Origin: Asterella californica
Taxonomy: Eukaryota; Streptophyta; Marchantiopsida; Marchantiales; Aytoniaceae
Assembly (NCBI GenBank): GCA_036924285.1
Contig: JAYKYS010000009.1
Location: forward strand, 9,176,001 to 9,240,000
DNA length: 64,000 nt
Direction: 5' to 3'
A program made the position numbers and the translations under genes. Every line of letters begins with the position of its first letter. Position 1 is the first letter of the stretch. Positions 1 through 64,000 of the stretch are shown one piece after another. The notes beneath the pieces are model-generated. The model had not been told where the DNA came from. It was given only the letters and a program-made list of their open reading frames with translations, and ran no database searches.

Positions 1-1
1 T

Positions 2-3000
2 CAGGAAGCAGACGTCCATGCGAAGTACAAATCTGTACTGAGAAAGGTAAGACCTGTAGCAGCTCAACTACCTGCTAACTCCCAGCAGCAAGTACAGTTA
101 GTGGGGACTGAACCTATATTGCGTGATCATAGACGAGTAGGGCACCAGTTTACAGAGGAGACATTGAAGGAGCTCCAGATAGGAGGGGGTGAATTCTTGA
201 CTGAGGTCGAGAAGACAGTGTTTGAACAGATGGTAGTAAAGCATGGTAAAGCATTCTCTTTTTCAGCAGAGGAGATAGATTGTGTGGATCCGCAGGTTAT
301 AGCACCTATGGTTATATTCACAATCCCTCATGTGCCTTGGGACCTGAAACCGATCCCAGTTCCTCGTGCTTTATTGCCTAAACTCATCGAGTTGTTGAAG
401 GAGAAGGTACAGATGGGGATACTTGAGCCGTCTATGGGGCCATATTCTAGCAGGTGGTTCACTGTGCCCAAGAAGTCAGGAGCTTTGCGTTTTATTCAAG
501 ACCTACAGCCTGCGAATAACGTAACCATTCGTAACGTTGGGACAGGTCCTGTGATTGAAGAGGTAGCAGAGGCATTTGCAGGGAGAGCTATCTATTCAAT
601 AGGAGATCTATATTCTTGTTATGATCAATTCCAGCTGGCTGTGGAGAGTAGGGATTTAACTACTATGCGTACGCCCCTGGGATTGATGCGGATGTGTACT
701 CTTCCACAAGGAGCGACGAACTCGGTGGCTCATATGCAGAATGCGATGCATAAGGTACTAAGGGAGTTTGTGCCTGATGTTACCATTCCATTTCTAGATG
801 ATATTTCTATAAAGGGTTGCGCGGTTGAAGACAAGGATGACGCGGTACTTGCGAATGGATGTAGAAGGTTTGTTGCAGACCATATCAGGGATGTAGAACA
901 TATCTTGACTCGTCTGGAGGAGGTACATCTCACCCTGTCAGGAGCTAAGTCCAAGTTTGGCGTGTCTGAGATTTTAGTGGTTGGACATCTGTGTGGCGCT
1001 TTTGGAAGGCGACCAAACCCCGAGAAGGTTGAAGCCATAGCAAGGATGGCAGACTGTAGGAATATCACAGAGGTTCGACGCTTTCTAGGTGCTTGTGTAT
1101 TTTATCATTTATCCATTCCTCATTATGCTCATGTTGCTGAGCCTTTGTATGCATTATTGAGGAAGAGTAAGAGGTTTATATGGACCTCAGTCCATCGAGA
1201 AGCTATGAATAGGTTGAAGGAGGCTCTACAGTCTCCGCTTGTTTTGAGAAGAATAGACTATGGATGTGGGAGACCTGTCATTGTCACAGTAGATACTAGC
1301 CCAAAGGCAATTGGCTGGGCGATAGGTCAAGATGATGCGGATGGATTGCGGCTTACCTCTAGGTTTGGAGCTAGGATCTTGACAGACAGGCAACGAGATT
1401 ATCCTCAGGTGAAGCGTGAGTTGTGGGGAGCGGTGACAGCAATGAAGACAGATCGTGAGTTTCTGATTGGTGCTCATGTAATCCTGGAGACGGATTGTCT
1501 ACCTCTACTAGGCATGATATCCAACTGTACCACGCCAGACATAGCAATGTTACGTTGGATTGCCTATATTAGAAGCTTGAATCCAGAGCTGAAGCATATA
1601 AAGGGAAAGGAGAATATGGTTGCAGATATGTTGTCAAGGGCTCGATTTGTGGATGAGGATGTCATGATTTCAGAAGCTGAGGAAGAAGAGAGACAGGATG
1701 CTCAGTGTCAGGTTAATCGACGGGCTATAAACTTGGAGCCGTTGATGTTTAGAGAGGAGCTTTACACAGGTAGACTTCGTGACATAGGATATTATCTGAG
1801 CTTGTTGGAGAGGCAGGAGAGATGGAGCAAAGTAGAGTTCAGGGAGATAAGAAAACAAGCTTACAACTATCTTCTGCATGATGGGTATCTTTGGAGACGA
1901 CCACATAGGAGAGATGGGATGTTCATACGGGTAGTGGACGATCAAGAGACTAAGCAGCAACTAATGAAGGAGTTCCATGATACCTTATGGGCCGGACATC
2001 GAGGGATTTGGGCTACCTACACCAAGTTGAAGGGGAGGTACTGGTGGAAAGGTCTGTATCAGGATGTGGTGAACTACGTCAGCTCCTGCTTGCATTGCCA
2101 GTTCTATTCAAAGATGCGGTATATGGATGGTCTCGTGCCAACTTATCCGCCTTGCATTCACTTTCAGTGGGTTCTCGACTTAGTGGTGATGCCTCTGGGG
2201 TTATGGGGCATGCGATATTTGGTTCTGGCTCGTGAGGATCTCTCCAACTTTGTAGAAGGGCGAGCTTTGAGGACGAAGACCACAGAGGGGATATGTAAGT
2301 TTGTTCTTGAAGATATTATCTGTAGGTATGGGTATGTAGGAAGACTAAGGACAGATAGGGGAGAACTACGGGGTACGGAAGCGAAAGAGTTTTTTGCTCG
2401 ATATGGTGTGAAGCTCAAGCTTACTACTGCGATGAATCCAGAGGGGATTGGCAAGAGCGAGCGAGGACATCCATCGATAGTTCAAGCTTTGGTGAAGGCG
2501 TGTGATGGTAAGCATAGAGAGTGGCCCAGGTTACTCCCTTTTGCTTTATGGGCGGATAGAACAACACATTGTTCTACTACAGGATACATGCCTGTTGAGT
2601 TAATGTTAGGACAGAAACCAATGATGCCAGCAGAAGAAGACTTTCCTACCTGGGCTACCTTGCCATGGGAGGACAATATGGACCGTGTGCAGCTTCTCTC
2701 ACTATGAATCAGACAGCTAGAATGTAGAGAGGAGGATCTCGCTGAAGCGCAGCGACGGCTGAAGGCGGCTCGAATTGGGAACAAGGAGAGGTTTGATAAG
2801 ACTCATAGACTTCGACCAAAACTGATACAAGTTGGGGACTGGGTGTTGGTATACGACAGCACATTGGAGAACCAACACTCTACAATCCGAAAGTTTTCAA
2901 GAAGATGGTTTGGCCCGTACCTTGTCTCTGATGTATATCAGAATGCTACTTATTCCTTGCAAGAGCTAGATGGCACGCCTTTAAGACTTCCAGTTGCTGG

Positions 3001-3145
3001 AAAACGAGTGAAGTTATTCAAGAAGAGAGGGGAGACTGTGGAGCTAGCTGAGTTCTTAGGTTCAGAGCAGACAGGAGCGAATGAAGATCTTTCTGAGGCG
3101 GTCGAGGAGAACGAAGACGATTTGGAGGACCACGAGGATCAATGA
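2..3145 (+). pseudogene. pol: Ty3/gypsy pol (RT-RNase H-integrase), one premature stop
   Basis: Frame 2 is open from the window edge to a TGA at 2705-2707 and then, in the same frame, to the real end at 3145. RT carries the catalytic F-L-D-D motif (about nt 790), RNase H a V-D-T-S motif, and integrase an H-x4-H...C-x2-C zinc finger (nt 1976-2100) and D, D, E catalytic residues (DLVVMP, TDRGEL, KSERGH). A GPF/Y-type module (R-W-F-G-P-Y) follows near nt 2905; no chromodomain is seen. The sister element at 15457-18969 has R-I-Q-Q-L where this copy reads stop-I-R-Q-L, consistent with CGA to TGA at a CpG. The stop removes the C-terminal tail of about 145 residues, so this copy is probably inactive. 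The apparent start at 101 is only a GTG; the coding sequence enters from the left edge. Confidence 0.92.
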
Positions 3146-3176
3146 CGAATTGGCACATACCAGAGGATGTGCAGGT

Positions 3177-3190
3177 TTGGAGGGGGTGAA
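3177..3190 (+). other. Polypurine tract
   Basis: The purine run GGAGGGGGTGAA directly precedes the LTR start TGTCC. The segment before it resembles the one before the 3' LTR at 19018 (gaggatgtgcaggtt). It would prime plus-strand DNA synthesis. Confidence 0.8.
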
Positions 3191-4196
3191 TGTCCTATTG
3201 TACATAGGTCTCTACAGTGAAAAGTATTGCAAAGAGATGTTTTTTTCTATATTGTGTAAAGGAAGCTGCCCTGCAGCTTAACAAGCTGGGCAGGAGCTAA
3301 GCTGGGGCCATGCTTGACAAGCTGCCCCCTAGCTTAGACTGGAATATCACCTTGAAAGAGGTCGAAAGGCACCAGAATGCAGAGCTCGACGAGGAGAGCG
3401 ACCTCATGCTTCCAGTTTTGACAAAAAGTGTTTTAAGCTATAGTTAGTACGGGTTTTAGACTAAGAAATGTACAAAAGAGGGAAATCTGTCGATTCTTGC
3501 TCGTGACTTGAACTCAGAATCTGATAGCGTGAGTGTGTAGGTGTTCACAAATACTATAGTTTTGACTCCTTGTTCATTAAAAACGGAGTTGTATAGAGAA
3601 GTTTGCACAGAAAAGGCTAGTAAAGACTTTGCAGGAAGATTTCTACAGTAAAAGCATATGTACAAGTTTTAAATCCTTTTAGAACGGAACCAAAGGCCAT
3701 CCCAGTGATAGGGCGCCTGCCTAGGAGGGAAGTGGTCTCAGGATCAATCCCTCCTGGCCTCTGGTTCCTATTCTGGCGTGTTGGCCTCCCGGATGGGAGT
3801 CTATGTTGGGTATTCAGCCATGTCCTGTATACCTAGGGGCGGGAGACCGATATCTCCCTTAATCGTGGGCTTTCTGGCCTAAGCCTCCGCATGCCATCCT
3901 GAATATACTATGGGAGATACCTGGTGCGCATATGGGAGGGCTGTAAGCCCTGTGGGGCAGCCTCATAAGTGTTAGGGCTTCGGCCTACATTGGATGACTT
4001 GCAGTATATTCAGGATGGCATCAAGAGCACAGGAAACTTTTGCTAAATAGTTAAATAATCATCGAGTAGGCTTGCGATGGAGAATGAGATTATGTGAACT
4101 TTTATTAGTGTAGGGGTAGAGTTTGTGGAGGCAACTGTGAAACTTGTATTAAAAAGGGGTCAACTTTGTAAATAAAGCCTTGTACGCATAAGGACA
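3191..4196 (+). repeat. 3' LTR of the first gypsy element
   Basis: The repeat starts TGTCCTATTGTACATA directly after the polypurine tract and most likely ends TGTACGCATAAGGACA at 4196, giving imperfect terminal inverted repeats. A second AAGGACA at 4250-4256 lies in a 60-bp duplication and is an alternative end. The 5' LTR is outside the window, so the right boundary is inferred. Nucleotides 3265-3665 match a fragment at 45235-45655, with part of the match inverted. A tRNA-like SINE or foldback of roughly 350 bp appears to be inserted after about 3665. Confidence 0.65.
3690..4021 (+). repeat. SINE-like insertion with a long foldback, inside the LTR
   Basis: The stretch starts with a tRNA-like head: a box A-like AGTGATAGGGCG near 3702 and a box B-like GGATCAATCCC near 3741. 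It ends in a foldback with perfect 19-nt arms (atgccatcctgaatatact at 3891-3909 and its reverse complement at 4003-4021) around a 93-nt loop. The related LTR fragment at 45235-45655 has no counterpart, which supports an insertion. I found no clear target duplication, so class and borders are tentative. Confidence 0.45.
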
Positions 4197-4309
4197 GCAG
4201 GGGAGCAGCTTAAGCTAGGGCCTTGCTTGTGATAAGTGACTGCACTTATAAGGACAGCAGGGGGGCAGCTTAAGCTGGGGCCTTAACTTTTAGGTTTATT
4301 ACCTGCAGC
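4190..4309 (+). repeat. 60-bp tandem duplication, two units
   Basis: The motif aaggacagcaggggggcagc (variants) followed by ttaagctggggcctt occurs at about 4190 and again at about 4250. It overlaps the likely right end of the LTR and makes the exact LTR end ambiguous. Confidence 0.7.
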
Positions 4310-4387
4310 GGCTGGAGATCGGGGACACTTTTCAAGGGGGTTTTCTGTGAGAACTGAAGCGGAAGGAGAAAAAGGGAGCAGAATTAG

Positions 4388-4877
4388 GGATTGAGGAGAG
4401 GAGACGTTGAGAAGCTTGGAGGCTGAGGGGAGATCGATTTTTCTGACAGAATTGAGTGGATTGAGGAGAGGAGACGCTGAGAAGCTTGGAGGCTGAGGGG
4501 GGATCGATTTTTCTGACAGAATTGAGTGCATTGAGGAGAGGAGACGTTGAGAAGCTTGGAGGCTGAGGGGGGATCGATTTTTCTGACAGAATTGAGTGGA
4601 TTGAGGAGAGGAGACGTTGAGAAGCTTGGAGGCTGAGGGGGGATCGATTTTTCTGACAGAATTGAGTGGATTGAGGAGAGGAGACGTTGAGAAGCTTGGA
4701 GGCTGAGGGGGGATCGATTTTTCTGACAGAATTGAGTGGATTGAGGAGAGGAGACGCTAAGAAGCTTGGAGGTTGAGTGGGGATCGATTTTTCTGACAGA
4801 ATTGAGTGGATTGAGGAGAGGAGACGCTGAGAAGCTTGGAGGCTGAGTGAGGATCGATTTTCTGACAGAATGAGTGG
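4388..4877 (+). repeat. Minisatellite, seven 70-bp units
   Basis: The units start at 4388, 4458, 4528, 4598, 4668, 4738 and 4808, each beginning ggattgaggagaggagacg (gcattg in the third) and containing aagcttggagg and ctgacagaattgagt. Units differ by a few substitutions; the last has 1-nt losses. Because 70 is one more than a multiple of three, each unit is read in a different frame from its neighbour. No minus-strand frame meets a stop across the array, which creates long but probably meaningless minus-strand ORFs (for example 4332-4907 and 4384-4935). Confidence 0.93.
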
Positions 4878-5547
4878 AGTGAGCAGGGGAGATCGTGAGA
4901 GAGACATGAAAGTGTTTTGGAGACAAGAACCTCATATATTACACAGTTTTGAGGTTTGGAAGGAGTAGAATTGAACGGACAGAGGTGGTTATTGGAAGGA
5001 GATCGTTTTTCACAAGGCTTTGGTTGTCGTAAGATCAAATTCCTTGGAATTTTCAGCTGAGAAGGACTTAGGAGAGGAGGAGAGAGATATTTTCTTAACA
5101 TTGAAGCAGTTGACGCTGAAATAAAGCTATTTCTACTCCGGAGAGACATATTTGTGTACCTGAGTGCGTGCTTGAGTGTTTGTTTTGCAATTGGTGGGCA
5201 CAAGAGGCTGTGTTTTGAGATTTCATCGTCTGCAGCGACCTATCTTCCTTTCTGGTCATTTCTCTTTGATCTATCACAGTCAGGAGGTCCGCCCTCTCCA
5301 AGAAAGACTCTCACCACGACAGCGCTGTACAGGAGTTCTGAATGAAGGTGAGATGATTTCTGGTGTTTACGAGGAGTTTGTAGACGTATAGTCTTTTGTT
5401 CGTTGGCTGGATGATGTAGGTAGGTTGATGGAGCAGATGGGAGGAAAAGTGGTGATCTCCGTCCACTCTCGTAAAGTCTATGAGGAGGTTGTCTCGTGCT
5501 TAAAATCTATCTGAAAAACCACGGTGTAGGTCTCGTCGCGTTGATCA
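4878..5547. other. Unassigned leader-like DNA left of element A
   Basis: No gene is recognised. The stretch looks like the untranslated leader or start of another retroelement. A short plus-strand reading near 5357-5510 (including GKVVISVHSRKVYEEVVSC) is interrupted by stops. The sequence is cut by the insertion of element A and resumes at 20746. Confidence 0.4.
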
Positions 5548-5551
5548 CCGT

Positions 5552-7578
5552 TATCGCGTCGGATATTGCGTGAAGGATGTCCAGGAAAATGTGAGGTTCC
5601 TGGCTGTGGAGATGTTGTGTGCTGAAACAGAGACAAGACAGAGAAAAACAACCACGAAAACGAATGCTGCGATATATACACTCCCAAATGTATGTACACT
5701 GCCGTTTCTTTCTCCTAACAATAAAGAACTGATAATCAGACCTGAGCGGTCCGTAACCTACTTCAGAAGCCCTAAAACAAACCCCTGAATCACAACCCCA
5801 ACCCAAAACCACCGAAGCGTAGCTCAAAGCAAGAGAAACTTCTCTTTGCTAACAAACAGAGCCACAGCAGTATCACAAGATCCAAACCCAAGTCCAAACC
5901 ACATCCATGTATAAGCTCTTAGCTAAAGCTAGCTACCACAAGCTGTATACAACCAACCAGAATTCTAACGAACTCAAAAGAGCAAAACCTGTAGCGAAGA
6001 AACCGAAAAAAGCCTATCAGTGGACTTCCTCTTTTCGCTGAACAAACTTCAGATGTCGATAGGGTCTCCTCCGCTGACTCCGTTAACCCAAGAAACCTTC
6101 AGATCCGACTCCCAACAGCCGAGATATCGCCGATTTTCGGTCGCAAGTGACCGAACCTCCAAAAACTCCTCCCTGCGGCTTAAACACGCTCACACCGCAC
6201 AAACGGATCGTCCAAACTGATATCCGTCTTCGCTGACAGATAGATCTAGCTACCCTGAACCCAACGAGACTCCAAATAAGTCATTTGGAGTTCCCCTTGC
6301 AAAACCACTCGAGAAATTTGGCCGCAGGTTGCAAAAAACTGACGTAAATCAGCTCCCTGCGGCTCAAACTTGCTCACCACACTCAAACCAACAATCCAAT
6401 TCACACACAATCTTCTCCTATGAGTAGATGAAGACTCCCTGATCGCGTAGGCACCAAGAACGAAGAGCTTGGCTCACCGATCGCGAAGTACAGCCCAGCC
6501 TCAGATCGCAGATGAACGAAAATCTGATGTAAGCGCTTCCTTGCGAGCCAATTTCACTCCGAACTTCCAAACCACCCGATGAAAATTGCTATCGTCTTCA
6601 ATTTCCTGTAGAACTCCGTGTTCTGATCCCGTTGGATCCAAGGACAACAAGTTTGGACTCCGGAACGATCCGAACGGTCCAACTCTCCTTCACAAGTAAC
6701 TGAAAACTCCAAATCTGCTTCCTGCGTCTCAATTTCACTCAGTACGCACTTCCCGATCTGTCTCTTCCCTAACTGTTTGAACCAGTGCGTAGCCTGCACA
6801 GATCTGAACCCAACGACGCCTTGCGCGCTTGCATTGGACTCCTAAATCTCCCGAATCGTCCGTTGACAGGTCGTAGGTGCAAGCTAACCCTTAAGCACCC
6901 CCCTTGCAACAGTCTCTGTACGTACAATTCACTCCTGAATACCTGAATAATAAGAAGCAGGCCCCTTGCGTCTTTGATATACCGCCTGAAGCCCTAAATA
7001 CCCAGTCAGCAAGTAACTAGGGGTCTAGCTTGATTTTACCTTCTTTCGAATCGCGTAACTTTTCCACTAGGCGTCTAAACGAAGTAGACAAAGTGCCTGT
7101 GGAAAGCTGACAAGGAGCTCTACCCATCTATGCGATGAAAATGGAGATCTGAGATTGTGCCAAAAACCCGTAAGTTGAGGCCTAGCTTGTTTTCTCCATC
7201 TTTCGAGTCCTGTAACTTCTCCAGTAGGCGTCCAAACGAAGTAGATGAAGTGCCTATGGAAAGCTGACAAGGAGCTCTATCCACTGGTGCGATAAAAACG
7301 AAGATCCGAAGTGGTGCCAAAAACCCGTAAGCAGGGGTCTAGCTTATTTTCTCCATCTTTCGAATCCTGTAACTTTTCCACTAGGCGTCCAAACGAAGTA
7401 GACAAAGTGCCTGTGGAAAGCTGACAAGGAGCTCTACCCATCTATGCGATGAAAATAGAGATCTGAGATTGTGCCAAAAACCCGTAAGCTGGGGCTTAGC
7501 TTGTCTTCTCATGAGTGTCTTTGGAACGACAAGCATCGAAGTTTGAATTTCGGGTAGGAGCCGGTCCATGACACGACA
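5552..7578 (-). repeat. 3' LTR of element A (2027 bp)
   Basis: On the minus strand the LTR starts TGTCGTGTCATGG (plus coordinate 7578) and ends CCGACGCGATA (5552). Its 2027-bp length equals both LTRs of copy B. It contains three tandem units of about 157 bp (7020-7490). The A at the second base of the plus-strand end TATCG is shared with the other LTR of this copy, while copy B has TCTCG in both; this helped fix the border. Small ORFs in the LTR have no support. Confidence 0.88.
7020..7490 (-). repeat. Three tandem units of about 157 bp inside the LTR
   Basis: The motif ctaggcgtccaaacgaagta recurs near 7066, 7224 and 7381, each time followed by gaaagctgacaaggagctct and gtgccaaaaacccgtaag. 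The same triplet array is present near 28230-28700 and 32640-33110 in copy B and at 11480-11683/20395-20660 in the other LTR of copy A. The autonomous element landed in one of these units. Confidence 0.85.
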
Positions 7579-7595
7579 TCCACCCCCTCTGAACC
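7579..7595 (-). other. Polypurine tract of element A
   Basis: On the minus strand the tract reads ggttcagagggggtgga directly before the LTR start TGTCG. It is identical to the tract at 19001-19017 of the autonomous element. Confidence 0.85.
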
Positions 7596-8272
7596 TGTGC
7601 ATCCTCCGGTATGCACCAGAGATACCAACCAAGGAGTGGATCGGCACGCACACTCGTTCCCATCTTGTTATCCTCCTTCCCATCTCAACCTCATCTTCAA
7701 GTCCGCAACTCTATCGTCATTTTGAAGTTGCTACCCTGCCATGATCCTCCCTAGATCCATGCTCATCGACCTTCACCTCGAACTTTCCATCCAATCACCC
7801 CCTCTAAATCTACACATCTTCAATATGCGAAGACATAGAAAGAATAACCCATCATACCATGAAAATGTCTTCCATCCGTCTTGTAGAACCTCACCGTAGA
7901 GATTTGTGACCCAAATGTCGTAGTAGACAATTACCCATCTTGTCAATCAGCACTCGTATCCTGACTGTAACCCTCAACCTCAAGCATGTACATGTCGTTG
8001 TACGTAATCCTCTTTTCTTTTTTGTTTTTCTGAAAAAAAAGAACCACACTGCTGCAACAAAATCCTCAACTGCAACCATCATTGTCTCGCTGTAGAATAG
8101 TATCTTCCTCAACCATCATCCTCCCTGATATCTTCTTCTGAAAACCCTTGCAACCTTCCAAGCATTATCCTCTCAACCTTTTCCTGAAAATATTTACAAT
8201 CCCTCAAGCATCATCCTCCCAACACAAATCACCTTCAGCAATGGCTTCTCCCCTGTAAGCCATCCTTACCCA
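7596..8272. other. Untranslated 3' region of element A
   Basis: The sequence between the gag stop and the polypurine tract has no convincing ORF. It is matched, with small indels, by 28807-29401 in copy B, so it belongs to the element. Confidence 0.6.
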
Positions 8273-9920
8273 TCATCTTATACCTGTAGCCTCCAGAGCA
8301 TCCGTCCACTCTCCTTCAACCTCAGCATGTCCGTCCTTGATGAAGCTGATGTAAGCATCATGGACTTTCCTTGTAGTGGCATCCAAGACCTCCCGTGATA
8401 AGAACCCAACCTTTACATCTCGAATGCGCTCCTCCCAACCTCCCTTCACATCCATCGTCGTCATATCTGCATCTGGTAGTTGTTTGTCAGCAATCAGATC
8501 ACCCACGTCCGCTGTCTGCACCTCAACCATCTCCTCCGGTTGTGAAGGATCGCTCTCCATTGCATGTTCAGGAAGAACAGTTTCCTGTTGAATCCTATCC
8601 TCCTGAGCTAGCCTCCCTGAAGAAGTATCTTGTTGGTCCTTCTTCTCGCATTGCATCGTGGATGCAGTATCCAACCTGAGCTCGTTTCGATCCTCGTGCT
8701 CACCCAACCCATCTCTATGGAGATCAAGCTCAATCTCTTCCACCCTAGCATCATAACTTGTAGCTTCGATAGTTACAACTGCATGTGCCGCAAGATAATC
8801 ATCCACAAACTTCTTCATCCCTTCTTTACCAACGTTGGCTTGAAGGAGAGTACCCGTACTTGTGAATGCAACCTTTCCATCCTCCCAAGAAATAATCTCT
8901 CGTTGCAAAGTCTCTGCGAAGTCGATGCAATTATCTCGTTGATGATCAGTACCATCACACCACATGCACTGATGTACCCAAGCTGGTTTGGGTACAAGCA
9001 CCATCTTAGTCGATGATCCCTTATCCTCCAACCTAGTAACCTGAGCTTGCAGATCTCGCATCTTTTGTCGCAGGTCCTCGATGGTTGGATCCTTCTCCTC
9101 TACAACCACAACTGGAAGTTGAATCTCAGATACTACCTGAACTGGTGTGGTAGTCAGCAATACAGACGTCGACCTGGTAACCCTTTCCCTTGTGTGTCTC
9201 CGGACAAGAAGCTCAACAGCTTCATGCACAACCTCCCAATTTTTTGTCAACCCTTCTTCTTCCAATCCATCCTCCAGAAGTAGCTCCAACTGCTCTTGCC
9301 ATGGTTCATCTGCAGCTTGAAGAAACAACTCCGTCTTGTAGGTCCCAAGGTTAGCCTGTCCACCCGAGGTAGTTGAGAGAATTGTCTCTCAAACTCCTTT
9401 AACAGCTCTGTGGGTTGTAAACCCTTGCTGGATCCGTTAACCCATTCTAGAAATGATTTCTTGGTTATTCGATCTGAGTTTCCCAAGAAATATTCCTCCC
9501 TCAGCGCATGTGAAAATGTATCCCAGTTCTTCCCAAAACGCTTTGTTAGACCCTTCACATGCTCCCTTATCTCAAGCATCGCAGCGAGTTCGAACGTCTC
9601 GATCATCTCCTTCTCCGATACCCGATCCAAATCCATCTCCGTCTTGTAACATCTCAAGTACTCAGAGATGTCTCTCCCACCAAAAAGATCAAACTTGTCG
9701 ATCACCTTTCCAAGCGCCTTCTTCCCCAAAGCCTCCTTTTGTTGCTTCCCTTGCTCTTGTCGCATAAACAAAGTGAAGGCTTCAAACAATCGTGCAGTTG
9801 CTGCATCCAACTGCACCCCTGGTATCCCCTCTGATCTATCCATTCCGTCCAAAGTCATGGCTCGTCCCATCCTCCCATGATCCCAACCGTCTAGAAATCC
9901 ATCATCCCAGGTCCACAGCA
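8273..9920 (-). pseudogene. gag: Gag-like protein of element A, one frameshift
   Basis: The protein is homologous to the N-terminal part of the Gag at 13133: shared are L-D-A-A-T, D-I-S-E-Y, S-E-K-E-M, F-L-E-W-V, the K-T-E-L-F-L-Q-A-A-D block and a CCHC zinc knuckle C-M-W-C-x4-H-x4-C (about nt 8945-8985). It would form a nucleocapsid shell and bind element RNA. The reading runs from about 9920 to 9340 in one frame and then to 8273 in another. Compared with copy B, a single base is missing near 9342 (ttgggacc against ttggagagc), so the ORF is broken. The start is uncertain: ATG at 9920 is the first in-frame ATG, but MGRAM slightly downstream is also possible. The protein ends without a protease domain. 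Confidence 0.85.
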
Positions 9921-10011
9921 TCCACCCGAACAACTAGATCCATCTTCATCCTCGTTCATGATTGCTAATCTCTTCTGTCCAGTTCAAACACATAAATCTC
10001 CACCCCAGACC

Positions 10012-10029
10012 TTCACGTCGAGTTCACCA
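10012..10029 (-). other. Primer binding site of element A
   Basis: The minus strand reads TGGTGAACTCGACGTGAA, a few bases inside the end of the 5' LTR. The same 18 bases occur at 13068-13085 and 31150-31167. It starts TGG as expected for a tRNA 3'-CCA primer, but I do not recognise the tRNA. Confidence 0.8.
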
Positions 10030-10032
10030 CCG

Positions 10033-11683
10033 TATCGCGTCGGATTTTTTGCGTGAAGGATGTCCATGAAAACGTGAGGTTCCTGGCTGTGGAGATGTTG
10101 TGTGCCAAATAGAGACAAGACAGAGAAGAACAACCACGAAAACGAACGCGCAATATATACCACTCCAAAACACTGCCGTTTCTTTCTCCTAACAGCACAA
10201 AACTAAGGAACAGACCAGAGCGATCTGTAACCTACTTCAGAAGCCCTAAAACAAACCCCTGAATCGCAACCCTAGCCTGAAATCGCCAAAGCGTAGCTCA
10301 AAGCAAGAGAAACTTCTCTTTGCTAACAAACAGAGCCACAGCAGTATCACAAGATCCAAACTCAAGTCCAAACCACATCCATGTATAAGCTCTTAGCTAA
10401 AGCTAGCTACCACAAGCTGTATACAACCAACCAGAATTCTAACAAACTCAAAAGAGCAAAACCCGTAGCGAAGAAACCGAAAAAAGCCTATCTGTGGACT
10501 TCCTCTTTTCGCTGAACAAACTTCAGACGTCGATAGGGTCTCCTCCGCTGACTCCGTTAACCCAAGAAACCTTCAGATCCGACTCCCAACAGCCGAGATA
10601 TCGCCGATTTTCGGTCGCAGGTGACCGAACCTCCAAAAACTCCTCCCTGCGGCTTAAAACCGCTCACACCGCACAAACGGATCGTCCAAACTGATATCCG
10701 TCTTCGCTGACAGATAGATCTAGCTACCATGAACCCAACGAGACTCCAAACAAGTCGTTTGGAGTTCCCCTTGCAAAACCACTCGAGAAATTTGGCCGCA
10801 GGTTACAAAAAACTGACGTAAATCAGCTCCCTCCGGCTCAAACTTGCTCACCACACTCAAACCAACAATCCAATTCACACACAATCTTCTCCTATGAGTA
10901 GATGAAGACTCCCTGATCGCGTAGGCACCAAGAACGAAGAGCTTGGCTCACCGATCGCGAAGTACAGCCCAACCTCAGATCGCAGGTGAACGAAAATCTG
11001 ATGTAAGCGCTTCCCTGCGAGTCAATTTCACTCAGAACTTCCAAACCGCCCGATGAAAACTGGTATCGTCTTCAATTTCCTGTAGAACTCGGTGTTTTGA
11101 TCCCGTTGGATCCAAGGACAGCAAGTTTGGACTCCGGAACGATCCGAACGGTCCAACTCTCTTTCACAGATAACTGAAAACTCGAAATCTGCTTCCTGCG
11201 TCTCAATTTCACTCAGTACGCACTCTCCGATCCGTCGCTTCCCTAACCGTTTGAACCAGTGCGTAGCCTGCACAGATCTGAACCTAACGACACCTTGCGA
11301 ACCCGAACCGTCCGTTGACAGGTCGTAGACGCAAGCTAGTCCCTTAAGCACCCCCTTGCAACAGTCTCTGTACGTACAATTCACTCCTGAATACCTGAAT
11401 AATAAGAAGCAGGCCCCTTGCGTCTTTGATATACCGCCTGAAGCCCTAAATACCCAGTCAGCAAGTAACTAGAAGCCTAGCTTGATTTTACCTTCTTTCG
11501 AATCGCGTAACTTTTCCACTAGGCGTCCAAACGAAGTAGACAAAGTGCCTGTGGAAAGCTGACAAGGAGCTCTACCCATCTATGCGATGAAAATGGAGAT
11601 CTGAGATTGTGCCAAAAACCCGTAAGCTGGGGCCTAGCTTGTTTTCTCCATCTTTCGAGTCTTGTAACTTCTCCACTAGGCGT
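10033..11683 (-). repeat. 5' LTR of element A, first part
   Basis: This is the inner 1651 bp of the right-hand LTR; it matches 5552-7220 and lacks two short stretches present there. The remainder (20395-20741) lies beyond the inserted gypsy element. The two parts sum to 1998 bp once the 4-bp duplication is removed, against 2027 bp for the other LTR. Confidence 0.88.
11680..11683 (+). other. Target site duplication GCGT, left
   Basis: GCGT precedes the LTR here and follows the other LTR at 20391-20394. Uninterrupted copies of the target read actaggcgtccaaac, confirming a 4-bp duplication. Confidence 0.88.
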
Positions 11684-13056
11684 TGTCGCGCTACTTGGCG
11701 GCTACATGCTTGACTTCTACTCCGACGCTTAGGTTTAGTAGTTCTAGAAGTTAGCTCATATTACTTCTAGTCCTTTATATATATGTTTGACACCTTTGCA
11801 TACGGTGTTAATACTATTTTGAGTCCTAGTAGGCTGATAGTATGTTAGTTATCTTGTTCAAGCATTTGTGCGCTTGTGCAAGTGACTTCTTACTTGTCTA
11901 TGACGTTCAATGTACATAACTTAGGGTTTCCATGCTGATAGGGGTTTGAGCTCATGGGTTGTACTTACTTGTCGCCCATGCACGCTTTCTAGCTAATTTA
12001 AGTTATTTTTCGGGGCTATGTGTCATTTTAGGTAGTTTAAGTTTTACGCTGGCACTCTAGGGGGCTTGACGTGGTAGCCTATGAGTGTAGATAAGTTACC
12101 AGGTAGTTTAAGGCACAAAAGGACAGTCAAGTGGAGCTATGAACTCCCATTGGTCCATTTTTGTCTTTTGTAAAACTCTAAGTTTAGAAACAGAGTTCTA
12201 GAGGAGAGTTCGAGCAATTGGTGAGGTATCTTCGAAATCTGAGAACAAAGGAAGAGAGAGCTCGTCGTGCCAAGCACTGTCAGTGAAATTTTTGCTCGAT
12301 TTGGATCAATAAACAAGGAGTTATGCCCAATTGAAGTTCGGATTGTGCCAAAACTGCGTCACTTTTGTTGATTTTGGGGTTTTCGGTGCCAATTGCAGCA
12401 GAATTGAGGAAATCACTTCAAAACTTCGTGGTTGCGTTCACTGTCAGGAGGGCTACGACTGTCCAAAAAGTTTTGAATCATTTGAGTAATTGAGTAATTC
12501 AGGGCGGCCGCTGAAGCAGAGGGGGTCTGAAAAGCTCTTAATCTAGAGCAGCGACTTTAGAGAAGGAGATCTGGAGTTCTACAAACATTCAGGAGTCCCA
12601 ACTTCACAGGGATGTTCAGCATCCTGTAGACTTCAAATACTGTGAGAAGATTTGAAATTCATCGAGCCAATTCTCTGTTCTATGTTTGAATAGCTGTCTA
12701 GGTACCAGAAATTGCCATAATTCTCTTATTCAGAACTTTTCTATTCATATCTCCGTGTCAGAATTTGATCTCAGGTTGAAACTTCGTCTGTGAGTTCAGT
12801 AGTACCTCATTTGCATGTAGGGGAAGTTTAGAGGTCTAAACCTTCATAGTTTTCCTCTCTTTGAGTGTCAAAGTTCACCGCTTAAGCCTATTACTACCAG
12901 TGAGACCTAAATTTCGCTTTTTGAGCATATCAGAGGATCCTACACTCCTGTGTGAGTGTTTATAGCTCCTGTTGTGACCTGAAAGCCAACCTCTTGAGTA
13001 AACAACCACAGCCAGAAGCCCGGCGCTTTCCTAGGTAGACGGATCACACTCCGACA
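11684..13056 (+). repeat. 5' LTR of the autonomous element
   Basis: The LTR runs from TGTCGCGCTACTTGG to CACTCCGACA. It contains a TATA-like run TTATATATATG near 11775-11785, the best candidate promoter of the element. The same length and sequence recur at 19018-20390. Confidence 0.96.
11775..11785 (+). promoter_or_regulatory. TATA-like box in the LTR
   Basis: TTATATATATG lies about 90 bp into the LTR and recurs at 19109-19119. It is the strongest TATA candidate in the LTR; no start site can be assigned from sequence alone. Confidence 0.5.
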
Positions 13057-13067
13057 TACTCTCTTTT

Positions 13068-13085
13068 TGGTGAACTCGACGTGAA
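13068..13085 (+). other. Primer binding site of the autonomous element
   Basis: TGGTGAACTCGACGTGAA starts 12 nt after the LTR. It is identical over 18 nt to the sites of the gag-only elements A and B. The complementary tRNA is not recognised; a fragment or unusual primer is possible. Confidence 0.78.
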
Positions 13086-13132
13086 ACACCTAGGGTGGGA
13101 GTTTTCTTGAGAGTGTTACAGGATCAGATATC

Positions 13133-15505
13133 ATGGCCAACCAAGGATCATCAAGTGGAGGTGTTGCTGCTGCTCAGCAACCTATTCAGTTTGATGCTGC
13201 TACGATGAAGATGTTCCAAGCTTTTTCCATGTTTATGCAGCAGCAGCAGAGCACAGAGAGGAAGGAGGTATTAGCAACCAAGGCGTTGCAATCGGTGGTG
13301 CATCAGATGGATCAGTTCAAGGGGACAGATATTTCCAAGTATGTGCGATACTATGCTAGGGAGATGGAGGTGAACAAGGTACCTGAGAAGGAGATGGTGG
13401 AGAACTTTGAACTTGTTGTTGTCCCTGAGATTCGTGGGCGTGTGAAGGAGCTCAAGCAGCAGCAAGGACAGAGTTGGGAGAGCTTTATGCGCGCTTTGAA
13501 GGAGGAGTACTACACTGAAGATTCAGAGAGGGTGACCAAGAGAACATTCTTGGAGTGGGTGGTGAAACCTAACAAAGGTTTGTCTGTAAATGAGTTGTTA
13601 AGGGAGTTTGATCGTCAATATGCTCAGCTTTCTAGGACAGAGAAGCTTACACTAGAGGTTGAGAAGACCGAGCTTTTCCTACAAGCAGCGGACGTGACTA
13701 TTCAGGAGAAGCTTGAGCTGTTGCTGGAAGACAAGAGTGAGGAGAGAGGATTGAAGACTGACTGGAAGGAGGTTGAAGAGGCTGTCTCTTTGCTGGCCAA
13801 GAGACAGAGAAGAAGGGACAAGGTGGTGGTAAGTGAAGCAGCACCTCTGATAATTCCTGTCAAGCAGTTGCCTACTAAGCCTGCTTTGGTAATTGCTAGA
13901 GAGGAAGACTCACCGCTTGATGAGTTGATTAAGGGTATGAAGGAGCTTAAGCTTAAGCTCACTAGGTTAGAAGAGAAGGAGCAGAATGTACAGCCTGCTA
14001 TGCAGAGACCTCAGATGAGAGAAGGCTTTGTTCATCGTTGTATATGGTGTGATAGCCTAGACCATGTAAGGAGAGATTGTGGGGAGTTTTCAGATGCATT
14101 GAGGAAGGATCTGATCTTCTTCAAAGATGGTAAGATCCATTTGAGAGAGACTGGGATGATGTTGGGAACCAACTTTGGCAAGGGTGGTATGAAGAGACTT
14201 GTGAATGAGATATCAGCATCACATGCTGTTTCTCTTGTGAATGCTGCTACCTGTGGAGTGAAAGTGGAGATGGAGAGAGAGAAAGGGACTACTGGGTTGT
14301 GGTCAGATGTAGTGCGGTCCGTAGCTAGAACAGAGCTAGACAAGGATGTGCTACGAAGGGTTGGCAACTCAATTAGAGAAACTACAGGATGGAATGACCC
14401 TGTGGATACTATGTCAGTGCATGCTTATGTTGCAAGAAGTCAGCATGAAGCTGTACTAGAAGAAAAACGCAGGAGGGAGGATGCAGGTGAGGCTTCTACA
14501 GCCAAACGACCTGCTACAAGGAGTGAAAGGGCTAGACCAGAGGCAAGGCAGGAGACAACACCTACTCGGGAAGAGACTATGGAGGATCTACCACCTACAA
14601 CACCAAAGGAGAAGGAGAGAAGCAAGGAGAAGGGTAAGATGCCTGCATACAAACTTCAGTCTGATATTGAGATTGCTACAGACCTGAAGCAGGTGTTAGA
14701 GAATCGTATCTTGAATGGGAAGGTTGAGTTTACCTTGGGTGAGATTCTTGGGATAGCAAAGCGTGAGTTCCATGAGGTTATCATAGATATCATCAAGAGG
14801 AAACGTCAGATTTTGGGTGAAGCAGCTACGCTTAACGCTCTAGGGACCAAACTGTCGGAGGATGAGGAGGATGAGATTGCTGGTTACTGCTCTCAAGTAT
14901 CAGAGGGAAGATCAGATCAGCATGTGAGGTTTGAAGATGAGGTGGAAGCATCGCAGAAGAGCCATTATTCTCACAACCATTGGGCGAGAGCAACCACAGA
15001 GACCTTAGTGAAGCTGGGAGATCTAGAGGAACCTGTGGTGGCGTTGATTGATCATGGCTCAGAGATTAATCTGATGTCTAAGGAGCTGTACAAGCGTGGG
15101 AGGTGGCCCATAGACACCGATCATGGATGGCTTATCCGTGCTGCCAACAACCAGAGGGGAGAACTCTATGGTGCTTGTCCCAACATCAAGGTAACTGTGG
15201 GTGACATCAGTGATGTTCAGAATTTCTTTGTGCAAGACATGTCAACCTATCCTATCATTCTAGGGCAGCCTTACATTACTGCTGTTAGAATGGAGACACG
15301 AGTTATGGATGATGGTTCAGCCTATGCTAGGATACGTAGTAGAGACGGCAAAAGAGCTGTTCAGTTTTTGACCGTTGCTACAGAACATGAGAGGAATCGT
15401 GATAGCTTGAGAGACCGTCCACTACCTAAGATTACTCAGGAGTTTAGAGAGTCTAGGGGTTTTGGCAGAGTACCATTGAAGAGCGAGACTTCAACGGTAC
15501 AGTAG
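13133..15505 (+). CDS. gag-pr: Gag-protease polyprotein (ORF1)
   Basis: ATG at 13133 opens a 790-residue ORF. Residues about 15-260 form the capsid-like Gag region homologous to the gag-only elements. A CCHC zinc knuckle C-I-W-C-D-S-L-D-H-V-R-R-D-C lies near residue 301. A charged, low-complexity linker (about 440-505, rich in K, E, R, P, T) follows. The C-terminal part is an aspartic protease with A-L-I-D-H-G-S-E-I-N-L-M-S near residue 637 and the flap and C-terminal elements after it (I-I-L-G-Q-P-Y). The catalytic triplet reads D-H-G where retropepsins usually have D-[ST]-G. The ORF ends in TAG at 15503, 40 nt after a slippery heptamer that would shift ribosomes into pol. It gives structural proteins in excess over enzymes. 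Confidence 0.95.
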   Translation: MANQGSSSGGVAAAQQPIQFDAATMKMFQAFSMFMQQQQSTERKEVLATKALQSVVHQMDQFKGTDISKYVRYYAREMEVNKVPEKEMVENFELVVVPEIRGRVKELKQQQGQSWESFMRALKEEYYTEDSERVTKRTFLEWVVKPNKGLSVNELLREFDRQYAQLSRTEKLTLEVEKTELFLQAADVTIQEKLELLLEDKSEERGLKTDWKEVEEAVSLLAKRQRRRDKVVVSEAAPLIIPVKQLPTKPALVIAREEDSPLDELIKGMKELKLKLTRLEEKEQNVQPAMQRPQMREGFVHRCIWCDSLDHVRRDCGEFSDALRKDLIFFKDGKIHLRETGMMLGTNFGKGGMKRLVNEISASHAVSLVNAATCGVKVEMEREKGTTGLWSDVVRSVARTELDKDVLRRVGNSIRETTGWNDPVDTMSVHAYVARSQHEAVLEEKRRREDAGEASTAKRPATRSERARPEARQETTPTREETMEDLPPTTPKEKERSKEKGKMPAYKLQSDIEIATDLKQVLENRILNGKVEFTLGEILGIAKREFHEVIIDIIKRKRQILGEAATLNALGTKLSEDEEDEIAGYCSQVSEGRSDQHVRFEDEVEASQKSHYSHNHWARATTETLVKLGDLEEPVVALIDHGSEINLMSKELYKRGRWPIDTDHGWLIRAANNQRGELYGACPNIKVTVGDISDVQNFFVQDMSTYPIILGQPYITAVRMETRVMDDGSAYARIRSRDGKRAVQFLTVATEHERNRDSLRDRPLPKITQEFRESRGFGRVPLKSETSTVQ
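15457..15500 (+). promoter_or_regulatory. Predicted -1 programmed ribosomal frameshift signal
   Basis: Slippery heptamer G GGT TTT at 15457-15463 is in the correct register of the Gag frame (agg|ggt|ttt). A spacer GGCAGA (15464-15469) follows, then a hairpin: GTACCATTGAAG (15470-15481), loop agcgaga, CTTCAACGGTAC (15489-15500). The 12-bp stem has one A/C mismatch. The pol frame opens exactly at 15457, directly after a TAG at 15454-15456, and the Gag stop lies at 15503-15505. The pattern X-XXY-YYZ, a 5-9 nt spacer and a stable stem are the known requirements for -1 frameshifting. A pseudoknot with downstream bases was not assessed. Confidence 0.85.
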
Positions 15506-18500
15506 AGCTAGGATTCTCGCCTGATCCAGTAGAGCATGAGGCTTTATCCACTGGCTTCTTAGGATTGACGGCATGTGGGTCAGTGTGTTATAGGAAGGTT
15601 GAGAATCTGAAGAGGTTTGAGAGGCAACATGTGAAGTGTGTACAGCAGTCTTTGTGGGACAGTGGAGAGTTAGCAGGAGATGAATATATATCTGGAGTGT
15701 TTGAAGAGCAGTATTTGGTAGATACTATAGGGGAGTTGAAATCTATAGTAGAAAGTTCTGTAGATGATGTAGATAGAGTGGTGAGAGTGAGCTCCAAGGA
15801 GCTTTATGATGTAATTGATAAGTTTATAGATCGACAAGAGGTGTATGTGGAGACCAAGTACAAGTCAGTGGCAAAGAAAGTTAAACCAGTGGCTTTGCCT
15901 TTACCACTCGACTACAATCAGAAGATGGAGCAAGCTGCACGAGAATCGACGCTCAGAGGACCGAGAAGAATTGGGCACCAGTTCACAGAAACAACACTGA
16001 AGGAGCTGAGGATTGGAGGTGATGGGTTTCTTACTGAGCAAGAGAAGAAGAGCTTCAAGGAGATGCTATCTAGGCATGGTAAGGCGTTTGCGTTTGAGTC
16101 ACATGAAGTAGGATGTGTAGATCCAAGTGTAGTTGCACCTATGGTAATCTTTACTATACCGCATGTGCCTTGGAATCTACGTCCTATCCCTGTGCCTAGA
16201 GCTCATCTGCCAAAGCTGATAGACTTGCTCAATGAGAGGATTAGGATGGGTATCTTGGAACCATCTATAGCTCCCTATTCTAGCAGATGGTTTACTGTTC
16301 CGAAGAAAAGTGGAGCTTTGAGATTCATTCAAGATATGCAGCCAGTTAACAAGGTAACTATCAGGAATACGGGTATAGGACCTATTGTAGACGAGTTTGC
16401 GGAGGCTTTTGCTGGTCGTGCTATCTATTCCATGGGAGACTTATATTCAGGTTATGACCAGTTTCAATTATCCTCTGAGAGTAGAGACTTGACTACAATG
16501 AGGACACCTTTAGGGTTACTAAGGATGTGCACCTTACCGCAAGGTGCTACCAATTCGGTAGCACATATGATGAATGGCATGAACAAAGTTTTGAGGGACT
16601 TCATTCCTGAAAAAACTATGCCATTCCTTGATGATGTGCCGATCAAAGGGTGTGCTGAGGAGGAGAAGAATGAGGTAAAAGATCAGAGGGGGTGCCGTAA
16701 GTTTGTAGCAGATCACATAGCTGATTGTGATAAGATACTGAGTCGACTGGAAGAGGTTCATTTGACTTTATCAGGAGCCAAGTCTGTGTTTGGAGTACAA
16801 GAGGTGTTAATAGTGGGACATCTGTGTGGATCTTATGGTCGGAAACCTTGTCCAAACAAGGTTGATGCCATCCGAAGGATGAAGGAGACATGTGGATCGG
16901 TTACTGAGGTGAGAAGGTTTCTAGGAGCATGTGTGTTTTATCATATATGGATTCCACACTTTGCACATGTAGCAGATCCGTTGTACAAGCTGCTGAGGAA
17001 GGGGCAAAGATTTCAGTGGCAAGAGGAGCAAAGCGAGTCTATGAGGAAGTTGAAGGATCTTTTAGCTTCACCACCAACTCTACGGAAGGTAACATATGAG
17101 TTGGGCAGATCTGTTATCCTTACTGTTGATACTAGTCCTATTGGCATTGGATGGGCTGTAGGACAAAACGATGAGGATGGAAATAGATATGTGGTGCGTT
17201 TTGGTGCTAAGGTATTAAGTTCACGGCAGAGAGACTACCCTCAGGTCAAGAGAGAGCTGTGGGGAGTAGTTACTGCGATGAAGAGTGATAAGGAATACTT
17301 GATAGGAGCACCTGTGGTTGTGGAGACAGATTGTTTACCTCTCTTGGGAATGATCACTAGCTGTACAACTCCAGATATTGCTATGTTGAGGTGGATAGCA
17401 TATATCAAGTCCTTGAACCCAGAGTTTAGACATATTGCAGGGAAGGATAATCCTGTGGCAGATATGTTATCAAGGGCTAGGTATTACGATGAGAAAGAAA
17501 TGATAGATGATCAGGAAGATGTGGGAACAGAGTTCTATTCTAGTGCTCTTGCTAGAAGAGATAGAAGCTGTTTTGCAGCCTCGTTGGAGTTTTTTGAGGA
17601 AACTATGTATGATGGCGAGTGGTTGGATCTTGGGCGCTATTTGAGTTCACTGGAAAGGCAAGAAGGCTGGTCTGATGCAGATTTCAAGAGGATCCGTAGG
17701 ATAGCTTATGGTTACTTTTTACAAGGAGGACATCTATGGAAGCGCCATAAGCTACAAGGAGGTATACCGCAGCGGGTGGTATGTGACCTAGAATCGCAGC
17801 AGAAGTTGATCAAGGAGTTCCATGAGAGTTTATGGGCTGGTCATAGAGGAGTTTGGGCTACATTTGCCAAGATGAAGGAAAAGTATTGGTGGAAGGGTAT
17901 GTATAAGGATGTAGTACAGTTTGTTTCATCTTGTATACCCTGCCAGATGTATTCCAACGTACGTCATCGTGATGGATTGCATCCTACTTATCCTTTAGCC
18001 ATTCATTACAAATGGGTAGTTGATCTGGTAACTATGCCATTTGGACTTGGACAAATGAGGTATCTAGTCTTGGCTAGAGAAGATCTATCTAACCAAGTTG
18101 AAGGTCGTGCTCTGAGGACGAAGACCACTGCTAGTGTCTGCCGCTTTCTACTTGAAGATGTTATTTGTAGGTATGGGTGTGTGGGAAAGATCACTGCAGA
18201 TAGGGGTGAGCTGGATGCACAAGAAGCAGTTGAATTCTTCAAGCGATTGGGAATCAAGTTGGCGTTAACCACTGCTTACAATCCTGAAGGGAATGGCAAG
18301 AGCGAAAGAGGTCATCCGCCAATCATCAAAGCTTTGGTAAAAGCTTGCAAGGGTAAGATCCGTGAATGGCCTAGACTGTTACCATTTGCTTTGTGGGCAG
18401 ATCGTACAACTCATAGTACCGTTACAGGTTACATGCCAGCAGAGTTGATACTAGGGCAAAAACCTGTGATGCCGATTGAGGAGGTTGTGCCTACTTGGAA

Positions 18501-18969
18501 TGTTTTGCCATGGGAAGATGGTAGAAGTACGGAGGATCTTCTTGCATTAAGGATCCAGCAGTTAGAACGAAGACCTGAGGATGTTGCCAAAGCTGTGGAA
18601 ATGTTAAAGACTTCTAGAGAGAGAAACAAAGGCAGATTTGATAGGACGCATAGATTACGACCCAAACCAGTTAAGGAAGGTGATTGGGTGTTAGTCTATG
18701 ATAGTAGTCTTGATAATCAGCATAGCGCTATCAGAAAGTTTTCCAAGAGATGGTTCGGACCTTATGTGGTGTTAGAAGTTTATGATAATGCCACATACTC
18801 TTTGAGAGAGTTAGATGGTGCAGTGCTCAAGATACCAGTCGCAGGGAAGAGAATCAAGCTCTTTAGAAGGAGAGGGGATGACCAGAACATTGCAGAGCTT
18901 ACTGAGGATGAAGCTGAAGACTCAATGGAGGTTGAAGATGAATTTGAAGCTGAAGCTGAAGAGTCTTGA
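15457..18969 (+). CDS. pol: Pol: RT, RNase H, integrase (ORF2, reached by -1 frameshift)
   Basis: The ORF is open from 15457 to TGA/stop at 18969 with no ATG near its start; the first in-frame ATG lies far downstream (about 15925), so expression as a Gag-Pol fusion is most likely. RT has P-K-K-S-G-A-L-R-F, L-P-Q-G-A-T and the catalytic F-L-D-D (near nt 16625). RNase H follows (L-T-V-D-T-S, E-T-D-C-L-P-L-L). Integrase has the H-x4-H...C-x2-C finger (H-E-S-L-W-A-G-H; C-I-P-C), catalytic D (V-V-D-L-V-T-M), D (T-A-D-R-G-E-L) and E (G-K-S-E-R-G-H). A GPF/Y-type module (R-W-F-G-P-Y) lies near nt 18750, followed by an acidic tail; no chromodomain. All catalytic residues are present. Confidence 0.95.
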   Translation, partial: GFWQSTIEERDFNGTVELGFSPDPVEHEALSTGFLGLTACGSVCYRKVENLKRFERQHVKCVQQSLWDSGELAGDEYISGVFEEQYLVDTIGELKSIVESSVDDVDRVVRVSSKELYDVIDKFIDRQEVYVETKYKSVAKKVKPVALPLPLDYNQKMEQAARESTLRGPRRIGHQFTETTLKELRIGGDGFLTEQEKKSFKEMLSRHGKAFAFESHEVGCVDPSVVAPMVIFTIPHVPWNLRPIPVPRAHLPKLIDLLNERIRMGILEPSIAPYSSRWFTVPKKSGALRFIQDMQPVNKVTIRNTGIGPIVDEFAEAFAGRAIYSMGDLYSGYDQFQLSSESRDLTTMRTPLGLLRMCTLPQGATNSVAHMMNGMNKVLRDFIPEKTMPFLDDVPIKGCAEEEKNEVKDQRGCRKFVADHIADCDKILSRLEEVHLTLSGAKSVFGVQEVLIVGHLCGSYGRKPCPNKVDAIRRMKETCGSVTEVRRFLGACVFYHIWIPHFAHVADPLYKLLRKGQRFQWQEEQSESMRKLKDLLASPPTLRKVTYELGRSVILTVDTSPIGIGWAVGQNDEDGNRYVVRFGAKVLSSRQRDYPQVKRELWGVVTAMKSDKEYLIGAPVVVETDCLPLLGMITSCTTPDIAMLRWIAYIKSLNPEFRHIAGKDNPVADMLSRARYYDEKEMIDDQEDVGTEFYSSALARRDRSCFAASLEFFEETMYDGEWLDLGRYLSSLERQEGWSDADFKRIRRIAYGYFLQGGHLWKRHKLQGGIPQRVVCDLESQQKLIKEFHESLWAGHRGVWATFAKMKEKYWWKGMYKDVVQFVSSCIPCQMYSNVRHRDGLHPTYPLAIHYKWVVDLVTMPFGLGQMRYLVLAREDLSNQVEGRALRTKTTASVCRFLLEDVICRYGCVGKITADRGELDAQEAVEFFKRLGIKLALTTAYNPEGNGKSERGHPPIIKALVKACKGKIREWPRLLPFALWADRTTHSTVTGYMPAELILGQKPVMPIEEVVPTWNVLPWEDGRSTEDLLALRIQQLERRPEDVAKAVEMLKTSRERNKGRFDRTHRLRPKPVKEGDWVLVYDSSLDNQHSAIRKFSKRWFGPYVVLEVYDNATYSLRELDGAVLKIPVAGKRIKLFRRRGDDQNIAELTEDEAEDSMEVEDEFEAEAEES

Positions 18970-19000
18970 TCTGGATCTGGCACATACCGGAGGATGTGCA

Positions 19001-19017
19001 GGTTCAGAGGGGGTGGA
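19001..19017 (+). other. Polypurine tract of the autonomous element
   Basis: GGTTCAGAGGGGGTGGA directly precedes the 3' LTR. The same 17 bases precede the 3' LTR of element A on the minus strand. Confidence 0.88.
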
Positions 19018-20390
19018 TGTCGCGCTACTTGGCGGCTACATGCTTGACTTCTACTCCGACGCTTAGGTTTAGTAGTTCTAGAAGTTAGCTCATATTACTT
19101 CTAGTCCTTTATATATATGTTTGACACCTTTGCATACGGTGTTAATACTATTTTGAGTCCTAGTAGGCTGATAGTATGTTAGTTATCTTGTTCAAGCATT
19201 TGTGCGCTTGTGCAAGTGACTTCTTACTTGTCTATGACGTTCAATGTACATAACTTAGGGTTTCCATGCTGATAGGGGTTTGAGCTCATGGGTTGTACTT
19301 ACTTGTCGCCCATGCACGCTTTCTAGCTAATTTAAGTTATTTTTCGGGGCTATGTGTCATTTTAGGTAGTTTAAGTTTTACGCTGGCACTCTAGGGGGCT
19401 TGACGTGGTAGCCTATGAGTGTAGATAAGTTACCAGGTAGTTTAAGGCACAAAAGGACAGTCAAGTGGAGCTATGAACTCCCATTGGTCCATTTTTGTCT
19501 TTTGTAAAACTCTAAGTTTAGAAACAGAGTTCTAGAGGAGAGTTCGAGCAATTGGTGAGGTATCTTCGAAATCTGAGAACAAAGGAAGAGAGAGCTCGTC
19601 GTGCCAAGCACTGTCAGTGAAATTTTTGCTCGATTTGGATCAATAAACAAGGAGTTATGCCCAATTGAAGTTCGGATTGTGCCAAAACTGCGTCACTTTT
19701 GTTGATTTTGGGGTTTTCGGTGCCAATTGCAGCAGAATTGAGGAAATCACTTCAAAACTTCGTGGTTGCGTTCACTGTCAGGAGGGCTACGACTGTCCAA
19801 AAAGTTTTGAATCATTTGAGTAATTGAGTAATTCAGGGCGGCCGCTGAAGCAGAGGGGGTCTGAAAAGCTCTTAATCTAGAGCAGCGACTTTAGAGAAGG
19901 AGATCTGGAGTTCTACAAACATTCAGGAGTCCCAACTTCACAGGGATGTTCAGCATCCTGTAGACTTCAAATACTGTGAGAAGATTTGAAATTCATCGAG
20001 CCAATTCTCTGTTCTATGTTTGAATAGCTGTCTAGGTACCAGAAATTGCCATAATTCTCTTATTCAGAACTTTTCTATTCATATCTCCGTGTCAGAATTT
20101 GATCTCAGGTTGAAACTTCGTCTGTGAGTTCAGTAGTACCTCATTTGCATGTAGGGGAAGTTTAGAGGTCTAAACCTTCATAGTTTTCCTCTCTTTGAGT
20201 GTCAAAGTTCACCGCTTAAGCCTATTACTACCAGTGAGACCTAAATTTCGCTTTTTGAGCATATCAGAGGATCCTACACTCCTGTGTGAGTGTTTATAGC
20301 TCCTGTTGTGACCTGAAAGCCAACCTCTTGAGTAAACAACCACAGCCAGAAGCCCGGCGCTTTCCTAGGTAGACGGATCACACTCCGACA
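19018..20390 (+). repeat. 3' LTR of the autonomous element
   Basis: The repeat is 1373 bp, TGTCGCGC to CTCCGACA, same length and apparently same sequence as the 5' LTR. GCGT follows as the right target duplication (20391-20394). Confidence 0.96.
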
Positions 20391-20394
20391 GCGT

Positions 20395-20741
20395 CCAAAC
20401 GAAGTAGATGAAGTGCCTATGGAAAGCTGACAAGGAGCTCTATCCACTGGTGCGATAAAAACGAAGATCCGAAGTGGTGCCAAAAACCCATAAGCTGGGG
20501 CCTAGCTTATTTTCTCCATCTTTCGAATCCTGTAACTTTTCCACTAGGCGTCCAAACGAAGTAGACAAAGTGCCTGTGGAAAGCTGACAAGGAGCTCTAC
20601 CCATCTATGCGATGAAAATGGAGATCTGAGATTGTGCCAAAAACCCGTAAGCTGGGGCCTAGCTTGTCTTCTCATGAGGTTCTTTGGAGCGACAAGCATC
20701 GAAGTTTGAATTTCAGGTAGGAGCCGGTCCACGACACGACA
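20395..20741 (-). repeat. 5' LTR of element A, outer part
   Basis: This is the remainder of the interrupted LTR. It holds the last tandem units and ends (plus strand) GGTCCACGACACGACA, followed by the target duplication CCGT at 20742-20745. Confidence 0.88.
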
Positions 20742-20745
20742 CCGT

Positions 20746-22139
20746 GGTATGTTCAAAAGTTGCAAACTGAGTTGTAGGCGAAATGTTACTTGGGGTTCTT
20801 CTACAAGATTTCTAATATCGGGAAATTTACCAGAAATCTGAGTGAGTTCGAAAAATATGTTTTTGATTTTTCTCATGTAGATTGTAGATTTTAGTATTTG
20901 TTTGCATTTCGAAATGCACAAAAAGAGCATGTCTAGAGAAAGTTATGGCACTTCGTGTTAGCAAAAGAAAGATGAAATACCGTAGTTTTCTAGCATATCA
21001 GCTTAGAAACTGGTCTCTAGAACCAATTGTGAGATCAGTTTCCGTGATATAGCTGAGCAAACTTGTAGAGAGGAGGTCTCCAGATCAATTGTCCTCAGAC
21101 TCACAACCGGCTTGGAGTAGGCTGGCCCTTTCGGGGGAATATGAGAGACATCAAGTTACCTAGGGGTGGGACACTAGATGTCCTTTATAACGTACCGTGA
21201 ATGCGGGATGCTTCCGTCTACCCTTGCACTAGTGCAGTCACCTTGTGTGGATGCTAGAGGGAGTTAACCACCAGATTTTGAAATGGATCCTATGCTAGAG
21301 GACTAAGCTCACCTTCGGGTTGTCGGGGTCACTAGAAAAATGTATATCTCGTCATATTATTCACGGATGGAAAAATCAAGTGAAACTGATACCTAAGGCA
21401 ATACTTACGGCACTTCAAAGTTCAAGGGGGCCGGAAAATGACAATGATGATAACTCGGGCTCCACGTTTTGGAACGAGGTGATTTCGGTTGTCAGAAGTA
21501 GCCGTGGTGGAGTTATTTCGGGTTGAGGTGTCAAATGATGATTATACGACCGACTCGATGACCGTCCATATAGATGAACCTGCGAAGGCTTAGTGAACTA
21601 GTCTTCTTACATGTAGATTTATTATCAGTGATTTATTTTTCTGCTGCCATTTGTTTAGGGCATCTTTTATCCATGCCAAGTGACACTGAAGGTTACGTAG
21701 GGTGGAGGAGAGGAGAGATTTCTAAAGGCATTGTCGAATTATCAAAGTACCGTGCAAAGACTATCGAGTAGAGAATTGAAGAGCTAAGAGAGAAGTTTTA
21801 CACAAAGATTATGTCTGAAGAGAATTTCTGACTGATCAGAGTTTTGACATCGAGAGATTGAGATTAGAGGACAGAAACGAGTAGAGAGGAGACTTACAAC
21901 TTGTACGCACATTTTTCTGAATAGAAACGAGAAGCTTCTAGGTGAATGAACTGGTGCTTCACTGGAGTAGTTTTCTGATATTCTGAGTTACTGAGCGTGA
22001 GATTTACAGTCTGAATGATCTGGAGTTGAAGATTTATTTGCACGCCGTGTGTTTTATCTTGGCCGGATCGAAATCGTGGTGGTGTGTTTTCTTGCGATCC
22101 ATATTTCGTGTGTGGTTTTTGCCCTCTTCTTCACGATCG
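20746..22139. other. Unassigned DNA
   Basis: I recognise no gene or complete repeat. The left end is the continuation of the target of element A. The segment 21900-22140 (ending cacgatcgtatcacagctag) resembles 5150-5280 in general style and may be part of a retroelement leader. Small ORFs have no support. Confidence 0.35.
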
Positions 22140-23340
22140 TATCACAGCTAGAAGGTATTGTCTTTTCTAGGAAACTCTCGTCTCGACACCGCTCGAACAC
22201 ATCCCATAAGTGTCTCTCATGCTCCTCCATTGTAGCACTATAGACTAAGATGTCATCAATATAACATCGAACAAAATCCAGTCTTGCTAGGATCCTTGTT
22301 CATCATCCTTTGGAACTCAGCAGGGGCGTTCTTCAACCTAAATGATAAGAACCGCCACAGATACAAACAATCCTTGCCGTGAAAGTATTCTCCAAAATGA
22401 TGTCTTGGACTTATCTTCTTCTCTCACCGGCAACTGATGATACTCTGCTCGAAGATCCAAAGTATTGAAGACCTTCACATGCCCCACTACATCAAATATC
22501 TCCTCAGGTGTCAGCATGACACATCTATCGAACTTCGTCTGTCGATTGATAAGACAGTAGTCTCCACACATCCGTCTATCTGTATTGTTGTCATACATAT
22601 TCTTCTTTGCTAGCATAGCTATGGCAAATGCGTACTCTTTATGCGACATCTCCACCAACCCAGCCTCCAACAAGTCTTGAGTCCTACTCTAGATCAAGAC
22701 TCTCTCCATGTCATTGTATTTGTAGAGAGGTCGAAAGATTGACATATCACTAGTCAAGTCGATCTTTATACCTAGTCCCTTCAAGGTATCCAAATCCTTC
22801 ATACTGGAAGCAAAACAATTCTTGTAGCTCTTCAGGAATCTTTGAACTCTCCGTCTCTTCTCTTATAAGCTTGGATCCAATCTCCAGCTCCCAAGTATCC
22901 TCTGTCATCACGTTAGAGATAGAAGACGAAGTCGTTGACTGCTATCTCGTAACCTCTTGAGCAGTTTCCTTCTGCTCATCACCAATAACCTCCACCTCCA
23001 ATGTGCAAAAACTCATGCAGCTTTAACTGCAAGCTCCACACTTTCTCCTACTACATCTCATGATGATGAACTCCACATGCCTCGTCCCCAACCTTACCTC
23101 CATCGATCCGATACGCAAAGAGCTCAGAAGTGTCTGAACAATAACACCCGTCAATCGCATCCAACGCTGCTCAATCAATCCAAGACTAACAATCCACGTC
23201 AAGTAGTTCAAGTCCATTATTTGATCCAACACCTCTGACACCGAAGTTACTGCCGTCGTACCCGTAGAGAAACCCATCGCTTGCTCTCTCTCATCTGCAT
23301 TAGGTTGCACCAACTACTTTAACTGAGCATCCCACACAAG
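22140..23340 (-). pseudogene. Degraded Ty3/gypsy pol fragment (protease region and RT)
   Basis: Read on the minus strand, 22673-22338 gives M-C-G-D-Y...N-R-Q-T-K-F-D-R and F-N-T-L-D-L-R-A-E-Y-H-Q-L-P-V-R, which are reverse transcriptase blocks. Further down (about 22290-22150) another frame gives C-Y-I-D-D-I-L-V-Y-S, the RT catalytic motif. Upstream, 23313-23023 has a region that may correspond to the aspartic protease (V-R-L-G-T-R-H-V-E-F). Several stops and frameshifts separate the pieces. The RT differs clearly from the other gypsy elements in the window, so it is a fourth family. Confidence 0.75.
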
Positions 23341-25244
23341 CCTTCGTCCTCCATCTCTGTAAGCATGATGCTAAAAAACTCACCAATGTGAGCAACATTT
23401 TCTTAAGTCGTCCCACTAGGTTCACCATTTTTATGGGTGACTTATTAATGACTCTCACTACTTGAGATCATCGCTGTACATCCAAGATGTCATTAACCGT
23501 GAGATGCATTGATAGTGTCACTGCATCGTGTGCGTCGGTTGAGCACCTCTTTCGGTAACAAGTTCGTCCATCACAACCATGGATGATGTGCACGAGATCT
23601 CACTATCGCTGATCGTGCTGACCAATAACAGTCCCAGAGAGGTGTTGGAGGACCTAGTGGGCAGAAGCCTATGTCGTCCTTCTATAGTCTCTCTAGTACG
23701 AGAGTGGTAACTTCTGTTTGGTGGTACTCTAGAGCCCAACCGTTGATGTTGAGGAAGACATCGTGCATTAGTTTGGGTCTGAGGAAGTCTGAGGTGGAGA
23801 GATGTCCATTCCAGCTGCAGACATCTATAAAGAGATAATGAGGTAGAACTCTACACATGACACGCGAGATGCTGACAATGAGAGTTCAATCAGATCATCT
23901 CACAGATGGCTCTATGATGAAGGTCAAGGTCATCGTTATGGCCATAGAGTCTTATGATGTATTGGTGTTGTGTTATACCCTATGGAGTTCATGATCGACT
24001 ATTGAGCAAAGACAACATCTTATAGATCATGTCGGCAGTCTGGTGAGAGACGAGTGAGCCACTTACCAGTGCGGTTCAGTGCCATAGTTGGGACAAGTCC
24101 CAACGGAGCTTACACTAGAGACGATGACATCTGTTGCAGAGTTCAGTTTGGTCATCACTTGGCCGAGCGAGTTGTTAGAAGACAATGCCCATGCAGAGAA
24201 TACTTCAGTCTTTGAGGAGGGTGAGGGACATGCCTAGCATGACTACGGTAGTACCATTTACCTTGGATGTTCCATTCTAGAGTTCGAGTGGAGAGCTGCA
24301 GCAGTATGTTGATCGGTTGGTGTAGCAAGCTTGGAGTGAAACCTTTGTACCGCCAGTAGAGAAACAGAGGGTTGTTCCTATTACTGATCCTGTGACTTTA
24401 TCATCGTTGTATAAGACTATCATTGTATGGCGGCATCCAGAGGAGAGTATGTGTGTGTTGGAGCTATTTGGAGAGATCAGCATAATTTGATTAGATATTC
24501 CAGGCAAGCATACGATATCACATGATGTGTTTTTTTGTCTAGAAATACACTAGGTATATCATTGTGCAGAGGTATGTGGGTTGACAAGGTTAGCTCTAGA
24601 TCTAGATGTTTCCACTCAAATGTTTCACTATTTACTCTTCTAGCCCGGGTGACCTTGTACCCACTCGTTTCAAGTTTAAAGTTTGTCACCATCCAATGAT
24701 ACGTATAGGTTGTAGAAACTTGTGTTACAAATAGATCTTTTCATGCTCTAATTGAAATACTCAGCTCTGTACTATCTAACTGAAGTAATTCCTCTATATC
24801 ACTGGAAGCATGACTTAATAGCTTCCCAGTGACGCTAATTGTCCATCAATCCAACTGCCACAAGTTTACGTAGTACAATCGAAAGATGCTATAAGGTCAT
24901 TCAATCAACTTCATGGAGTCCTAATACAACTTGCTGTCCACCTTGGTCTACCAAGCATTCCAGCAAGGTAAAGTATGCATGCTCCAAGACACTACTCAGA
25001 TCTCAATATAGCACCAACGGCGGTAGTACATGACAGCTCTGAAAACCCAAACAACGGTTTATGACTCGTGGTGACTCCGTTCTCTTTCACCACCAAGGGT
25101 TGAAATCAACCCCATACCTTCACAATGTCTAGTTGTATGCAGGCATGATAGTCCAGTAACAAACTCCTCTCCAAATTGCTCAAAAATGACCAAAAGTGAC
25201 AATAGATGTCATCAAAAATCTGAAATCGCTAATAACAGAAGTAC
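23341..25244. other. Decayed repeat DNA, no gene recognised
   Basis: A plus-strand reading around 23910-24160 gives interrupted pieces such as K-V-I-V-M-A-I-E-S-Y-D-V-L-V and H-L-P-V-R-F, which look like retroelement polyprotein debris, but frames and stops prevent a firm call. The rest holds nothing I can identify. Confidence 0.3.
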
Positions 25245-26620
25245 CTCTGAACTTTGAGACCTAAGTCCTCTCAAACTAGTCGACCAATGATGATCAAACT
25301 TCACAAGAAGTTGTATTGGACCCTTCACTATCACCCTGGAAAATTTTTAGGTTGAAAGCTCAACCCAACTCTCAGATATGGATCAAATCGTAATCTGTGC
25401 TAACTTAAGAGCTTTACAGACCCAGGTACATTTGATCCGAGACTCTGAATAAACTATTCGACCATTTGAGGTGAAACTTCTGAGATATCTTATAGACAAG
25501 ACATCCTTCAAACCTGGAAAGTTTCACTCAAAAATTGGACCCAGAACTCGAGCAATAGCAAATTCTCCATGACTATCACAGTTTGCAGCACCCGCATTAT
25601 CACGTCTGCACTTCTCAACTTTAGTCGGTCGGTTCACAATCCAAATCAACCAAGAATCTGATGAAATTGATATCAAACGACCAGCACGTCGTCAACTCTC
25701 CAACCCAACTGACAGCTCCTCAAAACTCCTCACAAGTCTCTCGGAACAACCGAAAACATCGAAGTAGGTATGAATTACACCACCCTCCACTCAATCAACC
25801 ATAACACCCTCATCCTTCCATAGAATCGATCGATTCTTCAGCTCAGATTGTAGCCTCGGTCTAGTGTTTTCCAACCATATTCTTCTTTTTGCGAATGGTC
25901 TTTGGAAGCTTCTTGGAATTACAGAAAACGTTGCGAGGATCAGCTAGATCGCCTTTGGTCCAAAAGTACACCAATAAGAGCAAAAAGAACTTTAGTTTTG
26001 TCCTTTCTTCACTCAAATTTTTCTCCTAGAACGATTTTTTACTCCCAAGGAGAGACAAAACATCAAGAAGACTCCAAGAAACCAGAAAAATCCTTGAGAC
26101 ATGTCGAAGGATTCTTTGTGGTCGGTAACTACACAGAAGCGCTCAACTAGAAGGGAACCAGTGAGTCGCAGAGTAATACAAATTCAAGAGTACAACCTGA
26201 AAATGATCTACAATCTAAAGTACGACAAAAGAAAACGGCGAAGCTATCACTCGGTTGAAATATTCTTTCTCGAAGTTTCTCACGATCCAAGCCCCATGGT
26301 TGATCTTCGGTCTGCAATGACATTGGATATCGACCCAAAGGTTGAAAGGAACGTCCGATGGATACTTGAGATCCATTATTTCTCACAACAAGGTGTACAC
26401 CGTCATATCCCAGATCTCTCTTTATGTAACAATCGAAAGGATCACCAAAAGCTGTAAGTCCATCACCCTCCTCATGAATTCATTGTCAAAATACACAACT
26501 AACCACTGTCGAAAGTGATCGCGGTGGATGCAATGAAGCTTGATGAGAAACAGATTAGAGAAAGAAAGATCCGGAGCCGGTATCAGACCTCCGTCCATAA
26601 CCACCACTCTCGTAATTCTT
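25245..26620 (+). repeat. LTR-like repeat, inverted partner of 36480-37885
   Basis: The reverse complement of this stretch matches 36480-37885 over about 1.4 kb with scattered differences. At 26581-26590 the plus strand reads CCGGTATCAG followed by A, close to the initiator-Met primer site TGGTATCAGAGC, so this may be a 5' LTR on the plus strand followed by its primer site. Outer border not resolved. Protein-like similarity between the small ORFs of the two copies reflects DNA identity, not a known gene. Confidence 0.65.
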
Positions 26621-26761
26621 CACCTCTCCATGCAGACCTCCGAGAACCCTCCTAAATCATCCGTTGAGAGAGAATGTCTTATAAACCCTCGACTCATCAT
26701 TTTATACTCAAATGCGGCAACAGGACCATTGAAGTGAACGCGCACAGATTGATGACTTGGC

Positions 26762-26765
26762 ACGT
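26762..26765 (+). other. Target site duplication ACGT, left of element B
   Basis: ACGT at 26762-26765 is repeated at 33198-33201 on the far side of element B. Confidence 0.85.
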
Positions 26766-28792
26766 TCTCGTGTCGGATATTGCATGAAGGATGTCGAGGA
26801 AAATGCGAGGTTCCTGGCTGTGGAGATGTTGTGTGCCAAACAAAGACAAGACAGAGAAGAACAACCACGAAAACGAACGCGTAATATATACCACTCCAAA
26901 TGTATGTACACTGCTGTTTCTTTCTCCTAACAGCACAAAACTGAGGAACAGACCAGAGCGGTCTGTAACCTACTTCAGAAGCCCTAAAACAAACCCCTGA
27001 ATCGCAACCCTAGCCTGAAATCGCCAAAGCGTAGCTCAAAGCAAGAGAAACTTCTCTTTGCTAACAACTAGAGCCACAACAGTATCACGCGATCCAAACC
27101 CAAGTCCAAACCACATCCACACACTAGCTCTTGGCTAAAGCTAGCTATCACAAGCCATACACAACCAACTAAGTCCTTAACGAACTCAAAAGGACGAAAC
27201 CTGTAGAGAAGGAACCGAAAAAAGACCTATCTGGGAACTTTCTCCTTTCGCCAAACGATCTTCAAATCTTGATAGGGTCTCTTTCCCTGACTCTGTTGGC
27301 TCAAGAAACCTTCAGATCCGACTCCCGATAGTCGAGATATCGCCAATTTTCGGTCGCAGGTGATCGAACCTTCAAAAACTCTTCCCTGCAGCTTAAAACC
27401 GCTCACACCGCACAAACGGATCGTCCAAACTGATATCTGTCTTCACTGGTAGGTAGATCTAGCTACCCTGAACCCAACAAGACTCCAAACAAGCCATTTG
27501 GAGTTCCCCTTGCAAAACCACTCAAGAAATTTGGTCGCAGATTGCAAAAAACTGACGTAAATCGGCTCCCTGCGGCTCAAACTTGCTCACCACACCCAAA
27601 CCAACAATCCGATTCACGTACAGTCTTCTCCTATGAGTAGATGAAGACTCCCTGATCGCGTAGGCACCAAGAATGAAGAGCTTGGCTCCCCGATCGCGAA
27701 GAACAGCCCAACCTCATGTCGCAGGTGAACGAATATCTGATGTAAGCGCTTCCCTGCGAGCCAATTTCACTCAGAACTTCCAAACCGCCCGATGAAAACT
27801 GGTATCGTCTTCAATTTCCTGTAGAACTCGGTGTTCTGATCCCGTTGGATTCAAGGACAGCAAGTTTGGACTCCGGAACGGCCCGAACGGTCCAACTCTC
27901 CTTCACAGGTAACTGAAAACTCCAAATCTGCTTCCTGCATCTCAATTTCCCTCAGTACACACTCCCCGATCCGTCTCTTCACAAACCGTTTGAACCGGTG
28001 TGTAGCCTGCACAGATCTGAACCCAACAACGCCTTGCGCGCTTGCATTGGACTCCTAAATCTCCTGAACCGTCCGTTGACAGGTCATAGGCGCAATCTAG
28101 CCCTTTAAACACCCCCCTTGCAACAGTCTCTGTACGTACAGTTCTCTCCTGAATACCTGAATAATAAGAAGCAGGCCCCTTGCGTCTTTGATATAACGCC
28201 TGAGCCCTAAATACCCAGCCAACAAGTAACTAGGGGCCTAGCTTGATTTTACCTTCTTTCGAATCGCATAACTTCTTCTCTGGATGTCTAAACGAAGTAA
28301 ACAAGATGCCCATGGAAAGCTGACAGCGAGCTCTATCCATCTATGTGATGAAAGTGAAGATCCGAAGTTGCGCCAAAAGCCCGTAAGCTGGGGCCTAGCT
28401 TGTTTTCTCCATCTTTCGAGTCATGTAACTTCTCCACTAGGCGTCCAAACGAAGTAGATGAAGTGTCTATGGAAAGCTGACAAGGAGCTCTATCCACTGG
28501 TGCGATAAAAACGAAGATCCGAAGTTGTGCCAAAAACCCGTAAGCTGGGGCCTAGCTTGTTTTCTCCATCTTTCGAGTCTTGTAACTTCTCCACTAGGCG
28601 TCCAAACGAAATAGATGAAGTGCCTATGGAAAGCTGACAAGGAGCTCTACCCATCTATGCGATGAAAATGGAGATCCAAAATGAAGCCAAAAGCCCGTAA
28701 GCTAGGGCCTAGCTTGTCTTTCTCGTGAGTGTCTTTGGAGCGACAAGCATCGAAGTCTGAATTTCATATAGGAGCCGGTCCACGACACGACA
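26766..28792 (-). repeat. 3' LTR of element B (2027 bp)
   Basis: On the plus strand it runs TCTCGTGTCGG to ACGACACGACA. It has the same tandem 157-bp array as copy A near 28230-28700. Confidence 0.92.
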
Positions 28793-28806
28793 TCCACCCC
28801 CTCCAA
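28793..28806 (-). other. Polypurine tract of element B
   Basis: On the minus strand, ggttggagggggtgga precedes the LTR; it differs by few bases from the tracts at 7579 and 19001. Confidence 0.8.
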
Positions 28807-29401
28807 CCTGTGCATCCTCCGGTATGCACCAGAGATACCAACCAAGGAGTGGACCGGCATGTTCTTCGTCATTCTCACCTTGTCATCCTCCCTCCCATCT
28901 CAGTCAACCTCATCCTCAAGTCTGCAACATCATCTGCCATGATCCTCCCTAGATCCATGCTCATCGACCTTCACCTCGAACCTCCCATCCAATCACCCCC
29001 TCTAAATCTACACATCTTCAATATGCGAAGACATAGAAAGAATAACCCATCATAGAAATATCTTCCATCCGTCCTGTAGAACCTCACCGTCGAGGTTTGT
29101 GACCTTAGTGTCGTAGTAGACATCCCTCATCCTGCCAATCATCACCCGTATCCTGACTGTAACCTTCAACCTCAAGCATGTACTTGTCGTTGTACGTAAT
29201 CCTCTCTTCTTTTTTGTTTTTCTGAAAAAAAGAACCACACCGTTGCAACTAAAATCCTCAAACGCAACCACAATGATATCTTCCTCAACCATCATCCTCC
29301 CTGATCCTTCTTCTGAAAACCCTTACAAACTTCCAAGCATCATTCTCTCAACACAAATCACCTTCAGCAATGGCTTCTCCCCTGTAAGCCATTCTTACCC
29401 A

Positions 29402-31022
29402 TCATCCTATACCCGTAACCTTGAAAGCATCCGTCCACTCTCGTTCACTCTCAGCATGTCCGTCCTTGATGAAGCCGATGTAAGCATCATGGACTTCCCT
29501 TGTAGTCGCATCCAATATCTCTCGTGAAATGAATCCAACCTTGACATCTTGAATGCGCTCCTCCCAACCTCCCTTCACATCCATCGTCATCATATCTGCA
29601 TCTGGTAGTTGTTTGTCAGCAATCAGATCACCCACGTCCGCTATCTGCACCTCAACCATCTCTTCCGGTTGTGAAGGATCGCCCTCCATTGCCTGTATAG
29701 GAAGAATAGTTTCCTGTTGAACCTTATCCTCCCCAGCTTGTTTCTCTGAAAAAATCTCCTCTTGTCTCTTCTTCTCGCTCTGCATCGTGGATGCAGTATC
29801 CAACCGAGCTCGTTTAGATCCACGTGCTCATCCAAATCATCCCTATGGAGATCATGTTCAATCTCCTCCACCCTAGCATCATAGTTTGTAGCTTCGATAG
29901 CTACAACTGCATGTGCCGCAAAGTAATCATCTACAAACTTCTTCATCCATCCTTTACCAACGTTGGCTTGAAAGAGAGTACCCGAACTTCTGAATGCAAC
30001 CTTTCCATCCTCCCAAGAAATTACCTCTCGTTGCAAAGACTCTGCAAAGTCGATGCAATACCCCGCTGATGGTCAGTACCATCACACCACAAGCAGTGAT
30101 GTACCCAAGCTGGTTTGGGTACAAGCTCCATCTTGGCCGACGATCTCTTATCCTCCAACCTAGTAACCTTAGCTTGCAGATCTTGCATCTTTTGTTGTAG
30201 GTCCTCGATGGTTGGATCCTTCTCCTCTACAACCACAACTGGAAGTTGAACCTCAGATACTACCTGAACTGGTGTAGTAGTCAGCACTGCAGGTGTCAAC
30301 CTTGTAACCCTTTCCCTTGTATGTCTCCAGACAAGAAGCTCAATAGCTTCATGCACAATCTCCCAATTTCTTGTTAACCCTTCTTCTTCATCCCCATCCT
30401 CCAGAAGTAGCTCCAACTGTTCCTGCCATGGTTCATCCGCAGCTTGAAGAAACAGCTCCGTCTTGTAGCTCTCCAAGGTTAGCTTGTCCACCCGAGGTAG
30501 TTGAGAGAATTGTCTCTCAAACTCCTTTAACAGCTCGGTAGGCTGTAAACCCTTGCTGGATCTGTTGATCCATTCCAAAAACGATTTCTTGGTTACTCGA
30601 TCTGAGTTCCCCAAGAAAAACTCCTCCATCAGCACATGTAAAAATGTATCCCAGTTCCTCCCAAAACGCTTTGCTAGACCCTTCACATGCTCCCTTATCT
30701 CAGGCACCGCAGCGAGTTCGAATGTCTCGATCATCTCCTTCTCCGATACATGATCCAAATCCATATCCATCTTGTAACATCTCAAGTACTCAGAGATGTC
30801 TCTCCCACCAAATAGAGCGAACTTGTCGATCACCCTTCCAAGCACCTTCTTCCCCAAAGCCTCCTTTTGTTGGTTCTCTTGCTCTTGTCGCATAAACAAA
30901 GTGAAGGCTTGAAACAATCGTGCAGTTGCTGCATCCAACTGCATCCCAGGTATACTCTCTGATCCGTCCATCTCATCCATAGTCATGGCTCGTCCCATTC
31001 TCCCATCCTCCCATGATCCCAA
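29402..31022 (-). pseudogene. gag: Gag-like protein of element B, at least two frameshifts
   Basis: The first 333 codons (31022-30021) are open and collinear with element A and with the N-terminal half of the autonomous Gag. At the zinc knuckle the frame is lost: a base missing near 30060 changes C-D-G-T-D-H-Q-R-D-N-C so that the last cysteine is not encoded. Reading continues in a second frame (to about 29820) and then a third (29803-29402). The start is unclear, since 31022 is a TTG; an ATG just downstream is more likely. This copy cannot make a full Gag. The frameshifts are at other places than in copy A, so the decay was independent. Confidence 0.85.
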
Positions 31023-31149
31023 CCATCTACAAATCCATCATCCCAGGTCCACAGCATCCTCCCGAACAACCAAATCCATCTTCATCCTCGTTCATGATTG
31101 CTGATCTCTTCTGTCCAGTTCTGACACACAAATATCTCCACCCTAGACC

Positions 31150-31167
31150 TTCACGTCGAGTTCACCA
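31150..31167 (-). other. Primer binding site of element B
   Basis: The minus strand reads TGGTGAACTCGACGTGAA, identical to the sites at 10012-10029 and 13068-13085. Confidence 0.8.
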
Positions 31168-31170
31168 CCG

Positions 31171-33197
31171 TCTCGTGTTGGATATTGCGTGAAGGATGTC
31201 CAGGAAAACGCGAGGTTCCTGGCTGTGGAGATGTTGTGTGCCAAACAAAGACAAGACAGAGAAGAACAACCACGAAAACGAACGCGCAATATATACCACT
31301 CCAAATGTATGTACACTGCCGTTTCTTTCTCCTAACAGCACAAAACTGAGGAACAGACCAGAGCGGTCTGTAACCTACTTCAGAAGCCCTAAAACAAACC
31401 CCTGAATCGCAACCCTAGCCTGAAATCGCCAAAGCGTAGCTCAAAGCAAGAGAAACTTCTCTTTGCTAACAACCAGTGCCACAACAGTATCACACGATCC
31501 AAACCCAAGTCCAAACCACATCCACACACTAGCTCTTGGCTAAAGCTAGCTATCACAAGCCATACACAACCAACTAAGTCCTTAACGAACTCAAAAGGAC
31601 GAAACCTGTAGAGAAGGAACCGAAAAAAGACCTATCTGGGAACTTTCTCCTTTCGCCAAACGATCTTCAAATGTTGATAGGGTCTCCTTCCCTGACTCCG
31701 TTGGCTCAAGAAACCTTCAGATCCGACTCCCGATAGTCGAGATATCGTCAATTTTCGGTCGCAGGTGACCGAACCTTCAAAAATTCCTCCCTGCGGCTTA
31801 AAACCGCTCACACCGCACAAACGGATCGTCCAAACTGATATCTGTCTTCACTGGTAGGTAGATCTAGCTACCCTGAACCCAACAAGACTCCAAACAAGCC
31901 ATTTGGAGTTCCCCTTGCAAAACCACTCAAGAAATTTGGTCGCAGATTGCAAAAAACTGACGTAAATCGGCTCCCTGCAGCTCAAACTTGCTCACCACAC
32001 CCAAACCAACAATCCAATTCACGTACAGTCTTCTCCTATGAGTAGATGAAGACTCCCTGATCGCGTAGGCACCAAGAACGAAGAGCTTAGCTCACCGATC
32101 GCGAAGAACAGCCCAACCTCATGTCGCAGGTGAACGAAAATCTGATGTAAGCGCTTCCCTGCGAGCCAATTTCACTCAGAACTTCCAAACCGCCCAATGA
32201 AAACTGGTATCGTCTTCAATTTCCTGTAGAACTCGGTGTTCTGATCCCGTTGGATCCAAGGACAACAAGTTTGGACTCCGGAACGGTCCGAACGGTCCAA
32301 CTCTCCTTCACATGTAATTGAAAACTCCAAATCTGCTTCCTGCGTCTCAATTTCCCTCAGTACACACTCCCCGATCCGTCTCTTCCCAAACCGTTTGAAA
32401 CTAGTGCGTAGCCTACACAGATCTGAACCCAACGACGTCTTGCGCGCTTGCATTGGACTCCTAAATCTCCCGAACCGTCCGTTGACAGGTCGCAGGTGCA
32501 AGCTAACCCCTTAAGCACCCCCCTTGCAACAGTCTCTGTACGTACAGTTCTCTCCTGAATACTTGAATAATAAGAAGCAGGCCCCTTGCGTCTTTGATAT
32601 AACGCCTGAGCCCTAAATACCCAGTCAACAAGTAACTAAGGACCTAACTTGATTTTACCTTCTTTCGAATCGCATAACTTCTTCTTTGGATGTCCAACGA
32701 AGTAAACAAGATGCCCATGGAAAGCTGACAGCGAGCTCTATCCATCTATGTGATGAAAGTGAAGATCCGAAGTTGCGCCAAAAGCCCGTAAGCTGGGGCT
32801 TAGCTTGTTTTCTCCATCTTTCGAGTCATGTAACTTCTCCACTAGACGTCCAAACGAAGTAGATGAAGTGTCTATGGAAAGCTGACAAGGAGCTCTATCC
32901 ACTGGTGCGATAAAAACAAAGATCCGAAGTTGTGCCAAAAACCCGTAAGCTGGGGCCTAGCTTGTTTTCTCCATCTTTCGAGTCTTGTAACTTCTCCACT
33001 AGACGTCCAAACGAAATAGATAAAGTGCCTATGGAAAGCTGACAAGGAGCTTTACCCATCTATGCGATGAAAATGGAGATCCAAAATGAAGCCAAAAGCC
33101 CGTAAGCTAGGGCCTAGCTTGTCTTTCTCGTGAGTGTCTTTGGAGCGACAAGCATCGAAGTCTGAATTTCAGATAGGAGCCGGTCCACGACACGACA
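31171..33197 (-). repeat. 5' LTR of element B (2027 bp)
   Basis: The plus strand runs TCTCGTGTTGG to CACGACACGACA and is followed by the ACGT duplication. The tandem array lies near 32640-33110. Confidence 0.92.
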
Positions 33198-33201
33198 ACG
33201 T

Positions 33202-33949
33202 ATCTCTACCGTATGATCACTTAAACAGATAATCACGAACATGACACCCACCACACCGTTCGGCGAGTTACGCGATACGGTTCACAAAACATAGAAAAGA
33301 AATACAACCTACGTTCCACGGGAATTTCACACAGGAGCTTAATCACAACACGACAACGAGTACAGCGATACTTGTATGTGGAGAGAGATGAGATTATGAG
33401 ACGCATCTCATTACGTCATGTGGCACGCTTGATGTAGAGATATCTTGAGTTGTTGTCCATATCAGCCATTAAGGGATATCAACAAGCATTACCGTCAGAT
33501 ATTTTCTTGTTGGAGATACAAGATCTCACGTTTGTTGACACCATTCACTTGGGGATAGCTGGGTGGTCATGTCAAGATCACACGCATGCTAGGAGAGGTC
33601 AAGGTTTACATGACCCACGATCTAGTATATTTTGGAAGATGTTACGGATCTTAAGACATCCCGAGATGCATCAAGTGGAGTCTCCAATGTACATCTTGGG
33701 AGAACGTTCTTTTGTAAGGTGATGCTAGTACACAAATGATGACGAGTGTGCACAAGATGCGGTCTTGGGTTGGACCGGTAATGTTGTTAGATACCACCCC
33801 CACCACGCTGTTGCATAGCATGTGATCCTCGAGAAAAGATGGTCGTCTCATGTGGTATCTCCTTGTTGAACCCAACAGTCATCATCCTCTCTTCTATCAT
33901 GTTGAGCTCAATCCGCTCTGCCAAACCAAAGACAACCGTCAACGTTAGA
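33202..33949. other. Unassigned DNA right of element B
   Basis: This is the resumed target sequence of element B. I see no reliable gene; it may be the downstream part of the retroelement whose gag remnant follows. Confidence 0.35.
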
Positions 33950-34694
33950 GCGGTGTCTCTAAGAACAGTCGCATTCTCTAACTCTCCTATGCAACTCTCG
34001 GTCCAGTATCCGATATCAAAACTGGTCTGCTTGTGCTTTTGTCACTCCTTGGATAACGCGGATCAACCGCCTCATGCGAGTAAACGTCTCAAGTAGACTC
34101 TTTCTAGTCTTCCGTTGGAACTCTTATAGATCTCAACTTGTCAGTCTGCACACCCTGATAGTTCTTCCTCAAACACTGGAAGAACTGAACCACATGGTTA
34201 AACTATGGTTGTATCTCGTTCATACTACCGTTCGATCTACTACTAGTGAATGCACCATTGGTAGTAGGTACTCTGTCAGTCCTGGATGTATCACTGTCAC
34301 TAGCACCCGAACTCGTAGGTGCTACGTCTTCCAAAACTACGTCAGTAGTGATAGGAACATAGTTGAGAGACAAATGTTATCTCCACAACTCAATCTCCAT
34401 GTTGTAATACCGCATGAACTCATGATAATTGTCCATAGACGGTCCCTCCAAGTGTTGGAATAAACTCTTCCACGTCATGAAAGATGTGAACAGCTGTGAA
34501 ATCTACATCTGTTGCAAATCGCACCAACTGTCGAACTCTTGGATGAAGTCATCCAACTCAATGCTACCCACCGTACTCGAGTATCGTCGAGGTCCCTTCG
34601 TGGTTCCATAGATCTCGTCCATGTCCCACAACAATGATGTGGAGACACTATGTGTACCTCCAACCACGTCCTCGTCTGAATCGATATCCTCCAT
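33950..34694 (-). pseudogene. Gag remnant of a further retrotransposon
   Basis: On the minus strand an ATG at 34694 starts M-E-D-I-D-S-D-E-D and continues ...I-E-L-D-D-F-I-Q-E-F-D-S-W-C-D-L-Q-Q, a stop, then (same frame) L-F-T-S-F-M-T-W-K-S-L-F-Q-H-L-E-G and further fragments (V-V-Q-F-F-Q-C-L-R-E-E-L-S-G) in shifted frames. Composition and pattern suggest a plant Ty3/gypsy Gag. It is broken by several stops. It could belong to the same element as the pol debris at 22140-23340 (same strand), separated by later insertions, but this is a guess. Confidence 0.5.
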
Positions 34695-34722
34695 TGATGA
34701 GACCGGTGCTATTGATTGAAAA

Positions 34723-35640
34723 TGTAACGACTGAGTAAACCTTAAACCCTAAATCTTAAACCTTGTCTATTAGTAAGGTGTTTAGTTATAACTAAGTGTG
34801 GAGAATGTGTATTTGCTGCCCAAGTACTTTAAGGAGGTATTAAGTTAGTCATGACTAGCTAAAGTTAGTTATGATTAAACTTAATTGTACTTTTGGACAG
34901 AATTCAGATATTTCTTACAGAGTGAGCACTACTATCTTGTCATCTTGTCTAAAAGGTAAAAAGGAGATGGAAATATTTCTTATCTCTTTTTTGACTTGAT
35001 ATTAGTGGTGAGACTAAAGTTATTGACTTTATGGGCATTAAAAACAAGAAGAGATTTCACATGTCTTTTTTTTAGTGGGTCCTAGTGTAGAGAGGTAGAA
35101 ATTTGAGATTCCTTGACAATATTCTAGAATCATACTAGAAGTTGTTGACTTTGAAGGAATAAACTCATGTGAAAGATAAGAAGCCCATGTGATTAACATT
35201 TTTATCTTAAGTAATATCTTAGTAAAACTCAATAAAAATAGTTACGACTGAGCTACCGAAGAGTATCAAAGTTAAAACCTAGAATTTATAAATAGAGGAG
35301 TAGAGAAGAGCTCTTCATCCTTGTTTTCACATCGTATAAAGACAACTTGAGCAATATAGAGAGACAGTGTGAGATTTTAGCATGTGAAAATTTGAGAGAC
35401 GTTGTTAAAATGGAGAATTTTAGTTTATGAGTTTATGGGTGTGTGAAGGATTGAACTTAGAATTTTTCCCTTCAAGTTAATGGTGTGCTTCCATCAAAGC
35501 CATTAGAGGTGACCCTTGAGTGAGAGACATGTCCGAAATGTTGCAAGTTGATCGATGACTATTGTGGAGGTTGAGGAGATTGGGAGGTAGTTGATTGATA
35601 AGACCGCTGAAGATTTATAGTACATCACATCATCTCGTGT
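34723..35640 (+). repeat. LTR- or promoter-like AT-rich stretch
   Basis: The stretch starts TGTAACGACTGAG, carries a telo-box-like AAACCCTAA near 34744 and a TATA box TTTATAAATAGA near 35286, and has no ORF. This resembles a gypsy LTR of the TGTAAC type, but I found no second copy or matching GTTACA end, so it may be a solo or truncated LTR. Confidence 0.4.
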
Positions 35641-36479
35641 TAACCCATTGCTTATTGCAGCTGAACCTCCTTGGACCTCCGGATGACAACCCCCTTGTCA
35701 ATCACGAACACTAAGCTCTAACCAGAGCGTCGAAACCTAATCACTACACATGACGTCAATCTGTCTAACCTTGCTCCTACTGAGCTCACCTATCCCTTAC
35801 TAGGACGGTCAGGGTAAGGATAACTTGTATTGCCATCACCATAGACAGCCTCTCATGATTTGTTGGTCACAAGTCCAATCTCACTGTGAGAAAACTAGAG
35901 ATAGTCTGACTGGTCCGCAACTCCAGCCTCACTACTGATAGCACACTGGAGTGAACTCACTGTGAAAATCAAGCGCCAACACAAGCAAAAGTGACGCACA
36001 AAACAAGAAGCAGAATATGGAGAGGTTCGAACCACAAGAAATCCAAGCGATAGCCTTTCACAATCAAACATGCACAAAAGATAAACTTAGCCTCATCCAG
36101 ATTGACGTCTTCTCTTCGATGACCACATGCATAATATATACTCATCAATCGTTGTAAACTGTACCTAAGATCACGAACTAGACGTCTGAACCTCTAGTAG
36201 CTCCAAAAGTCTCTATGTGGTAGCTCTACTAGCTTACCAAAGTAAACTGCCATCAATTGTCTCCATACGTGGCTCTACGGTATAGACAAACGTTATCACA
36301 ATGACAGCTTCCTCCTAGTACTATGAGATCGCCCTACCACTCTTCTAGGGACGTGTGAAAAGATCTCTTATTATCTTAAACAAGTCCCTAAATACTTACA
36401 CGTATCTCTAGAAGACACCAAGAGCTATTGGTCTAAAGCCAAAGCTAAGAGCTAAACAGTTAAGCATAAACTTTGGGAA
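35641..36479. other. Unassigned DNA
   Basis: No gene, RNA or repeat could be supported here. Confidence 0.3.
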
Positions 36480-37885
36480 TAGTGTTAGGATGGGTGACAT
36501 GTTACTCACTCTCACACCATTGGTTATGGACCGGGGTCTGATACCGGTTCTGGATCTTCCTTTTCTTAATCCTTTTCACATCAAGCTTCATTGCATCCAC
36601 CGCGATCATTTTCGACGGTGGTTAGTTGCGTACTTTGACGATGAATTGATGAGGAAGGTGATGGACTTACAACTTCCGATGATCCTTTCGATTGTTACAT
36701 ACGGAGAGACTTGAGATATGACGGTGTATATCTTATTGTGAGGAACGATGGATCTCAATTATCCATCGAACGTTCTTTTCAACCTTTGGGTCGATATCCG
36801 GTGTCATTGCAGACCGAAGATCAACCATGGGGCATGGATCGTGAAAAACTTCAGAGAAGAATATTTCAGCCGAGTGATAGCTTCACCGTTTTTTTTTGTC
36901 GTATCTTTTATTGTAGATCATTTCCAGGTTGTAATATTGACTTTGTATTAGTCTGCGACTCACAGGTTCCATTCTAGTTGAACGCTTCTGTGTAGTTACG
37001 GACCACAAAGAATCTTTCGACATGTCTCAAGCATTTTTCTGGTTTCTTAGAGTCTTGTCGATGTCTTGTGTTTCCTTGGGAATAAAAATTCGTTCTAAGA
37101 GAAAAAGTTGAGTGAAGAAAGGACAAAACTAAAGCTCTTTTTGCTCTTATTGGTTTACTTTTGGACCAATGGTGATCTAGCTGATCTTCACGGCATTTAT
37201 GTGGTTTCTGGAGGCTTCAGAGGACCATTTGCAGAAAGAAGGATATGGTTGGAAAGCCCTCAACCGCGGCTACAATCTGGGTTGAAGAATCGATCGATAT
37301 GATGTAAGAATGAGGGCGTTATGATCGATTTAGTGGAGGGGGATGAAATTCGTACCTACTAATACGTTTCTGGTTGTTCCGGGAGACTCATGAGGAGTTT
37401 TGAGGATCTGTCAGATGGATCGAAGAGCTGACGATGGCCTAGTCGTTTGGATATCAAGTTCAATTGGTTCCTAATCGTTTTGGTCTGTCAACCGCGTGAT
37501 TGAAGATGAAGGGTGCAGACGTTATGAGACGAGTACTGCGAACTGTGATAGTCTTGGAGAATTTGCTATTGCTTGAGTTCTGGGTTGAATTTGTGGATGT
37601 AACTTTCCAAGATTGAAGGTTGTCTTACCAGTAAGATACCTTCGAAGTTTCATCTCAAATGGTCAAGTAGTTTGTTCAGAATGTTGGATCAAATGTACTT
37701 GGGTCTGTAAAGCTCTTAAGTTAGCACAGATTACGGTTTGATCCCTATCTGAGAGATGGTTTGAGATTTTGACCTGAAAATTGTTCAGAGTAGGAGTGAA
37801 GAGTCCAATTAAGCTTCATGTGAAGTTTGAACATCATTGGTCGAGTGTTTGAGGGGACTGAGATCTCAAAGTTTGGAGAAGCTTG
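36480..37885 (-). repeat. LTR-like repeat, inverted partner of 25245-26620
   Basis: Opposite orientation copy of the repeat at 25245. On the plus strand GTCTGATACCGG near 36536 is the reverse complement of a primer-site-like CCGGTATCAGAC, so an LTR on the minus strand would lie to the right of it. Homology ends near 37885. The ORFs at 36490-36714 and 36711-36977 are shared with the other copy but match no family I know. Confidence 0.65.
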
Positions 37886-40530
37886 AAAAATCTTAAGTGT
37901 TGGAGCTCCAACGACGTCTTGGATCGTGGATGGAGCTCCACAAAAGATCTCGAGGCGATTAAAGTCTCATTAGAAAGGACTCGGCGAGAGCTTTCCAGTG
38001 ATATGTAGAACTCTTCAAACTAACCTCGGAGCTCAGAATTATGACCGATCCCGTGATCAAATTGTGATTTAATTTTCATGGATCAAAGAGGAGGGCGGGG
38101 TCGCTAATCCCCAGAAGTATATATGAGGGAGGTTCGATGCTTGGGAGGGCTAGTACGAGTCACATGACCCCAAGGTTCGATGGGCAGACTCTAGGGGCAT
38201 GAGATGATGGTTGGGCTAGCACCAAGACGCGTTCCGGTCCAGACTTGGACGTCTGGACTTAGGAACGGCCCAAGGACTGTGCAAGACTAGAAAACGAGAC
38301 GCCGGGTTAGACCATCGTTCGAGAGCCTGGATCCAGACGGACATCACAGACGGTTGGACCGCTAGGTGTGCTGGAGGTATCGTTTAGAACCTTGGACTTT
38401 ATGAGAAGTCCGCCTTAAGTCATGTTGTGACTTGCTCATATTATGAGATCGACCTAGCCGGGTCTAGGTCGAGACTTAGAGAGTGTGAGCTTGAGAGTTA
38501 AAGAGACGATACAGTTCCGGTCCGGACCAAACGATATAAAGATAAGTGGTGCATGAACACTAACGTGTGATTATTTGCAAGTTAGCATTGTGAGTTTCGT
38601 GACCTACTAAGCAAGAGCTTCCGCTGACGCAACAAGGTGGTAGGTGTGCACAAATAATATCCTCTTCTCTTATGCGTACTAAATCTTATTGGTTGTAAAA
38701 GCTTAAGGTCAAACAATCAAGAGTGTTGTTGATCTTTTTGACTCAATTATGGTTAATATTTTATCTTATAGAGAGCAATCTGATATCCTTTTCAAAGATT
38801 TCTTGATGCTTTTAGAAAGATCCAAATGATTAGAATAGAGTCAAAGATAGAAACATCTATCTTTGACTTATGAATTTTATCTTTGACTTAGTTCTGGTAA
38901 ATTATGATAAATCAGATTTAAAAGTAATTATCATGGTTAATTCGGAGTAATATAAATAGAGGGGTTGTGTAGTGATCTCTAACCTTGGTATTTTGAAACT
39001 GTTGTAGTGTCTCAGGATTTCTCCTTTAGCCCATTGTAGCATAAAAGATTTCGTTCCCCAAGAAGATTTACACTAGTATCGCTCTTCTAAGTTCTAAGAT
39101 CTGTCCAAACTCACAAACACTCGGGATGTCTAGAAATCCTGTCTTCTCACAAAACCACACGGCTTCCAGATCCTTCAGAAAGTGCTTTGGACCCAAACAT
39201 ACAAGTACTATATAAAATACCACACAATTACCCATTGAGAAGTCCAGGAAGACGCTTTCTGCTTCAAGGTCACGGCTTCCAATCTTCCCACGACGATCTT
39301 CCTGAAGCAATTCTCGGCTTCCGAGGGTTCAACTCGACTTCTGACATCTTCAAAAGGTTGTCCCTGCTTCGTAGATGTCAAATTATCAATTCTTATCACA
39401 CATTGCTCTTACAATTTCCAACGGGGTTACATTAATCACAGGGTGTATGCCCTCTGTAGCCTTCTCAGGCTTCTGTCTATGAAAACGGTCTCCCGGTACA
39501 CTACAAAGACATTCGCCTTCACTGATACTCAAACGAAGCTTCGGAAACCCAATAGAAGAAGATAAGGAGATAGGAAGATGAGAGAAGATGGGGAAGAAGG
39601 AAAAATCCAAACCAGAGAAAACAAGAGAAAAAAGAGAAATTAAGATTCCGACAGACTTCTAGTCCAGATCCTGACTAACAAGCCATCCCCGCTTGTAGTA
39701 ATTTGGATAAGAAGATCAAAAATCTGCTTACAGTTACACAGTCTTCCAATCAAGGATGTCGTCTTCTGCTGTGAAAAGAAGGCTTCCGGCTTCTTCTGTC
39801 TTTGCTCCGACTATTCTGACTTCAAGGACCAATCTCTCATAGGACAGTCCGTACGTGGATCCAAAGTGCTCCATTGGATGAGACAAGCTTTGACTCTGCA
39901 CAGCTTCTAACAATCACAGCCACTCAAGAAGAAGGTTTCTCATGCACAATTGGGTATGAACTCGAGGAAACTCATTGCCCAAAAGGCACACACAAAGCTT
40001 CTGCAATCAAATATGAAATCCAATCCCCGAGAAGAAGTTACATAGCTTTTGGATGCTCACTCCATCCACTTGTTGTCACTACTCTTCGACACACCAGCGT
40101 AGAAGCAGGACTACACGATGATGTCGTTCTCTGTCTATGTTGTCTGCTACTACTGTCTACATCCTTCGATCTCATGTTGGGAGCGGAAGTGCAAACCTAT
40201 CCTATGTGTATCTAATTCTGCTCGTGCAATGTACGTATTTGTGCGTGTGTGTCCAAATTCTACATTAGCCTTGCTTTTATACAATCGCCTTGAGTTGCTG
40301 GAGAGAGATCCTTTCCAATCACAACTCACAGTCAGGGAAAATGAGGCGCTGTCAGGCCACCACCTCCCAAGCTTTGGTTCCATTCTTAGTTTAGAAACTG
40401 CTTTCCTACTCCTATTGTTGTTTATCTTGCCACATTGACAGTCATCTAAAAATAAAGTGAGAGTTGTTTCTCTTAAAATAGTAGACTCCGATTCCTACTC
40501 AAAATAGCCATATCAACTTACTACCTATCT
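37886..40530. other. Repeat-like non-coding DNA
   Basis: No coding sequence is recognised. A TATA-like TATAAATAGAGG near 38951 follows an AT-rich stretch and could be an LTR promoter. From about 39200 the sequence becomes rich in CTTC/GAAG words, as in the following remnant ORF. Short ORFs (for example 39874-40215) have no support. Confidence 0.3.
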
Positions 40531-42605
40531 CTACTGCCTACTCCGATCGTCAGGTGTGATCTCCATTGGATTCTCACCTACCTCATCTCTTAATTCAGCT
40601 TCTGATATTGTGGGAAGCCCTGCTGGTACCTCTGGTGCGGCTGAGGTGACATCCTCCTCAGTGCTCGTAATGTTGGCTTCCACCATGGCTTCGGAAGCTA
40701 GAAGAGGCTTTTGGGAAGCAGAGTCCACTTGCGCTTCTTGACTCTTCTCCGGCACCTGCTCGACACTGGGAGCTAGGGTGACATCACAGTAGTCAGAGAT
40801 AGTCATCTCCTCCACTCTAAACACCTTGGAAGACACCTCTGCTTCTTATTTTCCAGAAGACGTCTTGTCTTCCAAGGCTTCTTCTATCTTCTTCTCGGCT
40901 TCCAACGCTGTCATCACCAAGTGGACAGTGAAGTTGAACTCCTCCTTGTTGAGATCCTTTCCAATCGCTGGTCTTGGTGCACAAGAAGACGTAGCTGCAG
41001 GCTGGGGGATCGAGGAAAGACCGTAAAGAGTTTTCAAGTCCTCAATCTGCCGATCCAGGTAGCGAAACATGCTCTCCTTGCAGTTCACTAACATCTCCTT
41101 GGAAGCGTCATCCCAGTCACGAGCTAGGGTCGGAAGCTTTCTTCCCGCATTGAAGTTGAACTTCTTCCGAAGCACTTTTTCATATGTGCCATGATCTCCT
41201 TGGCTCGAGCTTCTACTTCTTCCCGCTTCTTTGCTGCGGCTTGAGCTTCCGCGACTTCCCGCAGTGCACTCCAAGTCGTCTTCTCTTCTGCGAGATCAGT
41301 CAACTTATCCCTGATCCGCAAAATCTCTTGTTTGCGTTGTTGGAGTCGCATCTGTAACTCCTGGTTGCTCTTTCGCAGCTTTGCTAACTCCTTGACAGAA
41401 GGAGAAGCTTCTGTCTTATACTTCGCGGTCATCTTCTCTGTGATGCGGAGATTAGCTTTCAGAGCTTCTTGCTTCTGCTTCTGGACTTCCTCCTGCTGCA
41501 TCAAGGTTTGAAGACCGAATCCAGGCTGAAGTGGCTTCTTCTGAGCCATCGTGCGCTTCTCCACCAATTCCATCGTTGGCTGAATCTCCAAACTAAAGAA
41601 GGTGCTGAACTCTTCCAGCCGTCTTCTCGCAGAAGATAAGTTCATCCCCACAAATAGATCTGCGGTGGCTTCCCTGTCTTTCAGAGGTATGGATGTCTCT
41701 TCCACCATCGTGGTCTTCTCCTTCTGCGCTCGAGAAGACGTTACCCTCAATGTCTTTGGGGATGGAAGCTCTCTTCTCACCGTAGAAGCAGCCCTCTTCG
41801 CTGCACTTCCACTAGTTGCAGTCGATACATCAATCCACGTCTTGGCTTCTGGAGTCTTTGGAAAACTCTCTGTAATCGTAGAAGCTATTTCTCAGACGAT
41901 TCTGATGATGGGCGTGTTAATCCGACTTGGATCCAAAGTGGATGGTCAGGAAAGATGCACTCTTCCGAGGCACACTCCTAGGTCTCATCTTCCTCAGTGA
42001 CGACTCGTCTTCTATGTCGATGGAGTCATCTTCTGTGTCGTTGGAGTCATCTTCTCGCACCATGATCGACTTTTGCTGAGTCCCTGGTCTTGTCTGAGGC
42101 ATTAAAGTGGGAGGGGAAGACATGGCAGCTGCCCGGTCTTCTTCCTCCAAGATCTCTTCCTTCATCTCTCGCTGTCTCGTTGGCCCATACTTAACCAACT
42201 GATCTTTCTTCAAGTCTCCATTGGACACGTACAAATAACAGAAGAAGGGAGTAAGATGCCCTCCTGCTAGGGTGCCCAAGTACACTAGTTTGACTTGGAT
42301 GTAGGTGTGGAAGAAGGCATCTCAGTTGACGGCCTGTCCTTCTTAGATAGCTTCCAAGAACTCCACGTCTTGGTCTTCAAGGTATCTCACCTTCTGGACC
42401 TTTTCCTTGAGAAAAAGGTGAAGAAATAGCTTCTCCAGAAGACGCTTCCTCGGCTCCCGGTAAGCTTCTACCTTCCATCCGTTCCTCTCCTATCTGTCTT
42501 CTAGGAAGAGACATGTAGTACTTCCAAGTACATGTCATTTCCCAGAGATTATCCGTAGAATCTTCTTCTCCAACTCATATCCACGGTTCTCTACTTCTGT
42601 GGTGT
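40531..42605 (-). pseudogene. Decayed coiled-coil ORF of unknown family
   Basis: On the minus strand four pieces join into one decayed ORF: 42605-41917 (includes Y-L-G-T-L-A-G-G-H-L-T-P-F-F-C-Y-L-Y-V and K-D-Q-L-V-K-Y-G), 41780-41124 (a long K/E/Q/R-rich coiled coil), 41274-40846 and, after one in-frame TAA, 40836-40531. At least two frameshifts and several stops break it. The N-terminal part occurs again, inverted, at 44800-45170. The repeated nature and decay point to a mobile-element gene or an amplified plant-specific gene; I do not recognise the family. Confidence 0.55.
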
Positions 42606-44499
42606 CCACAATTTACAAGATCTACGAAATTTTCTGAAATTTTTAGAATTAATGACATGTCTATACAATTGAAATAACTTTGTTACTTAAGATTACACCT
42701 TGCTTAGAGAAAAGATGATCTTAAGGTCTTTTTGTAAAGAGAAGTCGACTTCTTTGGAAGACAGAAGACGGAAGACGGATATCTTCCGGAGAGACGTCTT
42801 CTCGGATGTATCTTCTAGAAGATGAAAGACAGAAGACAGCGATCGCGACTGCATGAGCACCAACCACGTGCCACCTAGGCAAGAGGTAGGTGTACCTACC
42901 AGGTAGCCATCATGGTATTAGGTAGGTCAAGGTAGTCAAACCCTTAATCGCATAAGGAAGATACGGAGGCGAGGCACATTAGCACGAAATCAGTCGACTG
43001 CTTCCTGCACCTAAGACCAACTGCGCTTTGAAGATCGATTGCAATCGAGGTAGCAGAATTGAGTCGTGGAAGCAAGGAAAGTAGAATTGAGAACTCGTAG
43101 GATCAAATTAAGACAAGAGAGAGAGCGAGGTCAATTCTGTTGAATCAGAAGCACAATCGAGCTGAAAGAATCCTTGTAGATTCCAGGAAGCAAACATCGA
43201 GGGTTGATTAGAGAGGGTTCGAAGGAGGAGTCAGAATCGATTGTAGCAGCAGAAGGACGCAACTCAAGGTTGACGCCAGTAGCAGGTTCCTGGTGTCACA
43301 TTGGAGTTGGGATTAACGATCGGAAGCGCACAGAAGACTGAAGGTGCAACAGAAACAGCCAAAAGTAGTACTGAGGTTCTTCTCATGTTCTTTTCTCCTT
43401 CCCACCGCTTCCCGTCTCTGATTTGATGTCCTCCGCGTTTCCTCGTTCGTTTGCAAGAAGTCCATCGATCAATTTCTCTATCTTGAATTTTCTTTTACGA
43501 AAATTGGGCGCGGAAGCGCTGTCCAATTTTTGACAGTCATCTTCTCACTTCTTCCCAAGTTGAAATCGAGCTTCCCCACCTCTCATTCTTAAACTTGATC
43601 ACCTAACTATCAATTTTCCTACCCTATCACACCTTTCTTCCAGAATCTCTGGAGAGAAGACGGTTCTGAATGTCAGAACTTCTTTGGAAGACGACTGTTT
43701 GCTATTCGTATCAAGATTGGATTTGATTGGATTTGTGTTGAGAGAAACTTGGTACGAATCCTGAGTGACTTGGTGAGTTGATTGTTGTTTCGAGAAGCTG
43801 GAAGTTGAGAACCAGGTTTGTGTCTCCCGATCTTCCGAGCTTCTCAAATCCACATCTTCTTAGAGAGACTAGAAGATTGGAAAGACTGGCAGAATGCGCA
43901 AGAAGAAGTGAGGGTCCTTTACGAGTCTTTTCTGTCCGACTCCTAGCAACCTATTCCTTCTTCTTTCCGAATTTAAAAGAGAGTTGTGAGAAGCCTTGCT
44001 GGTAGAATCTGGAGAGAATGGTCGAGGGTCATGTCTTCTCGTCATGCAGCAAAGCTTCTTCTGAGCGTGTATGAGATGTAAGGAGTCGGAAGAACAGAGT
44101 ATGAATATTTCGTGTCTGTTGTGAGGTTAGATTACGTGTCGGAAGTCGAAGACAAGTCAGGTCAGTGATGGGAAGCCTGGCTGTGGGAAGTCTTTCGAGT
44201 ACGTCAGTTAATCAGAAGTTGTCCCGAGAGTCTTCTTGGAGGTCACTGTCACCGTAGGAGTCTATGACCATCTTCTGAACTTCTCGTACACTCTGCTTCT
44301 CACATATCTTGTATTTTCTGTTAGGAAGTAGGATGAAATGCAAGGTGGATTGTCTTCTTGGGAATCCATGCGATGCCTTGCTTAGTTAGGATTGTTTAGA
44401 TATAGCTCGGAAGACGAGAGCTACTTAAGAAGCATTGTTAGAATCTCGAAAGACAGAATAGCTCTCTTCTGGAAGACTAGATCGTCTTCTGAGAGTGGA
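42606..44499. other. Non-coding stretch rich in GAAGAC/GTCTTC words
   Basis: No gene is supported. GAAGAC or its complement occurs five times in 42721-42840 alone, and GGAAG, CTTCT and TCTTC words recur up to about 45000. The segment 43501-43530 (gcggaagcgctgtccaa) resembles a phrase in the chromovirus LTR at 53107 and 59303. Confidence 0.4.
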
Positions 44500-44582
44500 A
44501 GCTAGACTGTGAAGACTTGAGAAGGAGTGAGCCTTCGACTCACAGCAAGTACGTGTGACTTAGTGTAACAGAGACTCGAAGC

Positions 44583-45170
44583 ATGTCGATCCATCCTCGA
44601 GGGTTGGTGTTGCCGGCAGCAGAGTTGGCAGAGACCAAACCCTTCATCAAGGAATTGGATCCCGACTTCTTCCTGTGGGACTGGAACCTTGCGGACCATG
44701 GTCTTCTGGAGGAGGTTTGGGCAGCACTGTCTCCTCGCAATCTTGTACCTGCGAAGGCAAGGGTCGTTCGTGGAGGATCATCTTTCTGGACAACGGAGTG
44801 ATGGCGCAAGGTCTTTCACATACCAGAATCTGAGAACCGAGGGTACGAGTTCAAGAAGAAGATCTTACCCATGATCTCAAGAAAGTGACATGTGCTTGGA
44901 AGCACGACTTGCCTCTTCTTGGAAGATAGACAGGGGAGGAATGGGTGGAAGGTAGAAGCTTATCGGGAGTCGTGGAAGCGTCTTCTGGCGAAGCTATTTC
45001 TTCACCTCTTTTCCAAGGAGAAAGCACAGAAGATACCTTGGAGATCAAGACATGGAGTTCTTAGAAGCCGTCTGGGAGGGGCTGCTTATCAATTGGGGCG
45101 CCTTCTTCCACGCTTATGTTAGGCAGAGTTGGTGTACTTGGGCACCCCAGTAGGAGGACACCTCACCTCG
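44583..45170 (+). pseudogene. Second, inverted fragment of the decayed ORF
   Basis: ATG at 44583 starts a 72-codon reading (M-S-I-H-P-R-G-L-V-L-P-A...D-P-D-F-F-L-W-D-W) that ends in TGA, then continues in pieces: F-H-I-P-E-S, E-D-R-Q-G-R-N-G-W-K-V-E-A-Y-R and V-Y-L-G-T-P-V-G-G-H-L-T. The stretch 44800-45170 matches the reverse complement of 42220-42605. It adds N-terminal sequence not seen in the other copy. Confidence 0.5.
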
Positions 45171-45234
45171 TTGTCGTAGTGCGTGGTGTTCAAGATGATG
45201 AAACGGAGCTTCAAAAGACACTCAACCCGCATTT

Positions 45235-45655
45235 GCTCAGGAAGTTGCGCCCTAGCTTATCAAGCTGGGCAGGAGCTAATTTGGAGCTATGCTTGGCAAG
45301 CTACCCCCTAGCTTGGGTTGAAATATCACCCTAAAGTGAGCAAAAATTTTCAGAATGCAAAGCTCGTCGAGGAGAACGACTTCATACTTTTGGTTTTGAC
45401 AAAAAGTGTTCTAAGTGTATGTCTATTATTGAAGAAATTTTTATATAAAGTCTTTACTAGCTTTTCCTACACTAACTTTTCTATACAACTCCATTTTTAG
45501 TGAATAAAGAGTCAAAACTATAGTACTCGTGAACACCTACACACTCACGCCGTCAGATCATAAGCCTGAGTCACGAGCTGGAATCGATGGATTTCTCTCT
45601 TTCGCATATTTCTCAACCTAAAACTTGTGCTATTGTCTGTTCTCATTATCTGGGA
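45235..45655 (+). repeat. LTR fragment related to the LTR at 3191
   Basis: 45240-45415 matches 3265-3440 in the same direction; 45415-45655 matches the reverse complement of about 3435-3665. One of the two copies therefore carries an internal inversion of roughly 230 bp. Ends are not defined. Confidence 0.7.
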
Positions 45656-45717
45656 TTTATCTGTGAATGTTTCTCTCCTTTTACTTGTGGTTAATAGAGT
45701 TTTCATGGGTATGCTGC

Positions 45718-45823
45718 TGCACTTATTTTTAAAAAAGTAACAAAAATGAGTTCACTACAGGTACAGTCAAACACTTATTTTTTAAAAAGTAACAAAAATG
45801 AATTCACTACAGGTACAGTCAAA
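45718..45823 (+). repeat. 52-53 bp tandem duplication at the MITE border
   Basis: The phrase cacttatttttaaaaaagta...ggtacagtcaaaca occurs twice in a row, near 45718 and 45771. It contains the first bases of the MITE terminus, so the end was duplicated after or during insertion. Confidence 0.75.
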
Positions 45824-46313
45824 CATCGTTATAGTCATTCACTTCGTGACTTTATTTTTGTTAACTATAATACTTGTTACTTTACGATTGTAAATTTAAA
45901 ATCACATTATTGAGAAAAAAGTAAAATGTGCTTATATGTATATAATCTCTTGAGTGAACAAAAACTGCAAATGTGACTATTAAACGATAAGGTAAAAACT
46001 ATGTAAAATGTAAATCTTATGTACAAGTGTAAATCTTATCAGTGTTTCATGAACAACGGGTAACAATTTCTTATGAACGAAAGTAAAACAGAAAAGATAT
46101 TCCATTGAGAAAACTTTTGTTGTGAAAACATTAAAAAATAGATCTTCATAATATAATGTTTTTCTATTTTTTCTATGAAAATATGCTTATATATTGTGTG
46201 ATAGTGACTACAACTCAATTTGATTCAGACCTTGATGCTGCGACTCTCCACGAAAATGTGACTATAACGTAATTGTGAATATATCGAGTGTGATTCAACG
46301 AAGTTTTACTGTA
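45814..46313. mobile_element. MITE of the TA-target type (Tc1/mariner or pogo-like)
   Basis: The left terminus CAGTCAAACATCGTT (from 45816) and the right terminus, complement CAGTAAAACTTCGTT (ending 46311), form imperfect terminal inverted repeats flanked by TA on both sides (45814-45815 and 46312-46313). The 496-bp interior is AT-rich and has no ORF. Size, termini and TA duplication fit a non-autonomous Tc1/mariner-superfamily element. Confidence 0.7.
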
Positions 46314-46374
46314 CTAGAAGAGTAATTTGTAAGCGCTAATGTGAGTGGCTCCTGGGCGCCCGACGTGGCGCAAT

Positions 46375-46379
46375 TAGCC
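46375..46379 (+). promoter_or_regulatory. CCAAT-type box upstream of the monooxygenase gene
   Basis: agCCAATgg lies about 570 bp before the ATG at 46948, in an upstream stretch without coding potential. It is a weak candidate element. Confidence 0.25.
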
Positions 46380-46947
46380 AATGGAAAGTGAAGGGAGCTG
46401 CACTTCTTCATGATGATGACGCAACACGTTTGCTGTTTCAGTGTGGTTGTTTTGCGTCAGATGCAAGGTTCTGCGGACACAACAACAGAATTCTTCTCCT
46501 TGGGAGATATGCGTTGACCACGATCTCTATTCGTCGGCTCATGACCTCCACACACAGCAGCTATGATGTTGTCGCGTGAGGCGCAGGAATATGGTTCTGT
46601 GAATCATAGTGAACATCTATTGAACGTAAGTCGATTACTGTATCCGTTTTGAAATGTTCGAGGATTTACAGTAGAAGCGATCTGATCATCGTTTTAAGCT
46701 CCAAATATATACCAGAACTCGGACTGAAATGTGGTAACCTGGAGTTTTTGTTCTAGTATTCTCAAGTCAAGAGTCGATCTCCTTGCTCTATCGACGCAGC
46801 TGAAGGTCGTGTTACTCACCGACGTTGAGTAGACTCATCTGCCGAATTCACTGCAGGGTAGCTTTAAACTCTTAAGGCAGAGAAGGTCGTGATCTGAAGA
46901 TCCCGACGAGTTCCAAATTCGACACGTACGGCACTGTGAATCAATCC

Positions 46948-48988
46948 ATGAAGTCAGGCCAGGATATCCCGGCATGGCTGTCGGAGTTCAATGGTGCTCT
47001 GCTGAGAAAGGACATACCCGGAGTGTTGGAGCTGTTCCTGGAGGACGAATGTTTCTGGCGAGACCTCGTAGCCTTCACTTGGAATGTACACACTTGTGAG
47101 TCCAAGAGTGAAATAGCAGTGATGCTAGAACAAACTCTCGACAGGACTGAGCCCAGCGGCTGGGAGCTCGATGGATCAGTAATGGACTCCGACGGTGTTT
47201 TGGAATCAGGCCTCAAGTTCGAAACGCCCTTGGCCAGGTGCCGAGGATACATGAAGCTGAAAGAGGGCAAGTGTTGGGTTCTTCTCACTACCATGTGGGA
47301 ATTGAAAGGCCATGAGGAGCAGGCAGGAAAGCTCAGGCCCGAAGGTTTGCCATACGGTGCCGTGCGCGACAGGAAAACATGGCTTCAGAAGAAAGAGCAA
47401 GAGGAGCAAGAACTGGGACATAGCCAGCAGCCTTACTGCTTGATTGTGGGAGGTGGGCAGGGAAAGAGATCCTCGAATAATATCCTGTTCACAGCTTGTT
47501 TCTTTCTAAAATTACAGCAGGAAAGCACCCATGGCCAACAGGACGATTGTTTTACTTCACCACTAGTGGTCAAAATCTCCACGACTCGACAGTTCGACCG
47601 TCTGTTAATCTAAACCCTGATCAGAAATGTTTTCAACTGTCAGAAGCATCGTCCTAACACTCTGTTCCTTGGATCGGATGCTTCACAATGTCGTGTAATG
47701 TCAGGCAGGAATAGCTCTGGGAGCGAGACTGAAGGCGTTAGGAGTGCCCACCATTATCCTGGAGAAGAATGAGAAGGCAGGGGATACATGGCGCAATCGT
47801 TACAGCACGCTCTGTACTCACACGCCAGTGTGGTCGGATCACATGCCGTACATGAATTTCCCCTCCACATGGCCATTGTTCTGTCCGAAGGATCAGCTCG
47901 GGGACTTCTTGGAGTGCTACGTGAAGTTGATGCGTCTCAACTATTGGTGCTCCTCAGTATGCACGTCTGCCAGTTTCGATGAGAAAGAAGGCCACTGGAA
48001 CGTGTCGGTGGAGAACAAAAGGACTTCGTCGACGATAACCTTGCAGCCTGTCCATCTAATTCTGGCCACAGGCTATTCTGGGTTCGCTAATGTGCCCCGA
48101 TTTAAGGGAGCAGAATCGTTCCAAGGAGTACAGGTTCACAGCTCGGAGTTTCGCAGTGGAGAAGAGTGGCAAGGCAAGCAGTGTGTGGTTATAGGGGCTT
48201 GTGTATCCGGACACGATATCTGTCAAGATCTATGGGAGCAAGGAGCGGCTGAGGTGACAATGGTGCAAAAGACTTCTACCTGCGTCGCACCTCTTAGCAT
48301 ATTCATTCCACCTCCTAATGTAGATCAAATTAATTCCTCCACTTCAGTTGTGGAGGACTCTGATATGCTCATGTTTGCCAATCCCTTCAAGCTCATACCT
48401 AGGTTTTTTATTCCTCTAAACGAGCAGATGGCTAAGGCAGGCGCCGAGTTCTACAGCCGGCTGGAAAAGACCGGATTCAAGATCGATTTTGGGGAAGACG
48501 GTTCTGGATTACTGATGAAACTGTATCGAAAAGGAGGAGGTTATTACATAGATGTAGGGGCCTCGGAGCTTATAATCAACGGAGAGATTAAGGTCAAAAG
48601 CGGTGTGAAGGTGGTGGAAGTGAGACCCAAGGCGATTCTGTTCAGCGATGGAAGTGAGATTCCTGCTGACTTGATAGTCTATGCCACAGGCTATACCAAT
48701 ATGCAGGAATTCGTAGCCAAGCTCATATCGCAGGAGATGGCTGACAAGGTGGGTTTGATCTGGGGTTTAGGCTCAGACACCCACAACGATCCCGGGCCTT
48801 GGCAGGGTGAGTTGAAGAATATCTGGAAGCCGCTTGTGCATCCCAACTTGTGGATTATGGGTGGTTCTTTGAATCAGTGCAGGCAGATGTCCCGCATCCT
48901 GTCTATCCAACTCAAAGCACGAATGGAACTGATACCGACACCAGTCTTCTGGTCCCCGAACCGCAGCAAATCATGGGACAAGTCTTGA
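46948..48988 (+). CDS. NTF2-like/flavin-containing monooxygenase, two exons
   Basis: Exon 1 (46948 to about 47460) encodes an NTF2-like N-terminal domain (L-F-L-E-D-E-C-F-W-R-D-L-V-A-F-T-W) and the start of the FAD Rossmann fold (L-I-V-G-G-G-Q). Exon 2 (about 47705-48988) continues A-G-I-A-L-G-A-R-L-K, then the FMO-type F-x-G-x3-H-x3-F (F-Q-G-V-Q-V-H-S-S-E-F), the NADPH-side V-V-I-G-A-C-V-S-G-H-D, and the C-terminal Y-A-T-G-Y and K-A-R-M-E-L-I-P-T-P blocks. About 598 residues, as usual for this group B flavoprotein family, which is common in fungi and bacteria. It would oxygenate a small, unknown substrate. ATG at 46948 is chosen; the upstream GTG is not used by plants. The 244-nt intron lacks a GT donor that would keep the FAD motif (see findings). 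It may be expressed or already damaged. Confidence 0.85.
47461..47704 (+). other. Intron of the monooxygenase gene, borders not canonical
   Basis: The protein-preserving junction is ...GGTGGGCAG | GGAAAG...GTCAG | GCAGGAATA, a GG-AG intron. The nearest canonical choice, GT at 47453 with AG at 47707-47708, stays in frame but removes residues from the GxGxxG loop. Confidence 0.55.
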
Positions 48989-51588
48989 GCTCCCTAGGAA
49001 CATAGAGGCTTTGCTGTGCCCGCTTCATTTTGTCCTAACTCAAGTTCTCAAAGTAGTGGAGAGAATGTCTTCTCCAAAAGCCTGGGGTTTTTGGAGATGA
49101 ATTTCTGTTACAAAACTGAGAACTGTAATCTAAGTTTCTCAAAATATGGAACTTTATCTCCCGCAACAGAATATTACCATCTTGTTAGTCTGTTAAAACT
49201 GATCGGAAGAAAAATTTAACTAAAATATTGTGAGATAGAAATGTGCACAGCTTTACTTAGATTTTAAAACTCGTACAGACAAAAAAGACTCAAACTACTA
49301 TATAAAAAATGTGGGTTAATATACTACTAATACATAACTACTGTCACCTCAAAGTGACTTACCTAATTCAATGTGATGTACCTAACTGTTATCACATTAC
49401 TTTTCACGTCAAAGTCATGTCACAAGTCACTCTTCTTTTTTTCTTTTTTTTCTTTTTTTTTTAGAGTTTAAAATGTTACCCTCTAATGATATTTAACATT
49501 TTCTTGTTATCATACTAAAATTAATGACAAATTGACGACATTCCAGTTGTACTTGTATGTTACAAGAAGAATTAGATGTGAGTGGAAAAAGTTCCAGAAC
49601 ACTCCTACGAGTTTGAAGCTAGCTGCAGTACTGGGATGGACATGACATTCTTTAGTGAGCCAAGTCAAGTCAACAACTTCCTTGAGGTGCTCGAATGTTA
49701 TTCATCAGTAGAAATAGAGGTTGTCGCACAATTGTCCCAATTGTAACAATATGTACTTGTAATGATTTCGTCCACATGTGGACACAGTGAACGACATGCT
49801 TCATAGATCAGGAATTAATTAATTTATAAACAAGATCAAAATTCTCCCAGTGAGTTCTACCCATTCTGGAAACAGTAATCAGGGGACGAGAAACTAAAAC
49901 AAGGTATACTCTGTAAACCATTGATACCATCTTCTCATCTGAAGCGAATCGTGCATATCGAAATGTGAATCGAAGTCGCAACAGCAGTCTGAAACTAGGA
50001 TGCGACTAGAGAGACTCACTAGTGGTTTAATTCAGAGAAAGGCACTGGAAACTCATGAGTACTAGACTCATCGGAATAAAGCATATTATCGAGTATACAC
50101 GAGAGAGGGTGAAAATATACACTCAATAAAATTTAGTTTATTTTAGTTTATTTTTCTAAGATAACCCCACCTGCTTTAATTCATTGCACCTAAAAGTACA
50201 GGACCGGACGATAAGTGAAATGATAGATGAAAGAAATAGTACGAATTAGTGTAGCACAGCACACGAATGAGCATAGCACACCGAAACCTGGAGGCATGGA
50301 GAAGTTTAAAAATCTAATTTTTTTGTTAGGTAGTACGGATTCCACTACCTTGAGACCAGAACGACACACATATCTAAAGAAGGTCAAGCATCACAGTAAA
50401 ATCCCTTCATCTAAAATGAACCGACAAAGAAGAAAAGAAGAAAACTGATTACCCAGAGCACTTGTGATCATACTCGAGCTTTAACCTTGAAAATAGAGAT
50501 AAATATATGTTTATCGTTCTCGCTATACGGATGGAGATGCTCTTAACAACTAGTATCAGGTAAGGACGTAGAGGTACAGTATTTGTTCGGTAAGTCGCAA
50601 CACTTCCGGAAAGCGATCCTCACGAAAAAGATATTTGAAACTTTCAGAAACACTCTCACCTCAGCGCTAAGCGTCTTCTTACAAGCATCGACGGAGTCTT
50701 AAACCCCTGGTATTGGTGTATAAAAACATGAAAAGAATATTCTTTTTTCCTCACAGTGTATTATGAATTCGAAAAAGAATTCTCTTTTGCTCAAAATAAC
50801 ACCCTGAAATCTTCCTTTTATACATTTCTCAATCAATGTTAAATAGTTTATTTTGAGACGAGTATCGAGGGTTTAAGCGCGTCTGAGTACGTTCTACCCG
50901 CAATGCTGCCCGTCACCTTGTGCTCACCCCGCTGCACTCGTCCACAAGCCGAAAGTTGGTGCACAGTGTAAAAGGTAATTACCCCGACAAACAACAAAGA
51001 CGACTGCCTGGTGGACTTGGGCTTGAATGGGCCTTACGAGCAGAGACGGCAGCCCGAAGAAGAAGCCCAACGGATGTAAGTGATTTCAACTGCAAAAAGG
51101 TGGTCCCTCCCACTTGAAAGTTAGAGAAAGGACAAGCGAAGTGAACAACAAGAAGAAGAAAACAGTGGTGGTGGGTCTGGCGTAGTTTGCAATAAAAGAA
51201 GTATTCTCTGTAGACTTCCAGCCAGAAATTAAATTAGTGTGTAGCGTACGTTGCAATCCCCCCCACTCAATTCCCACGCACTGCACTGCACTTCACTTCA
51301 CACGACCTCTTGCTGGAGTTTGCACAGCAGAATCACGTCCTAGGGATCTGTAGTTTCTCAATTCTTGTTGACGATTTAGATTCTACTTTCAATTTCCTTT
51401 CGTGCTTCGAAGGAGAAACTTGGACAGACTGACCTCTCTCTTCACCGGTGAAACAGACGACAAGTGACCTTCAGCGCGCGTGTGCGCGTCGCTGTCAAGT
51501 GGACAGGATCCTGCGGGGAGAGTCATACCGCCAAGGAAAGAGAGAGTCTTGTCCGTTGTAGATGTGAATAATTCCAGATCGTCCGGAT
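48989..51588. other. Intergenic DNA
   Basis: No gene is supported. There is a pyrimidine run at 49432-49462 and AT-rich sequence to about 50160. The part 51290-51420 resembles a plant 5' untranslated or promoter stretch (cttcacttcacacg), but no exon follows that I can define. Confidence 0.4.
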
Positions 51589-51605
51589 ACTGATAGAGTC
51601 AGATC
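51589..51605 (+). other. SINE target duplication, left
   Basis: actgatagagtcagatc (51589-51605) recurs as actgataagagtcagatc at 51772-51789 with one extra A. Confidence 0.8.
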
Positions 51606-51771
51606 TAGCTAACGAGCATTAGCTTGTTGGCAGCCCCATCCTCCCGTAGCCGGGGCGGTGTGGATTCGAATCCTCTTCCGGGAGGTCTCAGTCCGTGCAA
51701 GGGCAGCCGTGTTCGGCGGCAAAAATATATTGCGTCGCGGGCCTGACCCGCTTCTTGCTTCGACAAAAAAA
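51606..51771 (+). mobile_element. tRNA-derived SINE (166 bp)
   Basis: The unit has a box A-like TAGCTAACGAG at the start, a box B-like GATTCGAATCC near 51663-51673, and an A-run of eight at 51764-51771. It is flanked by a 17-18 bp target duplication. This is the standard layout of a plant SINE mobilised by LINE enzymes. The tRNA of origin is not clear. Confidence 0.8.
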
Positions 51772-51789
51772 ACTGATAAGAGTCAGATC

Positions 51790-52417
51790 CCCGAAAACGC
51801 ATGGTTTGTGTTGGAGCCCGATCCATGTGGTTCGGGCTCCCAGGAGAAACCCGACTTGAGCAAGCAGCTGCAACCGTCTTTCCGATGCTGACACTCGAGA
51901 GAAGGAGAGTCCCAGGAAAAATCCGCACTGCGCTTGCTGTCATTTCAGTCCTGGATCTCTGGGTCAACGACTTGAGTCAGTCAGTCATCTGGCAGTACAC
52001 TGTGTGAGGTACTAGCACACGTAATGGGAAAGAGATGTGTGGTGTTACATGTGCATGACGCTCGGGTAGCAACACCTGTATCGGACCACTTTGGCCGATT
52101 CGGGGCCCACATGATCATGAGATCCCAAGATACCGTTCATACTTGTGGACAAGAAAATGAACCGCTCGCTTCATGCCAAGTTCTCGAGCGTAATGAGGAA
52201 TTCATGTGCTCGACGTGGACTGGGAACAGCGTTTCGTCTAAGGAAGAAAGCGTCGAATATTTATGCAACTCCACCCTCCCATACAGCTATGGTTTCAGTT
52301 GATCATGTTTAGCTTGATGAAGGTCTGATTCTCGTACTCTGACCGTGAACTTGGTCGAACGGCAATTCAAGCTCCATCCAAGTTCTACATCCAAGCTTGT
52401 ACTAGATCCGCTGACAG
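51790..52417. other. DNA between the SINE and the chromovirus
   Basis: Short ORFs (51801-52007, 52024-52302) lack any recognisable domain. The stretch may be upstream or exon sequence of a gene disrupted by the chromovirus, but nothing proves this. Confidence 0.3.
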
Positions 52418-53381
52418 TGTAACACCTTTTGCTTTTTCTCCAAACCAGATGGCATTCGGGCAGTGATTAACCCAAAGTGGCAGCTGCATGGTCAAAAAGC
52501 AGGCTCAAGAGACTAGATAAAAGGGTGTCGCGAGCCCTCAAGGGGGCATTCTCAGTTTTTCAGTTTTGGAGAGAGCACTCTTGGTGGAGACTGTATTTTC
52601 AGTGTAGTGTGTGTACATTGTCTTTGAGTTCAGAAGTCAAGAGCTAGAACTGATGCATATCAAGCTCCTTGGAGAGCAGATTTGAAGAGGGACCTTGGAG
52701 AGCAGATTTGAAGAGGGACCTTGAGAGCAGACTTGGGGTGTTGATTAGGGCGCTGACTTGGGGTCTGATATGTTGAGTAATAGAAATCGAGGCGTTCAGA
52801 GTGAAATTAGGTTCTCTGGTGAAGTCTTAGTTCTAGAGTTGCTGAGTAGTGAAGGATTGCCGGTCCAAGAGCGCTGCGTGACCTTGTCAGCAAGTAATGC
52901 CATGTAATGTATATGAGCCCGTGACTTTCTCCATTCTGATAAGTAGGCTTGAGTTGTGTGCTAAAACTGAGTTGGGCGCATCTGGTGTCGTGTTGACTTC
53001 ATTTCGGTGTAATTGCTTTGCCTTCCTACTTCCTAGCATCTACTAGGTCTCCTAGTCTTGGCGGTTGCTCCTTGTGGGTCCTGGCGTTCCGACTTGATCA
53101 CCAGTAGCGGAAGCGCTGCCCAAATTTTATGCAACCCAGGTCTAGAATAGTTCCACCTGTATTTAGCAACCTAAGATTGACCAGAGACCTACAAAAGACT
53201 AGTTGGTTATTCAAAACCCGTTCAACAGTTATCAAATCCTCGGTGCTCATTAGTGGATAGTTTAACGAACTGGATCTGGAGACACAAATAAAGTATACAG
53301 GTCTCTAGGGAGGTTCACGTTCGGCAGTTCATTGGTTAGAGATTAAGGAATCTGTTCCGAGATCTGCGGTAGAACGTTACA
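52418..53381 (+). repeat. 5' LTR of the chromovirus (964 bp)
   Basis: Runs TGTAACACC to ACGTTACA with TGTAAC/GTTACA terminal inverted repeats. A TATA-like AGATAAAAGG lies near 52515-52524, and a 26-bp phrase (cttggagagcagatttgaag plus agggac) is repeated in tandem near 52668-52720. Confidence 0.95.
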
Positions 53382-53382
53382 G

Positions 53383-53395
53383 TTGGTATCAGAGC
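53383..53395 (+). other. Primer binding site, initiator Met tRNA
   Basis: TTGGTATCAGAGC follows the 5' LTR by one or two bases and contains TGGTATCAGAGC, the complement of the 3' end of plant initiator methionine tRNA. Confidence 0.93.
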
Positions 53396-53431
53396 AGGTT
53401 CAGGTTGAATCTTTGTTGAACACCATCGACA

Positions 53432-56400
53432 ATGGAAGCCGTGCCGACTGGGATGGACGAGATGCAGGCGTTTCTGAAGAAGTTGGAAGGCCGACTTGAG
53501 CAAGTGGAAGCTGAGAATAAGGTGCTTAAGGCGGATTTAGCTCAAGCAAAAGCAACACAGGAGAAAGAAGCAGAGGTCCCTGTACTACAAGCTGAGCAAG
53601 TCAAGGATTTAGCACTGCTGGGTGAAGGAGCAGTTGATGCTACTCAAGCAGATAAGAATGAAGATGGATCACAGAAGGTGCAAGAGAATGTTGCGGAAGG
53701 GAGCTCAGCCAAAGAAGGGCACAAGCGGAAAGTGAAGTGGGCTGAACCAGCGACACCATCAGCCTTCAACGGTGAGAAAAGCTTTTCCAAGTTTGAATTG
53801 TGGGTTACTGAGATGGAGAATTACTTGGAGAACTTCGATGAGCGCAGCTGGTTCACCTATGCTGTTAGTAGACTGGAAGGAGAGGCTAAAGAATGGTATG
53901 GAGGTCAACAGCGGATGAGGAGTTTGAATGGTACAACTCCTATGTCCACTTGGCCGGAGTTGAAGGATGAACTCAGAAGACATCTAGTACCGGTGGATGA
54001 AGCTACACAGTTTCGGCTGGAGCTCATTCATCTGAGACAGACAGGGAGTATCAGGCAGTATCTCCAGCGATTTTCTGAGTTGGTTACTCGTTTGCACATG
54101 GTGGATCGCACCGACTTGTTGTTTCACTTGAAGAAAGGTCTGCAGGGTTTCTATGCTGGTGTGTTTGATAGCTGGGTTATGTTTCACAAGTCCGAGGACA
54201 TGCAAGACTTGTTTGCATTTCTGGAAGCAGCAGAGAACACTAGGGAACGTAATTACACCGTGCAGCCTTCCAAGTTTCAGCGTGGAACAAGTGGTGACGA
54301 GCCTAGTCGAGGATTTTGGCGTAATCCTCAAGGACAGATAGCGTCCTCTCAGAGTAGAGGTGGTAGAGGACGTGGTGGTGGAAGATTTGGTACATCTGGA
54401 AGGGGATTTTCTCGTGGCTCTCAGCAGCGAGGAGTCACTCGTGGTCCTACTCAGACCCGACCTACTGGATCCTATGCATCCAATGCAGGATCCAACCAAG
54501 CTTCGACTTCAGGTGCTAGGAGCAGTGGCGCTAGCAGTGCTACACCTTCAAGAACGATCATCTGTTTTCGATGCGGACGAGATGGTCACATCGCTCGTGA
54601 GTGTCCCCAACGTTCAACAGCGAGCAATGTTCGTGGGTTGACAGCTGAAGAGACAACCAATGTGGAAGAACCAGTTGAGGCGACTACTGAAGCAGAGGTA
54701 TGTGCTAGTGAGCATTTGGTAGAGCATGGGGATTTTCTGCCGTGGATTGAAGTGAAAATAGGAAACCATCGGTGTTGTTTGCTTATTGATACTGGAGCAG
54801 ATGTGAATGTCTTGGATGAAAAACTAGTCAGGACCTTGGGGGTGACTAGAACCAAGATCATGAGCCCGTTGTTGGTAAGGTTTGTGCAAGGTAGCACAAC
54901 CGTTACAGAAAAGCTCATGAGTGTTCCTGTTACTGTTGGAGGGGTAACTAGGAAGCACGAGTTTTTAGTTATGAGCTTAGGTGACACGATGGAGGGTATC
55001 TTGTCCTGGTCTTGGTTACAAGAGACCAAGGCAAAGCTAGATGTTCAAGAAGGGAATGTCATTGTCATGGATCAATGGGGCTTGGGTCAACCACATCCAT
55101 TGGTCATCAAAGAGAGACCTAAGGAGCCAAACCATGCTGTCCGTAGGTTCCAACGAGCCAAGGTGGCATTTCAGATCTGCACAGCTAGACAATTTGGAAA
55201 GCAGATCAAGTCAGTAGATGAAGCTTGGGTTGCGGTGATGTCTAAACCCAAGGTGGAGACGGATGAGGAAGAACGTGTTGCTGCTCTTCCCATACATCCT
55301 GATATGCAGACATTGATTGAGAGGTATTCTCACCTAATGCCGGACCAGTTACCAACAGGACTTCCGCCGAGGAGAGCCTTGGATCATGCTATTGATCTGG
55401 TTCCTGGGGCTACCCCTACTGTAGTGCCATCAAGACGGATGTCGTTTGATGAGCTGACAGAGCTGAAGACTCAGTTGAAAGAGTTGGTAGCTCAGGGTAT
55501 CTTACGACCTAGTATATCACCTTATGCTGCCCCGGTGTTGTTCGTGGCCAAGAAGGATGGTGGTATTCGCATGTGTGCGGACTATCGTGCACTCAATAAG
55601 GTTACTGTCAAGAACAAGTACCCTCTTCCTCTCATGGATGAAACCACCGATCGGTTGGCCACAGGAAGGTATTTCACCAAGCTGGATCTGCGTTCTGGAT
55701 ATCATCAAATCCGGATCAAAGAAGGTGATGAAGAAAAGACAACTGTAAGGACGAGGTATGGCTTGTTTGAGTATACAGTGTTGCCGTTTGGATTGTCCAA
55801 TGCACCTGGTACTTTCTGCAAGCTAATGAACGAGATCTTCAGAGATCTCTTGGATGAGAGTGTTATCGTGTACCTAGACGATATCATCATCTTCTCATCC
55901 ACTTGGGATCAGCATCTAGTAGATGTTGAAATGGTGTTTAAGCGTCTAGAAGAACATCAACTCTATCTCAAGAAGAGCAAGTGCTCTTTTGGACAAGAGA
56001 GTGTAGTGTTTCTAGGATGTTTGATTGATGCGCAGAGCATTCATCCTAACAGGGCTAAGATTCGAGCCATTGTTGAATGGAAGAGACCTGAGAGTGTTCA
56101 TGAGCTCAGATCTTTTCTTGGGTTAGCCACATATTTTCGGCGCTTTGTTTATCAGTTTGCGCATAAAGCCGCACCTTTGTTTGGCTTATTACGCAAGACT
56201 TCCAAGGTTGTTTGGAATCCAGCAGCTGAAAGAGCGTTTCAAGGGTTGAAACAAGCACTGACAGAGATGCCCGTGCTAGCTCTTCCAAAGATGGGAGAAC
56301 CTTTCGAGGTTCACACCGATGCTTCCCAATGGACCATTGGAGGAGTGCTGATGCAAGGAAAGCATCCAGTGGCTTATGAAAGTCACAAGTTTTCAGAAAC

Positions 56401-58213
56401 AGAGGCAAAATGGCCCGCTCATGAACAGGAGATGTTCGCAGTTGTACATTGTCTGAAGCGTTGGGAGCATTATTTGTTACCAAGCAAGGTGACTGTTGTG
56501 ACGGACTGCGAGGGTAATACATACTTTCAGAGTAAACCTCGGTTGTCCCGCAAACAGCAGAGATGGCAAGTGGAACTTGCACGTTTTGATATCGAATGGC
56601 GGTATCAAAAGGGGAAGGAAAATATTCCAGCGGATGTATTAAGTAGACGTGTCCAGGCGTTAACAACTCAGGACACAAGTGAAGAGCTTTTGGATCGGAT
56701 CAGACAAGCATTGCCAGACGATCCGCAGGCTCAACGTTGGACCAGCCAACAAGGGAGAGATCCATTGGTACGTAATCTCTCATTTCGCAACGGCCTTTGG
56801 TTTTATAAGCAAACCAAGGTCTATGTTCCAGCTGGATCTCTACGGACACTAGTCATGCAAGAATGTCATGATTGTGAACTGGCTAGACATGGAGGGCAGA
56901 ATAGAACGTTACAACGAGTTAAAGAGCAGTTCTACTGACCGTCCATGTTGGAGGATGTTGTCAAGTATGTGCAGACTTGCTTGACATGTCAACAACAACG
57001 AACAGAGCGAAGGAAACCTGCAGGGTTGCTGAGACCATTGCCAATACCTGATAGACCTTGGGAGAGCATAAGTATGGACTTATGCACAGGTTTACCCGAA
57101 TCAGGAGGTTTTGATGCTCTGTTAGTTGTTATAGATCGTTTCAGTAAGCAAGCTCACCTCATCCCTTGTAGGGAAGCAGTGACGTCAAGAGGTGCCGCTG
57201 AACTGTTTATACGATATGTTTTTAAGTATCATGGGATGCCTAAAGACATTGTTTCAGATCTGGATAGGAGGTTTGTAGCTGATTTTTGGAAGGGTTTGTT
57301 TCGAAGGCTCGGAACTACCCTCAAGTTCAGTTCCTCTTATCATCCTGAAACTGATGGTCAGACGAAAAGGACGATCCAGATAGTAGAGCAAGGGTTGAGA
57401 AACTATATCATGCGAGATCAGAGTGATTGGAGCGAGCACTTGGACTTGGTGGAGTTTACATATAACAACACCAAGCACTCGAGTACAGGATTTAAACCAT
57501 TTGAAGTGGTTTATCGGGGTTCTCATGCACCTTGGACTCCTATAGCTCTGGCTACCAAGGGGCATGAAAATACAGGAAGGTCGAATCAGGATCCTCCAGA
57601 TCTAGAGACTTTCATACGTGTTCAGGGTACTGTGTTTCAAGAAGCCAAGAAACAAATGGAGAAGGCACAACAACGGTATGCTAAGTATGCAAACCGTGGT
57701 AGGCAAGATTTACAATTCGAAGAAGGACAGAGAGTCTGGTTGAGAACCAAGAACTTCAGAATCCCAGCAGGGGTGGATTTAGCCAAGAAGCTTCTTCCAA
57801 AGTGGGCAGGACCGTTCCTGATCGAGAAAAAGTTAGGTCCTGTGACCTATAAGTTACGTTTTCCAGCTAGTATGAAGCACTATCACCCCATCATTCATGT
57901 TTCTAACTTAAAGATGTTTCGTGAGGAACTAGAGTCGTTGCCAGGAAGATATCAGAAATGGCATCCAGTGTTAGAAGCATTACCAAGAGCTGATGATCTT
58001 GAGTTGATTGAGATAGTAGATCATCGAGCATCACCGAATCCAGATGGAGCTGGAGAACCCGTTACTCAATACCTATGTCGTTGGACAGGTAGAGTTCCGG
58101 GATTGGTAAGTGAAGCTTGGGAGTACCTAGATGATCTAGCGTTGTACAAGTTTCAAGAACCACTGCGAAGATATTTTGTGAGACGACAATCTGCAGTGGT
58201 TTCTTCCAGCTAA
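53432..58213 (+). pseudogene. gag-pol: Gag-Pol polyprotein of the chromovirus, stop in integrase
   Basis: One frame runs from ATG 53432 to TAA 58213 with a single TGA at 56936-56938. In order: coiled coil (residues 5-40), Gag domain (about 120-270), R/G-rich stretch, CCHC knuckle C-F-R-C-x4-H-x4-C (about 378), protease L-I-D-T-G-A-D (about 450), RT with Y-L-D-D (about 814), RNase H (V-H-T-D-A-S, about 960), integrase and a chromodomain-like end (E-I-V-D-H-R...Y-L-C-R-W-T-G...S-E-A-W-E-Y-L). The stop falls at F-Y-stop-P-S-M, where relatives have W (TGG to TGA), between the two halves of the integrase zinc finger. In the integrase core the usual G-Q-T-E reads G-Q-T-K, replacing the catalytic glutamate. 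Integration by this copy's own enzyme is not expected. Confidence 0.94.
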
Positions 58214-58614
58214 GCGGTGGATTGAATCGAGTCAGAAGAGTCATGCGAAGGGCCCTTCAAGGACACTGGAACCGAGTAGATCTGGCCAATCTGCTCGTCT
58301 AAAGGTGGAGTTGTGGTCTGCTGACTTCTTATGACTGTCGGATGTCAATCAGATTTAGGCTGACGCTACTATGGTGTATCATAGTAAGGAGGTGGATAAA
58401 AAGAAACTGACGAGTTCACCACCTGGAAGCTAGGGTTCTGTCTCACCCGAAAGCTTCAACGGATGCTCGGTAATGGAGCATAGTCTTGAGAAAGGGCTTA
58501 ATCTTACCCTGGATGGGGTACTGTTCCTCTGGATTTGAGGAAGTGTTGTTTCTAATGTGGTATTGTAGATACCGCAGTTCAGTGGAAGAACTGCGTTTTG
58601 CTGGTTGGGGCGAT
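58214..58614 (+). other. 3' untranslated region of the chromovirus
   Basis: The stretch lies between the pol stop and the 3' LTR and has no ORF with support. The bases before the LTR (ggttggggcgat) are a weak polypurine tract. Confidence 0.6.
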
Positions 58615-59578
58615 TGTAACACCTTTTGCTTTTTCTCCAAACCAGATGGCATTCGGGCAGTGATTAACCCAAAGTGGCAGCTGCATGGTCAAAAAGCAGG
58701 CTCAAGAGACTAGATAAAAGGGTGTCGCGAGCCCTCAAGGGGGCATTCTCAGTTTTTCAGTTTTGGAGAGAGCACTCTTGGTGGAGACTGTATTTTCAGT
58801 GTAGTGTGTGTACATTGTCTTTGAGTTCAGAAGTCAAGAGCTAGAACTGATGCATATCAAGCTCCTTGGAGAGCAGATTTGAAGAGGGACCTTGGAGAGC
58901 AGATTTGAAGAGGGACCTTGAGAGCAGACTTGGGGTGTTGATTAGGGCGCTGACTTGGGGTCTGATATGTTGAGTAATAGAAATCGAGGCGTTCAGAGTG
59001 AAATTAGGTTCTCTGGTGAAGTCTTAGTTCTAGAGTTGCTGAGTAGTGAAGGATTGCCGGTCCAAGAGCGCTGCGTGACCTTGTCAGCAAGTAATGCCAT
59101 GTAATGTATATGAGCCCGTGACTTTCTCCATTCTGATAAGTAGGCTTGAGTTGTGTGCTAAAACTGAGTTGGGCGCATCTGGTGTCGTGTTGACTTCATT
59201 TCGGTGTAATTGCTTTGCCTTCCTACTTCCTAGCATCTACTAGGTCTCCTAGTCTTGGCGGTTGCTCCTTGTGGGTCCTGGCGTTCCGACTTGATCACCA
59301 GTAGCGGAAGCGCTGCCCAAATTTTATGCAACCCAGGTCTAGAATAGTTCCACCTGTATTTAGCAACCTAAGATTGACCAGAGACCTACAAAAGACTAGT
59401 TGGTTATTCAAAACCCGTTCAACAGTTATCAAATCCTCGGTGCTCATTAGTGGATAGTTTAACGAACTGGATCTGGAGACACAAATAAAGTATACAGGTC
59501 TCTAGGGAGGTTCACGTTCGGCAGTTCATTGGTTAGAGATTAAGGAATCTGTTCCGAGATCTGCGGTAGAACGTTACA
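58615..59578 (+). repeat. 3' LTR of the chromovirus (964 bp)
   Basis: Same length and apparently the same sequence as the 5' LTR. The right flank starts TGAAGCGG. Confidence 0.95.
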
Positions 59579-61326
59579 TGAAGCGGATTTAACCTCCACT
59601 CAGTGAGGATACTGAGATCCGTCTGGAGTAGTCGTGAGCAGATCTAGATGAATTGCTTTAACTCTCGTTTTTGAAGTTTGGAATCTCATATTAGTAAGAA
59701 TTGGTACTGAATGATTCAGCTCCGGGCTTCCCAGTTTCACCTTGAAATTTTCCGGGAAGAACCGAATGTGGATACAGTACTGTACATAAGAATCGAACAA
59801 TATGTCCTTGGTCAATCAACGCCTGTAGCTCAAAGGATTTGAGTACCGCGTGCAAGGGAGCAAGCGAACTTTCATCGGTGAAATCGACCCCCTGCTGCCA
59901 TGGCGGGAAAGAGTCTGTGTCAAATGAAACCCGTTGAACTTTCTGGGTCTAGTGAGTCGATCCGCCGGTGACTTTATGTCCTCAGAACGAGGAGAGTTTT
60001 TACAGGTCTTGGTGAAATACGCACGCTCATCTCCAGCGAGCACCTCCTGAGGGAGATACGATCCAAGCCCTCAAAGCTCCCCGTTCCTCTATTGAACACC
60101 TCGGAACAGACTTTTGCTGCTGTGTGACAGCTTTGGAGGATACGAGATCAATAGGCGCGAGAATATAGCAAATTAGGTACATAGTTGGCCTAGAGCACCA
60201 GCATGCCGCGGCGCAGCTCGATTCTTTCATGATCGATCTCATTCGTCGTGAAGATCTGGTGTCTCCTCTGCGGACAAAGCTCTTCATCATTAGCACGCCG
60301 CGTTCCATCGGGCTATGCCACTGCATATAATATATGTTCATCTAGATAAGCACGCAGTTGATGCAGTTTCATGGCGGCAGTAACTCCATCCGTTGGTCAC
60401 AGATAGTAGGGCATCCCGAAGCAGTACTTGACCACCTCTGCTGCATCTGGGGCTTCGCTGATGACATCGACCACCGGGCTATCTGATCTGCTCTGCTCTT
60501 CAAGGTGCTCAAGAAGGGAGATTGTAGTCACCCAACAACGCGTCGTGAAGAAAACCCCAGTCTGGGTATAATAATGAACACCGCTCCGATCCGCTCCTCT
60601 CTCAGCGAACGGAATTCACTGCGTACAGTCCAGAGACTATCTACCTGTTACATCCAGTAATGAAACGCAACCAATCTACCCTGAGGCTGATCATCTTATT
60701 TCCAGTGCTCTCTTCCTTTTTTCGGACGTCTCCATCCTCTGTCGCTGTTTCCTAGTCTTGCTCTGAACCAATCTACTCTTCCTGCAGCTAGCAAACATGT
60801 ATGTAAGCAACGGTACAAATTTCGGCACGCCCCAATTTAGCCAAATTCAGTCGCGGCTGTTTCCGGTAATCAGTCTGTCACTCATCCTAGAGCTTGAAGC
60901 GGCCGCGTTCCTATATGAAATCATCAAACTTCAATTTTTTTCTTCTGCTCTCCATCCGTCCATTCCTGAGAGCCCATGGCCTGTCAGTTTCGGAAGAATG
61001 TTCGACAACTTATTTACATCCTATGAGACAATCATTAACACCTCTATAATCCATTTCCTGTTCTCCTAAGCCGAATCTCCCCAACTCTCACACGCATGGC
61101 AGACGGCATGGTATCATCATACGGTCCCATGATCTAAGGACTCCTCTGGGCTCTGGGTATTGTACAAGCGAGCTCTCTTGAGGAAGCCGGGAAACGTCTA
61201 CTTACTCAGGCCTAAATTCCTCCTAGAAACTAAGGATCTGCTATTTTCTTCGAGGGATGCGTTGATCTCTAACTAAAAAAGTAAAAGCTTGAGCTTGTCG
61301 TTACCGGACTGTCATACCGCCTCTAA
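59579..61326. other. Intergenic DNA
   Basis: No gene is supported. Near 59820-59890 the sequence gtagctcaaaggatttgagt matches a tRNA box A and D-arm; a poor box B follows, so this may be a SINE head or tRNA relic. Short ORFs elsewhere lack domains. Confidence 0.35.
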
Positions 61327-63217
61327 TCACCTCGATCTCCTTCTCCAGAGCCAACTCGTGATCGAGCATCGTCGAATTCGTTCTCGAAAGGAGCGAGGGT
61401 TGGAGGAAGACGGCACCACTAAACTGATAGCCGGCAGTGGCGGAATGCTGGTGGGCTGAAGCAGCAGTTGGACTTGATCACGCGCAGCCTTGCAATCTTC
61501 ATCATGGGCATTCCACTGCAGCACTTGATTGAGCTTGATCATGGCGTCTCGATTTTCACCCTTCCGCACATGCTCCAGGGCTTTCTGTCGGTGTATTTGT
61601 CTACGAGTTCGATAGGTCTGCTCCTTCTCAGGGAAAGCTCGGAACAAACGAGCCCTCACGTCAATGTCGTCGAAGGCGATGTGGAAATTGAGCATGCTCG
61701 CGTCGTAAGGACATTTGACCAGGTTGTTGTCGATAATGGTCCAGCGGTCGTAGGTCCTACCGTCTGTGCACTTGATAGGGTCCGTCATGACGTCCCCTGT
61801 AATAGGATCTTCTAACCACTCGGAAACTTCATCCTCAGAGTGCGTGTCCATAGCAGGTTCAGCCTGTGCAGCAGCAGCAGCCGCCTCCGATTGGATTACC
61901 TCCAGATTCGCCAGCACCTGCACACGAATGCCAGGCCATCTCCAACCATGAGCAAGATATTCAGAGTTTAGCAGCGGCAGCTGCATTCGCAGTCTCGATC
62001 CACTCGTAGGCTGGGCCAGGGACGAAACGAAAACGATTCTCAAGGGATCCCTTACATCAGCGAAAAATGCTTCGGTCTCCGTGTTCCCGATGGGACGCGG
62101 GGGATGGCGGATGACCTGGGAAATTTCTATCAAGTTGTTTCCCTGCACACGAAAGAATAAGCGCTCAGGCCAACACTTTACAGTTGAGTGAGAATCAACA
62201 ATCGTATAAAAGAGATTCGAAAATCGAAAAGATTGATTCCAATGTTCACTACGAAGTAATACGCATCTGACTTACGTGCAGCGCAATCTCTTCCATGGAA
62301 GAATCGTCATCGAACTCCATCCTCTGACTGGTCTGCGGGGGCGTTATGTCGACTCCCGGTCGCGGAAGGCAACGACGAAGCTCATCGGGCAGAACCCTGT
62401 GTCGTAGAGAGTCTTGATGTTCCAATTCGACAATAGAACTGAAGTTTTGTCTAACAGAATTGGGGAACGCCTTCGACGCTCTATGCGCTGGTGAAAACGT
62501 CGTGTGATGAGACGCCAGCTTCTGTTGACTGTCCCCATCCGCCACCGCCTATGGCATACAGCAAAGGAAGTAGCACCGCAGCGGGCTACAGTCTCGTAAT
62601 CGAGCAAGAAACAGGAGAGAAATTCACAGTGAACGTGGACCAGCTCCAGTTCAGAATCCACTCAGTTTTCACATTACAGATCTTAAGGCGCGAAGAATAT
62701 CAGATAAAAATATGGAAGAACTTACGTCGAAACTGGTGATATGCAGTTTGGTTTCAAAGGATTTGATGACTACTTCTCGAACGCTTCTCAGCCTCTCGAC
62801 TAACGTAGCGATATTCCACGAATTTCGGGGGACTTTGAGAACCTGCTGCAGACTGTCGGCGGCACACTCAAGATCCTCCACCAACTCGTCTGATGCTAGA
62901 CAGAGCAGAGCAGAACGAGCAATCGCCACCTCAGACATTGCCATCAACTGACATGACAAGGCTCTTGAAATCGGATTCTTCTGTGCGGCGAGGTACGTAC
63001 CGGCAATTGATGAAGAGTTCGGAGTTGGACTGTCCTCCATTCGACGTTCTGTCCGATCTAGGGTCCGACGCTCTAGAACGTCGATCGCTTGTTTCATGTT
63101 TTTCATGAAGAGGCCAAGCTCGCGCATGACCTCCGCGTTGTTGCGCTTTTGCTCGCAAACATAGAGGACGGCTTGGAGAACTCCCAACAGCTTAATCGCT
63201 TCTTCCAACGGATCCAT
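61327..63217 (-). CDS. U-box protein with helical N-terminal domain, three exons
   Basis: Exons on the minus strand: 63217-62726, 62548-62276 and 62142-61327, giving 526 residues. Both introns (177 and 133 bp) are phase 0 with GTAAGT donors and AG acceptors (ccatag, gtgcag). Residues 1-164 are helical (P-L-E-E-A-I-K-L-L-G-V-L-Q-A-V-L...), resembling the helical bundle (MCAfunc-like) at the N-terminus of some plant membrane-linked or kinase proteins. A U-box starts near residue 364 (D-P-I-T-G-D-V-M-T-D-P-I-K-C-T-D-G), the E2-binding domain of ubiquitin ligases, followed by a TPR-like helix pair (A-L-E-H-V-R-K-G-E-N-R-D-A). Likely an E3 ubiquitin ligase; substrate unknown. ATG 63217 is the first in-frame ATG (the upstream TTG is not used); an additional 5' exon is possible. 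Confidence 0.85.
62143..62275 (-). other. Intron 2 of the U-box gene
   Basis: On the minus strand GTAAGTCAGATG to CGTGTGCAG; 133 bp, phase 0. Confidence 0.85.
62549..62725 (-). other. Intron 1 of the U-box gene
   Basis: On the minus strand GTAAGTTCTTCC to TATGCCATAG; 177 bp, phase 0. Confidence 0.8.
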
Positions 63218-64000
63218 AGCTCGCAAGCGGTGCCTGCAAGCTCCAAGAAAGCCTCGCTAAACGTTTTCCTCTCTCTTCTGTGATCCAAATCCCAAGTCTA
63301 CCTCGCTGTCGCAGCAGGTTGGCCAAGATCGTCCATCTCCTGCGCCATATCTCCTGCTCATAGAATTTCTCTTATCATGATTATTGTATTGGCACCGTGC
63401 GTAACGGAATTCGGCGACGCGTGGAACAGACGGGAGTCACCGACATAACAGGACGCAAGGAATGTGGCGGAAAATTTCTACGACCTTCCCAGCATCATCG
63501 ATGTTATGGCTGTGCATTACGTTTCTTTCTGCGGTAAATAGTTCGTTTCTTTTGATCGATCTGTCGTTCCCAGCTCCCAGGGCAACTCCCCTCTGCACTG
63601 CAGATCTATGACTGCCTACCTTCCTGCCCCTGTCCCTGTGATCGATGCTATCCATCAATGAGCAGGCGATACCCTCAGGACGCTGCTGGCTCTTCTCGTC
63701 CCAACTCCTGTGTCTCTTTCAAATTTGGTGGGGACACGACTACTCTGAGCTCTCTGTGCAGGACAGGGAGAAGAGGCCCACATTGCTCAACTTCGATGCA
63801 AAAGCGTCAGCGCTGGAACTTTGATAGAGTCTTGACACAGAATATCAGCTTGCCCGCCCCCACCACGTAGGTTAAAAGTTTGGGAGCTGTAGATAGCCCG
63901 CCAGCAGATATTCGATCCGCGTGGAACTCTATGAGAGCGAAGAACCCAAGCAACTGTGCTGCTGCTCCTACTCCTGCTGCGACTTTTGAAGTCTTTTCTT
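63218..64000. other. Upstream region of the U-box gene
   Basis: Probably promoter and 5' untranslated sequence of the minus-strand gene. Short ORFs here have no recognisable domain. Nothing else can be supported up to the window edge. Confidence 0.4.

Follow-up and report, generated by a model that had tools for sequence, protein, structure and literature searches.

The retroviruses MMTV and SRV-1 have gag/pro/pol frameshift signals with H-type pseudoknots, and the frameshift site of the plant virus barley yellow dwarf virus is GGGUUUU. In the accessible text of a 2016 review (PMC5009743), G_GGU_UUU is rated as one of the shiftiest heptamers, and G_GAU_UUU is given as the site of pea enation mosaic virus, where a stop codon follows 3 nt past the heptamer. 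The same text cites a 2003 survey, in which 28 of 51 animal retroelements had pol in the -1 frame; two types of plant LTR elements with split frames were known in 2003, with pol in the +1 frame, and the -1 arrangement is not mentioned there for any named plant LTR element (PMC5009743). As far as the accessible part of a 2019 survey goes (PMC6317226), plant LTR elements are mostly described as having one ORF, and some plant groups have two; the Phygy lineage comprises non-chromovirus Ty3/gypsy elements of Physcomitrella, which favor NCGN targets. In the portion of a 2025 review available to us (PMC12786077), excess Gag in well-studied plant cases is attributed to splicing or separate RNAs, and frameshifting appears in a list of strategies known from plants, animals and yeast, with no plant case named.

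We analyzed a stretch of 64,000 nt from Asterella californica (hereafter, the window), which contains a complete LTR retrotransposon with the following parts:

11680-11683, target-site duplication GCGT, left copy, in the flank
11684-20390, + strand, complete LTR retrotransposon, 8,707 bp
11684-13056, + strand, 5' LTR, 1373 bp, TG...CA, an exact repeat of the 3' LTR with 0 mismatches
13133-15505, + strand, Gag-protease ORF, first ATG at 13133, open from 13094, stop TAG at 15503-15505
15048-15074, + strand, putative aspartic-protease motif DHGSEINLM
15457-18969, + strand, Pol ORF with RT, RNase H, and integrase zinc-binding and core domains
19006-19017, + strand, polypurine-tract-like stretch before the 3' LTR, assigned by position only
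19018-20390, + strand, 3' LTR, 1373 bp, identical to the 5' LTR
20391-20394, target-site duplication GCGT, right copy, the same 4 bases directly after the 3' LTR

The LTRs, the target-site duplication and the domain order PR-RT-RH-IN are those of Ty3/gypsy, and the locus is best explained as a young member of a non-seed-plant lineage of Ty3/gypsy elements. The protease is represented by its DHG motif only (DHGSEINLM, which we take to be the aspartic-protease motif), and a Pfam scan returned 0 protease-domain matches for it. The Gag-protease translation also contains the zinc-knuckle-like CIWCDSLDHVRRDC (read by eye) and scores 25.3 bits against Pfam DUF4100, under the cut-off of 27.9; the integrase core of Pol scores 29.1 bits, under the cut-off of 32.6. 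The Pfam scan of Pol detected no chromodomain at E <= 0.001, and Rfam at the gathering threshold gave 0 matches across the 64-kb window. The closest named relative of Pol is from Riccia sorocarpa (70-71%), and the other closest named protein relatives are from Physcomitrium patens, Riccia fluitans and Adiantum nelumboides. In a FastTree phylogeny of 95 Pol sequences, the window included, the window grouped with three proteins at a support of 0.98; this group was joined by 16 more (0.87) and then by the set containing Riccia (1.0). By its protein sequences, the element is placed in a non-seed-plant lineage, with the nearest named relatives in Riccia, Physcomitrium and Adiantum.

The frames of Gag-protease (open at 13094-15505) and Pol (15457-18969) share 49 nt, 15457-15505, with Pol in the -1 frame; a Pol-frame stop, TAG at 15454-15456, stands directly 5' of GGGTTTT. 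The predicted elements of the junction, all on the + strand, are arranged as follows:

15457-15463, + strand, slippery heptamer G_GGU_UUU, in phase (Gag reads ..AGG GGT TTT..)
15464-15469, + strand, spacer GGCAGA, 6 nt
15470-15481, + strand, predicted pseudoknot stem 1, 5' arm (pairing, fold energy, covariation)
15482, + strand, predicted pseudoknot loop 1, 1 nt
15483-15488, + strand, predicted pseudoknot stem 2, 5' arm GCGAGA, inside the hairpin loop
15489-15500, + strand, predicted pseudoknot stem 1, 3' arm (pairing, fold energy, covariation)
15501-15514, + strand, predicted pseudoknot loop 3, 14 nt, which includes the Gag stop and is the most variable part among copies
15515-15520, + strand, predicted pseudoknot stem 2, 3' arm UCUCGC (complementarity, covariation)

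The original prediction had described a 49-nt overlap of the two frames, GGGTTTT in register at its first base, a 6-nt spacer, a 12-bp hairpin with one mismatch and a 7-nt loop that ends before the Gag stop, and a Pol frame lacking an ATG near its start; each of these proved correct. Of the 12 positions of stem 1, 11 are paired and one is an A.C mismatch; its hairpin loop has 7 nt, and it ends at 15500. The first Pol-frame ATG is at 15925 (read by eye), so that Pol has no ATG for 156 codons. Given the rate in the window itself (111 X_XXY_YYZ heptamers on its + strand), the expected number of in-register sites in the overlap is about 0.024. For 15464-15505 the folding energy is -12.8 kcal/mol (z = -3.9), and a fold at least this stable arose in 4 of 2,000 dinucleotide shuffles. 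Compared across the 111 + strand heptamers, the 42 nt after GGGTTTT form the most stable downstream fold, and on the - strand 2 of 137 heptamers are followed by a more stable one. An overlapping -1 ORF, an in-register heptamer and a structure within 5-9 nt of it (6-nt spacer) are all found at this junction.

We consider it highly probable that Gag-PR-Pol is produced here by pseudoknot-stimulated -1 programmed frameshifting. Most ribosomes would translate Gag-protease and terminate at 15503-15505. A minority would pause at the H-type pseudoknot (stem 1, 15470-15481/15489-15500; stem 2, 15483-15488/15515-15520) with GGU in the P site and UUU in the A site; the tRNAs would re-pair one base further 5', with GGG and UUU, and translation would continue in the Pol frame to yield Gag-PR-Pol, while Gag-PR alone would be made otherwise. 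We infer the slip, and its rate, from sequence only. The ratio of Gag to Gag-Pol presumably matters for particle assembly.

Copies of the same family in the own genome were located by a protease-motif pattern (727 + 754 = 1481 matches; the reversed control had 0). The copy set consisted of the first 30 listed pattern places on contig C1 and 60 of the next ones; of these 90, 86 were aligned, the others being dropped since they ran into unrelated sequence (L089, L105 and L112) or the fetched stretch was short (L142). The heptamer was GGGTTTT in 78 copies, GGATTTT in 3, GAGTTTT in 3, CGGTTTT in 1 and AGGTTTT in 1, i.e., it was slippable (GGGTTTT or GGATTTT) in 81 of 86; in a second set of 19 copies, chosen by a variant pattern, 16 had GGGTTTT. 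Mean heterozygosity among the 86 copies was 0.026 for the heptamer, 0.011 and 0.021 for the stem-1 arms, 0.007 for the hairpin loop and 0.033 for the stem-2 3' arm, compared to 0.032 for upstream Gag and 0.066 for downstream Pol. Loop 3 had 0.077, versus 0.007-0.033 for the heptamer, spacer, loop and stems. The heptamer and the stem-2 3' arm vary to about the same degree as upstream Gag; once loop 3 is set aside, the signal has approximately half of the flank diversity, and protease windows are lower still. The 44-nt signal window was only the 23rd least variable among 537 windows. The 40 best copies are identical over 15441-15525 and are therefore uninformative on covariation.

More distant junctions were obtained from two sources, namely plant-like contigs filed in bacterial genomes (L001-L007) and divergent families of the own genome, where a sister RT motif had 956 + 946 matches (reversed controls, 0). 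The Trichormus bin behind L001-L004, L006 and L007 is presumably derived from the fern Azolla; L079-L085 are the same contigs as these. Among 20 relative junctions, the slip sites were GGATTTT (11), GGATTTC (3), GGGTTTT (3), GGTTTTT (2) and GAGTTTT (1), so that G_GRU_UUY was present in 17. The Gag stop stands directly after the heptamer in L001, L003, L005, L006, L171 and L178. The slip place is recognizable in proteins as well: of 30 Gag homologues whose natural C-terminus lies near the protease end, 29 have Asp-Phe there, either at the C-terminal end or five residues before it, and the remaining one (P0166) has Val-Phe. In all 29 cases, Asp is preceded by an amino acid for which a G-ending codon exists, as G_GAU_UUU requires; in 7 of them it is Met.

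The two frames could, in principle, go back to a one-ORF element, a dead copy of which was split by a chance indel. Decay is indeed frequent in this material, as many genome copies are decayed (4 of the 90 fetched ones had to be dropped) and Pol-frame stops occur within ~234 codons in 8 of the 20 relative junctions: within ~30 codons in L004, L007, L156, L168, L173 and L176, after 58 codons in L002a and after 234 in L002b, all of which look like decayed copies by their sequences. However, the LTRs of the element are identical, and the same -1 relation is seen in other families and plant-like contigs. L001, L003 and L005 combine G_GAU_UUU with a -1 Pol of 1,171, 1,151 and 909 open codons, respectively (the last ending at the contig end), and in the remaining junctions Pol is open as far as the fetched sequence reaches, which in the own-genome junctions L170, L171, L172, L175, L177, L178, L179 and L180 is 47-116 codons. 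In addition, separate Gag (~770 aa) and Pol (~1,100-1,180 aa) proteins are frequent among the homologues listed. The chance-indel explanation is refuted because the -1 arrangement recurs across families, and we give it virtually no probability. The original prediction had considered a two-ORF element with a compact slip site and stem unusual; the arrangement recurs across the non-seed-plant lineage and is not an oddity of a single element.

Several candidates were set aside during the collection of relatives. L008 is a distantly related gypsy element from a Beijerinckia contig; its ORFs overlap in the -1 register with no clear heptamer in the overlap, and it was excluded; L174, L181 and L182 turned out not to be junctions; L087, a decayed junction end without GGATTT, was not counted. 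Two scans of viral contigs yielded no confirmed relative.

Covariation was studied in two MAFFT alignments that were made from sequence alone, with the structure of the window superimposed afterwards. The wider alignment (A4) has 10 sequences, namely the window, seven plant-like contigs and two own-genome families; the own-genome alignment (A3) has 11, the window and ten own-genome junctions. L002a, L176 and L180 are absent from both. The shuffles used as controls ignore relatedness and the structure comes from one row; therefore, the covariation figures are strong indications and not probabilities: in the wider alignment, 83.9% of the cells of the whole structure are paired versus 38.9-44.4% when it is slid, 13 of 18 base pairs are doubly changed (as many in 2 of 500 shuffles), and the covariation score is 0.578 versus 0.308 in shuffles, none of the 500 reaching it. 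The own-genome alignment gave 87.9% paired cells versus 29.6-52.8% slid, both-side changes in 10 of 18 base pairs, and a covariation score of 0.483 versus 0.305 (0 of 500 shuffles reach it); the number of pair types was not above shuffles (405 of 500 reach it). The original prediction had named retention of the heptamer in other copies and compensatory changes in the stem as checks; the heptamer is kept as described above, and a covarying stem is found at the same place in divergent families. We regard the retention of these features in relatives, with paired letter changes, as strong evidence that the predicted signal works.

The hairpin proposed originally is present as stem 1, yet six of its seven loop bases, GCGAGA at 15483-15488, are complementary to UCUCGC at 15515-15520. 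This downstream arm falls outside the interval covered by the original prediction. In the window alone, the match has p = 0.024 versus shuffled downstream sequence, and the case for stem 2 therefore comes from the relatives. For stem 2 in the wider alignment, 78.3% of cells are paired versus 36.7-60.0% slid; neither this share nor the covariation score was equaled in any of 500 shuffles; doubly changed pairs (5 of 6) are reached by 66 of 500. In the own-genome alignment, 97% of cells are paired versus 31.8-56.1% slid, weakly above shuffles (45 of 500 reach the paired cells and 19 of 500 the covariation score), because the stem-2 letters are largely conserved there. Support for stem 2 is good in the wider set and weak in the own-genome set. 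We also compared the duplex energy of loop and downstream stretch (29 nt) in 14 representatives with hand-set arms; near-duplicate or decayed junctions (L002a, L168, L175, L176, L178, L179 and L180) were left out. The own mean was -10.4 versus -7.4 kcal/mol for swapped combinations (0 of 20,000 permutations; Fisher sum over shuffles, 5e-9), in a test that is not blind because the arms were picked after inspection; single-locus p values ranged from 0.001 to 0.50. An automatic test on nine junctions with 55-nt downstream stretches was weak (own mean 9.0 versus 7.4 swapped), with L002a, L005 and L006 no better than shuffles.

These data bear on the possibility that the slip is real but its stimulator is the simple hairpin, stem 1, with the loop-downstream match being incidental. 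Such a stimulator would agree with the strength of stem 1 by itself (z of -3.9), with the low variation of stem-2 letters, and hence weak covariation, in the own-genome alignment, and with the weak automatic test and the single-locus p of 0.50 in L001. Against it stand the pairing and covariation score of stem 2 in the wider alignment, the permutation test, the lower variability of the hairpin loop compared to loop 3, and the presence of a partner at a similar downstream distance in different letters, e.g., TGCGGGG/CCCCGCA in L003 and GAGGG/CCCTC in L004. We consider the hairpin alone an unlikely stimulator. Loop-downstream pairing and compensatory change, the marks of an H-type pseudoknot, were both found, weakly in the own-genome alignment and in the automatic test, and the sequences favor an H-type pseudoknot, rather than a plain hairpin, as the most likely stimulator.

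Pol could also be expressed through an intron spliced out over the junction (as in Ogre), by reinitiation, or from a separate Pol mRNA, the overlap being a by-product. Several Riccia gene models, of 1465-2007 aa, fuse Gag and Pol in one model, and they span the junction at differing places, which may reflect real introns or predictor artefacts. However, the overlap of the two ORFs opens with the in-phase heptamer, the first 156 codons of Pol are free of ATG, and a conserved, covarying heptamer with two helices is predicted by none of the splicing, reinitiation and separate-mRNA models. All these routes taken together seem very improbable to us, and frameshifting is the reading that we retain.

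On balance, we lean toward a broader view, in which pseudoknot-driven -1 frameshifting is the ancestral, lineage-wide mode of gag/pol expression in a liverwort-moss-fern lineage of Ty3/gypsy elements, retained over thousands of copies while G_GAU_UUU (in many cases with a stop directly behind) and G_GGU_UUU replaced each other repeatedly and both helices were re-paired; the signal would then be the first of its kind among plant LTR retrotransposons. In the open-access papers that we searched, as far as their listings and the openings of their abstracts show, a -1 frameshift signal is not reported for any plant LTR retrotransposon. The mechanism as such is well established, and what seems to be new is the lineage together with the natural covariation record. 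A lineage-wide covarying pseudoknot, if true, would mean that retrovirus-style frameshifting is present in non-seed-plant genomes, and the thousands of copies would constitute a natural mutational record of tolerated heptamers and helices. Annotation that requires one ORF, or joins the frames by predicted introns, may misread these elements.

Compared with known systems, the element is a Phygy candidate by its features: the 4-bp target-site duplication GCGT fits NCGN (in one copy) and no chromodomain was found, both as in Phygy, the coding region fills the internal part, and Physcomitrium proteins are among the Gag homologues. With animal LTR elements that have a -1 pol, it shares the register and a heptanucleotide site. 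The likeness to MMTV and SRV-1 extends to stem 1, a very short loop 1, a stem 2 of ~6 bp, a longer loop 3 and a spacer of ~6 nt; however, host and lineage are different, and the protease of the element sits in the Gag frame, so that one shift would be enough. The heptamers of this lineage, G_GAU_UUU and G_GGU_UUU, are the same as those of the plant RNA viruses pea enation mosaic virus and barley yellow dwarf virus, and the stop at or just after the slip site, seen in several families of this lineage, and a structured downstream stimulator are further points in common. In contrast to these viruses, the signal described here belongs to a genomic LTR element, is predicted to join Gag-PR to Pol, and occurs with both heptamers within one lineage.

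The protease motif of the lineage to which the main Ty3/gypsy element belongs had 1,481 matches in the genome of A. californica itself, and the sister reverse transcriptase (RT) motif had 1,902. Several distinct codon signatures were found among the first 100 motif places listed in this genome, suggesting that it contains several large families. In L065 and L066, two copies of the main element's own family in the same genome, GGGTTTT is replaced by GGATTTT; thus, one G/A change separates both heptamers within a single family.

The following features accompany the main element in the window:

11475-11648 and 20343-20673: repeat copies flanking the main element on both sides
47699-48988: ORF with FMO-like/pyridine nucleotide-disulphide oxidoreductase domains (Pfam)
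53420-58213, + strand: second Ty3/gypsy element, recognized from ORFs and Pfam domains

Because repeat copies are present on both sides (with a spacing of 157 bp on the right), the main element seems to have been inserted into a local repeat array. The oxidoreductase-like ORF is likely to be a fragment of a host gene. The second element consists of two ORFs (1172 aa and 424 aa) in a common frame, separated by a single in-frame stop codon that lies within the integrase zinc-binding domain; its Pfam domains are ordered from Gag to integrase, with a Tf2-type SH3 domain. The whole has the appearance of a one-ORF element that has decayed.

Gypsy elements were also found in contigs filed as bacterial. 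A gypsy element in a Beijerinckia mobilis assembly (NZ_JQJH01000044.1) is distantly related (34% identity) and has two ORFs that overlap in a -1 relation; examination of this overlap for a slip site revealed no clear heptamer. Plant-type Ty3/gypsy elements are present in CAKZGI01 contigs (L001-L004, L006 and L007) and in CADCWO01 (L005), which are filed under cyanobacterial genomes (Trichormus sp., Synechococcales); these contigs probably represent eukaryotic contamination of cyanobacterial bins.
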